IMG/VR virus record: IMGVR_UViG_3300035142_000016
Span: 1-45,675 of that record
Source of the DNA: a virus
DNA: 45,675 nt
Reading direction: 5' to 3' (one strand)
A model generated the notes under the pieces. The model saw only the letters and a list, made by a program, of their open reading frames with translations. It did no database searches and was not told where the DNA came from. The translations under genes and the position numbers were made by a program. Each line of letters begins with the position of its first letter. Positions within the stretch are counted from its first letter, which is position 1. Shown one piece after another: positions 1 through 45,675 of the stretch.

Positions 1-196
1 TCGGGCTCTGTGTTGTCAACGGCGTGGTAGAAGCGCAACTCGACGTCGATTATGCGGATCACCCCTTCGAGGACATCGCGCACGACACGTTTCGGCTGAC
101 GTCGAACTGGTACGGGGCCGCGCAAATTCTCTACAAGGTCCAGGTCGATTCGGTTTGGTGGGCCAAGGTCCGAATCGGTAACTTCCAAGCGCCCGA
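1..196. repeat. Terminal overlap, left copy
   Basis: Bases 1-196 match 45480-45675 with a single difference (A at 70, C at 45549). The repeat keeps one reading frame open across the junction. It is best explained as assembly overlap of a circular or circularly permuted molecule, not as a biological direct terminal repeat, because it sits in the middle of a gene. Confidence 0.9.
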
Positions 197-404
197 TTAT
201 GACGGGGTCGTGCAAACCGGTGGGATTACCGCGGGAAGCTCCGGTAACGTCAACCTTCACTATGAGGGCGCCGACACGTCGGAGACGCTAACCGTTCATC
301 ACGACCACATGGAAGGCTCGCACGACGCCGCCGCCAACGATGAGTGCCGTATAGCGTTCTTCAAAGACGTCCAGAAGTGGCGGATCAAGGAACTCGAGTG
401 CTAG
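1..404 (+). CDS. Distal tail protein, 3' part (joins 45092-45675 across the ends)
   Basis: This is the C-terminal part of a 263-residue protein whose start is at 45092; codons here begin at position 3. The ends overlap by 196 bases, so the gene is whole in the circular genome. The segment is rich in aromatic and beta-strand residues and has no recognised catalytic motif. It lies downstream of the tape measure and another tail gene, which suggests a tail-tip or adhesin component; that role is inferred from position only. At position 70 this copy encodes Glu where the right-end copy encodes Ala (45549). Confidence 0.75.
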   Translation, partial: GLCVVNGVVEAQLDVDYADHPFEDIAHDTFRLTSNWYGAAQILYKVQVDSVWWAKVRIGNFQAPDYDGVVQTGGITAGSSGNVNLHYEGADTSETLTVHHDHMEGSHDAAANDECRIAFFKDVQKWRIKELEC

Positions 405-407
405 CCG

Positions 408-1430
408 ATGAACTTCCTAATGAGTCCGTCCTGCGACTGTTGCGGCTGTCTCGCCGCCGAAAACGATTTTGCAAGTGGGATCGGCTCCGAATGGACAAAA
501 GCGGGAACGTGGACCGCTGTCGGGGGTTCCATTCGCACCAGTAGCACGAACGCAATCATCTATCGCAACAATGTTGCGCTTTCCGGTCGGCAGTGTGTGA
601 CCGGCGTTATTACGCCGACTGCCGGGGTTCACACGGGAACACCGCGGCTGATCATGGGGTACGATCCCGCAACGGGTTACTATGTTTTCGGCGAGTGTCA
701 TCTTAACGGGACATCGACGCTTCGCGCGCGAATCGGCAAGGTTGATGGGGGCGGAACGACGACGCTTTGTGAATGGAAGGGGAACGTCCCCGCCGGTCAA
801 AACGTCTTGAATTCGCTAACCTTCGACGGGTCCTACTTTGTGCTCGGCGAATTGTCGGGCTTGACGATGAACGCCTACAACGATCTACATTTGATCTACC
901 CAAGCGGGAATATCCTTCCTGGAACTCGCGCCGGTTTTGGCATGGGGGCCGTCGGTGATTCTACGTGCGACTTCGACGACTTCCGTTTGTTCTCGGACGT
1001 TTACCCCAACAAAACCGACTGCGTCCAGCACGCGAACTGCTGCCAAGATTGCGCGCCGGAACAGATGCAAGTGGTGATCGCGGGCGACTTCGACCCCTAC
1101 AGCGTCAACGCGGCTTGCCGCGAGTTTCCCGGTACGTACGTCTTGACACGAGCAAAACTCACGAGCAACGCTTCATGCGGTTGGGAAGGGACATTTTCGC
1201 CGGTCTATCCGGAGATCTACACGAAGTACGTTTACGTCTCGTATCAGCCGGGCGTTTGTCAAGTGCGGATCGAGACGACGGTCGGCGTGACGGTCTATCA
1301 TGTCTTGTTTCAAACGACCAGCACACCCACGCAACCCTGTACCGATCTTGCCGACGTAGTCCCGTACCATTCGCACAACGGTTGCAGTTTGGATAGCTCG
1401 ACGAAAACCGCAACGGTAACGGCTTTGTGA
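408..1430 (+). CDS. Cysteine-rich tail/adhesin-like protein
   Basis: A 340-residue protein starting 4 bases after the previous gene. Residues about 25-200 look like a LamG/concanavalin-type beta-sandwich, with the ending GFGMGAVGDSTCDFDDFRLF typical of such folds. The rest carries many cysteines, including SCDCCGC near the N terminus and CCQDC in the middle. No enzyme motif is visible. Its place after the tape measure and distal tail genes suggests a virion surface or receptor-binding component; this is inference. An alternative start is the ATG at 420. The next gene starts inside its stop codon (ATG at 1430), so the two are translationally coupled. Confidence 0.7.
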   Translation: MNFLMSPSCDCCGCLAAENDFASGIGSEWTKAGTWTAVGGSIRTSSTNAIIYRNNVALSGRQCVTGVITPTAGVHTGTPRLIMGYDPATGYYVFGECHLNGTSTLRARIGKVDGGGTTTLCEWKGNVPAGQNVLNSLTFDGSYFVLGELSGLTMNAYNDLHLIYPSGNILPGTRAGFGMGAVGDSTCDFDDFRLFSDVYPNKTDCVQHANCCQDCAPEQMQVVIAGDFDPYSVNAACREFPGTYVLTRAKLTSNASCGWEGTFSPVYPEIYTKYVYVSYQPGVCQVRIETTVGVTVYHVLFQTTSTPTQPCTDLADVVPYHSHNGCSLDSSTKTATVTAL

Positions 1431-2674
1431 TGTGGCAATGCCCAAAATGCGAGCTGCAACTCTCCGGCGCGCCGCCCCCTCCGATTCGGTGCGGTTGCGG
1501 GTTCGTCGATCTCTCGCCGCAATACGCCGACGGCGACACGCCGAAAGCCGCGGCGCGTGTCATCAGCAACTACCGCCCCCGGATCCCGGAAAGCCACAAG
1601 GAAGCGCGGCTCGAGCTTTGCCGCGATTGCGAACACATGCCCTGCCTGGGTTGCGGGCATGAACGCCTGACGGGCTATCTCGACACCAAATGCCCAAACG
1701 GGAAATGGGCGCCGCCGGCGTGTGACGTGCTCTACATCCGGCAACCCGGGCTAACCGACAAGTGGGCTTGGCACGGTCGGCACATGACGACCCTTGCGGA
1801 CGCCGCGGGAATTGCCTTAATCTACTGCCACCTTCTGCCGTTCGAGGATGAAGTCGAAAGAATTGAAACGCTCCGGCCGCGGCTGGTGATCAACTCGGCG
1901 CTCGCGATGACGGCGGAGAATATCCGGACGCTTTCCGATCGGTTTCCCGAGACGGTTTTCGTCACAATCAACCATTCGGCGGAATCGCATCTAGCCACGC
2001 ATCCGACGCTACAACCCAAATACCTCGACCATTTGCGGCTTGCCGAAAACAACCCGAATTGTTGGATAGGCAATCCCGACCCCCGGAATACAATGGGGCT
2101 TTTGCTCGATCGCCACGTCTGGATACCAAACGTTGTAATCCAGAAAATGAACGGCGTCCGGCGGTTGGGAAACCCTCCGACGTTGTCCCTAATCGCGAGG
2201 CACGATCCGGTCAAAAATCTCCCGGGGCAGCTCATGGCGGCGGCGATCGCTTCGAAGCGGCTACCGCTGAGGCTACGAGTCGCGGTCCGCAATGGAGACC
2301 CGGACATTATCCGCGGTTGGCTCGAGCGTGGCAGGGTCGAAGTCGAGATCCTCGAATGGGTGCGCTGGGTCTCGCATTTGACGCGGCTCGACAGTACGGA
2401 TGTCGGGCTGCAAGTCAGCTTTTGCGAGAGCTTCAACTATTGCGCCCTCGATCACTGTATGCGCGGCGTTCCGGTCGTCGGTAGCCAGGCGATCCAGTTT
2501 TTGCCGGAGTCGTGGAAGGCGGACCCAACCGACCCGGCAGACATCGCCGCGCGAGTGCTCGCCATCATCGAGGATTACCCGGCGCAATCGGCGGTCGCCA
2601 TCCAAACCGCAAACGCTGTCGCCGAGCACAACAACGCCGCATTCGTTCGCGTTCTTCAGGAGCTGCTTTCGTGA
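1430..2674 (+). CDS. Zinc-ribbon plus GT-B-type glycosyltransferase-like protein
   Basis: A 414-residue protein. The first 75 residues have several Cys pairs (CPKC, CGCG, CRDC, CLGCGH) that look like zinc-binding ribbons. The remainder resembles group-1 (GT-B) glycosyltransferases: LSLIARHDPVKNLPGQLMAA matches the usual start of the C-terminal Rossmann domain, and SFCESFNYCALDHCMRGVPV matches the nucleotide-sugar-binding region with E-x-F. The start is the ATG overlapping the previous stop; an in-frame GTG lies one codon upstream. It is followed, with overlap, by a sulfotransferase gene, so the pair probably modifies a glycan. Target (virion protein or host surface) is unknown. Confidence 0.7.
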   Translation: MWQCPKCELQLSGAPPPPIRCGCGFVDLSPQYADGDTPKAAARVISNYRPRIPESHKEARLELCRDCEHMPCLGCGHERLTGYLDTKCPNGKWAPPACDVLYIRQPGLTDKWAWHGRHMTTLADAAGIALIYCHLLPFEDEVERIETLRPRLVINSALAMTAENIRTLSDRFPETVFVTINHSAESHLATHPTLQPKYLDHLRLAENNPNCWIGNPDPRNTMGLLLDRHVWIPNVVIQKMNGVRRLGNPPTLSLIARHDPVKNLPGQLMAAAIASKRLPLRLRVAVRNGDPDIIRGWLERGRVEVEILEWVRWVSHLTRLDSTDVGLQVSFCESFNYCALDHCMRGVPVVGSQAIQFLPESWKADPTDPADIAARVLAIIEDYPAQSAVAIQTANAVAEHNNAAFVRVLQELLS

Positions 2675-3243
2675 ACTTTTGGATTGCCGCATGCGGAAGG
2701 TCGGGTACGACGTGGTTGGCTTGGATGCTCGACCACTCACCGACACACACCGTACGCCACGAGCAAGCCGACAAGCACACCGCGCACGCTCCGGAGTATT
2801 GGCAGCCGTTCCCCGTCGAACGATGGTCTGGGGGTAACTACGGCGAGTGTCACGGGCATCTGAGGCGGTATCTCTCCCCAGCGTACGTCGGGCCGGAACG
2901 AAACATCCCGCGGCGTGCGGTGTTGCGCCGGAACGTGAAGGACGTCATCGCGTCGTGGATGAACCGACGGCAAAGACAGGCGCACGATTTGCCGTGGATC
3001 GTGCGCGCCGTCTGTCGCATTGATCGACTATTGGTGGACTATGCGGCGAGTGATCCCGGTTGTCGGGAGATCCACCTGGAAGATATCAGCGGTTGCCTGC
3101 GCGACGCTCAAGAGCTGGTCGACTGGCTCGAGTTGGACTTCGAGGTAACGCCTCGTATGCTGTTGACGCGGAAAAACGCGACCGCGTCGCGCTGGTGGGA
3201 GTGGGATAGCAACGCCGACAAGATCTTCGACGCATTATCATGA
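2671..3243 (+). CDS. Sulfotransferase-family protein
   Basis: A 190-residue protein with a GTG start at 2671 that overlaps the previous stop, and AGGAG placed 8 bases upstream; this start puts the PAPS 5'-phosphosulfate loop (CGRSGTTWLAWML) right at the N terminus as in the family. The second family motif, for the 3'-phosphate of PAPS, fits RRAVLRRNVKDVIASWMNRR. Sulfotransferases move sulfate from PAPS to a hydroxyl or amine, often on sugars. Next to a glycosyltransferase, a sulfated glycan product is the natural inference. It ends the rightward late transcript and faces leftward genes. Confidence 0.75.
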   Translation: MNFWIAACGRSGTTWLAWMLDHSPTHTVRHEQADKHTAHAPEYWQPFPVERWSGGNYGECHGHLRRYLSPAYVGPERNIPRRAVLRRNVKDVIASWMNRRQRQAHDLPWIVRAVCRIDRLLVDYAASDPGCREIHLEDISGCLRDAQELVDWLELDFEVTPRMLLTRKNATASRWWEWDSNADKIFDALS

Positions 3244-3280
3244 AAAATATCGTTATTCTGTCATCTCGCAAACAGAATCG
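3243..3280 (-). terminator. Terminator candidate for the leftward genes
   Basis: ATTCTGT (3255-3261) pairs with ACAGAAT (3272-3278) over a 10-base loop. Read leftward it is followed within six bases by TATTTTT. It overlaps the last codons of the 3253-3471 gene and lies between convergent genes, where a terminator is expected. Confidence 0.45.
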
Positions 3281-3471
3281 GAATCCTCTTTGGCGGGAGA
3301 GATTCGCAACCCAATACACTCGATGTCAACCCCCATAGCGCTACCCGGCAGGTTGTCCATGAGTTTTCTCAGCAATGACGCCAAGTTTGCTGATTCAACG
3401 GGGTTTGTGCTGTTTGGTGCCGTAACAACACCGCCCGGCCCTTTGATTGTGAAAAAGATGTCCCACTTCAT
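3253..3471 (-). CDS. Small protein of unknown function
   Basis: A 72-residue protein read leftward. The ATG (3469-3471) has a clear ribosome site, GGGGAGGAA, seven bases upstream, which is why I accept it over the overlapping rightward frames. The N terminus (MKWDIFFTIKGPGG) looks like a beta-hairpin; no family was recognised. It is the last gene of the leftward block after the DNA methylase, 34 bases away. Confidence 0.6.
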   Translation of the reverse strand: MKWDIFFTIKGPGGVVTAPNSTNPVESANLASLLRKLMDNLPGSAMGVDIECIGLRISPAKEDSDSVCEMTE

Positions 3472-3505
3472 TGCTCGTTTCCTCCCCGTAAAACGCCTCG
3501 GTTTG

Positions 3506-4591
3506 TCAAGCAGATTTCGTCCGCATAATCAATACGTCCTCGTGGTCGATTCGGGGCGAGCCCTTCGACTCACAGAGACGCCTAAAGAACGATTTTCTTT
3601 CGACTGTCCGAACCTCTTCCCCGCCGAATAGCGATGGATGCCGCTCCTCTTTGACAAGGCTTGCCTGTATCCATTCCACCATCTGGAAGCCGCACGCCTC
3701 GCACAACCGCCGCCAGTCGTCGGAGAAGGGGACACGTTTGCCAGCGCGAACGAAGTCCTTAAGAACCCACACCGCTACGCCCCCCGGCTTCAAGATGGCG
3801 TGGCATTGCTGGACTATCTCGCGTGCAGCGGACCAGAAGGTCTCGCCTTCCGTGTGTTTGAGTTGCCCAGGCGAATCGCCGTAGGTCTTTTGCTCGTCGC
3901 GTTTCAGTTGCCGTAGTCGCGCCTCATCACTCGCACCATGCCCACGACCAGCCTGCAGAGCGTCCCTTGGATCCTTGAACTTCCCTTCACGGAAGCCGCC
4001 TTCGCAGTTTTTCTCCCACGGTGGGCTCGTCACCACTGCGTCTACGTCGCCTGCCTTCATGCCGCCGAGCTGGCCAGGGGTGTCGCCGTAGTCATCGATA
4101 CACCGCTTGCCTTGCGTTAATCCTTGGCCCGTTTTGGGAACGCCGCCGCTTAACGCCGTTTCGCTATACGGTGGCGAGCTTACGATGCAGTCCGCTTGCC
4201 CCCCCAGAATCGCACACAGTTGCCGAGAATCGCCCTGAACGATACTTGCGTCCCCGTTTGGGTAGAATGTCGCCCACTTGTCGAGGTTGGCTTGGGCTAA
4301 TTCTCGAAAGCGAGGCTCCAATTCCACTCCGCGCCAGATAGCCCCGATCTGCAGCGCTCCCAACGCACCGAGAGCCACGCCACCGAACGGATCGACCACA
4401 ACGGAGCCGGAGCCGATGCCGTAGTTGCTCGCAAGGTGCTGGTAGATTCGACGAATCATGCCAGGGGCGAACTTGGCCGGTCACGGGTGGGCGAAGGCTT
4501 CGTCCACAATTACGGATTTCCAGGTGTCGTCATAACACCCGTTCCATGTTGTGGTAAGCCAATCGCCCACCCTTGTTTCCTTATTTGACAT
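3506..4591 (-). pseudogene. N4/N6 DNA methylase interrupted by an in-frame TGA
   Basis: Read leftward, codons from the ATG at 4591 give 36 residues ending DEAFAHP, then TGA (4481-4483), then PAKFAPGMIRRIYQHL and the rest of the enzyme in the same frame. HPAKF is the conserved start of this methylase family, so the stop falls inside a conserved motif, with the Pro codon duplicated on either side. The body (317 residues from ATG 4459) has the AdoMet motif DPFGG and two catalytic-type motifs, SSPPYSE and TSPPWE, which suits amino-methylation of A or C. ATG 4459 has no ribosome site. Options are a dead gene, stop read-through, two translated pieces, or a sequence error. Other genes here end in TGA, so reassignment is unlikely. 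Confidence 0.75.
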
Positions 4592-4620
4592 GCTTCCAAA
4601 GCTGGTACTTGACGCGGAGG

Positions 4621-4980
4621 CTATTGGCGAGGCGGTGAAATTGTTCGATCGAACGCGGATGCGGCTTCGATAATCTCGTCGGCCGTTTTGCCAAGGATCT
4701 GGTCGGCGTACCACGTCGCGGCGTCGGCGTCTTGGCCGCGGCGTTGGTACTCTCGAAATAGGGCGGCTTCCGCTTTGAAAAACGCGATCCGCTTGGCCCC
4801 GACGTCAAGCGAACCGTGCACGCTGTCGGCGTATGTCATCGCCGCGCTGGCTCTGTCGAAAGCTTTATCGGCGGCGGCTCGTTCTTCCGGCGTTTGCGGC
4901 TCGACGCCTTCGATCTCGATCACGTGTTCGTGCCGGACGGTGCATCCGACCAGCAGGAATATCGGTAGTAGCCAACGCAT
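4621..4980 (-). CDS. Small lipoprotein
   Basis: A 119-residue protein beginning MRWLLPIFLLVGC, a short positive start, hydrophobic core and lipobox (LVGC) that predict lipid attachment at Cys13. The rest is alanine- and glutamate-rich and probably helical. I chose ATG 4980 because GGGAGG lies 11 bases upstream; an in-frame GTG at 4989 is too close to that site. It diverges from the repressor gene, with an operator between them, so it may be expressed from the repressor-controlled region. Phage lipoproteins in such places often block superinfection or alter the envelope; that is inference. Confidence 0.65.
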   Translation of the reverse strand: MRWLLPIFLLVGCTVRHEHVIEIEGVEPQTPEERAAADKAFDRASAAMTYADSVHGSLDVGAKRIAFFKAEAALFREYQRRGQDADAATWYADQILGKTADEIIEAASAFDRTISPPRQ

Positions 4981-4997
4981 GATTGTCACAACCTCCC

Positions 4998-5028
4998 TTG
5001 AATAAGTTAGCGTAGACGCTAATATAAT
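4998..5028 (+). promoter_or_regulatory. Repressor promoter
   Basis: TTGAAT (4998-5003) and a perfect TATAAT (5023-5028) separated by 19 bases precede the repressor. Predicted initiation near 5035 falls at or just beyond the first ATG (5032), so the mRNA would be leaderless or start at ATG 5041. The spacer contains the operator. Confidence 0.55.
5007..5022. promoter_or_regulatory. Operator 1: inverted repeat
   Basis: TTAGCGT-AG-ACGCTAA is a perfect dyad of 7-base arms lying in the repressor promoter spacer, touching the -10 box. The same two arms recur at 5280-5296. Binding by the neighbouring HTH protein is inferred from position and duplication. Confidence 0.7.
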
Positions 5029-5031
5029 GTC

Positions 5032-5265
5032 ATGTCAACTATGCCACTACTGCAGAACTTCGCGGACAACCTGCGGGATGCTATGGAAGAGCGTGGGATA
5101 ACCGGTGCGGAACTGGCTCGGCTGTCGGGTTTGCACTTCGTCACGATTTCCCGAATTCTGAACGGGAAACTATGCCCGACGCTCGAGACTTGCGAGAAAC
5201 TCGCGAACGCTGCCGGCATGCGTCCCGATACCGCGTTTCTCGAACCGCTCAAAAAAAACCGCTGA
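5032..5265 (+). CDS. Cro/CI-like HTH repressor
   Basis: A 77-residue protein with one XRE-type helix-turn-helix: NLRDAMEERGITGAELARLS forms the first helices, with the recognition helix around HFVTISRILNGK. It is single-domain, the size of Cro or small Cro/C1-type regulators, with no cleavage or oligomerisation domain visible. Identical operator arms lie immediately before and after the gene, over its own promoter and over the rightward early promoter, so it likely represses both. No Shine-Dalgarno sequence precedes ATG 5032 or ATG 5041 (which would give 74 residues); leaderless translation is plausible. Without an integrase, whether it supports lysogeny is open. Confidence 0.85.
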   Translation: MSTMPLLQNFADNLRDAMEERGITGAELARLSGLHFVTISRILNGKLCPTLETCEKLANAAGMRPDTAFLEPLKKNR

Positions 5266-5271
5266 CAGGGC

Positions 5272-5299
5272 TTGACTGGTTAGCGTGAGACGCTAAGAT
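5272..5299 (+). promoter_or_regulatory. Rightward early promoter
   Basis: TTGACT (5272-5277) and TAAGAT (5294-5299) are separated by 16 bases. The operator at 5280-5296 covers the spacer and -10 box. Initiation is expected near 5306, driving the recombination genes. Confidence 0.65.
5280..5296. promoter_or_regulatory. Operator 2: inverted repeat
   Basis: TTAGCGT-GAG-ACGCTAA has the same 7-base arms as operator 1 but a 3-base centre in place of 2. It overlaps the -10 region of the early promoter, so bound repressor would block polymerase. The different centre length may set different affinities. Confidence 0.7.
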
Positions 5300-5326
5300 A
5301 GCCGGTAGCGTTACCGGCTTTTTTTT
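5300..5326 (+). terminator. Intrinsic terminator overlapping the early start site
   Basis: GCCGGTA (5301-5307) pairs with TACCGGC (5312-5318) over a GCGT loop and is followed by eight T (5319-5326). It would end the repressor transcript. The early promoter should start at about 5306, inside the left arm, so early RNA cannot form the full hairpin. Confidence 0.8.
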
Positions 5327-5345
5327 GGACTCGAAGGCAGCGATT

Positions 5346-6272
5346 ATGTCTCCCGACGTCATCGAATGTACGACCCGCCCCGAATGGCTGCAGCGTCGCC
5401 GCGATTTTCTGCAATCCACCGATTCGGCGGCAATTCTCGGCGTCGGGTACGACGGAACGAGCGAGCATACCGTTTGGTACGACAAAATTCACGGCGGCGA
5501 CGATCCGGAGGTCGCGAAGCGGCTGCAGATCGGGAAGCTGATCGAGCCGAGCTTGCGCGAGATCTTCACGCTCGAGACGGAGTTGCCTTGCGAGCCGGCC
5601 GGCGAGTTCTCGATCTACCGTCATCCTGAGATCTCCTACATCGGCGCGACGCTGGATGCGTGGACGGAGGATCCGCAATTCGGACGGGTCCCGGTCGAGT
5701 TGAAGAACGTCGACCAGTTTCTAGCCGGCGATTGGGGAGGCAACGAGCCGCCTTTGAAGTTCACGGTTCAAGTTCAACACCAGATGTTGGCGACCGGTAC
5801 CAACTGCGCGTACGTCTTCGCGCTGATCGGCGGCAACTCTCCGGTATCGATTCGGGTCGAGCGTCACCAGGATTTCATCAACGGGTTGATGATGAAGCTC
5901 GCGGATTTTTGGGGATACGTCCAGCGCCGCGAGTGCCCTCCGGCAGACGAGACGGCGGCGGCTTCTCGTGTGTTGGCGAAGTTGTATCCGCACGACAGCG
6001 GCGAGACGGTGGATCTTCCGGCGGAGTTGGGGGAGACGCACTTCAATCTGAAGCGCGCGAAGGGGACGATCGCCGACGCGGAGCGCGTGAAGTCCTACTG
6101 CGAGAATCAGATCAAGGAGGCGATCGGCGGCGCGACGTGGGGGAGGATTCCCGGCGTCAACGGTTACTACTCGTGGAAGCGACAAAGTCGGGTCGTGCGT
6201 TGTCCGCATTGTGACGAGATCACGAGCGAGGCGGAGTTCCGAGTTCTGCGGAAGTGCAAGCGGAATCGGTAG
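5346..6272 (+). CDS. YqaJ-type (lambda Exo-like) recombination exonuclease
   Basis: A 308-residue PD-(D/E)XK nuclease. The core shows EPSLREIFTLET, then GATLDAW and VPVELKNV, which match the metal-binding Asp and the E-x-K of YqaJ/lambda exonuclease. Such enzymes resect double-stranded ends 5'->3' and hand the strand to a partner annealase; the RecT gene lies 350 bases downstream. The start ATG 5346 has GAAGG eight bases upstream; a TTG at 5325 would place the start inside the terminator tail. It is the first large gene after the repressor-controlled promoter. Confidence 0.85.
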   Translation: MSPDVIECTTRPEWLQRRRDFLQSTDSAAILGVGYDGTSEHTVWYDKIHGGDDPEVAKRLQIGKLIEPSLREIFTLETELPCEPAGEFSIYRHPEISYIGATLDAWTEDPQFGRVPVELKNVDQFLAGDWGGNEPPLKFTVQVQHQMLATGTNCAYVFALIGGNSPVSIRVERHQDFINGLMMKLADFWGYVQRRECPPADETAAASRVLAKLYPHDSGETVDLPAELGETHFNLKRAKGTIADAERVKSYCENQIKEAIGGATWGRIPGVNGYYSWKRQSRVVRCPHCDEITSEAEFRVLRKCKRNR

Positions 6273-6274
6273 CG

Positions 6275-6376
6275 ATGACTCTCCTAACGTTTTTGGAAAG
6301 TATCGGCGTGCAGTTTTCCCTCGACTGGGATGATCAAGTGAGACCAGAACGAGAAAGACTGATATGCAGGTCATGA
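6275..6376 (+). CDS. Very short ORF, doubtful
   Basis: A 33-codon frame directly after the exonuclease gene, overlapping the start of the next small gene. It has no good ribosome site and no recognisable motif. It fills an otherwise empty 90-base gap and may simply be leader sequence. Confidence 0.25.
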   Translation: MTLLTFLESIGVQFSLDWDDQVRPERERLICRS

Positions 6377-6528
6377 CGCCAATCGACAAGAATCGCACCG
6401 CGATTTGGAATTATGTCGTGTTTATCTGCCCCCGATGTTTGGAAACGAAACACGTACCAGTTCCGGTGGAACGCCACCCTATATGTCGGTGTGACGAAGA
6501 TGACGAAGATGACGAGGATGACGAATAG
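6364..6528 (+). CDS. Small zinc-ribbon protein with acidic tail
   Basis: A 54-residue frame. Cys pairs in FICPRCLETKH and PICRCD could bind one zinc ion. The last 11 residues are only Asp and Glu (DEDDEDDEDDE), encoded by a tandem GACGAAGAT-like repeat. The ribosome site is weak, and an ATG at 6373 is an alternative start. It sits between the exonuclease and RecT genes. Function is unknown; an acidic tail could mimic DNA or contact a basic partner, but nothing here proves it. Confidence 0.5.
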   Translation: MQVMTPIDKNRTAIWNYVVFICPRCLETKHVPVPVERHPICRCDEDDEDDEDDE

Positions 6529-6619
6529 CGAACCCTCGCAACGGCGAATTAGCCGAAAATAACTGGTGACGATGCGAAGCGAAGTAGTCATATAGAGACC
6601 AAATAGGAGACCAAGACAA

Positions 6620-7588
6620 ATGGCGACAGCCCCAACGGAACAACAGGGCGCGGCGGTACCGGTAGCAACGCCACAATTCGACGAAGTCGTTGCGGCGACA
6701 GAACAGCGGCGATCGATCGCAAGGGAAGCGGCGGCGCTTCTGGGAGTCAGTCCCGATAAGCTATGCGGACTTCTGCGCAACGTCTGGACGACGTCGAAAG
6801 GTCAGCCGGATTTGACGGATCAAGAGATGTTTTCGGGAATCTCCCTCGTGGCGCGGTATCGCCTCGATCCGATCACGCGAGAGATCTACGTCACGAAAAC
6901 GCAAGGTCGGTTGATCACCGTTATCGGAATCGACGGCTGGATCAAGATCCTTGATCGGACGGACCACTACGACGGCTTCGAAGTTGATATACATCACGAT
7001 GAAAAGGGGCGCCTTGAGTGGGTCGAGACGACGATCTACAGCAAAACGCGGAGCAAGCCGACCAGCTACCGCGCTTACTGGTCGGAATATGAGAAGGTCG
7101 GCGGCTTCGTCTCGAAAAACATGCCTTCTCACATGCTGCGGATATTTTCCCTCCGGCATGCGGCGCGGTTGTTCGTTCCGCTTGGCGCGACGGTCGTGAC
7201 CGAAGAAGAAGCCCAATACCTGATGCAACCGCAAGACGCACCGGGACAACCTTCGAGCTTGGACGAGTTGACCGAACGGCTGATGCAACCGGTCGAGAAG
7301 CCGGACGTGACGTCTGCGGAGCCGGGGGAGGGGATTGTCGAGAATTGCGAGGCGTCGCCGGATCCGAAGGCGAAGCCAAAGGACGCAGTAGCGGAGGACA
7401 GCGAACAGGCTTTGCACGACGCGACGACGCGCGCGATGAACGAGCTAGAAGTCTGCGAAACGCTGCAGGACGTCGGGAAGGCAATCAAGGATCTCAAGGG
7501 ACTAATCGACCGCGAGGACTGGCTCGAACGCCTCGAAGCAATGGGAGAGAGTCGGCGCGAACAGATTCGGGCGCAGCGGAAGAAGTAA
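6620..7588 (+). CDS. recT: RecT/Bet-family single-strand annealing protein
   Basis: A 322-residue protein. The RecT/Bet core is clear: the run YRLDPITREIYVTK followed by GRLITVIGIDGWIKI, then the Y-S-K and MPSHMLRIFSLRHAARL segments near residues 150-190. The family coats single strands and anneals complementary DNA, working with the exonuclease upstream. The C-terminal third is acidic and helical, as usual. The start has GGAG 11 bases upstream. It ends just before a strong terminator, closing the first early unit. Confidence 0.85.
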   Translation: MATAPTEQQGAAVPVATPQFDEVVAATEQRRSIAREAAALLGVSPDKLCGLLRNVWTTSKGQPDLTDQEMFSGISLVARYRLDPITREIYVTKTQGRLITVIGIDGWIKILDRTDHYDGFEVDIHHDEKGRLEWVETTIYSKTRSKPTSYRAYWSEYEKVGGFVSKNMPSHMLRIFSLRHAARLFVPLGATVVTEEEAQYLMQPQDAPGQPSSLDELTERLMQPVEKPDVTSAEPGEGIVENCEASPDPKAKPKDAVAEDSEQALHDATTRAMNELEVCETLQDVGKAIKDLKGLIDREDWLERLEAMGESRREQIRAQRKK

Positions 7589-7594
7589 CTACAC

Positions 7595-7672
7595 ACGCAA
7601 CGCGGCTAGGCGTTGGTTGATCGCCGACGTCGAACGTCGCTACCTGGACCGGCTGCCGTGTTGCGTTTTTTT
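7595..7672 (+). terminator. Branched terminator after recT
   Basis: ACGCAACGCGGC (7595-7606) pairs with GCCGTGTTGCGT (7655-7666), twelve pairs including one G-U, and is followed by seven T. The 48-base interior contains another perfect hairpin, CGACGT-CGA-ACGTCG (7625-7639). The long interior is unusual for a simple terminator. Confidence 0.7.
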
Positions 7673-7708
7673 CAGTCCGGGGGATTCATTGCCAGGAGTG
7701 AAAATTAA

Positions 7709-8944
7709 ATGACAAAGCGACTACAAGCGGTGGATTTGTTTTGCGGCGCCGGCGGGTCAACACTCGGCGCGGTTATGTCCGGACGGGTTGACGTCCGGCT
7801 GGCCGTTAACCACTGGCGTATAGCGATCTACAGCCACCAAGACAATCACCCCGACACAGAACACCTATGCGCGAAGATCGACCATGTCGACCCGCGACAC
7901 GATCCGGCTGTACCGGATTTTGACCTTCTCTTGGCTTCGCCGGAGTGCACGCACTTTAGCGTTGCCCGCGGCGCTCGGCCCGTACAGGAACAGAAACGCG
8001 CTACCCCTTGGCATGTGGCGATATGGGCGGAAGCGAGGCGCCCGAAGTGGATCGTGGTCGAGAACGTCCGCGAGTTTCGGGACTGGGGTCCGATCGGCAA
8101 ACGCGGCAAGCCCCTTAAGAGTAAAAAGGGCGTAACGTTCCGGGCGTGGGTCAACGTCCTCGAGTCGTTGGGTTATCAGGTTGATCATCAGATTCTTAAC
8201 GCTGCGGATTTCGGGGAAGCGACACAGCGGAAGCGGTTGTTTGTGATCGCTCGCCGCGGGAACTCGCGGAAAGATATCCCTTGGCCGGAGCCAAGCCACG
8301 CCGGCAACTTCCGGCCGGCTTATGAGATTATCGACTGGTCGAGGCCTTGTCCTTCGATCTTTGGGCGATCTCGTCCGCTTGCGGACAAGACGCTGCGACG
8401 TATCGAGATCGGGTTGCGTCGGTTTGTCGGCGAAGCGGCGGAGCCGTTTATCGTCAAGATGCGAGGCACTTCGACGGTTGCGAGTATGTCCGAACCACTG
8501 CCGACGGTGACCGCCGGGGGAACGCATCTTGCGATCGCGACGCCGTTCATTATGGACGTCAACCACGGAGGTTCGGACGCTCGTTGCTATCCGGTCGATC
8601 GTCCGCTTAACACGATCACGACCAAGCGAGGGCAATCTCTCGTTGTCCCGTTTCTCACGAAGTATTACGGCACGGGGACAGCGGTCCCGGTAACGGAGCC
8701 CCTCGACACGGTCACAACGAAACCTCGCTTCGGACTGGCGATCGCGACGTTACAAAACACAATGCGCGAGCTTGGCGTGGCGGACGTTGGCTTCCGCATG
8801 CTGGATATCGACGAGCTGGCAATGGCTATGGGTTTCCCGCGTGGTTACATCCTGCACGGGAACAAGGCGGAGCAAATCAGACAGGTAGGCAATGCGGTCT
8901 GTCCTCGAGTGATGAAGGCGATTTGCGAGGCGATCGCGGGTTAG
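7709..8944 (+). CDS. C5-cytosine DNA methyltransferase
   Basis: A 411-residue enzyme. Motif I is DLFCGAGGST near the N terminus. The catalytic loop reads LASPECTHFS, that is PEC where most family members have PPC; the catalytic Cys is present. Motif VI is VVENV, and the later segment RQVGNAVCPRVM fits motif X. The target-recognition region holds repeated phrases such as EPLPTVTAGGTHLA, RPLNTITTKRG and EPLDTVTTKPRF. It probably protects phage DNA from restriction. AGGAG precedes the start by 10 bases. It is one of three DNA methylase genes in the window. Confidence 0.9.
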   Translation: MTKRLQAVDLFCGAGGSTLGAVMSGRVDVRLAVNHWRIAIYSHQDNHPDTEHLCAKIDHVDPRHDPAVPDFDLLLASPECTHFSVARGARPVQEQKRATPWHVAIWAEARRPKWIVVENVREFRDWGPIGKRGKPLKSKKGVTFRAWVNVLESLGYQVDHQILNAADFGEATQRKRLFVIARRGNSRKDIPWPEPSHAGNFRPAYEIIDWSRPCPSIFGRSRPLADKTLRRIEIGLRRFVGEAAEPFIVKMRGTSTVASMSEPLPTVTAGGTHLAIATPFIMDVNHGGSDARCYPVDRPLNTITTKRGQSLVVPFLTKYYGTGTAVPVTEPLDTVTTKPRFGLAIATLQNTMRELGVADVGFRMLDIDELAMAMGFPRGYILHGNKAEQIRQVGNAVCPRVMKAICEAIAG

Positions 8945-8950
8945 ATCATC

Positions 8951-9027
8951 AGGGCGTTCGCCCGCTCGTAGCGGGTGGCAGGGTCGGGCGGTTTTGAACT
9001 CTGGCCTCGGGACCGCTCGACCTTTTT
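8951..9027 (+). terminator. Two hairpins ending the methyltransferase transcript
   Basis: CCCGCT-CGT-AGCGGG (8961-8975) is followed by an eleven-pair stem, GGTCGGGCGGT (8982-8992) with ACCGCTCGACC (9012-9022), one pair being G-U, and then five T. The second is a good intrinsic terminator. Confidence 0.65.
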
Positions 9028-9039
9028 GAAACACACTAT

Positions 9040-9129
9040 GGGAAGCGAGTCCTCAGAGCCGTACCAACTACCAAGATGCATAGAAAGCCGGAAACTTTCT
9101 AAGGCTTGCGGCTCGCTTCCCTCCTTTTT
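9040..9129 (+). ncRNA. Structured RNA candidate
   Basis: Three nested helices can form: GGGAAGCGAG (9040-9049) with CTCGCTTCCC (9112-9121), ten perfect pairs; GAGCC (9056-9060) with GGCTT (9103-9107); and TAGAAAG (9081-9087) with CTTTCTA (9095-9101) closing a CCGGAAA loop. Five T follow at 9125-9129. A 20-base unpaired strand lies on the 5' side. It sits between a terminator and the next gene, where no protein is encoded. It could be a small RNA, an attenuator for the Rad50-like gene, or just a second terminator. Confidence 0.45.
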
Positions 9130-9146
9130 CCACAAAAGGCGGACAG

Positions 9147-10637
9147 ATGACGGCGATACCCGAACACGTCGACGTTGAAAATATCGGACCGATCGATCAC
9201 GTACGGATCCCCCTCGAGGCTGGCAAGATCACCGTGCTACGCGCTCGCAACGGCAAGGGTAAGTCGCAAGCGCTCGAAGCGATCGCAAGCGGCGTCGGGC
9301 GAAAGACGCGTCTCGACGTCCGCGACGGTGCCCTTCGCGGGCAAGTGGCGTTTGGCGAGGATCTCGTTCTGCGCGTCGGTCGATCGACGACGCGCAAAGG
9401 CGAGCTGGTCGTCGGGACGCTCGAGGGTCGCTTCAAGTGTGGCGACATCGTCGACCCCGGTATAAAGTCGCCGGAAGCGGCGGACGCGAAGCGGATCAAG
9501 GCTCTGTTGCAGCTCGCCGGAGCGGCGGCAGATCCTACCGCGTTTTATTCTCTTGTCGGCGGGAAGGAGGCCTTTGAGGCGTACGTCGGTCCAGGGGCGC
9601 TCGCGACCGATGATCTGATCGAGATGGCGGCAAGGGTCAAGCGCGATCTGGAAGGCGGCGCGCGTAAGCACGAAGAACAAGCCGAGCACGCGGAAGGCCA
9701 CGCTCGAGGCGCTCGAGAGTCCGCCGACGGCGTCGATCTCAAGGCGCCGGACGACGCGGATCAACTGCAAGCCGCGCTCGAGACGGCGATCCGACAAGAG
9801 ACGGCGATCCGCGAACAGTACCACGCTGCAAGGGAGCAGGACGAGCAGAACAGGCAGGCGAGAGACGCTCTCGAGGACGCTTCTGCGATGTACGACGGCC
9901 CGACCGTCGAGCAGGCGAACGCGTGGGTACGGAAAGCGACAGAGGACGTAGCGGCGACGACCAGAGCCGTACAGGAGGCGGAGCGTGCGCTGGAGGCTGC
10001 CAAAGCAGAATCCAAAGCGGCCGACCAGGAGCTACGTCACGCAACCAAACAGCAACACGCGGCACAGAACCACGAGAAGACGGTGGCCGCTTGGCGTGAG
10101 CAACTCGACAAGCCGGCGTTGCCATCGCCTCCCGCGTCCTACATGGACGAATCGAAGCAACTCGTGACGGCGGCGCGACTCGCGGTTGAGACTGGCGCAG
10201 TTGTCCGCGCTGCCAAAACGCATCTTGTCCGCGCGACTCAGTTCGAGGGCAAGGCGAAAGAGCACCGCAAAGCCGGCGATCTGTTGCGAGAAGCGGCCAA
10301 GGGAACCGATGAGGTTCTTTCGGGGATCGTGGCTACATTAGGTTGTCCCCTTCGCGTCGAAGCCGGCCGGTTGGTGATTGACACGCACAGAGGCGCAACC
10401 TACTTCGGCGATCTCTCCGACGGGGAACGCTGGAAGTTGGTCCTTGATATCGCGATCGACGCCGTCGGGCCAAACGGGCTTTTGGCGATTGAGCAAGACG
10501 CGTGGGAAGGGTTGGACCCAATCAATAGGGAGATGATCGCGCAGCACGTTGCGTCGTCGACTGTGGCGTTTGTGACCGCGGAGGCGTCCGACGATGAGGA
10601 ATTGAGGGCGGAAGTGTTCGAGGCTGACGGCGTGTGA
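9147..10637 (+). CDS. SbcC/Rad50-like ATPase
   Basis: A 496-residue protein with ABC-type ATPase halves separated by a long coiled coil. Walker A is RARNGKGKS at about residues 33-41. The middle (about 165-370) is charged and alanine-rich, typical of a coiled coil, with no CXXC zinc hook seen. The C-terminal half has the signature LSDGERWKLVLD and Walker B GLLAIEQDAWEGLD. It is much shorter than cellular SbcC. Phages often carry such proteins beside exonuclease/RecT genes; a role in DNA end processing is likely. No SbcD-like nuclease partner was found. Confidence 0.8.
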   Translation: MTAIPEHVDVENIGPIDHVRIPLEAGKITVLRARNGKGKSQALEAIASGVGRKTRLDVRDGALRGQVAFGEDLVLRVGRSTTRKGELVVGTLEGRFKCGDIVDPGIKSPEAADAKRIKALLQLAGAAADPTAFYSLVGGKEAFEAYVGPGALATDDLIEMAARVKRDLEGGARKHEEQAEHAEGHARGARESADGVDLKAPDDADQLQAALETAIRQETAIREQYHAAREQDEQNRQARDALEDASAMYDGPTVEQANAWVRKATEDVAATTRAVQEAERALEAAKAESKAADQELRHATKQQHAAQNHEKTVAAWREQLDKPALPSPPASYMDESKQLVTAARLAVETGAVVRAAKTHLVRATQFEGKAKEHRKAGDLLREAAKGTDEVLSGIVATLGCPLRVEAGRLVIDTHRGATYFGDLSDGERWKLVLDIAIDAVGPNGLLAIEQDAWEGLDPINREMIAQHVASSTVAFVTAEASDDEELRAEVFEADGV

Positions 10638-10653
10638 ACTATTCAAATCGCGG

Positions 10654-10677
10654 ACTATTCGAGTCATGAGCAATTGG
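10654..10677 (+). repeat. 24-base direct repeat, copy 1
   Basis: The block from ACTATTCGAGTC to AGCAATTGG recurs at 11582-11605 with one difference. The two copies lie immediately before and after the radical SAM gene and each contains an ATG followed by a very short frame. Confidence 0.85.
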
Positions 10678-10679
10678 AA

Positions 10680-11579
10680 ATGGACATAATCCGCGTATTT
10701 CCGAAGAAAACGAAGTGGACCCCAACGGATGAATTGGCGTTCGTTGGCGAGCCTCCATTCGCGGGAATGCGCCCCGACGATCGCCAGATTCCCGTCCATG
10801 TGTCCGTGACGTTTACCTGGGACAAGCGAGAGGGTGAGCAGCTCCAACGGTCGTGGGCCCGATATTACGACAATGTGCAAATCGGGGGGCCAGCCTACGA
10901 GGATCCGGGCGGCGAGTTTGTCCCCGGTCGGTACATGAAGACCGGCGTAACTATCACAAGTCGCGGTTGCCCGAAGAAATGCCCTTGGTGTGTCGTTCCG
11001 CAGCGTGAAGGACTGTTGAGAGAGTTAGAGATTAAGCCCGGCTGGATCGTCCAGGATAACAACCTGCTGGCCTGTAGCGAGCGACACGTTTGGGCAGTCT
11101 TCGCGATGCTTCAGAAGCAACCTCGGCGATGTTATTTCAACGGCGGTCTTGATTCGTCTTTCCTCCAACCTTGGCATGTAGAACTATTCCAGTCGATTAG
11201 ACTGGGGGAAATGTGGTTTGCGTGTGACACCCCGCAAGGGTTGAAACGGCTAGAGCGAGCGGCGGGGATCCTCGCCGAAATCCCAGTTGCCAAGCGGCGC
11301 TGCTACGTCATGCTTGGATTCAACGGAGAGACGTTCGAGGATGCAGAGCGGCGGGTGCAGCAGGTCTACGACATTGGGTTCCTTCCGTTCGCGCAACTGT
11401 ACCGAAACGAAAATGATGACCGGGTATGGCCGGACGATTGGCGGGCACTAGCTCGGAAGTGGGCGAGGCCCGCAGCTTACCGAACAAAGAAATCTACTTG
11501 GACCGACTGGCGCTGTTGCCGGTCAAGCGGTAACACGTTGATCGCAGCGCGACGGCAGCAGACACGATTGAGACGGTAG
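10680..11579 (+). CDS. Radical SAM protein
   Basis: About 299 residues. The [4Fe-4S] motif CPKKCPWC (C-x3-C-x2-C) lies near residue 100 in SRGCPKKCPWCVVPQREG. Downstream segments (NNLLACSERHVWAVF, YFNGGLDSSFL, RCYVMLGFNGET) fit successive strands of the radical SAM barrel; the first of these may help bind substrate. The family cuts S-adenosylmethionine to start radical chemistry, but the substrate of this type is unknown to me. ATG 10680 is assumed; a TTG two codons upstream is possible and no strong ribosome site exists. The gene is flanked by direct repeats and could be a later insertion. Confidence 0.8.
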   Translation: MDIIRVFPKKTKWTPTDELAFVGEPPFAGMRPDDRQIPVHVSVTFTWDKREGEQLQRSWARYYDNVQIGGPAYEDPGGEFVPGRYMKTGVTITSRGCPKKCPWCVVPQREGLLRELEIKPGWIVQDNNLLACSERHVWAVFAMLQKQPRRCYFNGGLDSSFLQPWHVELFQSIRLGEMWFACDTPQGLKRLERAAGILAEIPVAKRRCYVMLGFNGETFEDAERRVQQVYDIGFLPFAQLYRNENDDRVWPDDWRALARKWARPAAYRTKKSTWTDWRCCRSSGNTLIAARRQQTRLRR

Positions 11580-11581
11580 TA

Positions 11582-11605
11582 ACTATTCGAGTCATGAGCG
11601 ATTGG
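11582..11605 (+). repeat. 24-base direct repeat, copy 2
   Basis: This matches 10654-10677 in 23 of 24 positions and lies just after the radical SAM stop and before the next small gene. A duplication or recombination joint is likely. Confidence 0.85.
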
Positions 11606-11607
11606 TC

Positions 11608-11802
11608 ATGAAAACATTAGACGAAGCGAAACAGTCGTGCGCCGGGCGAACTATACCGAAAGGCGAGCAGCGGGCTTTCGTGCAATGCCGTGAATGCGGC
11701 GAGATTTGGGTCACCATAATGTCGCCCATGCTCGCGCCCACGACGGCACAAGGGACCGGATGCGTTTTGTTAGTAGGAGCGGAACTAAGGGGGGCGAATT
11801 GA
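11608..11802 (+). CDS. Small Cys-containing protein
   Basis: A 64-residue protein. QCRECGEIW gives one C-x2-C pair; a third cysteine lies near the C terminus in GTGCVLL, so a complete zinc site is not certain. Its start region is the second copy of the direct repeat, and its stop codon overlaps the next ATG (11802), so translation of the two is coupled. Function unknown. Confidence 0.55.
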   Translation: MKTLDEAKQSCAGRTIPKGEQRAFVQCRECGEIWVTIMSPMLAPTTAQGTGCVLLVGAELRGAN

Positions 11803-12119
11803 TGGAACGAACAAACGAACAAACCGACTGCGACTGTCACACCTGCAGACAGTATGCGGCGATGCAGGATGCGATACACGGGCTGATCGGCTCGCGCGAC
11901 GCGATGGCGCAGTTGATTGACTTGCAGAACGAGAAGATCAGCCGGCTAGCGGCGGAGTTGGCGGCGTTGTGGGAGATGGCTCGAGCGACTCGCGATTTGC
12001 ACGGGAGCGAACTTGCAAGCCTACGGAATCGCCTCGACGTACTTCATCAAGCCGCACAGCTCGAGAACACGGGCAACAAGCTGCGAAACGAGAGGTTGGA
12101 CGAGTTGACACGGCGATGA
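11802..12119 (+). CDS. Small coiled-coil protein
   Basis: A 105-residue protein. The N terminus has CDCHTC, and residues about 40-100 are strongly helical with heptad-like leucines (LIDLQNEKISRLAAELAALW). The start overlaps the previous stop and has a GGGGGG tract as a likely ribosome site eight bases upstream; a longer frame upstream of 11802 only shadows the preceding gene. No family was recognised. Confidence 0.6.
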   Translation: MERTNEQTDCDCHTCRQYAAMQDAIHGLIGSRDAMAQLIDLQNEKISRLAAELAALWEMARATRDLHGSELASLRNRLDVLHQAAQLENTGNKLRNERLDELTRR

Positions 12120-12254
12120 CGCTGGCCAGATGCGGTATTTTCCGATATTTTGACGAATCCGCACAAAAGAGTGTGTATAGTTGTTGACTCGTGACGAAGT
12201 ACTGTTAAACTATATGTAGAGTTAATTCAGTTCTTCAGCACGAGGGGAAGTAAA
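12120..12254 (+). promoter_or_regulatory. AT-rich intergenic promoter region
   Basis: This stretch is clearly more AT-rich than its neighbours. TTGACT (12184-12189) with TAAACT (12206-12211) at 16-base spacing is the best promoter match; TTGACG (12150) with TATAGT (12176) has an over-long spacer. It would start a new transcript at the 12255 gene, which runs on toward csrA. Confidence 0.4.
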
Positions 12255-12476
12255 ATGGCTGACACAGAAAACACTAAGGGGCTGAGCAGCGAGTTGCGGC
12301 GAGCAATTTACGACGCGATCACTACCACCAATTTCGTCCCATGTCTCGGTGAGATCAGCGAACGTGAGGCGGAAATGATCGAGCATTTTGGTTCCCCAGT
12401 AGCTGCCGGGTATATGTCTGAGGAATCTGGGTGGCAGTTGGACGATGATGATGCGGAGGCAATCCGCAATGGTTAA
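12255..12476 (+). CDS. Small acidic protein of unknown function
   Basis: A 73-residue protein with a good ribosome site (GAGGGGAAG) before the ATG. The middle (EREAEMIEHFGSPVAAGYMS) may be helical, and the C terminus is acidic (QLDDDDAEAIRNG). No motif was recognised. It follows the AT-rich promoter region and overlaps the next gene by eight bases, so the two are probably made together. Confidence 0.6.
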   Translation: MADTENTKGLSSELRRAIYDAITTTNFVPCLGEISEREAEMIEHFGSPVAAGYMSEESGWQLDDDDAEAIRNG

Positions 12477-12675
12477 TTCCGAACGCAAAAACATCAGCCA
12501 GCCTGCCGACTGGTGGGCTGCGTTTGAGGCCCAGGCCCGGCAGGACCGCCTCACGCTCTCAGAATGGCTTGGCGAGTGTGCCGTGGCCAATCTGCCGAAG
12601 TCGGTGAGAAAGCGGCTGAGTGAGCGGCCGGGGGCCCACAGGCCACGGAAAACAAAAGACGAGGGGGAGGAATGA
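12469..12675 (+). CDS. Small helical, possibly DNA-binding protein
   Basis: A 68-residue protein. ATG 12469 has GGAGG nine bases upstream, which decides the start over an upstream in-frame ATG. The segment DRLTLSEWLGECAVANLP resembles the helical part of ribbon-helix-helix regulators, and the C terminus is very basic (RKRLSERPGAHRPRKTK). The match is weak. Its 3' end leads straight into the GGA-rich non-coding segment. Confidence 0.55.
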   Translation: MVNSERKNISQPADWWAAFEAQARQDRLTLSEWLGECAVANLPKSVRKRLSERPGAHRPRKTKDEGEE

Positions 12676-12900
12676 TGGATGGACAACGGATTTGGCTCTG
12701 ACTGGCCGTGGTTGTTCACGTGCCCAAACCATTGCCCGTAGGATTCCAGCAATACACAAACACAAGCCGCGGCGGAGGGACGTCCGCGGAACAAGGAGCG
12801 CCGGACGCGCAGAAGTCAGCCAGTTTGGACGGCTGACAGAGGGATTGTTTTGCCGTCTGCGGCTCCGTTTCTGTCCCGCGGAGCCGTAGGCGGGGCTTTT
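12676..12900 (+). ncRNA. GGA-rich multi-hairpin RNA, candidate CsrA-binding decoy
   Basis: Eleven GGA triplets occur between 12677 and 12844. Hairpins present them in loops: ATTGC/GCAAT (12731-12753) with AGGA; CCGCGG/CCGCGG (12767-12789) with GGAGGGA; GCGC/GCGC (12798-12810) with CGGAC, weak; and GTCAGCC/GGCTGAC (12815-12837) with TTTGGAC. A strong terminator closes the segment. There is no convincing protein frame. CsrA binds GGA in hairpin loops, and a csrA gene starts 486 bases further on. The RNA may be the 3' end of the upstream transcript or have its own promoter; none is obvious. Confidence 0.5.
12853..12900 (+). terminator. Strong intrinsic terminator
   Basis: Fifteen pairs, 12853-12867 with 12879-12893, two of them G-U, around an 11-base loop, followed by GGCTTTT. 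It separates the GGA-rich segment from the next gene. Confidence 0.75.
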
Positions 12901-12916
12901 ACTACAGGAGCGAACC

Positions 12917-13345
12917 ATGGCGAAGGCGGCGGAAAAACCATCGTTGGCGGAGATGGTGGCGAACGCGACAGGGAAGGATCTCGACGATATCGACGCACGG
13001 ATCACGGACCTGCAAGCTGAGATTGCCGATCGTCAAAAGGAAATCGATGGTCTCAAGCTCATTCGAAAGTCGATTGATTGGCGGTTGCATGGGAAGCCGA
13101 AACGGAAGCAGGCACAGCGGAAACCGAAGCCGACCGTCGAAGCGAAAGGCGACGAAGGTGACAAGGGCGATACCCAGATGCGAGAGCGAATCTACGACCT
13201 GATCTCTCGCGAGGGAACGCTGCCGGTTGCGGCTATCGCTCAAAGGCTCGGCGTGAGGGCTGCGGCGGTTGGCACGTCAATCCATTTCTGCGATTGGTTC
13301 GAGCGGCTGCCCAACGGTGATATCGCGATTGCGCAGACGAAGTAA
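12917..13345 (+). CDS. Coiled-coil plus winged-helix-like protein
   Basis: A 142-residue protein with AGGAG six bases before its ATG. Residues about 20-55 form a likely coiled coil (DIDARITDLQAEIADRQKEI), followed by a basic lysine-rich linker and, from about residue 88, a winged-helix-like domain (RIYDLISREGTLPVAAIAQR). Proteins of this plan are often regulators or histone-like, but I cannot name the family. It lies between the terminator and csrA. Confidence 0.6.
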   Translation: MAKAAEKPSLAEMVANATGKDLDDIDARITDLQAEIADRQKEIDGLKLIRKSIDWRLHGKPKRKQAQRKPKPTVEAKGDEGDKGDTQMRERIYDLISREGTLPVAAIAQRLGVRAAAVGTSIHFCDWFERLPNGDIAIAQTK

Positions 13346-13386
13346 CGGAGTTACGCGTTATCCAGAATGCAAGGAGGCACACGAAA

Positions 13387-13569
13387 ATGCTAACGCTAAG
13401 CAGGAAGAAACACGAACAGATTGCGATCGGTGACGATATCGTTATTACCGTCCGTAGGATCAGAGAAGGCGAAGTCAGACTTGGAATCGAGGCGCCGCGA
13501 TCGGTGCCAATCTATAGATCGGAACTATTGAACACGGAGGACGAATCGAATGACGGATCTAGCCCTTGA
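13387..13569 (+). CDS. csrA: Phage-encoded CsrA (RsmA) translational regulator
   Basis: A 60-residue protein aligned from end to end with CsrA: it begins MLTLSRK, continues AIGDDIVITV and VRLGIEAP, and keeps Leu4, Arg6 and the Arg in VPIYRSEL that contact RNA in known structures. CsrA dimers bind GGA motifs, often over ribosome sites, and change translation or stability of mRNAs. The ribosome site AAGGAGG is itself a potential CsrA target, so autoregulation is possible. The 3' end overlaps the next gene by 20 bases. The upstream GGA-rich RNA could titrate this protein or the host's. Confidence 0.92.
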   Translation: MLTLSRKKHEQIAIGDDIVITVRRIREGEVRLGIEAPRSVPIYRSELLNTEDESNDGSSP

Positions 13570-14260
13570 CGTCGGCGTAGAGTTCAAAGGGATAGCGATC
13601 AAGGTCGAGACGGCGAGCGTTAGCTTCAACGTCTCGCGCGAACGGCTCGCGCTCAATGAAGCGGACCGGTTTTTCTGCGCTCGACGGTTGCAGGGTGCGA
13701 TCATCGGCGGGCGGAAGGATGACCAGGACGGGCAACAGACGTTGATCGATGATCTCGACCTTCGGATCGAGGGTAGTTTCGACGTCAAGCAGTTCACCTG
13801 CAAGGCGGAAGTGTTCAGCGCGACGGCGTCCTTCTTGCGCAAGGAGGTTGACCTGCAGGATTTTGTCAAGCTGATCAACAAGCCTGGGCGGATCCAGGTC
13901 GAAGGCGTCGAGGATATCCCCGAAGCGGAGCCCAGCGAACGCACCGGACCGCGATCGCCGGCGCCTCCGGAGGTTGGCGGGAAGTATCGCGACGTGCCGG
14001 TTCACGAGATTTTCGCACCAGGCCAGGCGAACGCGCTTGTCGATTTCGGGGTTGCCACCTTCGGCGAATATCTCGACCGGAAGAATCGGCTCAACCTGCA
14101 TTGGTACGAGGATATTCCGCGCATCGGCGCGAACGTCGCCGCGAAGATGGAAGAGACGGAGTTTGCCTTCTGGTCGAAGAACCCTCAGCAGGACGAAGAG
14201 AGCGGGGACGATGGGGAGACTGCGGATCACACCGACGACGAAGCCGCGGCAGTGTCTTAA
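13550..14260 (+). CDS. Phage protein of unknown function
   Basis: A 236-residue protein beginning inside the end of csrA, with AGGA nine bases upstream. The N-terminal 120 residues are mixed alpha/beta (IAIKVETASVSFNVSRERL, then DLDLRIEGSFDVKQFTCKAE); the C-terminal part has a proline-rich linker and ends in a run of acidic residues (DEESGDDGETADHTDDE). No family was recognised. Overlap with csrA suggests joint translation. Confidence 0.65.
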   Translation: MTDLALDVGVEFKGIAIKVETASVSFNVSRERLALNEADRFFCARRLQGAIIGGRKDDQDGQQTLIDDLDLRIEGSFDVKQFTCKAEVFSATASFLRKEVDLQDFVKLINKPGRIQVEGVEDIPEAEPSERTGPRSPAPPEVGGKYRDVPVHEIFAPGQANALVDFGVATFGEYLDRKNRLNLHWYEDIPRIGANVAAKMEETEFAFWSKNPQQDEESGDDGETADHTDDEAAAVS

Positions 14261-14396
14261 ATGCGGTAAGACGTTCACCAGTACCGGACCGGCGAACAGG
14301 ATTTGCTTTGCGTGTGCCACGGATAACCGGCGCGTTTGCTCTTCTCCGCGGCGCACGCATGACACGGAAAGCAAGACGAAAGGTTGCCAAGGATGA
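14211..14396 (+). CDS. Small zinc-ribbon protein
   Basis: A 61-residue protein overlapping the end of the previous gene by 50 bases in another frame. CLKCGKTF followed by ICFACA forms a four-Cys zinc ribbon of the type often seen in small phage proteins. The C terminus is basic. The next gene starts at its stop (ATGA), so the frame is part of a tightly packed series. Confidence 0.65.
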   Translation: MGRLRITPTTKPRQCLKCGKTFTSTGPANRICFACATDNRRVCSSPRRTHDTESKTKGCQG

Positions 14397-14635
14397 CCAC
14401 TCCCCGCTGCCCTCGTTGCAACTCCCCTAAGCAGGAACGCCACCCCGACGACGATCGTCTGTGGGTTTGTCAGAACTGCCGGGCGCTTCATGACGGGGAC
14501 CCGGACGAAGGGGCGCCGACGACCTGGAACGATCCGGCAAAGTCGGCAGAGAAACGCGAAGAGTACGCGATCCGGCAGAAGCGGCGGAAACAACAGAAAC
14601 GAGACCAACAGAGACGAAGGGGACGGTACGGATGA
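14393..14635 (+). CDS. Small zinc-ribbon protein with basic tail
   Basis: An 80-residue protein. CPRCNSPKQER and CQNCRALH make a rubredoxin-like zinc ribbon; residues 45-80 are highly charged and end with KRRKQQKRDQQRRRGRYG, suggesting nucleic acid contact. Start and end overlap the neighbouring genes by four bases each. Confidence 0.65.
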   Translation: MTTPRCPRCNSPKQERHPDDDRLWVCQNCRALHDGDPDEGAPTTWNDPAKSAEKREEYAIRQKRRKQQKRDQQRRRGRYG

Positions 14636-14946
14636 CCGACGAAAAACCAGATACGTTTGACGCGTGGGCGATTATTGAGATTATGGGACACGATCGCTAC
14701 GCCGGCAGAGTGACGGAGGAAGCGATCGGCGGTTGCGCCTTCGTCCGCGTCGATGTCCCCGGTACGCCGGAGCAAGCGGCGTTTTCCAAGCTGTTCGGGC
14801 AAGGTGCTATCTTCTCGATCACGCCTTGCACCGAACAGGAGGCCCTGCGAGCGGTCGAGCGTTTCCAGTCCCGGCCGCTTCTGGTGGCCGGCACGACGCA
14901 ACAAAGCCTGCCCTATTACGAGGAAGACAACGAGGAGCCTTGGTAA
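14632..14946 (+). CDS. Conserved-looking phage protein of unknown function
   Basis: A 104-residue protein. The N terminus DAWAIIEIMGHDRYAGRVTE, then FVRVDVPGTP and AIFSITPCTEQEA, resembles a small protein I associate with many phage early regions, but I know no tested function. The fold appears mainly beta-stranded. It overlaps the previous gene by four bases. Confidence 0.65.
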   Translation: MTDEKPDTFDAWAIIEIMGHDRYAGRVTEEAIGGCAFVRVDVPGTPEQAAFSKLFGQGAIFSITPCTEQEALRAVERFQSRPLLVAGTTQQSLPYYEEDNEEPW

Positions 14947-14949
14947 CCG

Positions 14950-15135
14950 ATGACGGACGACAGGCTCAAACGGTACGCGGAACTTATCGACCGGATGTTG
15001 CACGCGCAACAAGAGTATTTCCGGACGCGGTCGAATTCCGCCCTGGAAGCCGCCAAACGCCTCGAGAAACAAGCCCGGAAAGAGACGGCGGACATCTTAG
15101 CTGGGGAACGACAGGAAACGCTATTCGAGCGATAA
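14950..15135 (+). CDS. Small helical protein
   Basis: A 61-residue, charged and mostly helical protein (ERYAELIDRMLHAQQEYFRT-like pattern across residues 8-28). No motif was recognised. It begins three bases after the previous stop and lies before the ASCH-domain gene in the same direction. Confidence 0.5.
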   Translation: MTDDRLKRYAELIDRMLHAQQEYFRTRSNSALEAAKRLEKQARKETADILAGERQETLFER

Positions 15136-15140
15136 GGACC

Positions 15141-15497
15141 ATGCCGCGCAATATCAGCTTCTTCTACACGACGGACCAAATCCGCGACCGGTCGAAGACG
15201 GTCACACGGCGGCGTGGTTGGAAGTTCCTGCAACGCGGTGATATCCTCAATGCGTGCGTCAAATGCCAGGGGTTGAAACGCGGCGAGAAGATCGAGCGGA
15301 TTTGCCAGATTCGCGTCACCGGAGTACGTCGGGAAATGCTCGCGTTCATGGCTTCGAACCCTCGATACGGCAAAGCCGAGAGCGTCAAGGAGGGTTTCCC
15401 CGATCTGTCGGGCTGGCAGTTTGTCAAAATGTTCTGCCGGCACATGAACTGCGACCCCTACCAGAAAGTCACCAGGATCGAATTCGAGTACGTGTGA
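15141..15497 (+). CDS. ASCH-like domain protein
   Basis: A 118-residue protein. SFFYTTDQIRDRSKTVTRRR near the N terminus, then FLQRGDILNACVKCQGL and the strand IERICQIRVTGVRRE, follow the pattern of phage ASCH-like proteins, a PUA-related beta-barrel thought to bind RNA or modified bases. The start has AAGGA four bases upstream. It precedes the transglycosylase-like gene, which fits a nucleic-acid modification neighbourhood; this link is inference. Confidence 0.65.
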   Translation: MPRNISFFYTTDQIRDRSKTVTRRRGWKFLQRGDILNACVKCQGLKRGEKIERICQIRVTGVRREMLAFMASNPRYGKAESVKEGFPDLSGWQFVKMFCRHMNCDPYQKVTRIEFEYV

Positions 15498-15530
15498 ACG
15501 GCGGCGCAGATTGCTGGAGATTCAGCGGCA

Positions 15531-16235
15531 ATGATGAAACTGCTGATTGACGATACGGCCGCCAACGTCGCCCAGCGAGCGACGGAGTATCCGCAGTTGG
15601 TGCGGGGGCAGTTGATTACCCCCCGCCAACGATATACGTGCGGGGAAGGCGAGTTCGCAATCGACAATAGCGCGTATTCAGAGTTTGACGCGAAGTCATT
15701 TAAGTCGTTGTTGAGGCGAGAAAAACCGCACCGCGAACGCTGCTTATGGGTCGCGGTGCCTGATGTGGTCGGTAATGGGCGGCGAACGCTGGAAGTATTC
15801 GACCTGCTGTCTCCAGGTTTGATGTTCTGGCCTCTCGCGTTCGTCGCCCAAGACGGAATTGAAGATTTGCAGATTCCGTGGGAACACTTCGAGTGCCTCT
15901 TCATCGGTGGTTCAACGGATTGGAAGATGTCCCAGACGGTCGTTGACTTACTCAAGACCGCTCGCATTCTAGAGAAAGCGACTCATGTCGGACGAATCAG
16001 CACCCCAGACCGATACCGGCGATTTGCGGGGCTTGCCGATACTTGTGACGGAAGCGCCCTCGCACGATACAGCGAAAATCGGTTCTCTGCCTTCGCACGA
16101 GCAGTTATGCACGCCGACAAAATGCCGTTGTTCGATCAGCACGATGGCGATGCACTTGGTCCGTGCATACCGGGACTACAACGCAGCGGTGAAAGCCCGA
16201 TCGCTGACGCACCTAACCCGAAAAACTGCGGATGA
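15531..16235 (+). CDS. tRNA-guanine transglycosylase-like (DpdA-type) protein
   Basis: A 234-residue protein with features of the TGT superfamily: AIDNSAYSEF with Asp45 where TGT has its substrate-binding Asp; VAVPDVVGNGRRTLE; FVAQDGIEDLQIPW; LFIGGSTDWK; and TCDGSALARYS with Asp173 where the nucleophile lies. TGT enzymes swap guanine for a 7-deazaguanine in tRNA, and DpdA relatives do so in DNA. I found no preQ0 synthesis genes, so any base would come from the host. The assignment rests on motif memory and needs a structure match. The start is the first of two adjacent ATGs. Confidence 0.6.
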   Translation: MMKLLIDDTAANVAQRATEYPQLVRGQLITPRQRYTCGEGEFAIDNSAYSEFDAKSFKSLLRREKPHRERCLWVAVPDVVGNGRRTLEVFDLLSPGLMFWPLAFVAQDGIEDLQIPWEHFECLFIGGSTDWKMSQTVVDLLKTARILEKATHVGRISTPDRYRRFAGLADTCDGSALARYSENRFSAFARAVMHADKMPLFDQHDGDALGPCIPGLQRSGESPIADAPNPKNCG

Positions 16236-16326
16236 GGTGTTAACCCCGCTCTGGGCGCGGGTGGTGACTTCGCGGAAGGCGCTGGCGGATGCCGTAGAGG
16301 CGTGGGAAGAATTGCATGGTAACTAG
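16144..16326 (+). CDS. Small helical protein, overlapping
   Basis: A 60-residue frame overlapping the previous gene's last 92 bases. The unique part (TADEVLTPLWARVVTSRKAL) is helical and protein-like. Starts at 15985 and 16144 are both possible and neither has a strong ribosome site. I prefer the shorter form because the longer one overlaps most of the transglycosylase-like C terminus. Confidence 0.4.
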   Translation: MAMHLVRAYRDYNAAVKARSLTHLTRKTADEVLTPLWARVVTSRKALADAVEAWEELHGN

Positions 16327-16360
16327 TTAGGCACTGCACGTACTAGTTGAATTCAGACCG

Positions 16361-16380
16361 ACGGAGCGAAGCCGACATGA
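16361..16380 (+). repeat. 20-base start-region repeat, copy 1
   Basis: ACGGAGCGAAGCCGACATGA spans the start codon of the next gene and recurs at 16540-16559 with one change. Confidence 0.8.
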
Positions 16381-16559
16381 GCCATCCAAGCTATCCAGAC
16401 ATGAAATGCCCCTGGTGTTGTCGCATTCTGTTTACGCGAGGGCGAACCGAGATTCCCGTAATGTTCAAGTGTGTGCATTGTCTTCGGCTCGTGCGGTTGC
16501 GTAATGGAGAGTACCGCAAGGCGATTCTCAAGACATCCAACGGAGCGAAGCCGATATGA
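16377..16559 (+). CDS. Small zinc-ribbon protein
   Basis: A 60-residue protein. CPWCCRILF and FKCVHCLRL form a four-Cys zinc site. The ATG lies inside a 20-base sequence that is repeated exactly at the start of the following gene, so the gene is bracketed by two near-identical translation start regions. Function unknown. Confidence 0.6.
   Translation: MSHPSYPDMKCPWCCRILFTRGRTEIPVMFKCVHCLRLVRLRNGEYRKAILKTSNGAKPI
16540..16559 (+). repeat. 20-base start-region repeat, copy 2
   Basis: This matches 16361-16380 in 19 of 20 positions, and includes the ATG of the replication-like gene at 16556. Confidence 0.8.
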
Positions 16560-17470
16560 AACGCGAAGCGCTACGCCACCCCAAAACGTATGATCTCGCC
16601 TCTCGTCTCGACTGCGGTCGACCGGCAGCGCTGGGCTATCTGACGTTGCTCTGGGACTACACCGCCGAAGTCGCAATCCAGGGTGATATCGGCAAGTGGC
16701 CGGACGGCTCGATCGCTCGCGCTTGCGAGTGGGAAGGCGATCCTCACAACTTCGTTGACGCCCTCATTGCGAGCGGTTGGGTCGACCGCTCGGAGCGGTA
16801 TAGATTGGTGATCCACGATTGGACTGACCACTGCGAACGGTGGGTAAAAGCCAAAGCCGCAAAGCTTGGCGTCAGCCTGATTTCATCTGAGACCGGAACA
16901 AACGGGACTTTAGAGCCGACTACAGAGCGATCATCGGAGACTTTAGAGCCGACTGTAGAGCCGACTGCAGAAGGGACTGTAGAGCGCTCGCCCCCGCGTG
17001 ACCGAACCGAACCGAACCAAACCAAACCAAACCTACCCCAACCCCCGCAGAGCGGACTGCAGCCAGAAGAGGGGGGAGGGGATTTTTCGGAGGGGTGGAA
17101 GAAGGCGGAGAAGAAACTTCGCGACGTCGGTTTGGGGGATCCTCGATCCGCGATCGCTTCCGCCAAAACGAACGGGCTCGAGCCGGGGCAGGTTGTCTCG
17201 ATCGCCAACTTCTGGGAAGCCAACCCGGGGTCCTGGAATCTCGGGGCGTTGCATTGGAGGATCCGGAACGCCAGCCCGCAAGACGGTCCGGAACACGGTT
17301 GGCCGGCGCCGAAGGACAACGGTGACGGCGCTCTTCGTGCTGAGGAACGCGAACGGATTCGACGCGAGGCACTAGCGGCGCAGATCGTTAAACGCGGCAA
17401 GGAGACCGGCGTTGCCGAAGATCGGATCCGGGAAGTTTTGGCAAGCGAAGGACTGGAGTGGCCAGGATGA
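16556..17470 (+). CDS. Replication-initiation-like protein
   Basis: A 304-residue protein. The first 110 residues (from LRHPKTYDLASRLDCGRPAA through WPDGSIARACEWEGDPHNFV to RLVIHDWTDH) resemble the N-terminal winged-helix domain of phage replisome-organiser or DnaD-like proteins. A Thr/Glu/Pro-rich linker with short repeats (EPTTERSSETLEPTVEPT) follows, then a C-terminal helical domain ending EERERIRREALAAQ. It probably recruits host helicase to phage DNA; no origin was identified nearby. Its ATG lies in the repeated start region. Confidence 0.65.
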   Translation: MKREALRHPKTYDLASRLDCGRPAALGYLTLLWDYTAEVAIQGDIGKWPDGSIARACEWEGDPHNFVDALIASGWVDRSERYRLVIHDWTDHCERWVKAKAAKLGVSLISSETGTNGTLEPTTERSSETLEPTVEPTAEGTVERSPPRDRTEPNQTKPNLPQPPQSGLQPEEGGGDFSEGWKKAEKKLRDVGLGDPRSAIASAKTNGLEPGQVVSIANFWEANPGSWNLGALHWRIRNASPQDGPEHGWPAPKDNGDGALRAEERERIRREALAAQIVKRGKETGVAEDRIREVLASEGLEWPG

Positions 17471-17515
17471 TCGAGTCCCGCTGGTTACGTGGGACAATCA
17501 GTACAGGACAGAGCA

Positions 17516-17845
17516 ATGATATACCTAGCGTCACCGTATTCGCACAGCAACCCAGCGACGAGGGAAAGGCGATTTCGGATCGTATGCCGAGAAGCGGCCC
17601 GCATGATGCGGCACGGTCAGCAGGTGTTTTCACCTATCGCTCACACGCACCCGATAGCGCAATTCGATCTGCCCAAAGGCTGGGAGTTTTGGGAAGAGTT
17701 CGACCGCTGGTACATCAGTCGTTGTGATGAGGTCGTTGTGTTGATGCTGCGAGGGTGGCGGGAAAGCAAGGGCGTTCAAGCCGAAATCAAGATCGCGGAA
17801 GAATTGGGCAAGCCGGTGTCATACATCGAGCCGCTTCCCGAGTAA
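17516..17845 (+). CDS. DUF1937-like nucleoside-deoxyribosyltransferase-fold protein
   Basis: A 109-residue protein. MIYLASPYSHSNPATRERRF at the N terminus, FSPIAHTHPIA in the middle and WYISRCDEVVVLMLRGWRES followed by GVQAEIKIAEELGKPV are typical of DUF1937, related to nucleoside 2-deoxyribosyltransferases. AGGA lies about seven bases before ATG 17516, which I prefer to upstream codons. Function is uncertain; nucleotide metabolism is possible. Confidence 0.75.
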   Translation: MIYLASPYSHSNPATRERRFRIVCREAARMMRHGQQVFSPIAHTHPIAQFDLPKGWEFWEEFDRWYISRCDEVVVLMLRGWRESKGVQAEIKIAEELGKPVSYIEPLPE

Positions 17846-17888
17846 TCAGTAAGGACGATTCACAGGACAGGATAACCGGACAACACGG

Positions 17889-18377
17889 ATGAACCAGCAA
17901 ACCCTACTACCAGAAGACCCAGAGCCGGCGATCGTCTTCGCAGCGTACGGACAGCCGAAGACGGCGGGATCGAAGCGAGCGTTCAAAACGAAAACCGGCA
18001 AGGTTGTAGTGACGGACGATTGCAAAGAATCGAAGACTTGGCGCGACGTGATTGCCGCGGCGGCTCGGCAAGCGTATCCGGGGCTTCTGCTGGACGGTCC
18101 GCTTCGCGTCGACTTCCTCTTCGTGGTACCGCGGCCGAAGACGGTCAAGCGCGAGATGCCGACGACGAAGCCGGACGTGTTGAAACTCGCCAGGGCTGCC
18201 GAGGATGCCCTCAGCGGCGTTCTTTGGGTCGACGATGCGAGGATTACGACGGAGTCCTTGCGCAAGATCTACGGCAACGTCGCGTGTTGTGTGGTGCGTG
18301 TGCGGAGGGACGTGACAAACGGGGCGCCGGAGTGGGCGCAGAAGCTGATCGAGACGCCGGCGGAGAAACCGTTTTGA
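17889..18377 (+). CDS. rusA: RusA-family Holliday junction resolvase
   Basis: A 162-residue protein. FAAYGQPKTAGSKRAF at the start, LRVDFLFVVPRP in the middle, and TKPDVLKLARAAEDALSGVL followed by DDARI contain the acidic residues that bind metal in RusA. The enzyme cuts four-way junctions, useful for resolving recombination intermediates made by the exonuclease/RecT pair before packaging. Length is slightly over the usual 120-140. The ribosome site is weak. Confidence 0.85.
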   Translation: MNQQTLLPEDPEPAIVFAAYGQPKTAGSKRAFKTKTGKVVVTDDCKESKTWRDVIAAAARQAYPGLLLDGPLRVDFLFVVPRPKTVKREMPTTKPDVLKLARAAEDALSGVLWVDDARITTESLRKIYGNVACCVVRVRRDVTNGAPEWAQKLIETPAEKPF

Positions 18378-18402
18378 CACCCTACTACGAAAAAATTTTG
18401 TT

Positions 18403-19293
18403 TTGAAAATCACCGCCTTAGCCCCCTGGTTTGGCAGCAAGCGCAATCTCGCCGGCGAGATCATCGCCGAGCTGGGGAAACACTCGATCTACTGGGAGCC
18501 GTTTTGCGGGTCGATGTCGATTCTGCTGAATAAAGAACCTTGCATTATGGAGACGGTGAACGACTTGCACCGGGATTTGATCAACCTTGCGCGAGTCGTG
18601 CAGGATGACACGGAAGGGCCGCGGCTGTTCGATCGACTCAACCGAACCGCAATGCACGAAGGACTATTCGCCGACGCCTCCGCGGCGATCGAGGGCGCGG
18701 AGGCCTCCGACTTCGACCCCCTTCGAGCGTACCAATATTGCGTTGTGGCTTGGCTTGGCCGCAACGGGGTGGCAGGAACGGCGTCCTACAACGGGCATTT
18801 CTGCGTACGGTACACGGGCAACGGCGGGCATGCTGCCAAACGCTGGCGATCGGTGATCGAGTCGATACCGGATTGGTGGTTTCGACTCCAAAACGTCACG
18901 ATTTTATGCCGCGACGCCTTCGAGCTTCTCGAGCGAATCGACGACAAAGCTGCAACGGTGATCTACATCGACCCGCCCTATATCGAGAAGGGAACGACGT
19001 ATTTGCATGATTTCGGCATGCAGTCGAAGCGGTCGCAAGACAAAGCCGCGGCGATCGAAGAACATTGCCGGCTTGCCTCGCTTCTTCAGCGGTTCACGAA
19101 AGCTCGAGTCGTTGTGAGCTACTACGAACACGAATTGCTTGCCGAACTCTACCCGGGTTGGACAAAGCGGCCGCTCAAGGCGACGAAGTCGCTTGTCAGC
19201 CAGGGGCGGCGAGACAAAACCGGGGCGGTTGCAGCCCCCGAGGTCCTGTTGATCAACGGCGAAAGCTACGCGGAAGAAAGAACTTTATTCTAG
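18403..19293 (+). CDS. Dam-type (D12 class) adenine-N6 DNA methyltransferase
   Basis: A 296-residue enzyme. The AdoMet motif APWFGSKRNLAGEI is at the N terminus and the catalytic motif IYIDPPYIEKGT lies near residue 190, the order of alpha-class Dam enzymes. The only start before the essential first motif is a TTG (18403), preceded by a poly-A/T stretch and no clear ribosome site, so expression may be low. Together with two other methylases it may shield phage DNA from restriction. Confidence 0.85.
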   Translation: MKITALAPWFGSKRNLAGEIIAELGKHSIYWEPFCGSMSILLNKEPCIMETVNDLHRDLINLARVVQDDTEGPRLFDRLNRTAMHEGLFADASAAIEGAEASDFDPLRAYQYCVVAWLGRNGVAGTASYNGHFCVRYTGNGGHAAKRWRSVIESIPDWWFRLQNVTILCRDAFELLERIDDKAATVIYIDPPYIEKGTTYLHDFGMQSKRSQDKAAAIEEHCRLASLLQRFTKARVVVSYYEHELLAELYPGWTKRPLKATKSLVSQGRRDKTGAVAAPEVLLINGESYAEERTLF

Positions 19294-19316
19294 GCGCAAC
19301 AAGAAAGGCGAAGAAA

Positions 19317-19934
19317 ATGACGGCGATGTATGAAGTAGTCTGCGAGTTTACCGAACCGCTACTTGGGACGGTTCCAAAAGATCCAAAACTGTACGAAACC
19401 TACCTACAGTCAAAGACCGACGCGGAGACGGACGACGAACTTGAGACCGTCCCCGACGATCCGGAGGCGGTTGGGACTGGTTTCCACGAACATGACGGAA
19501 AACCAATTCTCTACAATTACACGATCAAGGGTTTTTTCAAGGACGCTTGTTCCTGCCTTCGACGTGTGCCGAAAACGCAAAGCGCGGCGCTCAAAGCTCA
19601 CAAAAAGGTGATCGACGGCTTGATCTTCGTCGAACCGCGGCGAATCGTCATCGACACAGGGGGGAAGGAACTTTCCCGGATCGAGCGTCCCTTGCGAGCA
19701 CAGACGGCGCAAGGCGATAGGGTGGCGCTTGCTCGATCAGACGCCGCGCCTCCCGGGTCGATCATTACCTTCCAGATTTTGGCGCTTAACGTGCCGGAGA
19801 AACTCCTGCGCGAATGGCTGGAATATGGAGCGCTGCGAGGGCTTGGACAGTGGCGTAACGCGGACTATGGGCGGTTTTCCTATGAGATGCACCAAGTTAC
19901 AAGCGAAGGCAAAGCAGTGTGCAGCGAGGCGTAG
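19317..19934 (+). CDS. Stand-alone RAMP-like protein
   Basis: A 205-residue protein with AAAGG nine bases before its ATG. Three features suggest the RAMP (Cas5/Cas6/Cas7-like) fold: an opening strand EVVCEFTEPLLGTVPKDP; the phrase LYNYTIKGFFKDACSCLRR (about 66-83), like the 'GSSLKGxxR' helix of Cas7-type proteins; and the C-terminal glycine-rich loop GLGQWRNADYGRF (175-187). Between them lies RPLRAQTAQGDRVALARSD. There is no CRISPR array or other cas gene here. The last 10 codons run into the pentanucleotide repeat that follows. RNA binding is inferred from fold resemblance only. Confidence 0.55.
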   Translation: MTAMYEVVCEFTEPLLGTVPKDPKLYETYLQSKTDAETDDELETVPDDPEAVGTGFHEHDGKPILYNYTIKGFFKDACSCLRRVPKTQSAALKAHKKVIDGLIFVEPRRIVIDTGGKELSRIERPLRAQTAQGDRVALARSDAAPPGSIITFQILALNVPEKLLREWLEYGALRGLGQWRNADYGRFSYEMHQVTSEGKAVCSEA

Positions 19935-20110
19935 AGCAAAGGCAACGCGCAGCAACGCGGCGCCACGGCAGGGCGAGGCAAAGGCATGGCAATGCGAGGC
20001 ACAGCAAAGGCACAGCAGGGCAATGCACCGCCGGGCCGAGCGTAGCAACGGCAAGGCAGCGCTTGGCATGGCGCCGCAACGCAAAGGCAACGCGCAGCGG
20101 GGCATGGCGC
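19902..20110 (+). repeat. Degenerate pentanucleotide (NNNGC) tract
   Basis: About 200 bases break into units of five, mostly ending in GC (AATGC, GAGGC, ACAGC, AGGGC, AAGGC, ATGGC, AACGC), with some six-base units such as AAAGGC. GCAAAGGCAACGCGCAGC occurs exactly twice (19936-19953 and 20081-20098). It begins within the last codons of the RAMP-like gene and extends beyond its stop. Frames through it are low-complexity (rich in Ala, Gln, Arg, Lys, Asn), and I do not call a protein. It has no fixed spacer pattern, so it is not a CRISPR array. Confidence 0.8.
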
Positions 20111-20321
20111 TCGTGATCAAGGCCCCCCACGCGGTTGAAATCGTAATTGACAACAACCCCCCCAAGGTTTAGGTTTTACGAAACCTTTCCAACGGTGCGC
20201 CATGTCTTCCAACCGACCCCCACGCCAAACAAAGGCAGCTTCAAACGTCTGGGGGTCGTCTCGACTTCGCGCACTTCTGCGACTCTGCCACCAATCCAAC
20301 ACACATAGGGAGTCCCTTGCC
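20111..20321 (+). other. Non-coding stretch after the repeat tract
   Basis: Together with the tract, about 390 bases lack an accepted gene. AGGTTT-TACG-AAACCT (20171-20186) is a hairpin followed by only two T, a weak terminator. A frame crossing the tract ends at 20172 but shows no family features. An in-frame extension upstream of 20322 is rejected as coding because ATG 20322 has a better ribosome site and signal peptide. Confidence 0.45.
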
Positions 20322-20699
20322 ATGCGTCCTCGATCTCTGATTATCGGTCTATTGCTGGGATCGCTTTTGATACCGCAAATTGCCTTCGCTGACGCCGCCG
20401 CCGGTTGGAAGCAACGCAAGATTAGAAAGCAGCTCGGCGTCACGTTCCCGAACATGATCAAGGCAGCTCGGGAACTGACGGCGGAGGGCGAAGACGTCAC
20501 GTCCGCGGCGATTCTTGCAACGATCCTCGACGACGTCGATGACGCAGCGCTTCAGAGTTCCGATGTAGCGGGCGCCGATTGGGATAAGATCCTGGATTTC
20601 ATCGAACGGCTTATCCCGTTGATCCTCCGGTTGATCGAGATCTTCAGCCAACAGCCGGCGCCGACCGGTCCGGCCGCCGTACCAATCCCGGCAGACTGA
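20322..20699 (+). CDS. Small secreted protein
   Basis: A 125-residue protein with a clear signal peptide: MRPRSLIIGLLLGSLLIPQ then AFA before a probable cleavage ahead of DAAAG. GGGAG lies about 10 bases before the ATG. The mature part is helical, with a hydrophobic stretch FIERLIPLILRLIEIF near the C terminus followed by a proline-rich tail. Its position before a papain-like peptidase suggests an envelope-directed pair; a holin or spanin-like role is only a possibility. Confidence 0.65.
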   Translation: MRPRSLIIGLLLGSLLIPQIAFADAAAGWKQRKIRKQLGVTFPNMIKAARELTAEGEDVTSAAILATILDDVDDAALQSSDVAGADWDKILDFIERLIPLILRLIEIFSQQPAPTGPAAVPIPAD

Positions 20700-20759
20700 A
20701 CACGACGCAACTAAACCCGGAAAAACGCCACGATTCGTAAAGCAAAAGGAGGGCAGAAC

Positions 20760-22220
20760 GTGAAACTACTTTTTCTCATGATCGCCGCTTGCGGGGCAAC
20801 GTATGAATTCGACGTACCAATACACGGACCCGACTTGACGGAGTTGCGAGCGAACACCGTCGTCGACGCACCGGAGGGCGCCACTTTCGCGCTTGAGTGG
20901 CCGAACGAGGCGCAGACGACCGTCCGGTTCGAAGATGGGAAATACGTCCTGTACCACGAACTGACGGTGAAGGTTCGAACCGACACACCAGGCGTCTACG
21001 TGGTCAGCCAAGCGACGACGCCGATCGAGACGACGCGCCACGTTGTCCAGGAAGAACCGACGCCGAAGCCGGACCCAAAGCCGGACCCGGATACACAGGC
21101 ACGTTGGGCCGTCATCGTCGACAAATCGGTTGATCGTCCGTTGGAGGTCGGACGTTGCATAAGTGACCCTCGCTTGGCGCGGCTGTATGCAGAAACGCTA
21201 CGCGTAGCCGATCCGCATTTGGTCGACGAACACGGTCGGCAACCGGCATTACTCGAGAAAGCCTTCGTCGCCGCGGCACAAGCAGAATACCCCGCGTTGG
21301 TCCTTTTAGATGGCTCTGGGAACGTCCTCGGGGTTTCCAAGGACCTGGACGCCGATGAGGTTCTGAGGCTTGCGCCTAAGCTGCCACAGTCTGTGGCTAC
21401 GCAAAAGAAACAACTCGCCGCCGAAAAAGACGTTGGGTTGCAGTTCGCCGAAGACTTGCCGATTCCGATGCTGACGCTACCGGCCGGCGCCGACAAAGAA
21501 CTCGAGAAGGCACACCAAGAATCGCAATTTCCGTTTGGACTATTGCCGGAGTTCAACGAGGGAGCGCAACAAACCGAACCACCAGAGCCGGGGATCCTGG
21601 GAGGTATCCCCCTTGTCCCTGAATCGGAGTGGAAGGAACTCGGCCGGAAGGCGTTCATCGATCGGCTGCCGGTCACCAAGCAACTCGACGGAACGTGCGC
21701 GTCGGCCGCGACCGCTAAGGCGATCGAGGCGCAGCGGCTTTTGCAGGGACTTCCGTACGTCGAGATCTCGGAGATTGACATTTACGCGCACATAGCGCGA
21801 TGGGGGCGGGGATCCTCATTGCGCGATAACTTGGACCGTGTCACGCGGTACGGGGTAGCGTCGACCGACGTTGTTCCGCGTGCTTGGCCCCATCGGACCA
21901 ACGGGGACGCAGAAGCGGATCGAGCACGCCACAAAGTTCTCGAATCTCTTCGCGTCACGCCGAGCTTCGAGGCCGTGGGTAGCGTGCTGCAGCATGGGCA
22001 TTTTGTGGTGATCGGCGTACGTTGGCCCGGCGGGGGCGGGCATGCGATCGTTGCTATCGACACGGTGCGAAAAAACAACGATTGGGCGATTTTAATTCGC
22101 AACTCATGGGGTAAAGACTGGGGCTCCGACGGTTGCGGACTGTTGAGTCGAAACACGCTGCGCACATTGCCCAACTATGGCGCCCTCGCCATCGGAGCGG
22201 TCACGTTTTCGGATAATTGA
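20760..22220 (+). CDS. Papain-family (C1) cysteine peptidase, exported or lipid-anchored
   Basis: A 486-residue protein with GTG start and AAAGGAGG upstream. The N terminus MKLLFLMIAACGATYEF can be read as a short lipoprotein signal (IAAC). A beta-rich region (about 15-95), a Pro linker (EEPTPKPDPKPDPD) and a middle domain with VLLDGSGNVLG precede the peptidase. The catalytic triad is visible: Cys in LDGTCASAATAKAI, His in GGGHAIVAID, Asn in LIRNSWGKDWGSDG. Phage C1 peptidases are uncommon. It could act in lysis, entry or virion maturation; no standard endolysin was found in the window. Confidence 0.8.
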   Translation: MKLLFLMIAACGATYEFDVPIHGPDLTELRANTVVDAPEGATFALEWPNEAQTTVRFEDGKYVLYHELTVKVRTDTPGVYVVSQATTPIETTRHVVQEEPTPKPDPKPDPDTQARWAVIVDKSVDRPLEVGRCISDPRLARLYAETLRVADPHLVDEHGRQPALLEKAFVAAAQAEYPALVLLDGSGNVLGVSKDLDADEVLRLAPKLPQSVATQKKQLAAEKDVGLQFAEDLPIPMLTLPAGADKELEKAHQESQFPFGLLPEFNEGAQQTEPPEPGILGGIPLVPESEWKELGRKAFIDRLPVTKQLDGTCASAATAKAIEAQRLLQGLPYVEISEIDIYAHIARWGRGSSLRDNLDRVTRYGVASTDVVPRAWPHRTNGDAEADRARHKVLESLRVTPSFEAVGSVLQHGHFVVIGVRWPGGGGHAIVAIDTVRKNNDWAILIRNSWGKDWGSDGCGLLSRNTLRTLPNYGALAIGAVTFSDN

Positions 22221-22275
22221 CCCACCCGCCATTACGCAGACACAGGCAAATATCTCAATCTCGGAGAGTACACAA

Positions 22276-22593
22276 ATGGCAGACCAAACCGGAAATCACG
22301 CGGAAATCCTCGACATTGCGGCTGCGATAAAACGAATGGCGAACCTGCTAGTTGCGGTTGATGAGGAAGTTAACGCCGTTATTAACATGAACTCCGCCCA
22401 CGCGATCGACTGGACAAACGACACGTTCAACGAGGACGCAAAAGGCGATCTTGACGGAACCAATTACACCCACGAACAGGTCAGTAATGCTGTCGGTTCG
22501 CTCGCCGCATTTCAGACGCTAATGGGCACCCACCGCGGTAACCTGGCTTTGATCGCGGACAAGGAACCGGCTGACCTTGGCGGCATCGGCTAA
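22276..22593 (+). CDS. Small structural-region protein
   Basis: A 105-residue protein with GGAGAG ten bases before ATG 22276; upstream frame extensions lie in the leader. It is helical in the first half (ILDIAAAIKRMANLLVAVDE) and asparagine/aspartate-rich later. It heads a series of small rightward genes that look like virion accessory proteins. No function recognised. Confidence 0.6.
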   Translation: MADQTGNHAEILDIAAAIKRMANLLVAVDEEVNAVINMNSAHAIDWTNDTFNEDAKGDLDGTNYTHEQVSNAVGSLAAFQTLMGTHRGNLALIADKEPADLGGIG

Positions 22594-22604
22594 GCGAGGA
22601 AATC

Positions 22605-23099
22605 ATGGCGTCTGGCGACACACTTTTGATCTTGCCTGCAAATGCAGGCACGCCACCGAGCAGCAATGCCGCAACTCCCGCCGTTCGCAATCAACACCCG
22701 GTATGGGAGTTCGACGCGGCGTCTGACCAGTCGGTCGTTTTTACGGCCATCATGCCACGAGCCTACGCAGGCGGTGGTCTGACGGTCTATCTGCACTGGT
22801 CGGCCGATGGCGTGACAACCGGCAATTGTATCTGGGATGTGTCATTTGAGCGAATCGGAGACGGGCAGCAAGACGTTGACTCGGACGGTTTCGCCGCAGT
22901 CAACTCTGTGACGGATGCTGCCCCTGGAACCGATGGATTTGTGACGATTGCGAACGTGACATTTACGGACGGGGCCGACATGGACTCCGTTGCCGTGGGT
23001 GAGCAATTCCGCATCAAGATCACCAGAGACGCCGACAACGCTTCTGACACAATGGCGGCGAAATCCCAACTTCATGCGGTTGAAATCAAGGAAACGTAA
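22605..23099 (+). CDS. Beta-rich virion accessory protein
   Basis: A 164-residue protein with a beta-sandwich look: LTVYLHWSADGVTTGNCIWD, VSFERIGDG and VTFTDGADMDSVAVGEQFRI. I associate this pattern with small phage structural (tail-fibre or decoration) proteins, without a tested role. The next gene starts at its stop codon. Confidence 0.6.
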   Translation: MASGDTLLILPANAGTPPSSNAATPAVRNQHPVWEFDAASDQSVVFTAIMPRAYAGGGLTVYLHWSADGVTTGNCIWDVSFERIGDGQQDVDSDGFAAVNSVTDAAPGTDGFVTIANVTFTDGADMDSVAVGEQFRIKITRDADNASDTMAAKSQLHAVEIKET

Positions 23100-24511
23100 T
23101 GGCTCGGCTGTTTGACGATGCATCGAGCGAATATCTGAAGTGGGACGGCACTCCGCCAGTGAGCGGCGAACCGTTCGCGATGGGCTGTTTGTTTCGGTCT
23201 GATGACGCAGCCGCAAATCAGACGCTTATGTGGATAGGCGACAAAGATGTGTCTGATCAGGGATACGGTGTTCGCGCAAACGGGGCTTCTGGCGGTGATC
23301 CGGTCGGGGCATATTCCTACGCAGGCTCGTTTGTGTCGGCAAATACAACCAGCGGTTTTAGTGCCAATGTGTGGCACCATGCGCTTGGTGTTTGGGCGAC
23401 ATCGTCTGACCGGCGAGCAATGATTGATGGAGGAAACAAGGGGACGGAATCAACTAGTATGTCGCCCAGTGGTTGGGACCGCCTAGCTATTGGTGTTTTA
23501 GGGCGAAACACTCCGTCATTAGCAGGCTATACGAGCGGTCGGATTGCTGAGGCCGCGATTTGGGATTTGTCTGCGTGGCCTGGTGCAACCGATGGCGATA
23601 AAGCGGACGAGTTTGAGCGGGTGTGTGCAACTGCTCTGGCCGCTGGTTTTTCCCCGCTATTTTTCCCGCTGGGACTCGTTGCGTACTGGCCGTTGGGTGG
23701 CATGTTGTCTACAGACGATGCAGACGTAGACATCATTGGCGGGTACGACATGACGGCGGTTAACACGCCAAGCACCGCCGAGCATTACAGTGGGTTAATT
23801 CTGCCCGCACGCATTGGTTCGGTGATTGCTAGTGCCGGCGGCGGCGTGGACATCAATTGCACGCTCGGCACCGCAACTATCTCATCCTATGCGGCGAGCG
23901 TCGAAGCCGGGACAACGATCGACGCCACGCTCGGAACTGTCACCATCGCGAGCAACGCGGCAACGGTCGAACAGGGGACAACCGTCGATTGTACGCTTGG
24001 AACCGTTACGATCGCCGCACATTCAGCGGAGGTTGAACAGGGGACCACGGTCGACTGTACTCTCGGGACGGTCACCATTGCGGCTTTGTCTGCAGAGGTC
24101 GAACAGGGGACCACGGTCGACTGTACTCTCGGAACGGTGACAATCGCCGCGCACGCCGCAACGGTCGAAGCGGGGACCACCGTCTCGTGTTCATTGGGGA
24201 CGGTCACGATCGCCAGTTACGCGGCAACCGTTGAAACCGGCGTTGATGTCGATTGCACACTGGGAACGGTCACCATTGCCTCGCATGCTGCGGAAGTCGA
24301 GGTCGGGACCACCGTCGATTGTACTCTCGGCGCCGTGGTCATTGCGGCGCTCGCGGCAACCGTTGAAATATCGGCGACAACCGCGATTACGCATTATCAC
24401 AATTTGCGAGGGCCCTCGCGCGAACGCTATCGCTTGCGGGGACCTTCAAAGCGACGATATTCCCTCAAGGGACCTTCACAAGAACGCTACCGACTAAAGG
24501 GAGGTCGATAA
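23099..24511 (+). CDS. LamG-like protein with 22-residue repeats and basic tail repeats
   Basis: A 470-residue protein. The first 220 residues look like a concanavalin/LamG sandwich with hydrophobic strands (ANVWHHALGVWATSSDRRAM, RIAEAAIWDLSAWPG). About residues 248-424 are eight tandem 22-residue repeats built on GTTVDCTLGTVTIAAHSAEV. The C terminus has three copies of a ten-residue RLRGPSKRRY-like unit. Repeats of this kind suit an extended fibre or adhesin on the virion. It overlaps the previous gene by one base. Confidence 0.65.
   Translation: MARLFDDASSEYLKWDGTPPVSGEPFAMGCLFRSDDAAANQTLMWIGDKDVSDQGYGVRANGASGGDPVGAYSYAGSFVSANTTSGFSANVWHHALGVWATSSDRRAMIDGGNKGTESTSMSPSGWDRLAIGVLGRNTPSLAGYTSGRIAEAAIWDLSAWPGATDGDKADEFERVCATALAAGFSPLFFPLGLVAYWPLGGMLSTDDADVDIIGGYDMTAVNTPSTAEHYSGLILPARIGSVIASAGGGVDINCTLGTATISSYAASVEAGTTIDATLGTVTIASNAATVEQGTTVDCTLGTVTIAAHSAEVEQGTTVDCTLGTVTIAALSAEVEQGTTVDCTLGTVTIAAHAATVEAGTTVSCSLGTVTIASYAATVETGVDVDCTLGTVTIASHAAEVEVGTTVDCTLGAVVIAALAATVEISATTAITHYHNLRGPSRERYRLRGPSKRRYSLKGPSQERYRLKGGR
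23840..24372 (+). repeat. Eight tandem 66-bp coding repeats
   Basis: These repeats encode the 22-residue units in the LamG-like protein. Units 3-5 are nearly identical in DNA, and outer units are more diverged, which suggests expansion from the middle by unequal recombination. Confidence 0.8.
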
Positions 24512-24512
24512 G

Positions 24513-24959
24513 ATGGCTCGCGGAGATTTCACCATATTCGAGGAATTCGCCGACCAACTAGGCGAAGAAAAACACAACTTCGCCTCTGACACGCTCAAAC
24601 TGGGCATCATCGACAACGTCGCTACGCCGACCGCCGCCGACGCAACGCCGACGTGGAGCGATTATTCAGCCAACGAAGTATCGACGGCGGGCGGGTACAC
24701 GGCGAACGGCGAGACCCTTGCAAACGTCTCGTGGTCGGAAGCTGCGGGTGTTGGCACGCTCGACGCCGATGATGTCGAGCTGGCTCAAAATGGCTCCGGC
24801 TTCACCGATGGCTATTGGGGCATCGTCTACAACGACAGCGAAGCGACCGATATGGCGATCGGCTTCGTTGATCTCGGCGGACCGGTTAGCGAACAAGACG
24901 GTCCGGTCAACATCCGCTGGAACGCAAGCGGGCTGTTTACCGTTACCGTGACGCCCTAG
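24513..24959 (+). CDS. Beta-rich virion protein
   Basis: A 148-residue protein. ARGDFTIFEEFADQLGEEKH, LKLGIIDNVATPTAADATPT and NETLANVSW-like strands fit a small structural family found in siphovirus late regions; I cannot assign it to head or tail. The start is two bases after the repeat-protein stop, with AAAGGGAGG upstream. Confidence 0.6.
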   Translation: MARGDFTIFEEFADQLGEEKHNFASDTLKLGIIDNVATPTAADATPTWSDYSANEVSTAGGYTANGETLANVSWSEAAGVGTLDADDVELAQNGSGFTDGYWGIVYNDSEATDMAIGFVDLGGPVSEQDGPVNIRWNASGLFTVTVTP

Positions 24960-24975
24960 CCCCAAGGCAGCGACC

Positions 24976-25146
24976 ATGCGGCAGAACCAAAAGATCAGCC
25001 CCTACCAACAACGGCAAATCGACAAACGAAGGTTGCGGGCGATCAAACAACACGGCGGGTTGCTTCGCAAGCACAAACCGCCGAAGCGAACGCCGAAATC
25101 GGAACGACAAGGGCGAGAGTTGGCCCGATTGAAGGGAAACACGTAA
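24976..25146 (+). CDS. Small basic protein
   Basis: A 56-residue, very basic protein (HGGLLRKHKPPKRTPKSERQ). It has AAGG 10 bases before its ATG, and its stop overlaps the next ATG (TAATG). The charge suggests nucleic acid contact. No family was recognised, and the overlap with good spacing is the main support. Confidence 0.5.
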   Translation: MRQNQKISPYQQRQIDKRRLRAIKQHGGLLRKHKPPKRTPKSERQGRELARLKGNT

Positions 25147-25505
25147 TGGCCGAAGAAACAATCCACCGGTTGACGCAAGGCGACACGAAGACGCCCCTAC
25201 AGGCGATCGTAGAACAGAAGAACACGTCGGGCGTCTACGAGGCGGTCAACCTTACGGGGCTAACCGTCAAGTTCTGCATGGCGACGGCTGCCGGCGTTAG
25301 CAAGGTGGCGCTGGCAACAGCTACGCTTGTCGACGCTGCTAATGGTGTTGTTCAGTACGACTTTGCCGCGGACGATGTCAACACCGCCGGAACGTTCTAC
25401 GGTTGGTTTGTTGTGTTCAATGCGGCCGGCGATGAGGTCGACACGTTCCCGGCCGATGGGCTGACGTTCAAGATCATCATAGCGCCAAAGTATGCGAGAA
25501 GCTGA
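25146..25505 (+). CDS. BppU-N-like baseplate/fibre protein
   Basis: A 119-residue protein. The succession HRLTQGDTKTPLQAIV, VNLTGLTVKFCMA, GVVQYDFAADDVNTAGTFYG, and FPADGLTFKIII follows the N-terminal domain of BppU-type baseplate upper proteins, an immunoglobulin-like fold that contacts the virion. Here it is a single domain with no fibre part. It is joined to both neighbours by overlapping stop/start codons. Confidence 0.65.
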   Translation: MAEETIHRLTQGDTKTPLQAIVEQKNTSGVYEAVNLTGLTVKFCMATAAGVSKVALATATLVDAANGVVQYDFAADDVNTAGTFYGWFVVFNAAGDEVDTFPADGLTFKIIIAPKYARS

Positions 25506-25708
25506 TGGCAACGCCACCAAATCCACCGGTCGAGCCGCCTCCCGAACTATGCGTGCGGGTGGATGAAGAACTGCAAGCGATGGCCGCTTGCTCTGAGTTA
25601 CTCGATCGACTCGATGACAAGCGAGCAAGGCGGCGCGTCGTTCATTGGCTCGCTGAAAAGTACGATTCCGAAACGAAAGGGTATGGAAATGGACTTTGTC
25701 TTACGTAA
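25505..25708 (+). CDS. Small helical protein
   Basis: A 67-residue protein starting at the previous stop. Proline-rich at the N terminus, then helical (CVRVDEELQAMAACSELLDR, RRVVHWLAEKY). No motif is recognised. Its end overlaps the next gene by 20 bases. Confidence 0.55.
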   Translation: MATPPNPPVEPPPELCVRVDEELQAMAACSELLDRLDDKRARRRVVHWLAEKYDSETKGYGNGLCLT

Positions 25709-25877
25709 CACGATTCAACACGCCGTACCGTTGCCCCGTGACGTTGCGACGTGGCTCGTTGACCAATTGAAGCCGGAGGAAGCCGCCGCGATTAAAGCCT
25801 TAACAAACGCAAAGAAGGTTCGCAAGCTGACGGCGGCAGCGCTTGCTCGCCTCGCAAAAGACATGGCGAAAGACTGA
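25689..25877 (+). CDS. Small helical protein before terminase
   Basis: A 62-residue protein. ATG 25689 has AAAGGG seven bases upstream, so it is preferred over in-frame ATG 25683. LPRDVATWLVDQLKPEEAAA and the lysine-rich C terminus (RLAKDMAKD) suggest helices. It lies where many phages have the small terminase, but no DNA-binding motif is evident, so I do not name it so. Confidence 0.55.
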   Translation: MDFVLRNTIQHAVPLPRDVATWLVDQLKPEEAAAIKALTNAKKVRKLTAAALARLAKDMAKD

Positions 25878-25896
25878 CCAAACGAAGAGCGCGAAA

Positions 25897-25924
25897 ACCC
25901 CCGTATTTGGGTCCTTCCGGGGGT
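25897..25924 (+). terminator. Hairpin before terminase
   Basis: ACCCCCG (25897-25903) pairs with CGGGGGT (25918-25924) around a 14-base loop, with a poor T run (ATTTCGG). It may end transcription or be part of a packaging site. Confidence 0.4.
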
Positions 25925-25970
25925 ATTTCGGCTTGCTCTGAACTTCCGAGGATCGACTTTCAACCCAAAA

Positions 25971-26045
25971 ATGGACAGACAGATGGACAGACGGGGCTAG
26001 GCGTGAGGCAAAATCAGTGTGCGAAAGTCAAGGCGTGAGGCAAAA
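25971..26045 (+). repeat. Short tandem repeats at the terminase start
   Basis: ATGGACAGAC occurs at 25971-25980 and 25983-25992; AGGCGTGAGGCAAAA occurs at 25999-26013 and 26031-26045, bracketing the GTG start. Repeats beside terminase genes are sometimes packaging signals; here this is a guess. Confidence 0.6.
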
Positions 26046-28127
26046 CGACTTAAAGAGCAGGAATACGTCCGCGACGAGCAACGGGTCCAAATCCGGAAGC
26101 TATCGCGGAAAGAAAAGCGACAGCGGCAACGACTCGAGGCGGATCCCGAGGCGTGGATTTGGGAAATGTTCGGTCCGAAGTGCGGGCTAATCAAACCGCT
26201 GACGCGCCCCTTTACGTCCCAAGATAGCGAGATGATTTGCAGCTTTTTTGAATCGCTGAAGTACGGCGGCGACGAGTTGGTTCTAGCGAGCCGCGGCGGC
26301 GGCAAAACGACCAACCTTCGCGAGTGCCTCGTTGCCGTATTGCTGCAAGGGCTGTTGACGTACGGCGTCTATTTTGGGGCAACGGAGGCGCACGCCGCCC
26401 GCTCGCGCGACTGGATTAAATACGCGATCGCCGAGAGCGCGGGCATCTATCGATACTATCCGGAAGTTGCGGATCCGGTTCGGGCGGTTGGCTCGAGTTC
26501 GCGAAGGGCTCGAGGAATGCGAGCAACGGGATACCAGTACGCGGACGCGCGGCGGAAGTTCACGGACCTTCCGATTCCGTTTGAGTGGTCGGCTGATCGC
26601 CTCGTGTTTCCCCGCGTCCCCGGATCCCCTTCGGCGGCGTCGGTGTTCGAGTCGTTCGGGCTCGACTCCCCAGTCCGCGGGTTGAATACGTTCGGGCTCC
26701 GTCCCGACGGGGTATTTATCGACGATCCCGATACACCGCTCACGACGAACCCGCGGAGCATTGAATACGCGCAACGCATTATCGACCGGATCAACTTCGA
26801 TATTGGCGGGCTTCGCGGCGAAGGTCAGAAAATGTGCCGGGTTATGCTGGCAACGCTGTCGGAGCGTGGGGCCGGCGTTGCGTACCAGCTTAGCGAGGGT
26901 AGCCCGTTTGTGGTCCGGACGCATCGGTTCTTGATCACAAAGCCGGATCACCTGGAGATGTGGCTGCAATACGTCGAGCTGCGACGCAAGGGGAAGGCGC
27001 TCGGCGACAAGTACGGCCGGAAGGCTCACGAATTCTACCTTGCCAACCGGCGAAAAATGGACGCCGGCGCCGTGGTTGCCAACGAACATCGATACGACTC
27101 GAGCGAGTTGGGCGACGGGACAAAGCAACACGTCTCCGCGTTGCAGTGGTACTTCGACGAATACGCCGACAAAGGCGAGATGTTCTGTCGATGTGAACTC
27201 GACAACGAGCGAGTGGTGATCGAGGACCGGATTACGGCGAAGGTTTCGGCGTACCACGTCGCCGAGTGTGCCGGCGAATTCCCGCGGCTGTTGGTCGACG
27301 ACACGACGTCGATTATCACTCGAGGCGTTGACGTCCGAAAGGTCGAGCTTCACGACGCCGCCATGAGTTCCGACAGCGTTTGCGAGCATCGGATCATCGA
27401 CTACAACGTCCGGTCGCACGGCACCAGCGAAACGACCGTACAGCAAGCCGAATCGCTGATCCTCGACGGGTTGCGCCGCATGGTCGACGATTGGGACCGC
27501 TCGCCGTTGTGCGATTCTACAGGGCGCGAGCACGCCACAGACTTGACTTTGATCGATAAGGGTTGGGTAGGAAGTTGGCGCGAAGATGGCACGTTTAAGA
27601 GTTGGGCAAGCCAACCGGTCGAGACCTTTTGCATGGAGATGGGGCTGCGTCGGTTTCTGCCGGCGAAGGGGGCCCCCAACTACAAAGCGCCGGCGCCTTC
27701 GGACAGTTGCATTATCGGGGACAACTGGCATTTGAACCGCGGCGAAGGTCAGCAGCGGCGGTGCACAGAGGTTATTTGGTGCGCTGAACACTGGCATTTG
27801 TTGGTCGAAGAGTTGTTTATGCTCGACGCTCGGGATCCGGATCGGTTCGAGTTGTTCGTACCGGAGCCCGGCGTGTGGCAAGCTCACAAGGCCTTCGGAT
27901 CGCATATCGAAGCCGGGGCCCAGCAGATGAAATCCGAACTAGCGGCCGGACAGCGATCCCGCAAGCCGCGGTTCATCAAAGATCACTGGTGGGATAGCTG
28001 CGCGATGATGCTCGTTGCGCAGTCGGTAGAGCGATGGTTTCGCGATAACGTTGACAGCATACCGCGGCGGCGTGTGACCAAGCGGCGGCGTCAACAACGA
28101 AAACCGGAAGAACTGGGAGCGCGATAG
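26019..28127 (+). CDS. terL: Large terminase subunit
   Basis: A 702-residue protein. Walker A reads LASRGGGKTTN (about 88-99), Walker B GVFIDDPD (about 236-243), and the C-terminal nuclease region includes TRGVDVRKVELHDAAM, DLTLIDKG and DSCAMMLVAQ, which supply candidate metal-binding Asp residues. The protein pumps and cuts DNA into proheads. The GTG start lies between two repeat copies and has only a distant GAGG; the N-terminal 45 residues are very basic. No small subunit was recognised. Confidence 0.88.
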   Translation: MRKSRREAKRLKEQEYVRDEQRVQIRKLSRKEKRQRQRLEADPEAWIWEMFGPKCGLIKPLTRPFTSQDSEMICSFFESLKYGGDELVLASRGGGKTTNLRECLVAVLLQGLLTYGVYFGATEAHAARSRDWIKYAIAESAGIYRYYPEVADPVRAVGSSSRRARGMRATGYQYADARRKFTDLPIPFEWSADRLVFPRVPGSPSAASVFESFGLDSPVRGLNTFGLRPDGVFIDDPDTPLTTNPRSIEYAQRIIDRINFDIGGLRGEGQKMCRVMLATLSERGAGVAYQLSEGSPFVVRTHRFLITKPDHLEMWLQYVELRRKGKALGDKYGRKAHEFYLANRRKMDAGAVVANEHRYDSSELGDGTKQHVSALQWYFDEYADKGEMFCRCELDNERVVIEDRITAKVSAYHVAECAGEFPRLLVDDTTSIITRGVDVRKVELHDAAMSSDSVCEHRIIDYNVRSHGTSETTVQQAESLILDGLRRMVDDWDRSPLCDSTGREHATDLTLIDKGWVGSWREDGTFKSWASQPVETFCMEMGLRRFLPAKGAPNYKAPAPSDSCIIGDNWHLNRGEGQQRRCTEVIWCAEHWHLLVEELFMLDARDPDRFELFVPEPGVWQAHKAFGSHIEAGAQQMKSELAAGQRSRKPRFIKDHWWDSCAMMLVAQSVERWFRDNVDSIPRRRVTKRRRQQRKPEELGAR

Positions 28128-28430
28128 ATGAACAAACCCAACGGTCCGCGGCGAATTTTACAACCGAACAAGGTCAACGTGTCTGCAACCGTCATGCCGG
28201 GGCCAAATGCGCAACCGGCCGTTGTGACAATGCAGAATCCGGGATCTCTCGAAGTCCTGATTATGGGCGGGTTGACGAAGTTGGAAGCGGTCGCGGCGCA
28301 GATCGCGGGGCATTACCCAGACCTGAAAACCAAAGCGGGCGAGGTTGTCGACTACGCGCAAGCAGTCCTCGATGAGTGCGAGCGAAGGCAAAACGCCCCC
28401 GCAATCGATAGTGGAAGCAATGGCGGATAA
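28128..28430 (+). CDS. Small phage protein of unknown function
   Basis: A 100-residue protein directly after terminase with no gap. An N-terminal stretch of strands (KVNVSATVMPGPNAQPAVVT) is followed by a helix (LTKLEAVAAQIAGHY). No family was recognised. It overlaps the following glycosyltransferase gene. Confidence 0.55.
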   Translation: MNKPNGPRRILQPNKVNVSATVMPGPNAQPAVVTMQNPGSLEVLIMGGLTKLEAVAAQIAGHYPDLKTKAGEVVDYAQAVLDECERRQNAPAIDSGSNGG

Positions 28431-29694
28431 CCCTACATTTGGAATCGTGACCTTCCGCCGTCCGGACAAGCTGCGCCGGTTGGTCGACTCGATCCGCCGA
28501 TTCTATCAGGACGCGCGAATCGTCATTGCCGACAATGGCCGACAGCTTCCGGCGCGACCCGCAACCCTTAGCGTTGCAATCGCCTATTGCGAAACGCACG
28601 TCTTGCCGTTTGATTGCGGCTTGTCGGAGTCGCGCAACTTTCTCGTCTCGAAGACGTCGGGAGATCTTCTAATTCTCGACGATGACTTCGAGTTTTTACC
28701 AGAGACGCGGATCGAGTCCTTTCAGGAGATCTTAGACGCCGACCCGACAGTCGGGATCGTTTGCGGTGACGCGGCGTGTTCGGCTCCGATGGACTTTGAG
28801 GACGGGCAGCTTGTCCCAGCGAAAGCGGCGTTTCAAATCACGCCGGGCGGGATTTCTTATCAGCCATGCGACTTGGCTGATAACTTCATGCTGATCCGGC
28901 GGCAAGTGTTCGACGACGGGATCCGCTGGAATCCGACGCTGAAGGTCGGCGAGCATCGCGAGTTCTTCGAGACGATCCACAATGAAAGCTCTTGGAAAGT
29001 TGCGCACTGTCCAAGCGTGAAGGTCAAGCATAACCGCGGCGGCGACGATCACGACTACCAGCGACACCGATCGCGGGGCCCAGAGCTTCACCGCAGGGCG
29101 CAAGACAAGACCGAACCGCCGAGTATCGTCCTTCTCGGCGTTGGACATTCGGGGACGCGCGTCTTTGTCCGGATTCTCGAGGCGCTCGGCTGGAATCTGG
29201 GAGTTGTGAAGGACGGCGTCGCCGAGAATCTCGACGTGCAATTGATTAACAAAGCGCTGCTAGCCCGGCGGGGGATTTGTCCTTGCGGGGGTGTGGGCGT
29301 CGCAAGTGATGACGCGTTAGCGTGTGATGATCGTTGTGGCCAGGTTACGCAATTCCGGAAGGTCGGACCCTCCGAGTTTAACGTTGCACTAGCGAACATC
29401 CCGGCGCCGTGGGTGATCAAGGATCCGCGGCTTGTGTTGACCTGGGATGATTGGCTTCCGGCGTTTTCAAAATACAAACCGCTCGTTTTACTGGTCGAGC
29501 GTGATCTGGCTCGTATGCGAAAGACCTACTCAAAATACAAGTTTCACGATTTCCGGATCTACGGTCGCGACGTCGCCGATTTGGTACGCATCGCACGTTC
29601 GCACTATGCGACGTACGACGGTCCGAAGCTGAAGATCCGATACGAGCAACTCGCGGACGCGGTCCGCTGTTTCGATCTCTCGAGGGCATCATGA
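28420..29694 (+). CDS. Fused GT-A glycosyltransferase and sulfotransferase-like protein
   Basis: A 424-residue protein. The first 230 residues are GT-A-like: FGIVTFRRPDKLRRLVDSI, the LPFDCGLSESRNFL segment and the acidic metal site LLILDDDFEF. From about residue 230 a second domain begins SIVLLGVGHSGTRVFVRIL, a PAPS-type loop, with later APWVIKDPRLVLTW and LVERDLARMRKTYSKY, typical of sulfotransferase-like proteins. Adding and sulfating a sugar could thus be linked in one chain. The start is uncertain; ATG 28420 is just upstream of the GT motif and overlaps the preceding stop. Confidence 0.7.
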   Translation: MADNPTFGIVTFRRPDKLRRLVDSIRRFYQDARIVIADNGRQLPARPATLSVAIAYCETHVLPFDCGLSESRNFLVSKTSGDLLILDDDFEFLPETRIESFQEILDADPTVGIVCGDAACSAPMDFEDGQLVPAKAAFQITPGGISYQPCDLADNFMLIRRQVFDDGIRWNPTLKVGEHREFFETIHNESSWKVAHCPSVKVKHNRGGDDHDYQRHRSRGPELHRRAQDKTEPPSIVLLGVGHSGTRVFVRILEALGWNLGVVKDGVAENLDVQLINKALLARRGICPCGGVGVASDDALACDDRCGQVTQFRKVGPSEFNVALANIPAPWVIKDPRLVLTWDDWLPAFSKYKPLVLLVERDLARMRKTYSKYKFHDFRIYGRDVADLVRIARSHYATYDGPKLKIRYEQLADAVRCFDLSRAS

Positions 29695-30947
29695 GCGGAA
29701 TTGCAGATATTACATTCGGGATCGTGAGCTTCGATCGGCCAGCCCTGTTGTCGCGTCTGCTGGCCTCGATCGACCGATTCTACCCCGGGGCTACGGTGGC
29801 GATCGCCGAGAACGGTCTAACCGGTTGGTGGGACAAGACGCTGGAAACTGAAGACGGACGCCGAAAGGTTTACTTGCTCCCCTTCGACGCTGGTTGCGCC
29901 GCCGCGCGTAACTGTCTAATCGATCGTTGTCGAACGAAGTATCTGCTATTCCTCGAGGAAGATTTCGTATTTACAGATTCAACAAACGTGCAACAGATCG
30001 TCGACGTCCTGGACGCGGATCCGTCCGTCGGCATGTGCGGAGGGAAAGTCTTTCCGGGCCCGTCCGCTCCCCTGGATTCTGTGACAAAGCAGACAACCGC
30101 AACCGGCGTGCATTATTTCTACGCCAAGACGCTCCGCATGTTCGCTGCCGGTCGTCGCGAGTTCTTCGCGGATCATCGCTTCGATGAACTGCTGAAGACG
30201 GGCGAACATGGCCCCTTTATGACAAAGGTTATCAAGGCGGCAAAGTGGCGGCTTGCATTTTGCCCGGCAACGAACGTTTGGCACCGCCAAGAGCCGGACG
30301 CCCCCGAATACGTGCAGTATCGAGCGAGGGCCACGGAGTTTCGAGACCGCTGGAAGCGACATCTCGAGCTTGAAGAGTATTTAACGCTGACCAAAGACCG
30401 CACAACGCGGTCCCTATTCGGGCAGGGGGCGCGTAGCTCGTTCGGTCGCGGTGACGTGCTATTCCTGGATCACGTTCTCGCACGGCACAAAAAGTGGAAG
30501 AACTGCGTCGAGCTGGGGACCGGGAGCGGGTTGACGACGCTTTATCTTGCGGTTGCCTTCCTGATTCGCGGCGGAACGGTGGCAACCTACGACGTTCGCA
30601 AGAAACCGGTCGGCACATTTCACGAGCACTTTTTCACGAACGTAACGTTCACAGAATGCGACGTGATCCCGGAAGCCGGACCGTTGGCGAAGATCCGCGC
30701 CGAGCTATCGAAGCCGAACACGTTTGTTTTTTTCGACAACGGCAACAAACGCAAAGAGGTTTCCTATTATGCCCGATGTCTGAAGCCGGGCTCCGGCTTT
30801 ATCGTGCACGACTGGCCTCGAGAGTTCGGGCCGGAGGACGTTCCGGAAGTGCTCGCGCTGGGATTCGAGGAATATGGCACGGGAAAGGCGGAGCTTTTGC
30901 AGAGCTGTTGCCGTTGTTTCGTAAGGACACAAGCGAATGATCGTTAA
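29691..30947 (+). CDS. Fused GT-A glycosyltransferase and methyltransferase-like protein
   Basis: A 418-residue protein starting with ATGA overlap. The N-terminal half repeats the GT-A pattern of the previous protein (TFGIVSFDRPALLSRLLASI; LLFLEEDFVF). The C-terminal half starts NCVELGTGSGLTTLYLAVAF, a class I AdoMet-binding loop, then TVATYDVR and TFVFFDNGNKRKEVSYYARC, fitting a small-molecule or sugar methyltransferase. The paired design mirrors the neighbour, where the second domain is a sulfotransferase; the GT halves are probably paralogues. Confidence 0.7.
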   Translation: MSGIADITFGIVSFDRPALLSRLLASIDRFYPGATVAIAENGLTGWWDKTLETEDGRRKVYLLPFDAGCAAARNCLIDRCRTKYLLFLEEDFVFTDSTNVQQIVDVLDADPSVGMCGGKVFPGPSAPLDSVTKQTTATGVHYFYAKTLRMFAAGRREFFADHRFDELLKTGEHGPFMTKVIKAAKWRLAFCPATNVWHRQEPDAPEYVQYRARATEFRDRWKRHLELEEYLTLTKDRTTRSLFGQGARSSFGRGDVLFLDHVLARHKKWKNCVELGTGSGLTTLYLAVAFLIRGGTVATYDVRKKPVGTFHEHFFTNVTFTECDVIPEAGPLAKIRAELSKPNTFVFFDNGNKRKEVSYYARCLKPGSGFIVHDWPREFGPEDVPEVLALGFEEYGTGKAELLQSCCRCFVRTQANDR

Positions 30948-31635
30948 CGCGGTTTGGATCGGAAACAAGTTGTCGATCGTCCAGCGTCTTTGCCTAAGCT
31001 CTTGGCTTGCGCATGGTCACAAGGTCCGCTTGTGGGTATACGAGGACGTCGAGAACGTGCCGGCCGGCGTCGATATATCGGGCGCTGAAGAGGTCCTTCC
31101 GCCGCCGATCCACCGATACAAGGATCAGGGAAACTTCGATAGCCCCGTCCTTCACGCAAACTTGTTTCGTTATCTGTTCCTATCCCTCCGCGGCGGCGTG
31201 TTCATTGATACCGACACGCTCTGTCTAAGCTCGGAGGATCTCCCACAAAACACCGTCTCAACCGAACACGAGACGAAACGGATACCAAACTTCGCGATCG
31301 TCCATTTTGAAGCGCAGCATCCCGTCATTAGTTGGTGTTCGGTTGAGGCTTTTTCTCGATTAGACGAACCGCGGGCCGGGCGATTCGGTCCGAAGCTGTT
31401 GAGCGAAGGCTTCGAGCGTCATTTCAACGATATCGAGCGGTTGCCGCCGAGTGCATTTTGTCCCATCCCTTGGAGCCGGGCGTGGCGGATCCTCGATCCG
31501 GAGCCGCCTTCCCTCGAGGGCGCCAAAGGCGTCCATTTGTGGGACCGCGTCATCGTCAAAAGCGGCCTCGACCTGGAAGCCGAACACCCCCCGACCTGTC
31601 TTTGGGAGACTTGGAAACGTGACTACCTTGCCTAA
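30937..31635 (+). CDS. DXD-type sugar transferase (OCH1/capsular-like)
   Basis: A 232-residue protein. NAVWIGNKLSIVQRLCLSSW at the start, then HANLFRYLFLSLRGGVFIDT with TDT (the DXD metal site) are hallmarks of Gly_transf_sug proteins, which add sugars from nucleotide donors. WDRVIVKSGLD near the end matches the conserved C-terminal region weakly. It overlaps the previous gene by 11 bases and the next by 17. Confidence 0.75.
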   Translation: MIVNAVWIGNKLSIVQRLCLSSWLAHGHKVRLWVYEDVENVPAGVDISGAEEVLPPPIHRYKDQGNFDSPVLHANLFRYLFLSLRGGVFIDTDTLCLSSEDLPQNTVSTEHETKRIPNFAIVHFEAQHPVISWCSVEAFSRLDEPRAGRFGPKLLSEGFERHFNDIERLPPSAFCPIPWSRAWRILDPEPPSLEGAKGVHLWDRVIVKSGLDLEAEHPPTCLWETWKRDYLA

Positions 31636-32548
31636 CGTCGTCCAATTGGTGAGCAAACACCACTACGCGCAGAAGCTCTGCCGGTCGCGGTTCTTGTCGA
31701 TCGAGCCGCTCAAACCGAAGCGGACGGGGATCGGTTGGCGGGGATACGACGAACGCGCGAGCGTTGCCAACAACCTGCAGAATCTATTTGGCGGGCTTCC
31801 CGATCTGGTGATTGCCTACAAGCCGCTCGACCATGCCGGCTTCGGCGAACTCCCATGCTCTACGGCGATTCAATACAACGAGGTAAAGGAGGCACGCTTT
31901 AAGCCGGAGGTCCGCCAGAGCCGCCCGACGTTTGTGATTTTCCATCATCTCAATGAATACCTACAGCAAAAGGAACGAATCCGCGAATGGTGCGGTGTTC
32001 ACGCCTTCCATATTCCCCACGTCGCGGATCCGGCGATATTTCGAGATTACAAGAACCCGAAAATGTGGGATTGCACGCTGGTCGGGTCGATGTCCGGCCG
32101 CGTCTATCCGCTTCGTGCCGTGTTTCGGGAAGCGCTGGCGATTCTTCGGACTCGTGGCCTTCGCTGTTTGTTCTACGAGCATCCGGGGAACGTCTTGGAA
32201 AAAGCCAGCTCAAACTGGCATCTAGTCCAGATGGCGCAAATCGTGAACCAAAGCCGAATAACGTGTTTCTGCAGCTCGATCTATCGCTATCGCCTGCAGA
32301 AGTACGTCGAAGTGCCGGCGTCCGCCTCCGCGATCGCCGCGGACGTTCCCGCGACCGCTGATAATCTCAAAGAGATTTTGATCGAGTGCAACGTCCCCGA
32401 CGGTCCCCAAGTGATCGCAGACCGATTACAAAAAGCCCTTGACAGCGGCGAAGCCGACCAGCGAGCGGCGGCGGGTGTCGAGTTTGCGGCGAGATTCACC
32501 CCCGCAACCTACTGTAAAGCCCTTTTATCTATCATGAAAGGATTCTAA
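31619..32548 (+). CDS. GT-B-like glycosyltransferase
   Basis: A 309-residue protein with a GTG start at 31619 and GGGAGA nine bases upstream; upstream in-frame codons only shadow the previous gene. IPHVADPAIFRDYKNPKMWD and CTLVGSMSGRVYPLRAVFRE resemble CgeB-like transferases, and YVEVPASASAIAADVP would be the nucleotide-sugar region. It is the last of four clustered glycan genes. Confidence 0.6.
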   Translation: MTTLPNVVQLVSKHHYAQKLCRSRFLSIEPLKPKRTGIGWRGYDERASVANNLQNLFGGLPDLVIAYKPLDHAGFGELPCSTAIQYNEVKEARFKPEVRQSRPTFVIFHHLNEYLQQKERIREWCGVHAFHIPHVADPAIFRDYKNPKMWDCTLVGSMSGRVYPLRAVFREALAILRTRGLRCLFYEHPGNVLEKASSNWHLVQMAQIVNQSRITCFCSSIYRYRLQKYVEVPASASAIAADVPATADNLKEILIECNVPDGPQVIADRLQKALDSGEADQRAAAGVEFAARFTPATYCKALLSIMKGF

Positions 32549-33009
32549 TGAGCGACACACCAGAAATCGAAGCACAGATTCCGGAAGAACCGATTCCGGA
32601 AGAACCGACAGCCGAACGGCCGGCGAAAGATCTCGACGGGATCCCGTATTGCCCCCAGCACCATTGCCGAATGAAGCAATCGAGCGGCGGAAAAAAAGAC
32701 TCAGCAGTTGCCTATTATTCGTGCCAAGTGCCCAAATGCGACGAGTCCGGAAAGCGAATAAAAACGCGCTTCGAGGCAGTTGTACCGACGGCCCCGCTCA
32801 AGTGCCCACGGTGCACAAGGGGCAAGCGGCCCAGTCAAATCGTGTATTGCGAGAAGAGCGCCGAACTGTCGACGGCGTCCTATACGATCCTCGTTTGTCC
32901 GCGTTGCGGCTGGAAATCCAACGCACTAGCGCGGCCGGAGTTAGCGGCACACGACCTAGCGTTACGGGAGCGACGCAGCGTTGACACGGTCGACATAGGC
33001 GAAAGGTGA
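32548..33009 (+). CDS. Zinc-ribbon protein
   Basis: A 153-residue protein. After a Pro/Glu repeat region (IPEEPIPEEPTAERP) come four Cys pairs: CPQHHC, CQVPKC, CPRC and CPRCGW, enough for two zinc sites. It starts at the previous stop (TAATG). It could be an adaptor or regulator; no function is known to me. Confidence 0.6.
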   Translation: MSDTPEIEAQIPEEPIPEEPTAERPAKDLDGIPYCPQHHCRMKQSSGGKKDSAVAYYSCQVPKCDESGKRIKTRFEAVVPTAPLKCPRCTRGKRPSQIVYCEKSAELSTASYTILVCPRCGWKSNALARPELAAHDLALRERRSVDTVDIGER

Positions 33010-33027
33010 TTTACTATTTAGTAAATC
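33008..33027. promoter_or_regulatory. Inverted repeat between gene clusters
   Basis: GATTTACT-ATTT-AGTAAATC is a perfect 8-base dyad beginning at the end of the zinc-ribbon gene. It is AT-rich compared with its neighbours and may be a protein-binding site or a small hairpin. It does not match the repressor operator. Confidence 0.4.
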
Positions 33028-33068
33028 GCACCCATCTTGCGCGCCGGTTGTTGCCTTACGATTAGCGC

Positions 33069-33281
33069 ATGGCTGCAACCGACCAACAGATTCTCGATGA
33101 GGCGAAGGACTCCCTGCTGCGGATCCTCCAAACGGACACCAGCAGCTGGAGTGAGTCCAAGCGGGCGCAACAGCAAATCCAGATCCGGGATTTGAAAGAG
33201 CTGATCAGCGAATACGAGACGAAAGTCGAGTCCGCCGCCGGTCGTCGAATCGCTGTTCCTGTGCGCAGGGTAAATATCTAG
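33069..33281 (+). CDS. gpW-like head-tail connector candidate
   Basis: A 70-residue helical protein (ILDEAKDSLLRILQT; QQIQIRDLKELISEYE) with a basic C terminus. Size, helices and position immediately before a lambda-type portal fit the gpW family, which closes the portal ring. Sequence support is modest. Its stop overlaps the portal GTG. Confidence 0.5.
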   Translation: MAATDQQILDEAKDSLLRILQTDTSSWSESKRAQQQIQIRDLKELISEYETKVESAAGRRIAVPVRRVNI

Positions 33282-34930
33282 TGTTCTCGTTTCTCAAGGC
33301 ACCGCTGAAACCCTCCAAGCCCGCTCGGGTGCCGGGAAGCGCTGCCTATGCCCGCGAAATTCTCGCGCAATCCTGGGAAGCCTACCGTCTCGCGCGTCGC
33401 GATCGCCCTCGAGAACATCACCAACCGCAACCCTATAGCGGCGATGCGGCGATTCTTGGATCTCACAACCTGATGAACCGGCGGACGCGAGACCTTGTCC
33501 GCAATACGGCGCAGGGGAAGCGGATCCGGCAAGCGCTCCCCGATCTGGTCGTCGGGACCGGGATTCAGACTTTCTCTTGGCCGTTCTTGCCCTCCGAGTT
33601 ATTCGAGATCGTGACGGAACTCGAGACGCTGCAAGACGGCGAGCTTGGGCCCCGCCTGCAATTTGCGATGGAGTCCGACGATCTCTTCGACGAATGGTCC
33701 GGAGATCCGAAGCAATTTGACGCAGAGGGGCGCCTTTCGCGCATGGATATGGAGCGGCTCGCGTTTGGCGAGTGCGTCACCGTGGGGAGCTGTCTGATCG
33801 TCCGCACGTTCCGGAAAGATTACGACCTGGTCCCCCTCGCATATCAGTTGATCGAGCGAGAACAGCTCGACGAATCGAGAGACCGGCCGGCGTCTCCTGG
33901 GAAGAACAAGATCGCCGGCGGCGTCGAGTTCGACGCTGGCAATCGGACGGTTGCCTATCACGTTTACGTCGATCATCCCCACGACTCGATCGGAATCGCG
34001 ACGGGGGCGACTCACCGGAAGCGGATCCCGGCCGAACGCGTTATCGATGTAACGTTGTTCGATCGTCCGTCTTCAGCGCTTGGCGCGTCGTGGTACGACG
34101 CAACCGGCCAGACGACCTGGGACCGCGACAGCTACGTTGATTCGGAGATTCGGTCCGCGGCGATCGATGCGGCGTTCGCGTTTATGGCGAAGCTAACCGA
34201 CGGCGCCAAATACGGCGCTTGGGGCTTCGACGACGACAATGACGATGATGACGACTACGGCAACCGGGAGTTCAAGCTCGGACATTCGCCAACCGCGGTG
34301 ATTCTCGACAAGGACGAAGAACTGGACATGATCCGGGAAACTCGTCCCAACAAAGACGCGCCCGCGTTTCTAAAGATGCTTGACCGCGACCAGGCCGGCG
34401 GCGTCGGAATCAGCTACTACACGCTTACAGGCGACTACGCAAGCACAAATTTCAGCAGCACCCGCGCGGCGAAGCTCGATGAAGACCTGCATATTGCCCC
34501 CTTGCAACGCTGGTTTGCGACCCACGTCGCATTGCGTATCCGCCGAGAGTTCAACGCGATGGCGGCGGCGGGTGGTTTGTTTCGCAGCGTCAGGCCGAGA
34601 ATTTTCCGAGACGCTTACCGAACCTACCAACGCTTCGACGCGATCGGCAACGGCCGCGAATTGCTGGATCCCTACAAGGAGGGACAAGCGAGAACGGAGC
34701 GGCTTCGCACGGGAATTAGCACATTCAAGGAGGAATGCGCCAAACGTGGGCAACACTGGTTGCGCGTGCTGATGCAACGGGCGATTGAAACGAAAGTAAC
34801 CCAGATTTTCGGCGTATCGCTCGACTTTAGCGGCGGCGGCGGCGGTCCGCCGAACGCCACTGAGGAAGCGGGGGAAGCGGAGGAAGCGGAGGAAGCAGAA
34901 GAAACCACGGAGGCCGCCGCGGATGAGTAA
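33281..34930 (+). CDS. Portal protein, lambda family
   Basis: A 549-residue protein. The segment GSHNLMNRRTRDLVRNTAQG, followed by LPDLVVGTGI, and the later YTLTGDYASTNFSSTRAAKL are characteristic of lambda-type (Phage_portal_2) portals. It forms the ring through which DNA enters. An acidic run (FDDDNDDDDDYGNREF) lies near residue 325 and the C terminus has Glu-Ala repeats (EEAGEAEEAEEAEETTE). The GTG start follows AGGG and overlaps the upstream stop. It overlaps the protease-capsid gene by eight bases. Confidence 0.88.
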   Translation: MFSFLKAPLKPSKPARVPGSAAYAREILAQSWEAYRLARRDRPREHHQPQPYSGDAAILGSHNLMNRRTRDLVRNTAQGKRIRQALPDLVVGTGIQTFSWPFLPSELFEIVTELETLQDGELGPRLQFAMESDDLFDEWSGDPKQFDAEGRLSRMDMERLAFGECVTVGSCLIVRTFRKDYDLVPLAYQLIEREQLDESRDRPASPGKNKIAGGVEFDAGNRTVAYHVYVDHPHDSIGIATGATHRKRIPAERVIDVTLFDRPSSALGASWYDATGQTTWDRDSYVDSEIRSAAIDAAFAFMAKLTDGAKYGAWGFDDDNDDDDDYGNREFKLGHSPTAVILDKDEELDMIRETRPNKDAPAFLKMLDRDQAGGVGISYYTLTGDYASTNFSSTRAAKLDEDLHIAPLQRWFATHVALRIRREFNAMAAAGGLFRSVRPRIFRDAYRTYQRFDAIGNGRELLDPYKEGQARTERLRTGISTFKEECAKRGQHWLRVLMQRAIETKVTQIFGVSLDFSGGGGGPPNATEEAGEAEEAEEAEETTEAAADE

Positions 34931-37565
34931 GCAAAGCAAACGCCGAAAGCTCGCACGGATGCGCGCCTGCCTGCTTGACGGCAAGCCCTGGTCGATCATG
35001 CCGTCGGCTTTTGCGTCGATTCAGGAAGCTGTAAGCGCTGGCGACTGGGAGGCGATAACCGCTTCGCTGTCGTTCGGTGGTCAAGACGCCGAGACGTCAA
35101 CGCGGATCATCAACGGTGTGGCAGTCATTCCCGTTGTCGGGATCCTCCGCGACGCGGTCGACTATTGTGTTCGCTACGGCTACGCGTCGTCCTATCAAGT
35201 GCTTGAGCGAGAATACACGCGCGCCGTCGACAATCCCCAAATTAAAGCGGTAATCGGCTACTTCGACACCCCCGGGGGCTCTGCGATCGGGATCAAGCGG
35301 CTCGCGGATCTCGTCTTCAATATGCGAGGGACGAAGCCCCTCGTCGCCTACGTGCAATCCGTGTGCGGCTCTGCGGGCTACTACTTCGCCGCGGCGCATG
35401 ACCGGATCGAGGCAACCGCCGATTCGATGATCGGCTCCGTCGGATCGATTTACACGCACATGGAATTGTCGGGGATGCTCGAAGAGTTCGGCGTCGGTGC
35501 GACGGTGTTCGTTAACAAGGACTCGCCGAAAAAGAAACACGGCAACAGCTTCGAGCCCCTATCCTCTGACGCACGGAAGACGCTACAGGATTTCACGGAT
35601 TCGTACGGGCGGCCGTTTATTGAGGACGTCGCCAAGTATCGAAACATGGCCCCCGATAGCGTCATTGCCGGCTTCGATCAAGGCGACGCAATGCGGGCGG
35701 ATATTGTGATCACGCGCGGCATGATTGACGCCGTCGTGTCGGGTTTCAGCGAAACGATTAGCGGACTCAGCGACGATTCCGAGGCTGTACCGGTCGAGGA
35801 AACGGACGAAGACGAAACGCCGGTTGTGACCGGTCAATCTCAAAAAGGGAGGTCAACAATGGACCCTAAAGTCAAAGCACAATTATTCGCGTTGGGGCTG
35901 ATCGATTCGCTCGAGGCTTCCGACGAAGTTTGCAAGGTGGCTCTAAAGGCGTGGTTTCGGGGCGAATCGGTCCCCGAGGACGCGTCCGCAATTCTCGCGG
36001 CTCTGCAGCAACCGCAAAGCCAAACGGACCCGCCGGAAGATCCGGCGCCAAGCGATCCCCCGCCCGACGATCCCCCGTCGGAGAATGCGCCGAAGGGCGA
36101 AGAAACGCCGCCCGGATCGTCGACGCCGCGGGAACATCCCGAGCACGCCGAAGCCCGGCTTTCCGATCTGCGAGCCGCGGCCGACCTAGTCAACCGCGCC
36201 GCCGGATACGAGGCGGTCACGTCTGCAATGATCTTCTCAGCCTTCGACGACAAGTTGCAGCCGAAGAAGGCAATGGAGGCTTGGAACAAGAAACTCGCCG
36301 AAGACGAATCACCGATCCCCACGAATCGGATCAACGTGACCGGTGAAGGGGCGGACCGCTACGCGTCGGATATCGTCGAAGCGCTGGCGTATCGCGCCGG
36401 GGCTCCGTACGAGAATCTCAGCGACAACGCGCAGCAATTGTCCAACCGGCCGTTGTGGGCTGTTGCCGGCGAGTGCCTCCAAATGGCCGGACAGCGCGTC
36501 GATATGTTCGGGGACAAAGAGTTAATCGCAACTCAGGCAATGGAAATGGGGCAACCCGGCCGACGCTTTGCGTTTTACTCCGCCAACGAAGAGCGCAAAT
36601 ATATCTCCGCCGCGGGGGTTCCGGCTGCGCGTCCGGGGGATTTCCCCAACATCTTGAGCAGTCTCGCAAACAAGTTCCTGGACACGATCCAGCTTGACGA
36701 CGACTACAGCTTCCCCGAGGTCTCCGCCGTGTTGCCGGGTGGCTTGAACGACTTCAAGCCGGCTTCGATGGTCAACAAGGGGATCGTCGAAGAGCTGGAC
36801 GAACTCAAGGACGCGGAGACGTTCACTCAATTGGGACTGTCCGAAGAGATCCTGTCCTACCTGTTCTTGCGGCGATTCGGCAACAAATGGGGTTGGACCC
36901 CGGTCCTCATCGCTAACGACGATATGAACGCGTTTGCCGAGGGTATGCTCGGACTCAATGAAGCATGGATGGTCACACAAAACCGCCTTGTTGTTGAACA
37001 GTACACCGCCAACGCCACGTTGTTGGACAGCTCGGCCTTGTTCGCCAACCGGACGGACGTCGGCAGCGCGACCAACCACAACATCGTGACCGGTGGGGCT
37101 GCGCCGTCCGATGCGCAATGGGCGTTGATGGAAACCGCCTACGCGGACATCGGCGGAATTAACACCGCCCGACGGGTCCGCGGTGCGTTGAATGTCTGTT
37201 TCTGCCCGACGGGTGCGGTCTATCAAGCCGCGCGCCGGACGTTCTTCAACTACCAGCTGCTTGGCGAATCAAAGCAAGCGGCGACGACCGCGAATGTCGG
37301 CTTGTATCGCGGTCAAGTCAAGACCGTTCCGGAATCGGAGCTTCGCGCGAGCAGCTCGATCATTTGGTACGGGCTGCGCAGCCCAACGCGACTGAAAACC
37401 GCTACGGTTGTCCGTGCCTACTTCAACGGCTTTGGAACGGCCGGACGTCGTGAACGCTGGTACGACCCGGAAAACAAGACTACTTGGGTCAGTCTTGAGG
37501 GTCGCATCGCCGTTGCCGTGAAGAACTGGAGATTTGCCGTGCGCAACGCCGGAACCGGAGCGTAG
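34923..37565 (+). CDS. Fused prohead protease, scaffold and major capsid protein
   Basis: An 880-residue ORF. Residues 60-270 are an S49/SppA-type protease: VIGYFDTPGGSAIG, then SVCGSAGYYFAA with nucleophile Ser150, and SMIGSVGSIY; Lys203-205 are candidate bases. Residues about 313-440 are a Pro/Glu-rich scaffold-like stretch. The last 440 residues look like a major capsid protein (DIVEALAYRAGAPYENLSDN, LKTATVVRAYF). In lambda these are genes C, Nu3 and E; here the frame never closes. A very strong ribosome site within the ORF probably makes a separate scaffold-capsid chain, and proteolysis may trim both. Confidence 0.82.
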   Translation: MSKQSKRRKLARMRACLLDGKPWSIMPSAFASIQEAVSAGDWEAITASLSFGGQDAETSTRIINGVAVIPVVGILRDAVDYCVRYGYASSYQVLEREYTRAVDNPQIKAVIGYFDTPGGSAIGIKRLADLVFNMRGTKPLVAYVQSVCGSAGYYFAAAHDRIEATADSMIGSVGSIYTHMELSGMLEEFGVGATVFVNKDSPKKKHGNSFEPLSSDARKTLQDFTDSYGRPFIEDVAKYRNMAPDSVIAGFDQGDAMRADIVITRGMIDAVVSGFSETISGLSDDSEAVPVEETDEDETPVVTGQSQKGRSTMDPKVKAQLFALGLIDSLEASDEVCKVALKAWFRGESVPEDASAILAALQQPQSQTDPPEDPAPSDPPPDDPPSENAPKGEETPPGSSTPREHPEHAEARLSDLRAAADLVNRAAGYEAVTSAMIFSAFDDKLQPKKAMEAWNKKLAEDESPIPTNRINVTGEGADRYASDIVEALAYRAGAPYENLSDNAQQLSNRPLWAVAGECLQMAGQRVDMFGDKELIATQAMEMGQPGRRFAFYSANEERKYISAAGVPAARPGDFPNILSSLANKFLDTIQLDDDYSFPEVSAVLPGGLNDFKPASMVNKGIVEELDELKDAETFTQLGLSEEILSYLFLRRFGNKWGWTPVLIANDDMNAFAEGMLGLNEAWMVTQNRLVVEQYTANATLLDSSALFANRTDVGSATNHNIVTGGAAPSDAQWALMETAYADIGGINTARRVRGALNVCFCPTGAVYQAARRTFFNYQLLGESKQAATTANVGLYRGQVKTVPESELRASSSIIWYGLRSPTRLKTATVVRAYFNGFGTAGRRERWYDPENKTTWVSLEGRIAVAVKNWRFAVRNAGTGA
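35842..35861 (+). promoter_or_regulatory. Internal ribosome site and start for scaffold-capsid chain
   Basis: AAAAAGGGAGG lies six bases before ATG 35859, in frame with the protease (codon 313). It is stronger than the site before the ORF itself. A product from here would be 568 residues (35859-37565), like lambda Nu3 within C. Confidence 0.75.
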
Positions 37566-37596
37566 CTTCGCCGTCCTTGCGAACGTTTTTTGCAAC

Positions 37597-37626
37597 GCCT
37601 GCTAAGACAGGCAGTCCTTGATTTTT
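37597..37626 (+). terminator. Weak terminator after the capsid gene
   Basis: GCCTG-CTAAGA-CAGGC (37597-37612) is followed nine bases later by five T. It may reduce read-through after the highly expressed capsid gene. Confidence 0.4.
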
Positions 37627-37642
37627 CAAAAGGAAAAAACCA

Positions 37643-38362
37643 ATGGGTAAGCAGACAAGAACCTACCGGTTCGACTTCCGGGGGTATCACAACATCGCGG
37701 CGACGGCGTCGAATGTTGGGGGCCCGTGGTGCAAAGCGGACACGTCGTCCGCCGGAACGCCGACAATGATCGGGCTGAACGGTGGCGGGTTGCAGTTGTC
37801 CTTCGACAACACGTCCGAGATTCAAAACCTGTGTCTTTACATGGGGGACAAGCTGCCCTTCGATATCGACGAGATCATTCGGGCGTGGTTTATCGTCAAG
37901 GCGCACCAAACGCTCGATTCTGCGACGTCGTTTGCGTGGGGTCTCACGGGTGCACGCAACGACGATATCGACACGATCGCACAAGCTGCGCTGTTCCGTT
38001 GCATCGCCAACAACACGGTCGTCGTGGAAACCGACGACGGGACCAACGACAACGACGACAAAGCCACCGGGCTTACGCTGAGTTCGACAGCATGGGGACG
38101 CTACGAGATCGACTTCGCGGCACGCAATACGACCGTCGAACCGCCGAGCGCCTCGACCGGTCGACCCAGCAATATCGAGTTCTATGGTCCGAACTCGCAA
38201 GGGTCGTCGCGTCGCGTCGCAAGCGGCACGCGGTTCGATATGTCGAACTATACGAGCGGCTTGCAGTTCTTCTTCCAAATCCAGAAGACTGCGGACACGA
38301 ACACGGACAAGTTTTCGATTCTTGAATGCGGAATCGAGATGAACTTGCCCGATTACGCGTAG
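37643..38362 (+). CDS. Beta-rich head or decoration protein
   Basis: A 239-residue protein with AAAAGGAAAA before its ATG. Strands such as LCLYMGDKLPFDIDEIIRAW, FAWGLTGARND and YEIDFAARNT suggest a jelly-roll-like sandwich. It follows the capsid gene directly, a place for decoration or head-fibre proteins. A strong hairpin terminator follows, so it may be expressed with the capsid gene at high level. Confidence 0.6.
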   Translation: MGKQTRTYRFDFRGYHNIAATASNVGGPWCKADTSSAGTPTMIGLNGGGLQLSFDNTSEIQNLCLYMGDKLPFDIDEIIRAWFIVKAHQTLDSATSFAWGLTGARNDDIDTIAQAALFRCIANNTVVVETDDGTNDNDDKATGLTLSSTAWGRYEIDFAARNTTVEPPSASTGRPSNIEFYGPNSQGSSRRVASGTRFDMSNYTSGLQFFFQIQKTADTNTDKFSILECGIEMNLPDYA

Positions 38363-38374
38363 TCTCGCGGACTG

Positions 38375-38414
38375 CCCGGCAGTCGGGTCCACGCCGCCCG
38401 GCTGCCGGGTCGGG
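38375..38414 (+). terminator. Strong hairpin after the head genes
   Basis: CCCGGCAGTCGGG (38375-38387) pairs with CCCGGCTGCCGGG (38397-38409), thirteen pairs with one G-U, over a nine-base loop. The following sequence is only T-poor (TCGGGGCTATTTT). It divides head genes from connector and tail genes. Confidence 0.65.
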
Positions 38415-38422
38415 GCTATTTT

Positions 38423-38797
38423 ATGCCGACGCTTTTTCACCAACGCTTCGAGGCTCGAGTACAGCCCGCAAACGAGCGGGCTTTTGGTGTTTCGGTAACG
38501 CTTCGCAGCGCAGGGATTGAAAGCGCGGCATTCACGGCAACGTACGACGACCAAGAGTATGAATCAATCGAGCATGAAACTGGCTTGCGAGTCAAAACGG
38601 TTTGCCGCGATTGGTTTCTTCCCGTGTCAAGTTTGGTGATCGGTGGCGAAACCGTCGAACCGGTTGCCGGGATGTTCATCGTCGAGGGAAGCGACGAATA
38701 CGAGATTTTGCCGATTCCGGGGAAACCGCCCGCGGAGTTACAGCCAGGCGGTTACCGGTGGTTGGTGCACACAAAACGGATAACGGCGGATGTCTGA
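38423..38797 (+). CDS. Head-completion/connector-like protein
   Basis: A 124-residue protein. RFEARVQPANERAFGVSVTL, LPVSSLVIGGETVEP and YEILPIPGKP have the strand pattern of small head-tail joining barrels. GGGG about nine bases upstream is the only ribosome-site candidate, beyond the hairpin. The next gene overlaps by eight bases. Confidence 0.6.
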   Translation: MPTLFHQRFEARVQPANERAFGVSVTLRSAGIESAAFTATYDDQEYESIEHETGLRVKTVCRDWFLPVSSLVIGGETVEPVAGMFIVEGSDEYEILPIPGKPPAELQPGGYRWLVHTKRITADV

Positions 38798-39311
38798 CGC
38801 AAAAATAGTCGACGTAGCGGAAGGGCTGGCAACAGCGCTGGAGACTGCGCGCGATGCGTCGGATTTTGAAACAACGAGTTTCGACGTCGAATGGGACTTC
38901 GAGGGGCGGAACAAAGACAAAGAACTGACGGACAACGATCTACACGTCCGCGTTATTGTCCCCAAAGAGGAGATCGCCTACCGTCACGACCGGACCGAGC
39001 TTAGCTATGTCGCCACATACGATATTGACGTTCGCCAAAAGCTGGGAGTCGCCAACCAGGGAAGCGGGCGCACCATTGAAAAAGAGGAACTAAAGGCGCT
39101 CGTTCGGTTGGTCGAACAGATTCATGAATACTTTTGGCTCAACCCGCGGCCTATCGATTCTATTGACGCCGAGTGGATCGACAAGCGAGACGGGATCAAA
39201 GAGACGTCGCGGATTCTTGTTCCGTATAGCCCTCATTACTTGCGAGATTATCGACAGTTTTTTGGCGTGTGCCGGGAGGTATTCGAGGTCACCGGAGAAG
39301 ACGGATCATGA
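38790..39311 (+). CDS. Tail-completion-like protein
   Basis: A 173-residue protein. SYVATYDIDVRQKLG, VRLVEQIHEYFWLN and ETSRILVPYSPHYL match the general pattern of tail terminator proteins, which cap the tail tube, but the family is not certain. It overlaps the genes on both sides by eight and four bases. Confidence 0.6.
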   Translation: MSDAKIVDVAEGLATALETARDASDFETTSFDVEWDFEGRNKDKELTDNDLHVRVIVPKEEIAYRHDRTELSYVATYDIDVRQKLGVANQGSGRTIEKEELKALVRLVEQIHEYFWLNPRPIDSIDAEWIDKRDGIKETSRILVPYSPHYLRDYRQFFGVCREVFEVTGEDGS

Positions 39312-39706
39312 TCGGCGTTGCAACGAAGTTTACCAACCGATCCAACCGCGTCACCAAGGCGACGAAGAAGGCGTCCTTTGAGAACTTGCGACACGGCGCG
39401 TTGAGCATCCGGAAGGACGCGAGCCGATCAATCAAGCACAAAAAAAACCGCGAGAAGGTAGCCCCAAAAGGGCAGCCGCCTACACAACACAAACCGGGAT
39501 TTTTCAAACGTGCCTTGTGGGCTGATTGGAACGACGAAAGCGCCGTGACGGGTTTTCGCGAGTCGCGGGTTGATCATATCGCGGCAACACACGAGCACGG
39601 ACTCGAAGAGGAAGGTCGGGAGTATCCCGAAAGGGCGACGATGTATCCGGCTTTGTTGCGCAATGTCGAAAGATTTCATCGGGACTGGAGAGCAACGATC
39701 GGCTAG
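39308..39706 (+). CDS. HK97 gp10-like neck protein
   Basis: A 132-residue basic protein. TKATKKASFENLRHGALSIR, a long basic segment, and DHIAATHEHGLEEEGREYPE with ATMYPALLRNVERFHRDW near the end suit gp10/neck-type or minor tail proteins. ATG 39308 overlaps the previous stop; longer upstream frames only shadow the previous gene. The next gene overlaps its end. Confidence 0.6.
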   Translation: MIGVATKFTNRSNRVTKATKKASFENLRHGALSIRKDASRSIKHKKNREKVAPKGQPPTQHKPGFFKRALWADWNDESAVTGFRESRVDHIAATHEHGLEEEGREYPERATMYPALLRNVERFHRDWRATIG

Positions 39707-39860
39707 AGAATACGCCGTTGCGATGTTGCTTGCGGCGCAGGAGCGCGGCGAGCGGGTGATCGTCACAGAGGAGCAACTCAACAACGCGAACCAATTCGCA
39801 ATAACTGTCCAAACGCTGGATTTTGATTGCATCCGCTTGGACCTAATCGAAAGGGCTTAA
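39663..39860 (+). CDS. Small helical protein
   Basis: A 65-residue protein starting within the previous gene at ATG 39663. REYAVAMLLAAQERGERVIV and QLNNANQFAITVQTLDF show one helix and a strand. An upstream part of the same frame is antisense-like to the neck gene's codon use and is dropped. Role unknown. Confidence 0.5.
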   Translation: MSKDFIGTGEQRSAREYAVAMLLAAQERGERVIVTEEQLNNANQFAITVQTLDFDCIRLDLIERA

Positions 39861-39862
39861 CG

Positions 39863-40288
39863 ATGGCAAAAAAACGAGCTGGTTGGGAGCGGATGCTTTA
39901 TTACGGCGTCGCGGGCGCCACGGCTTCGACGCTGATAAGTTATGCGACCGACATTGACGTCGGCGGCGCTCCGACGTTCGCCGATACCAGCGATCGAGGC
40001 GACGGAACCGCCGTCCCCAAGAAAACCGAACAGGTCGTGCAAATCGCTGCGGAGGTCACTTTCTCAGTGCGGTACAAGGACGGCGACGCGACGATTGCGG
40101 CTCTGCTAGCTGCTTATCGTACTGGGGCAGCGGTTGCAATCAAGGTTGTTCGTTACAGCGGCGGCGAGACCGAATTCGACGGAGACGTGTATCTCGAGGC
40201 GAATTCTCCAGGTCCGCTAACCGATGGACAGGTGATCGAATTCACAGGGCACCCGACCGACGATAACCGCGCTTGGACCGTGGGGTAA
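39863..40288 (+). CDS. Tail tube protein candidate 1
   Basis: A 141-residue protein with AAAGG eight bases before ATG 39863. The sequence (MLYYGVAGATASTLI, VVQIAAEVTFSVRYKDGDAT, FDGDVYLEANSPG) fits a small tail tube protein: an N-terminal name loop followed by a beta barrel and helix. It lies between the neck genes and tail chaperone genes as a tube gene should. Confidence 0.65.
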   Translation: MAKKRAGWERMLYYGVAGATASTLISYATDIDVGGAPTFADTSDRGDGTAVPKKTEQVVQIAAEVTFSVRYKDGDATIAALLAAYRTGAAVAIKVVRYSGGETEFDGDVYLEANSPGPLTDGQVIEFTGHPTDDNRAWTVG

Positions 40289-40348
40289 CACCGACCCGAA
40301 CACGCTGTATATGGGATTGGTACGAAACACCGATAAGGATAAAACACA

Positions 40349-41005
40349 ATGCCCTCCGCACAACATCAACAGTCGTTTTCGTTCCCCGGGTATTCGTTCA
40401 ACAACAACGAAGCCGCGGTAACGTTTGATCACCCGAACGTGTTCGAGATCGCGCTTGCCGCATTGCATGCCGACAACACCGGGACGCTTGACGAACGCGT
40501 CGACGATAACACCGGGTTCGCAAACCTGGGAGCGTCTCATACGATCTCTGACGGCGACACGGTCGACGTTTACTGGTCCGGTGGTGTTCGCTACGGGATG
40601 ACCGCTAGCGCAAGCGGGGGCGATGTCACAATTGACGGCGGGGCAGGGGACGCCCTGCCCGTGCTGACAACGTCGATCACCGTTTGCAAGCAGACGGAGA
40701 TTAACCCGTGCTCGATCGACGGCGACCAGATCCAGATCATCGGCGTATTCTACCGAAACTTGAACGATACCGGCGCGAAGGCGCATATCGATTTCCAGGA
40801 TTCTGGGTCCGTCAGTATTAACGAGTTGGATCTCGTCCACGAGACGGCGAACGGTTCCTTCGTCAAGGGGACAACGATCGTCAACGTGAGCGGCGGAGAT
40901 ACGAACACGTACACCGGCAACCCGATCACGAAAGCCTTCGCCAGTCACGACAGCGCACAGGCGGCGACGCTGTTCGTTCTGTCGGGCGAAGACTCGACAC
41001 CGTAA
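40349..41005 (+). CDS. Tail tube or tail accessory protein candidate 2
   Basis: A 218-residue, beta-rich protein with AAGGA before its ATG (PGYSFNNNEAAVTFDHPNVF, DGDTVDVYWSGGVRYGM, IDGDQIQIIGVFYRN). It could be the main tube subunit, or a tube-decorating protein with candidate 1 as the tube. Both sit just before the chaperone genes. A run of ten C follows its stop (41006-41015). Confidence 0.55.
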   Translation: MPSAQHQQSFSFPGYSFNNNEAAVTFDHPNVFEIALAALHADNTGTLDERVDDNTGFANLGASHTISDGDTVDVYWSGGVRYGMTASASGGDVTIDGGAGDALPVLTTSITVCKQTEINPCSIDGDQIQIIGVFYRNLNDTGAKAHIDFQDSGSVSINELDLVHETANGSFVKGTTIVNVSGGDTNTYTGNPITKAFASHDSAQAATLFVLSGEDSTP

Positions 41006-41052
41006 CCCCCCCCCCGACCCGCGAGACAAATCCCTTACAGGGAGGTTAATAA

Positions 41053-41703
41053 ATGGCGGTTTTCAAAGACGGCAAGGGCCGCGAGTGGAAGGTAGAACTC
41101 GACGGCTTTATCCTCGAGGACGTCCGCTCCGAAGTGGGCGTCGATCTGGGGGACTGGTCCGCCGCGGGCTGGCATCGCTTAGCGACGCATTCCCCAACGG
41201 TGGGAATGGTTCTTGCGAGCGTATGCGCTGACCAATACCCCGAAAGCCGACGAGAGTTCGCTAAGACGATCGTCGGCGCCGCCATCGAAAGTGGCCGTAA
41301 GGCCATGCTGACGGCGGCAAGTGTTTTTTTCCCTCCGAGCGAATGGTCCGAGATACAGTCCAACTTGGAGAAGCGCAAGAAGAACCAACAGGTGATCATC
41401 ACCGGGAAAGAGTTCAACGAGATCTGGGAAACGGTCGCGCCCATCTTCACGGCAATCGAGAGCATGCCGCCGGAGATGAAGGCGGGGGCGGAAGCGGAAC
41501 TCGCGAAACAGATCAAGGCAGCCGGCGGGACCATTACCGATTTGGAGAAATTGAAGGCGTTAGCGTCTGCTGGTGGCCAGGAGGGCACCCCTTCGACATC
41601 TGGCAAGAACTCGCCGGGGAGTGCGGAATCGTCGGAAGGGGAATCACCCTCCGGCAACTCTGGATCAGAGCCCACGCCCGACGCCGACAACGACGCAGCC
41701 TAG
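41053..41703 (+). CDS. Tail assembly chaperone (gpG-like)
   Basis: A 216-residue protein with AGGGAGG eight bases upstream. MAVFKDGKGREWKVELDGFI and LEDVRSEVGVDLGDW open a domain with long helices after residue 50. The last 50 residues (TSGKNSPGSAESSEGESPSG) are low-complexity and look like readout of the alternative frame's DNA. The overlapping frame one base back encodes a plausible T-like domain, so a -1 shift before the low-complexity part is likely. These proteins coat the tape measure during tail assembly. Confidence 0.7.
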   Translation: MAVFKDGKGREWKVELDGFILEDVRSEVGVDLGDWSAAGWHRLATHSPTVGMVLASVCADQYPESRREFAKTIVGAAIESGRKAMLTAASVFFPPSEWSEIQSNLEKRKKNQQVIITGKEFNEIWETVAPIFTAIESMPPEMKAGAEAELAKQIKAAGGTITDLEKLKALASAGGQEGTPSTSGKNSPGSAESSEGESPSGNSGSEPTPDADNDAA

Positions 41704-41876
41704 CGCTAGACGTTTGGCGTTTGTGCACCAATAAAAAGTTCAATTGGGACGACTACTTGACAACCGGCGAAATCGCAACGTGGGACGCGATCACGACCTT
41801 CCCGCCGGAACTGGAAGAAACCATAGCGAACTTAACACCAGAGCAGCGGTTAGTAGATCATGCCCGGACGACGTGA
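41541..41876 (+). CDS. Tail chaperone T-like extension in the -1 frame
   Basis: The frame one base behind the chaperone gene stays open to 41876. Its content PFDIWQELAGECGIVGRGIT, then LRQLWIRAHARRRQ and SLALDVWRLC, resembles the C-terminal domain of gpGT-type chaperones. I saw no classical slippery heptamer in the right phase, and the left boundary given is approximate. Independent start codons inside the frame are an alternative. It overlaps the tape measure start by 17 bases. Confidence 0.55.
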   Translation, partial: FGEIEGVSVCWWPGGHPFDIWQELAGECGIVGRGITLRQLWIRAHARRRQRRSLALDVWRLCTNKKFNWDDYLTTGEIATWDAITTFPPELEETIANLTPEQRLVDHARTT

Positions 41877-44256
41877 TATCGAAGCGGGCGGCGCGTTTGT
41901 TCGCCTGTTCCTCAAGAACGATATGACAAAGGATCTCGTCAAGAGCTTGCATGGCGCCGGCAATATGGTGCAAGGGTTCGGGATGCGTGTCGGCGCTATG
42001 GGGGCCGGCATTGCGGCGGCGGGCTCTGCGATCGTCGCCCCCCTGGTCGGCGCCGTCCACCAGTTTGCAGACGTCGGCGACGCGCTGGACAAGATGAGCG
42101 CACGCACCGGGATTGCAGCCCCCGCGCTGGCCGAGCTGGGCTTCGCCGCGGAACAGTCCGGCGCGAGTCTGGAAAACGTCGAGAACGCCGTATTGCGAAT
42201 GAATCGACGTATCGGCCGGATCACCGTCGGGATGGGTTCAAAGGAGCAAGTCAAAGCCCTGCAGATGTTGGGGCTGTCCGCTCAACAGCTCGACAAGATG
42301 AACCCGGAAGAACAGCTTCTAGCGATCGCCGACGCGATGAGTCAGCACGGGGACGCAGCGTCCGCAGCCGGGCTGGCACAACGGGCATTTGGGACGGCTG
42401 TCGACAAGATCCTACCGCTTCTCGCGCTGGGCCGTGAAGGGATCCAGAAACTTCGAGACGAAGCCAAGGACCTAAATATCGTCCCTAGCGACGAAGAAGT
42501 CGCCAACGCCGCCAAGGTGACCGACGCCTTGAACCGGGTGCGCCGAGTGCTCAAGTCGACGATCTTCACCGTCGGGGCGAAACTCGCGGAGCCGATCCTA
42601 GCCGGGCTCGAAGCGGTCAAGAATATCGTCGTTGCGATCAGCAAATGGGTGGACGAAAACCAACAGCTTATCCGGGTCGTCGCCGGGGTCGGTGCTGCGC
42701 TGTTGGGGGTTGGTACCGCGGTTACGGCTCTGGGCGCCGGGATCGTCGGCGTCGGGCTGGTGATCTCGAGCTTGGGGACGGTCCTTGCAGCCCTGGGGAC
42801 GGCGATCGGGCTCGTTCTGTCGCCGGTCGGTTTGATCGTCGCCGGGCTTGTCGCCGGCGTCGCCGCTTGGATTCGCTTCACAGACGCCGGAAAGGCCGCT
42901 GTAGGGGCGCTTTCCGGGCTGTTCGGCGGATTACTCGATACCGCCAAGCGGACGTTTGGGGCGATATTTGACGCCGTGGTGAGCGGTGATTTCGCTCGAG
43001 CCAAAGAAATTGCGGTTGCCGGTTGGAAGTCCGCGGTCGCGCGGCTAAAGATCGAGTTCGCCAAGTTGAAGCTGCTAGCCGCCGAAGGACTCCTTGCGCT
43101 TCAAAGTATCATCGGCGAGACCGCGACCGGAATCATTGGCCGGCTGGCAAGCGGCGATTTTGCCGGGGCCTGGTCGGACACGCTGTCGCAACTGTCGCTT
43201 CTCTGGGCGACGTTTTCTGAAGGCGTCATTAACACGATGACGAGCGTTGCCGACGCGATCACCAACGTCTGGCGCGACGCGGTAACGTACATCACAAAAC
43301 AGATTCTCCGGCTTGCCAACAACCCCGTCTTCGCGAAGGCCTTCGAGAAATATACGGGGGTCGATTTGGTCAAAGAGCAAGCCAGGGGTGAGGAAACCCA
43401 GCAGCAACAGCGGGAAATGGTCACGCGGAGGATTGAAAATCTGACGCAGCAACGACAGGAAGCGGAAGCAAATCTCGAACTTGCGACACGACACGAGGAA
43501 ACGTCAACAAAGCCGATTCTCGACGAGATCGCCAAGATAGACAAACAGCTCGAGGACGCAACCGGCGGCGAGCGTGAGCGGTTGTTGACGCAACGCGTCC
43601 AATTCGAGACGCGGCTCGAGCATCAGCAATCGCCGCGCCGTGAGATCGAGGCGGAGCTGGCTTGGATCGATCAGGAACTTGCAGACGCCGCGGCGTTTGG
43701 CGCGGAGCTCGCGCTGCCGTTCGACATCGTCGCCGAAGCTGGCAGCGTTGCGGAGGGCAACATCGCCGCGCAAGCCGAATCGATCAAAAACAAGCTGGAC
43801 GAGATCAACGCCGCGGCGGCGGCTCGAACCGACGAAGCGGCAAAAGGCGCCGCCGATTCGACTGCTGACGGGATGGAGGCGATCCGCGAAGCGGCGCGTA
43901 TGGCTCGCGAAGAGATCGACCGCTTGACCGGCGATCTCGACAAAGCTGACGCTGATCTGAGGAAGAAAACCGCGCGAGAGCGCAAGGACGAAGCCAAGAA
44001 GGGACCGGCAGCGGCCCCGGGCCCGGAAGGGGCGGAGGGTCCAGTAGCGGCCAAAGGCAAACTTGTCACGCCGGACCTTGTCACAACACACGCCGCGGCG
44101 GCGGTTGCCGCGGGCTATGGAACCGGCCGAACGATCGAGCAACGCATGGCCGGCGACATCCGCGAGTTGAAGAAGCTCACGGATAAACAGCTTCAAGAGC
44201 AAGCGGCGATGACGCACGCCTTTACTATGTTTGCGATGGGATTTGTGCACGGATGA
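41860..44256 (+). CDS. Tape measure protein
   Basis: A 798-residue protein. The start (GGAFVRLFLKNDMTKDLVKS) is followed by an alanine/glycine-rich helical region with TMP-like phrases (LAELGFAAEQSGASLENVEN; AFGTAVDKILPLLALGREG). Residues about 265-330 form a strong hydrophobic segment (VVAGVGAALLGVGTAVTALG and on), typical of tape measures that enter the host membrane. Long coiled coils follow. Its length implies a short tail, roughly 120 nm by the usual 1.5 angstrom per residue rule. It is stop/start coupled to the next gene. Confidence 0.85.
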   Translation: MPGRRDIEAGGAFVRLFLKNDMTKDLVKSLHGAGNMVQGFGMRVGAMGAGIAAAGSAIVAPLVGAVHQFADVGDALDKMSARTGIAAPALAELGFAAEQSGASLENVENAVLRMNRRIGRITVGMGSKEQVKALQMLGLSAQQLDKMNPEEQLLAIADAMSQHGDAASAAGLAQRAFGTAVDKILPLLALGREGIQKLRDEAKDLNIVPSDEEVANAAKVTDALNRVRRVLKSTIFTVGAKLAEPILAGLEAVKNIVVAISKWVDENQQLIRVVAGVGAALLGVGTAVTALGAGIVGVGLVISSLGTVLAALGTAIGLVLSPVGLIVAGLVAGVAAWIRFTDAGKAAVGALSGLFGGLLDTAKRTFGAIFDAVVSGDFARAKEIAVAGWKSAVARLKIEFAKLKLLAAEGLLALQSIIGETATGIIGRLASGDFAGAWSDTLSQLSLLWATFSEGVINTMTSVADAITNVWRDAVTYITKQILRLANNPVFAKAFEKYTGVDLVKEQARGEETQQQQREMVTRRIENLTQQRQEAEANLELATRHEETSTKPILDEIAKIDKQLEDATGGERERLLTQRVQFETRLEHQQSPRREIEAELAWIDQELADAAAFGAELALPFDIVAEAGSVAEGNIAAQAESIKNKLDEINAAAAARTDEAAKGAADSTADGMEAIREAARMAREEIDRLTGDLDKADADLRKKTARERKDEAKKGPAAAPGPEGAEGPVAAKGKLVTPDLVTTHAAAAVAAGYGTGRTIEQRMAGDIRELKKLTDKQLQEQAAMTHAFTMFAMGFVHG

Positions 44257-45092
44257 CGATGACATTTGAACGCGTAACCGGCGGCGATGTCAACTTGAGC
44301 GCCGAGAATCCGCGCGCGCTCCACAAGTGGCGGGCGATCGACAAGCCCCCCGTGTCGATCGGATCTCAGGATTACTTCGACTACGTCGCGTCCTACGCAA
44401 TGGCCTACATCAAAGCAAACGCCCCGTCGATCGGCACCAGCTTAGGTACGCTTTATTGGAACGATATCCAGATTCACGAAAACCACTACGCGCTGAATTA
44501 CGATATCACCGTGGCCTACGGTCCTCGCAACAAACAGGTCGGCGCGTATCAGATCCAAGTCGACCAAGCCGGGGGCACGGTGCACGTGACGGCGGGGCGG
44601 CGGATCGCCGGTTATGGCGCGACCGCGGCCGATATCGTCAACAACGGCGGATTGATCGGCGTCGACGGCGACGAAGTGCACGGGACCGACATCCCCATCG
44701 CGGAAGACAAAATCAACGTCCAATTTCGGCACCCGCAAGGGTTTTTGATCAGGTCCTATATCAAGGCGATCGGAAAGTTGGTCGGTTTTCCCGCTAACGA
44801 TTCTTTTTTGGGGTACGCAGCCGGCGAACCGGTCTACCTTGGCGGCACGTTCACGGAGTCCAACACCGAAGCGACGGCGTCCTATAGCTTCGCGATTTCG
44901 TACAACCAAACCGGCTTGACGATCGGCGGAATTCCCGGGATCGACAAGAAGGGTTGGGACGTCTTCTCTCCGACCTACAAAACGACGACCAACAACGGGC
45001 GGAAGGTTCGCCAGCTTCAATGTATGGAAATTGTCCGGCCGGCGGGGCGAGAGTGGGTTAATTACCTGCCCGTTTTTGGTTGGGGGCATTGA
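44253..45092 (+). CDS. Distal tail-like protein
   Basis: A 279-residue beta-rich protein starting with ATGA overlap. VGAYQIQVDQAGGTVHVTAG, INVQFRHPQGFLIRSYIKAI and ATASYSFAISYNQTGLT suggest a barrel and insertion seen in distal tail proteins, which link the tube to the tip. No catalytic motif is visible. The next tail gene starts inside its stop codon. Confidence 0.65.
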   Translation: MTMTFERVTGGDVNLSAENPRALHKWRAIDKPPVSIGSQDYFDYVASYAMAYIKANAPSIGTSLGTLYWNDIQIHENHYALNYDITVAYGPRNKQVGAYQIQVDQAGGTVHVTAGRRIAGYGATAADIVNNGGLIGVDGDEVHGTDIPIAEDKINVQFRHPQGFLIRSYIKAIGKLVGFPANDSFLGYAAGEPVYLGGTFTESNTEATASYSFAISYNQTGLTIGGIPGIDKKGWDVFSPTYKTTTNNGRKVRQLQCMEIVRPAGREWVNYLPVFGWGH

Positions 45093-45675
45093 TGATCGAG
45101 AAGCGCCGAGTGGGACAATTCGCGCGACCCATCAAAGCCGCCGACCATAACGCCATGGCGGAGGCGGCGGACTTCTACCGGCTACGCCAAAAGCTGGGGC
45201 TTGGCGGCGCCCTTCGCACCGTTCGGCAGTACAATCCGGGCGTCGATTCCATCCAAAACGATAGCGGATCCGACGTCGCCGCGGGCGATGTGCTCGCGCT
45301 TCATGAATGCCTATCGGCGGTCGACGCCGGCGAGTTTGACGATAGCGGCGTCGAGGTCATGGACTGGGCCCGCAATTTCATTTGGTCAGGGAAGAAGCCG
45401 AACACGTCGACGCCGGACCCGGCTTATCATCACATCGGCAATTTTGGAGTGGTGATCGAGGATATCCCCGACGGCGAAGTCGGGCTCTGTGTTGTCAACG
45501 GCGTGGTAGAAGCGCAACTCGACGTCGATTATGCGGATCACCCCTTCGCGGACATCGCGCACGACACGTTTCGGCTGACGTCGAACTGGTACGGGGCCGC
45601 GCAAATTCTCTACAAGGTCCAGGTCGATTCGGTTTGGTGGGCCAAGGTCCGAATCGGTAACTTCCAAGCGCCCGA
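45092..45675 (+). CDS. Distal tail protein, 5' part (continues at 1-404)
   Basis: The ATG at 45092 overlaps the preceding stop (TGATG). Codons run in frame through 45479/45480 into position 1, giving a 263-residue protein in the circular molecule. The N-terminal segment GQFARPIKAADHNAMAEAAD resembles a short peptide found in phage tail proteins that anchors them to the tail tip. The window end splits the gene only artificially. Confidence 0.75.
   Translation, partial: MIEKRRVGQFARPIKAADHNAMAEAADFYRLRQKLGLGGALRTVRQYNPGVDSIQNDSGSDVAAGDVLALHECLSAVDAGEFDDSGVEVMDWARNFIWSGKKPNTSTPDPAYHHIGNFGVVIEDIPDGEVGLCVVNGVVEAQLDVDYADHPFADIAHDTFRLTSNWYGAAQILYKVQVDSVWWAKVRIGNFQAP
45480..45675. repeat. Terminal overlap, right copy
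   Basis: This is the right copy of 1-196. It differs from it only at 45549 (C for A), changing Glu to Ala in the encoded tail protein. Confidence 0.9.

Follow-up and report, generated by a model that had tools for sequence, protein, structure and literature searches.

What does a RAMP-like protein do in the early region of a phage? The question is raised by an open reading frame at positions 19317-19934 (+ strand; ATG at 19317, stop codon at 19932-19934, 205 aa) of the virus record IMGVR_UViG_3300035142_000016, which was analysed over its whole length of 45,675 nt and is called the window here. An earlier note had read the product as a stand-alone Cas5/Cas7-like protein, with no array, Cas enzyme or anti-CRISPR-like partner, perhaps from a widespread and unexplained family. 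We argue that the locus is very probably a VIPR-type RNA-guided phage system. VIPR, first described in 2026, combines a phage-encoded ancestral RAMP (Vipr) with vrRNAs of alternating GGY/NN motifs; according to the main text of the preprint, VIPR RNPs use a gapped code to bind dsDNA and act as repressors of competing phages, and the type II examples come from SUSP1 and P. fulva (bioRxiv 2026.04.26.720920, PMC13142463).

The protein and its family

The open reading frame is a real gene, because 65 diverse homologues align with its product at a mean column identity of 45%. Invariant throughout this alignment are K71-G72-F73-F74-K75-D76-A77-C78, R124, G133, R135, G175, W179-R180-N181 and G185. 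The two elements that had first suggested a RAMP, the YTIKGFFKDA helix (residues 68-77) and the C-terminal glycine-rich loop GLGQWRNADYGRF (residues 175-187), are both present, rank together with RPLRAQTAQGERVALA among the best-conserved parts of the alignment and, since both hold invariant residues, represent conserved cores of the family.

Neither the protein nor its family could be matched significantly to Pfam, PHROGs or NCBIfam, and no RAMP profile, Cas model or PADLOC model matched the protein. Its kinship emerges from structure: an AlphaFold2 model built from the 65-member alignment is confident (mean pLDDT 91.2, pTM 0.86), and the best 50 Foldseek matches listed against the PDB are all CRISPR RAMP effector subunits, led by a type VII Cas7 (E 1.6e-9) and including Csm3-type subunits, Cmr, Cas7-11, type III-D and type IV-A proteins. 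When the family profile was compared with PDB sequences, three scored at E < 0.01, and all are RAMPs, a type VII Cas7 (0.0031) and two Csm4 sequences (0.0037), each aligned at the C-terminal glycine-rich loop; hhalign detected no significant similarity between the family and a host Csm3-like protein. Because the Foldseek and profile matches are RAMPs, the ferredoxin-like core called for by the earlier note is in place, there is no clear match to another enzyme family, and the claim of a RAMP-like protein stands. RNA binding, which the note had drawn from the fold, would be a sensible expectation for a protein so modelled. The resemblance to RAMPs is already stated in an automatic database name, that of the family member A0A8S5R426 (Siphoviridae sp. 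ctcMb1; 49% identical, TM 0.73-0.77), which UniProt labels 'Cas system-associated RAMP superfamily protein', a label silent on array or function.

The impression that similar proteins exist in phages of unrelated hosts proved right. More than 100 homologues were found, both in phages and in contigs that had been binned to bacteria of five phyla: 80 kept loci come from IMG/VR and 27 from bacterial-genome contigs of Bacillota (Clostridia), Actinomycetota (Coriobacteriia), Synergistota, Planctomycetota and Verrucomicrobiota, nearly all of them MAGs, so that single host assignments may be wrong. Among annotated phages there are four homologues, 43-49% identical, each from a record of human faecal origin. 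The window being a virus record, and its relatives residing in 80 IMG/VR contigs and in bacterial MAG contigs, the origin of the family is phage or provirus. A scan found no relatives of the divergent protein of locus L107.

With Cas7 proteins of type VII and type III CRISPR systems (Cas7, Csm3) the family shares the fold and the C-terminal G-loop, but no CRISPR array and no Cas1, Cas10, Cas5 or Cas14 partner was found here. In line with the earlier note, no Cas enzyme was found nearby: the early proteins scanned gave no Cas match, no repeat-spacer array with a cas operon came to light, and Cas1 was not found in 15 viral contigs of the family. A separate phage-like locus in a Clostridia MAG (L125, genome G026, positions 1-3663) encodes an SSB, a Csf2/Cas7-like protein (PF03787, E 9.3e-5), a possible Cas5-like protein and a CysH-like protein (PAPS reductase), and resembles a phage-borne module of the type IV kind.

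In the window, early recombination and modification genes occupy the regions 5346-8944 and 17889-19293; they encode a YqaJ nuclease, RecT, a C5 cytosine methylase, a RusA resolvase and an adenine-type DNA methyltransferase (DPPY), the gene for the last lying directly upstream of the RAMP gene. Three further features of the window were noted: a 486-aa protein (20760-22220) with a weak C-terminal match to papain-like peptidases (PF00112), unusual beside early genes; an imperfect 66/132-nt tandem repeat (23900-24184) within the gene at 23567-24511; and a short leader-like repeat, CGGAGCGAAGCCGAYATG, at 16363-16379 and 16541-16557, ahead of two successive start codons.

The array beside the gene

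Contrary to the earlier reading, the gene has an array. Directly after its stop codon and on its strand, a GC-anchor chain runs from 19936 to 20111, comprising 28 GCNNN pentamers and six GCNNNG hexamers without a broken anchor, which we regard as a candidate vrRNA guide array. A weaker, broken start of the periodic tract (19903-19935, + strand) overlaps the 3' end of the gene, with the chain traceable from 19903 across one 7-nt slip. Segmentation of the chain places the first punctuation hexamer, GCAAAG, at 19936-19941, and the others, on the same strand, begin at 19962 (GCCACG), 19978 (GCAAAG), 20004 (GCAAAG), 20045 (GCAACG) and 20081 (GCAAAG), making four copies of GCAAAG and one each of GCCACG and GCAACG. 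The chain score of 29.2 compares with a maximum of 8.8 in 2000 dinucleotide-preserving shuffles and with at most 9.0 elsewhere in the window, and the array has the top lag-5 self-similarity of the entire window (identity 0.57 at lag 5 vs 0.25 at other lags).

The association extends across the family. The 108 homologous loci examined span 1.5 Mb and contain 242 lag-5 peaks, 228 of which fall no more than 1 kb from the RAMP gene. Flanks scoring above all of their shuffles occur at 103 of these loci vs 2 of the 94 control genes drawn from them; array segments read on the strand of the RAMP gene in 232 cases out of 234. A strict GC chain is found downstream of the gene in 58 loci and upstream in 18, and the gap to the next downstream gene of at least 100 aa has a median of 530 nt, compared with 82 elsewhere. 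Array length varies greatly among loci, reaching about 829 nt. The verdict of a partnerless, unexplained protein therefore gives way to one of a gene flanked by a pentanucleotide array in nearly all homologues, a kind of system of which an experimental description exists (PMC13142463). A conserved protein partner did not appear: in the neighbour analysis, for which we used our own gene calls made with a codon model, the commonest family within two genes of the RAMP gene occurred only 8 times over 100 loci, a count that partner or accessory (vap) genes of remote similarity could escape. A first clustering of neighbours was set aside, antisense shadow ORFs of the gene and the array having misled it.

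In the grammar of the arrays, the family pentamer consists of G, then C (87%) or T (13%), then N-N-N; the hexamer consensus is GCAANG, and hexamers are most commonly spaced by four to six pentamers. In logos arranged by distance from the hexamer, N positions carry at most 0.19 bits, the one exception being the first N of hexamer-adjacent pentamers, which favours purines. Between orthologous arrays (24 ordered locus pairs), substitution amounts to 3.5% at G and 6.8% at Y, rates somewhat lowered by the labelling of array positions from one sequence per pair, vs 21.2% at n1, 22.4% at n2 and 20.7% at n3, so that the N positions change 3-6 times faster than the GC scaffold. To judge from sequence, a conserved scaffold filled with hypervariable letters is the pattern of a guide array, unlike that of a cis-acting site or a coding repeat.

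A structured 3' tail was also sought: no shared motif follows 53 arrays, whose ends were taken from DNA and may differ from the true RNA ends, and the flank of the window array has a z-score of -0.33. The window and 11 relatives contain no hammerhead and no other relevant RNA when compared with Rfam.

Three loci illustrate how arrays differ. L015 (8654-9244) and L017 (8654-8914) belong to near-identical phage loci, and their arrays differ by an internal segment of ~330 nt, which suggests gain or loss of guide blocks via recombination between repeats. In L097 (Synergistaceae), the array lies in the 620-nt flank upstream of the RAMP gene at 9974 and consists of GANNN instead of GCNNN pentamers, with related hexamers and a strong GA-anchored chain score of 69; the anchor dinucleotide has changed in this lineage.

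Competing explanations and the relation to VIPR

Other roles for the protein and the tract can be imagined. The company of YqaJ, RecT, RusA and methyltransferase genes in the early region, together with SSB, RecT-like or helicase genes near many relatives, would suit a general single-strand-binding RAMP of phage replication or recombination, the tract serving as a cis-acting DNA or RNA element for binding, packaging or regulation. Such a site, however, would be expected to stay in place or to be preserved in full; what is preserved here is the GC scaffold only, while the N letters diverge, and the array stands upstream or downstream of the gene at very different lengths, which makes this explanation improbable. 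We give still less credence to a tract that arose by slippage or as low-complexity coding sequence, functionally unconnected to the gene, and consider it the least probable of all: long chance ORFs do cross the tract on both strands, but a period of 5 with interspersed 6-nt units is not a multiple of 3, control genes almost never have such tracts beside them, and pure slippage would yield identical units rather than a fixed scaffold with near-uniform letters.

The Cas7-like fold and the lack of a cas operon near the gene in the window could also befit a solo Cas7 mimic, a Cas-derived anti-CRISPR that disturbs class 1 CRISPR complexes of the host. This too is highly improbable, given that a PF03787 RAMP is present in only 6 of 26 host genomes (incomplete MAGs, in a count that leaves out type I), that strong conservation across contigs of five phyla is unusual for an anti-CRISPR, and that mimicry leaves the arrays unexplained.

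An RNA-guided system of the VIPR kind accommodates these observations. The locus and VIPR have in common a phage RAMP of ~20 kDa and of the single-RRM type with a G-loop, an adjacent tandem pentamer array in which the scaffold is conserved and other bases are hypervariable, and the absence of cas genes found alongside. For a direct comparison, the Vipr of SUSP1 was picked by position, size and flanking repeats; as a positive control, the same array search recovers the GGYNN arrays of this phage. In the SUSP1 Vipr model (pLDDT 73, built from five sequences), strands and helices follow one another as they do in the model of the 19317-19934 protein. The G-loop of this Vipr, GVGDWRPRFGRF, aligns with GLGQWRNSGKGRF of our protein, and its sole significant viral fold match, A0A8S5R8I9, is a significant match of our family as well. 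Similarity over the whole length is weak (hhalign probability 15-21%).

The differences concern chiefly the repeats. The anchor is GC (GA in L097) rather than GGY, and the GGY/NN consensus of the preprint's main text does not fit; each unit has three equally variable bases instead of two; GCAANG hexamers recur every 4-6 pentamers; the arrays are longer than those published (the window array has 34 units, and others extend to about 829 nt); and neither a tail nor a vap gene was detected at loci of the family. On these grounds we place the locus outside the published type II: it is VIPR-like in kind and set apart from that type as the main text describes it. It is almost certainly a member of the VIPR systems with a repeat layout unlike that of the preprint's main text. 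The preprint counts seven VIPR types, names six vap genes and refers both to staggered arrays and, in some types, to a related consensus (PMC13142463), and the GC-NNN branch may already be among the seven, for example in its supplement.

A model for guide use

At this locus the RAMP fold, the conserved G-loop, the array beside the gene in nearly all relatives, its conserved scaffold with hypervariable letters and its shared strand are observed; transcription, RNA loading, DNA binding and repression would follow by analogy with published type II systems. We posit that the RAMP protein, as a Vipr, binds the transcript of the adjacent tract with one subunit per pentamer, as Cas7 filaments and type II VIPR would lead one to expect. 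The GC of each unit would form the scaffold held by the protein, leaving the variable bases as a guide free to pair with DNA. The resulting filament would then attach to matching DNA. Since no conserved nuclease was found beside the gene, the probable effect is that binding itself represses the target genes, most plausibly those of competing phages or satellites.

How the three variable bases would be read depends on n3. If n3 is skipped, the published rule holds; if all three are read, the target consists of contiguous triplets. As both readings predict free variation at n3, sequence alone does not decide between them. Searches under a skip code and a contiguous triplet code identified no DNA target of any guide: short windows, one mismatch allowed, matched no more often than shuffled arrays, seeds extended under four codes did not exceed the shuffles, concatenated NNN triplets had no significant BLAST match, and four exact scans of IMG/VR produced 1, 1, 0 and 11 matches, about the chance number, none of which extends into neighbouring units. 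In a 20-base IMG/VR match, the skipped base falls at the first codon position, not at the wobble position. The absence of targets is unsurprising for poorly sampled phages. A rather unlikely elaboration is that the family is a VIPR branch with a decoding of its own, in which GC would be flipped out, NNN paired and contiguous triplets read. In long arrays of such a branch the GCAANG hexamers would punctuate the guides, fixing their register or their boundaries, and no accessory protein would be involved.

Among RNA-guided ways of recognising DNA, VIPR is a very recent class and may represent an ancestor of CRISPR. To this class the GC-NNN branch would add a widespread form with long, naturally diverse arrays that seems to need one small protein only, and its differing repeat grammar offers a direct test of the VIPR code, two bases and a skip vs three bases.
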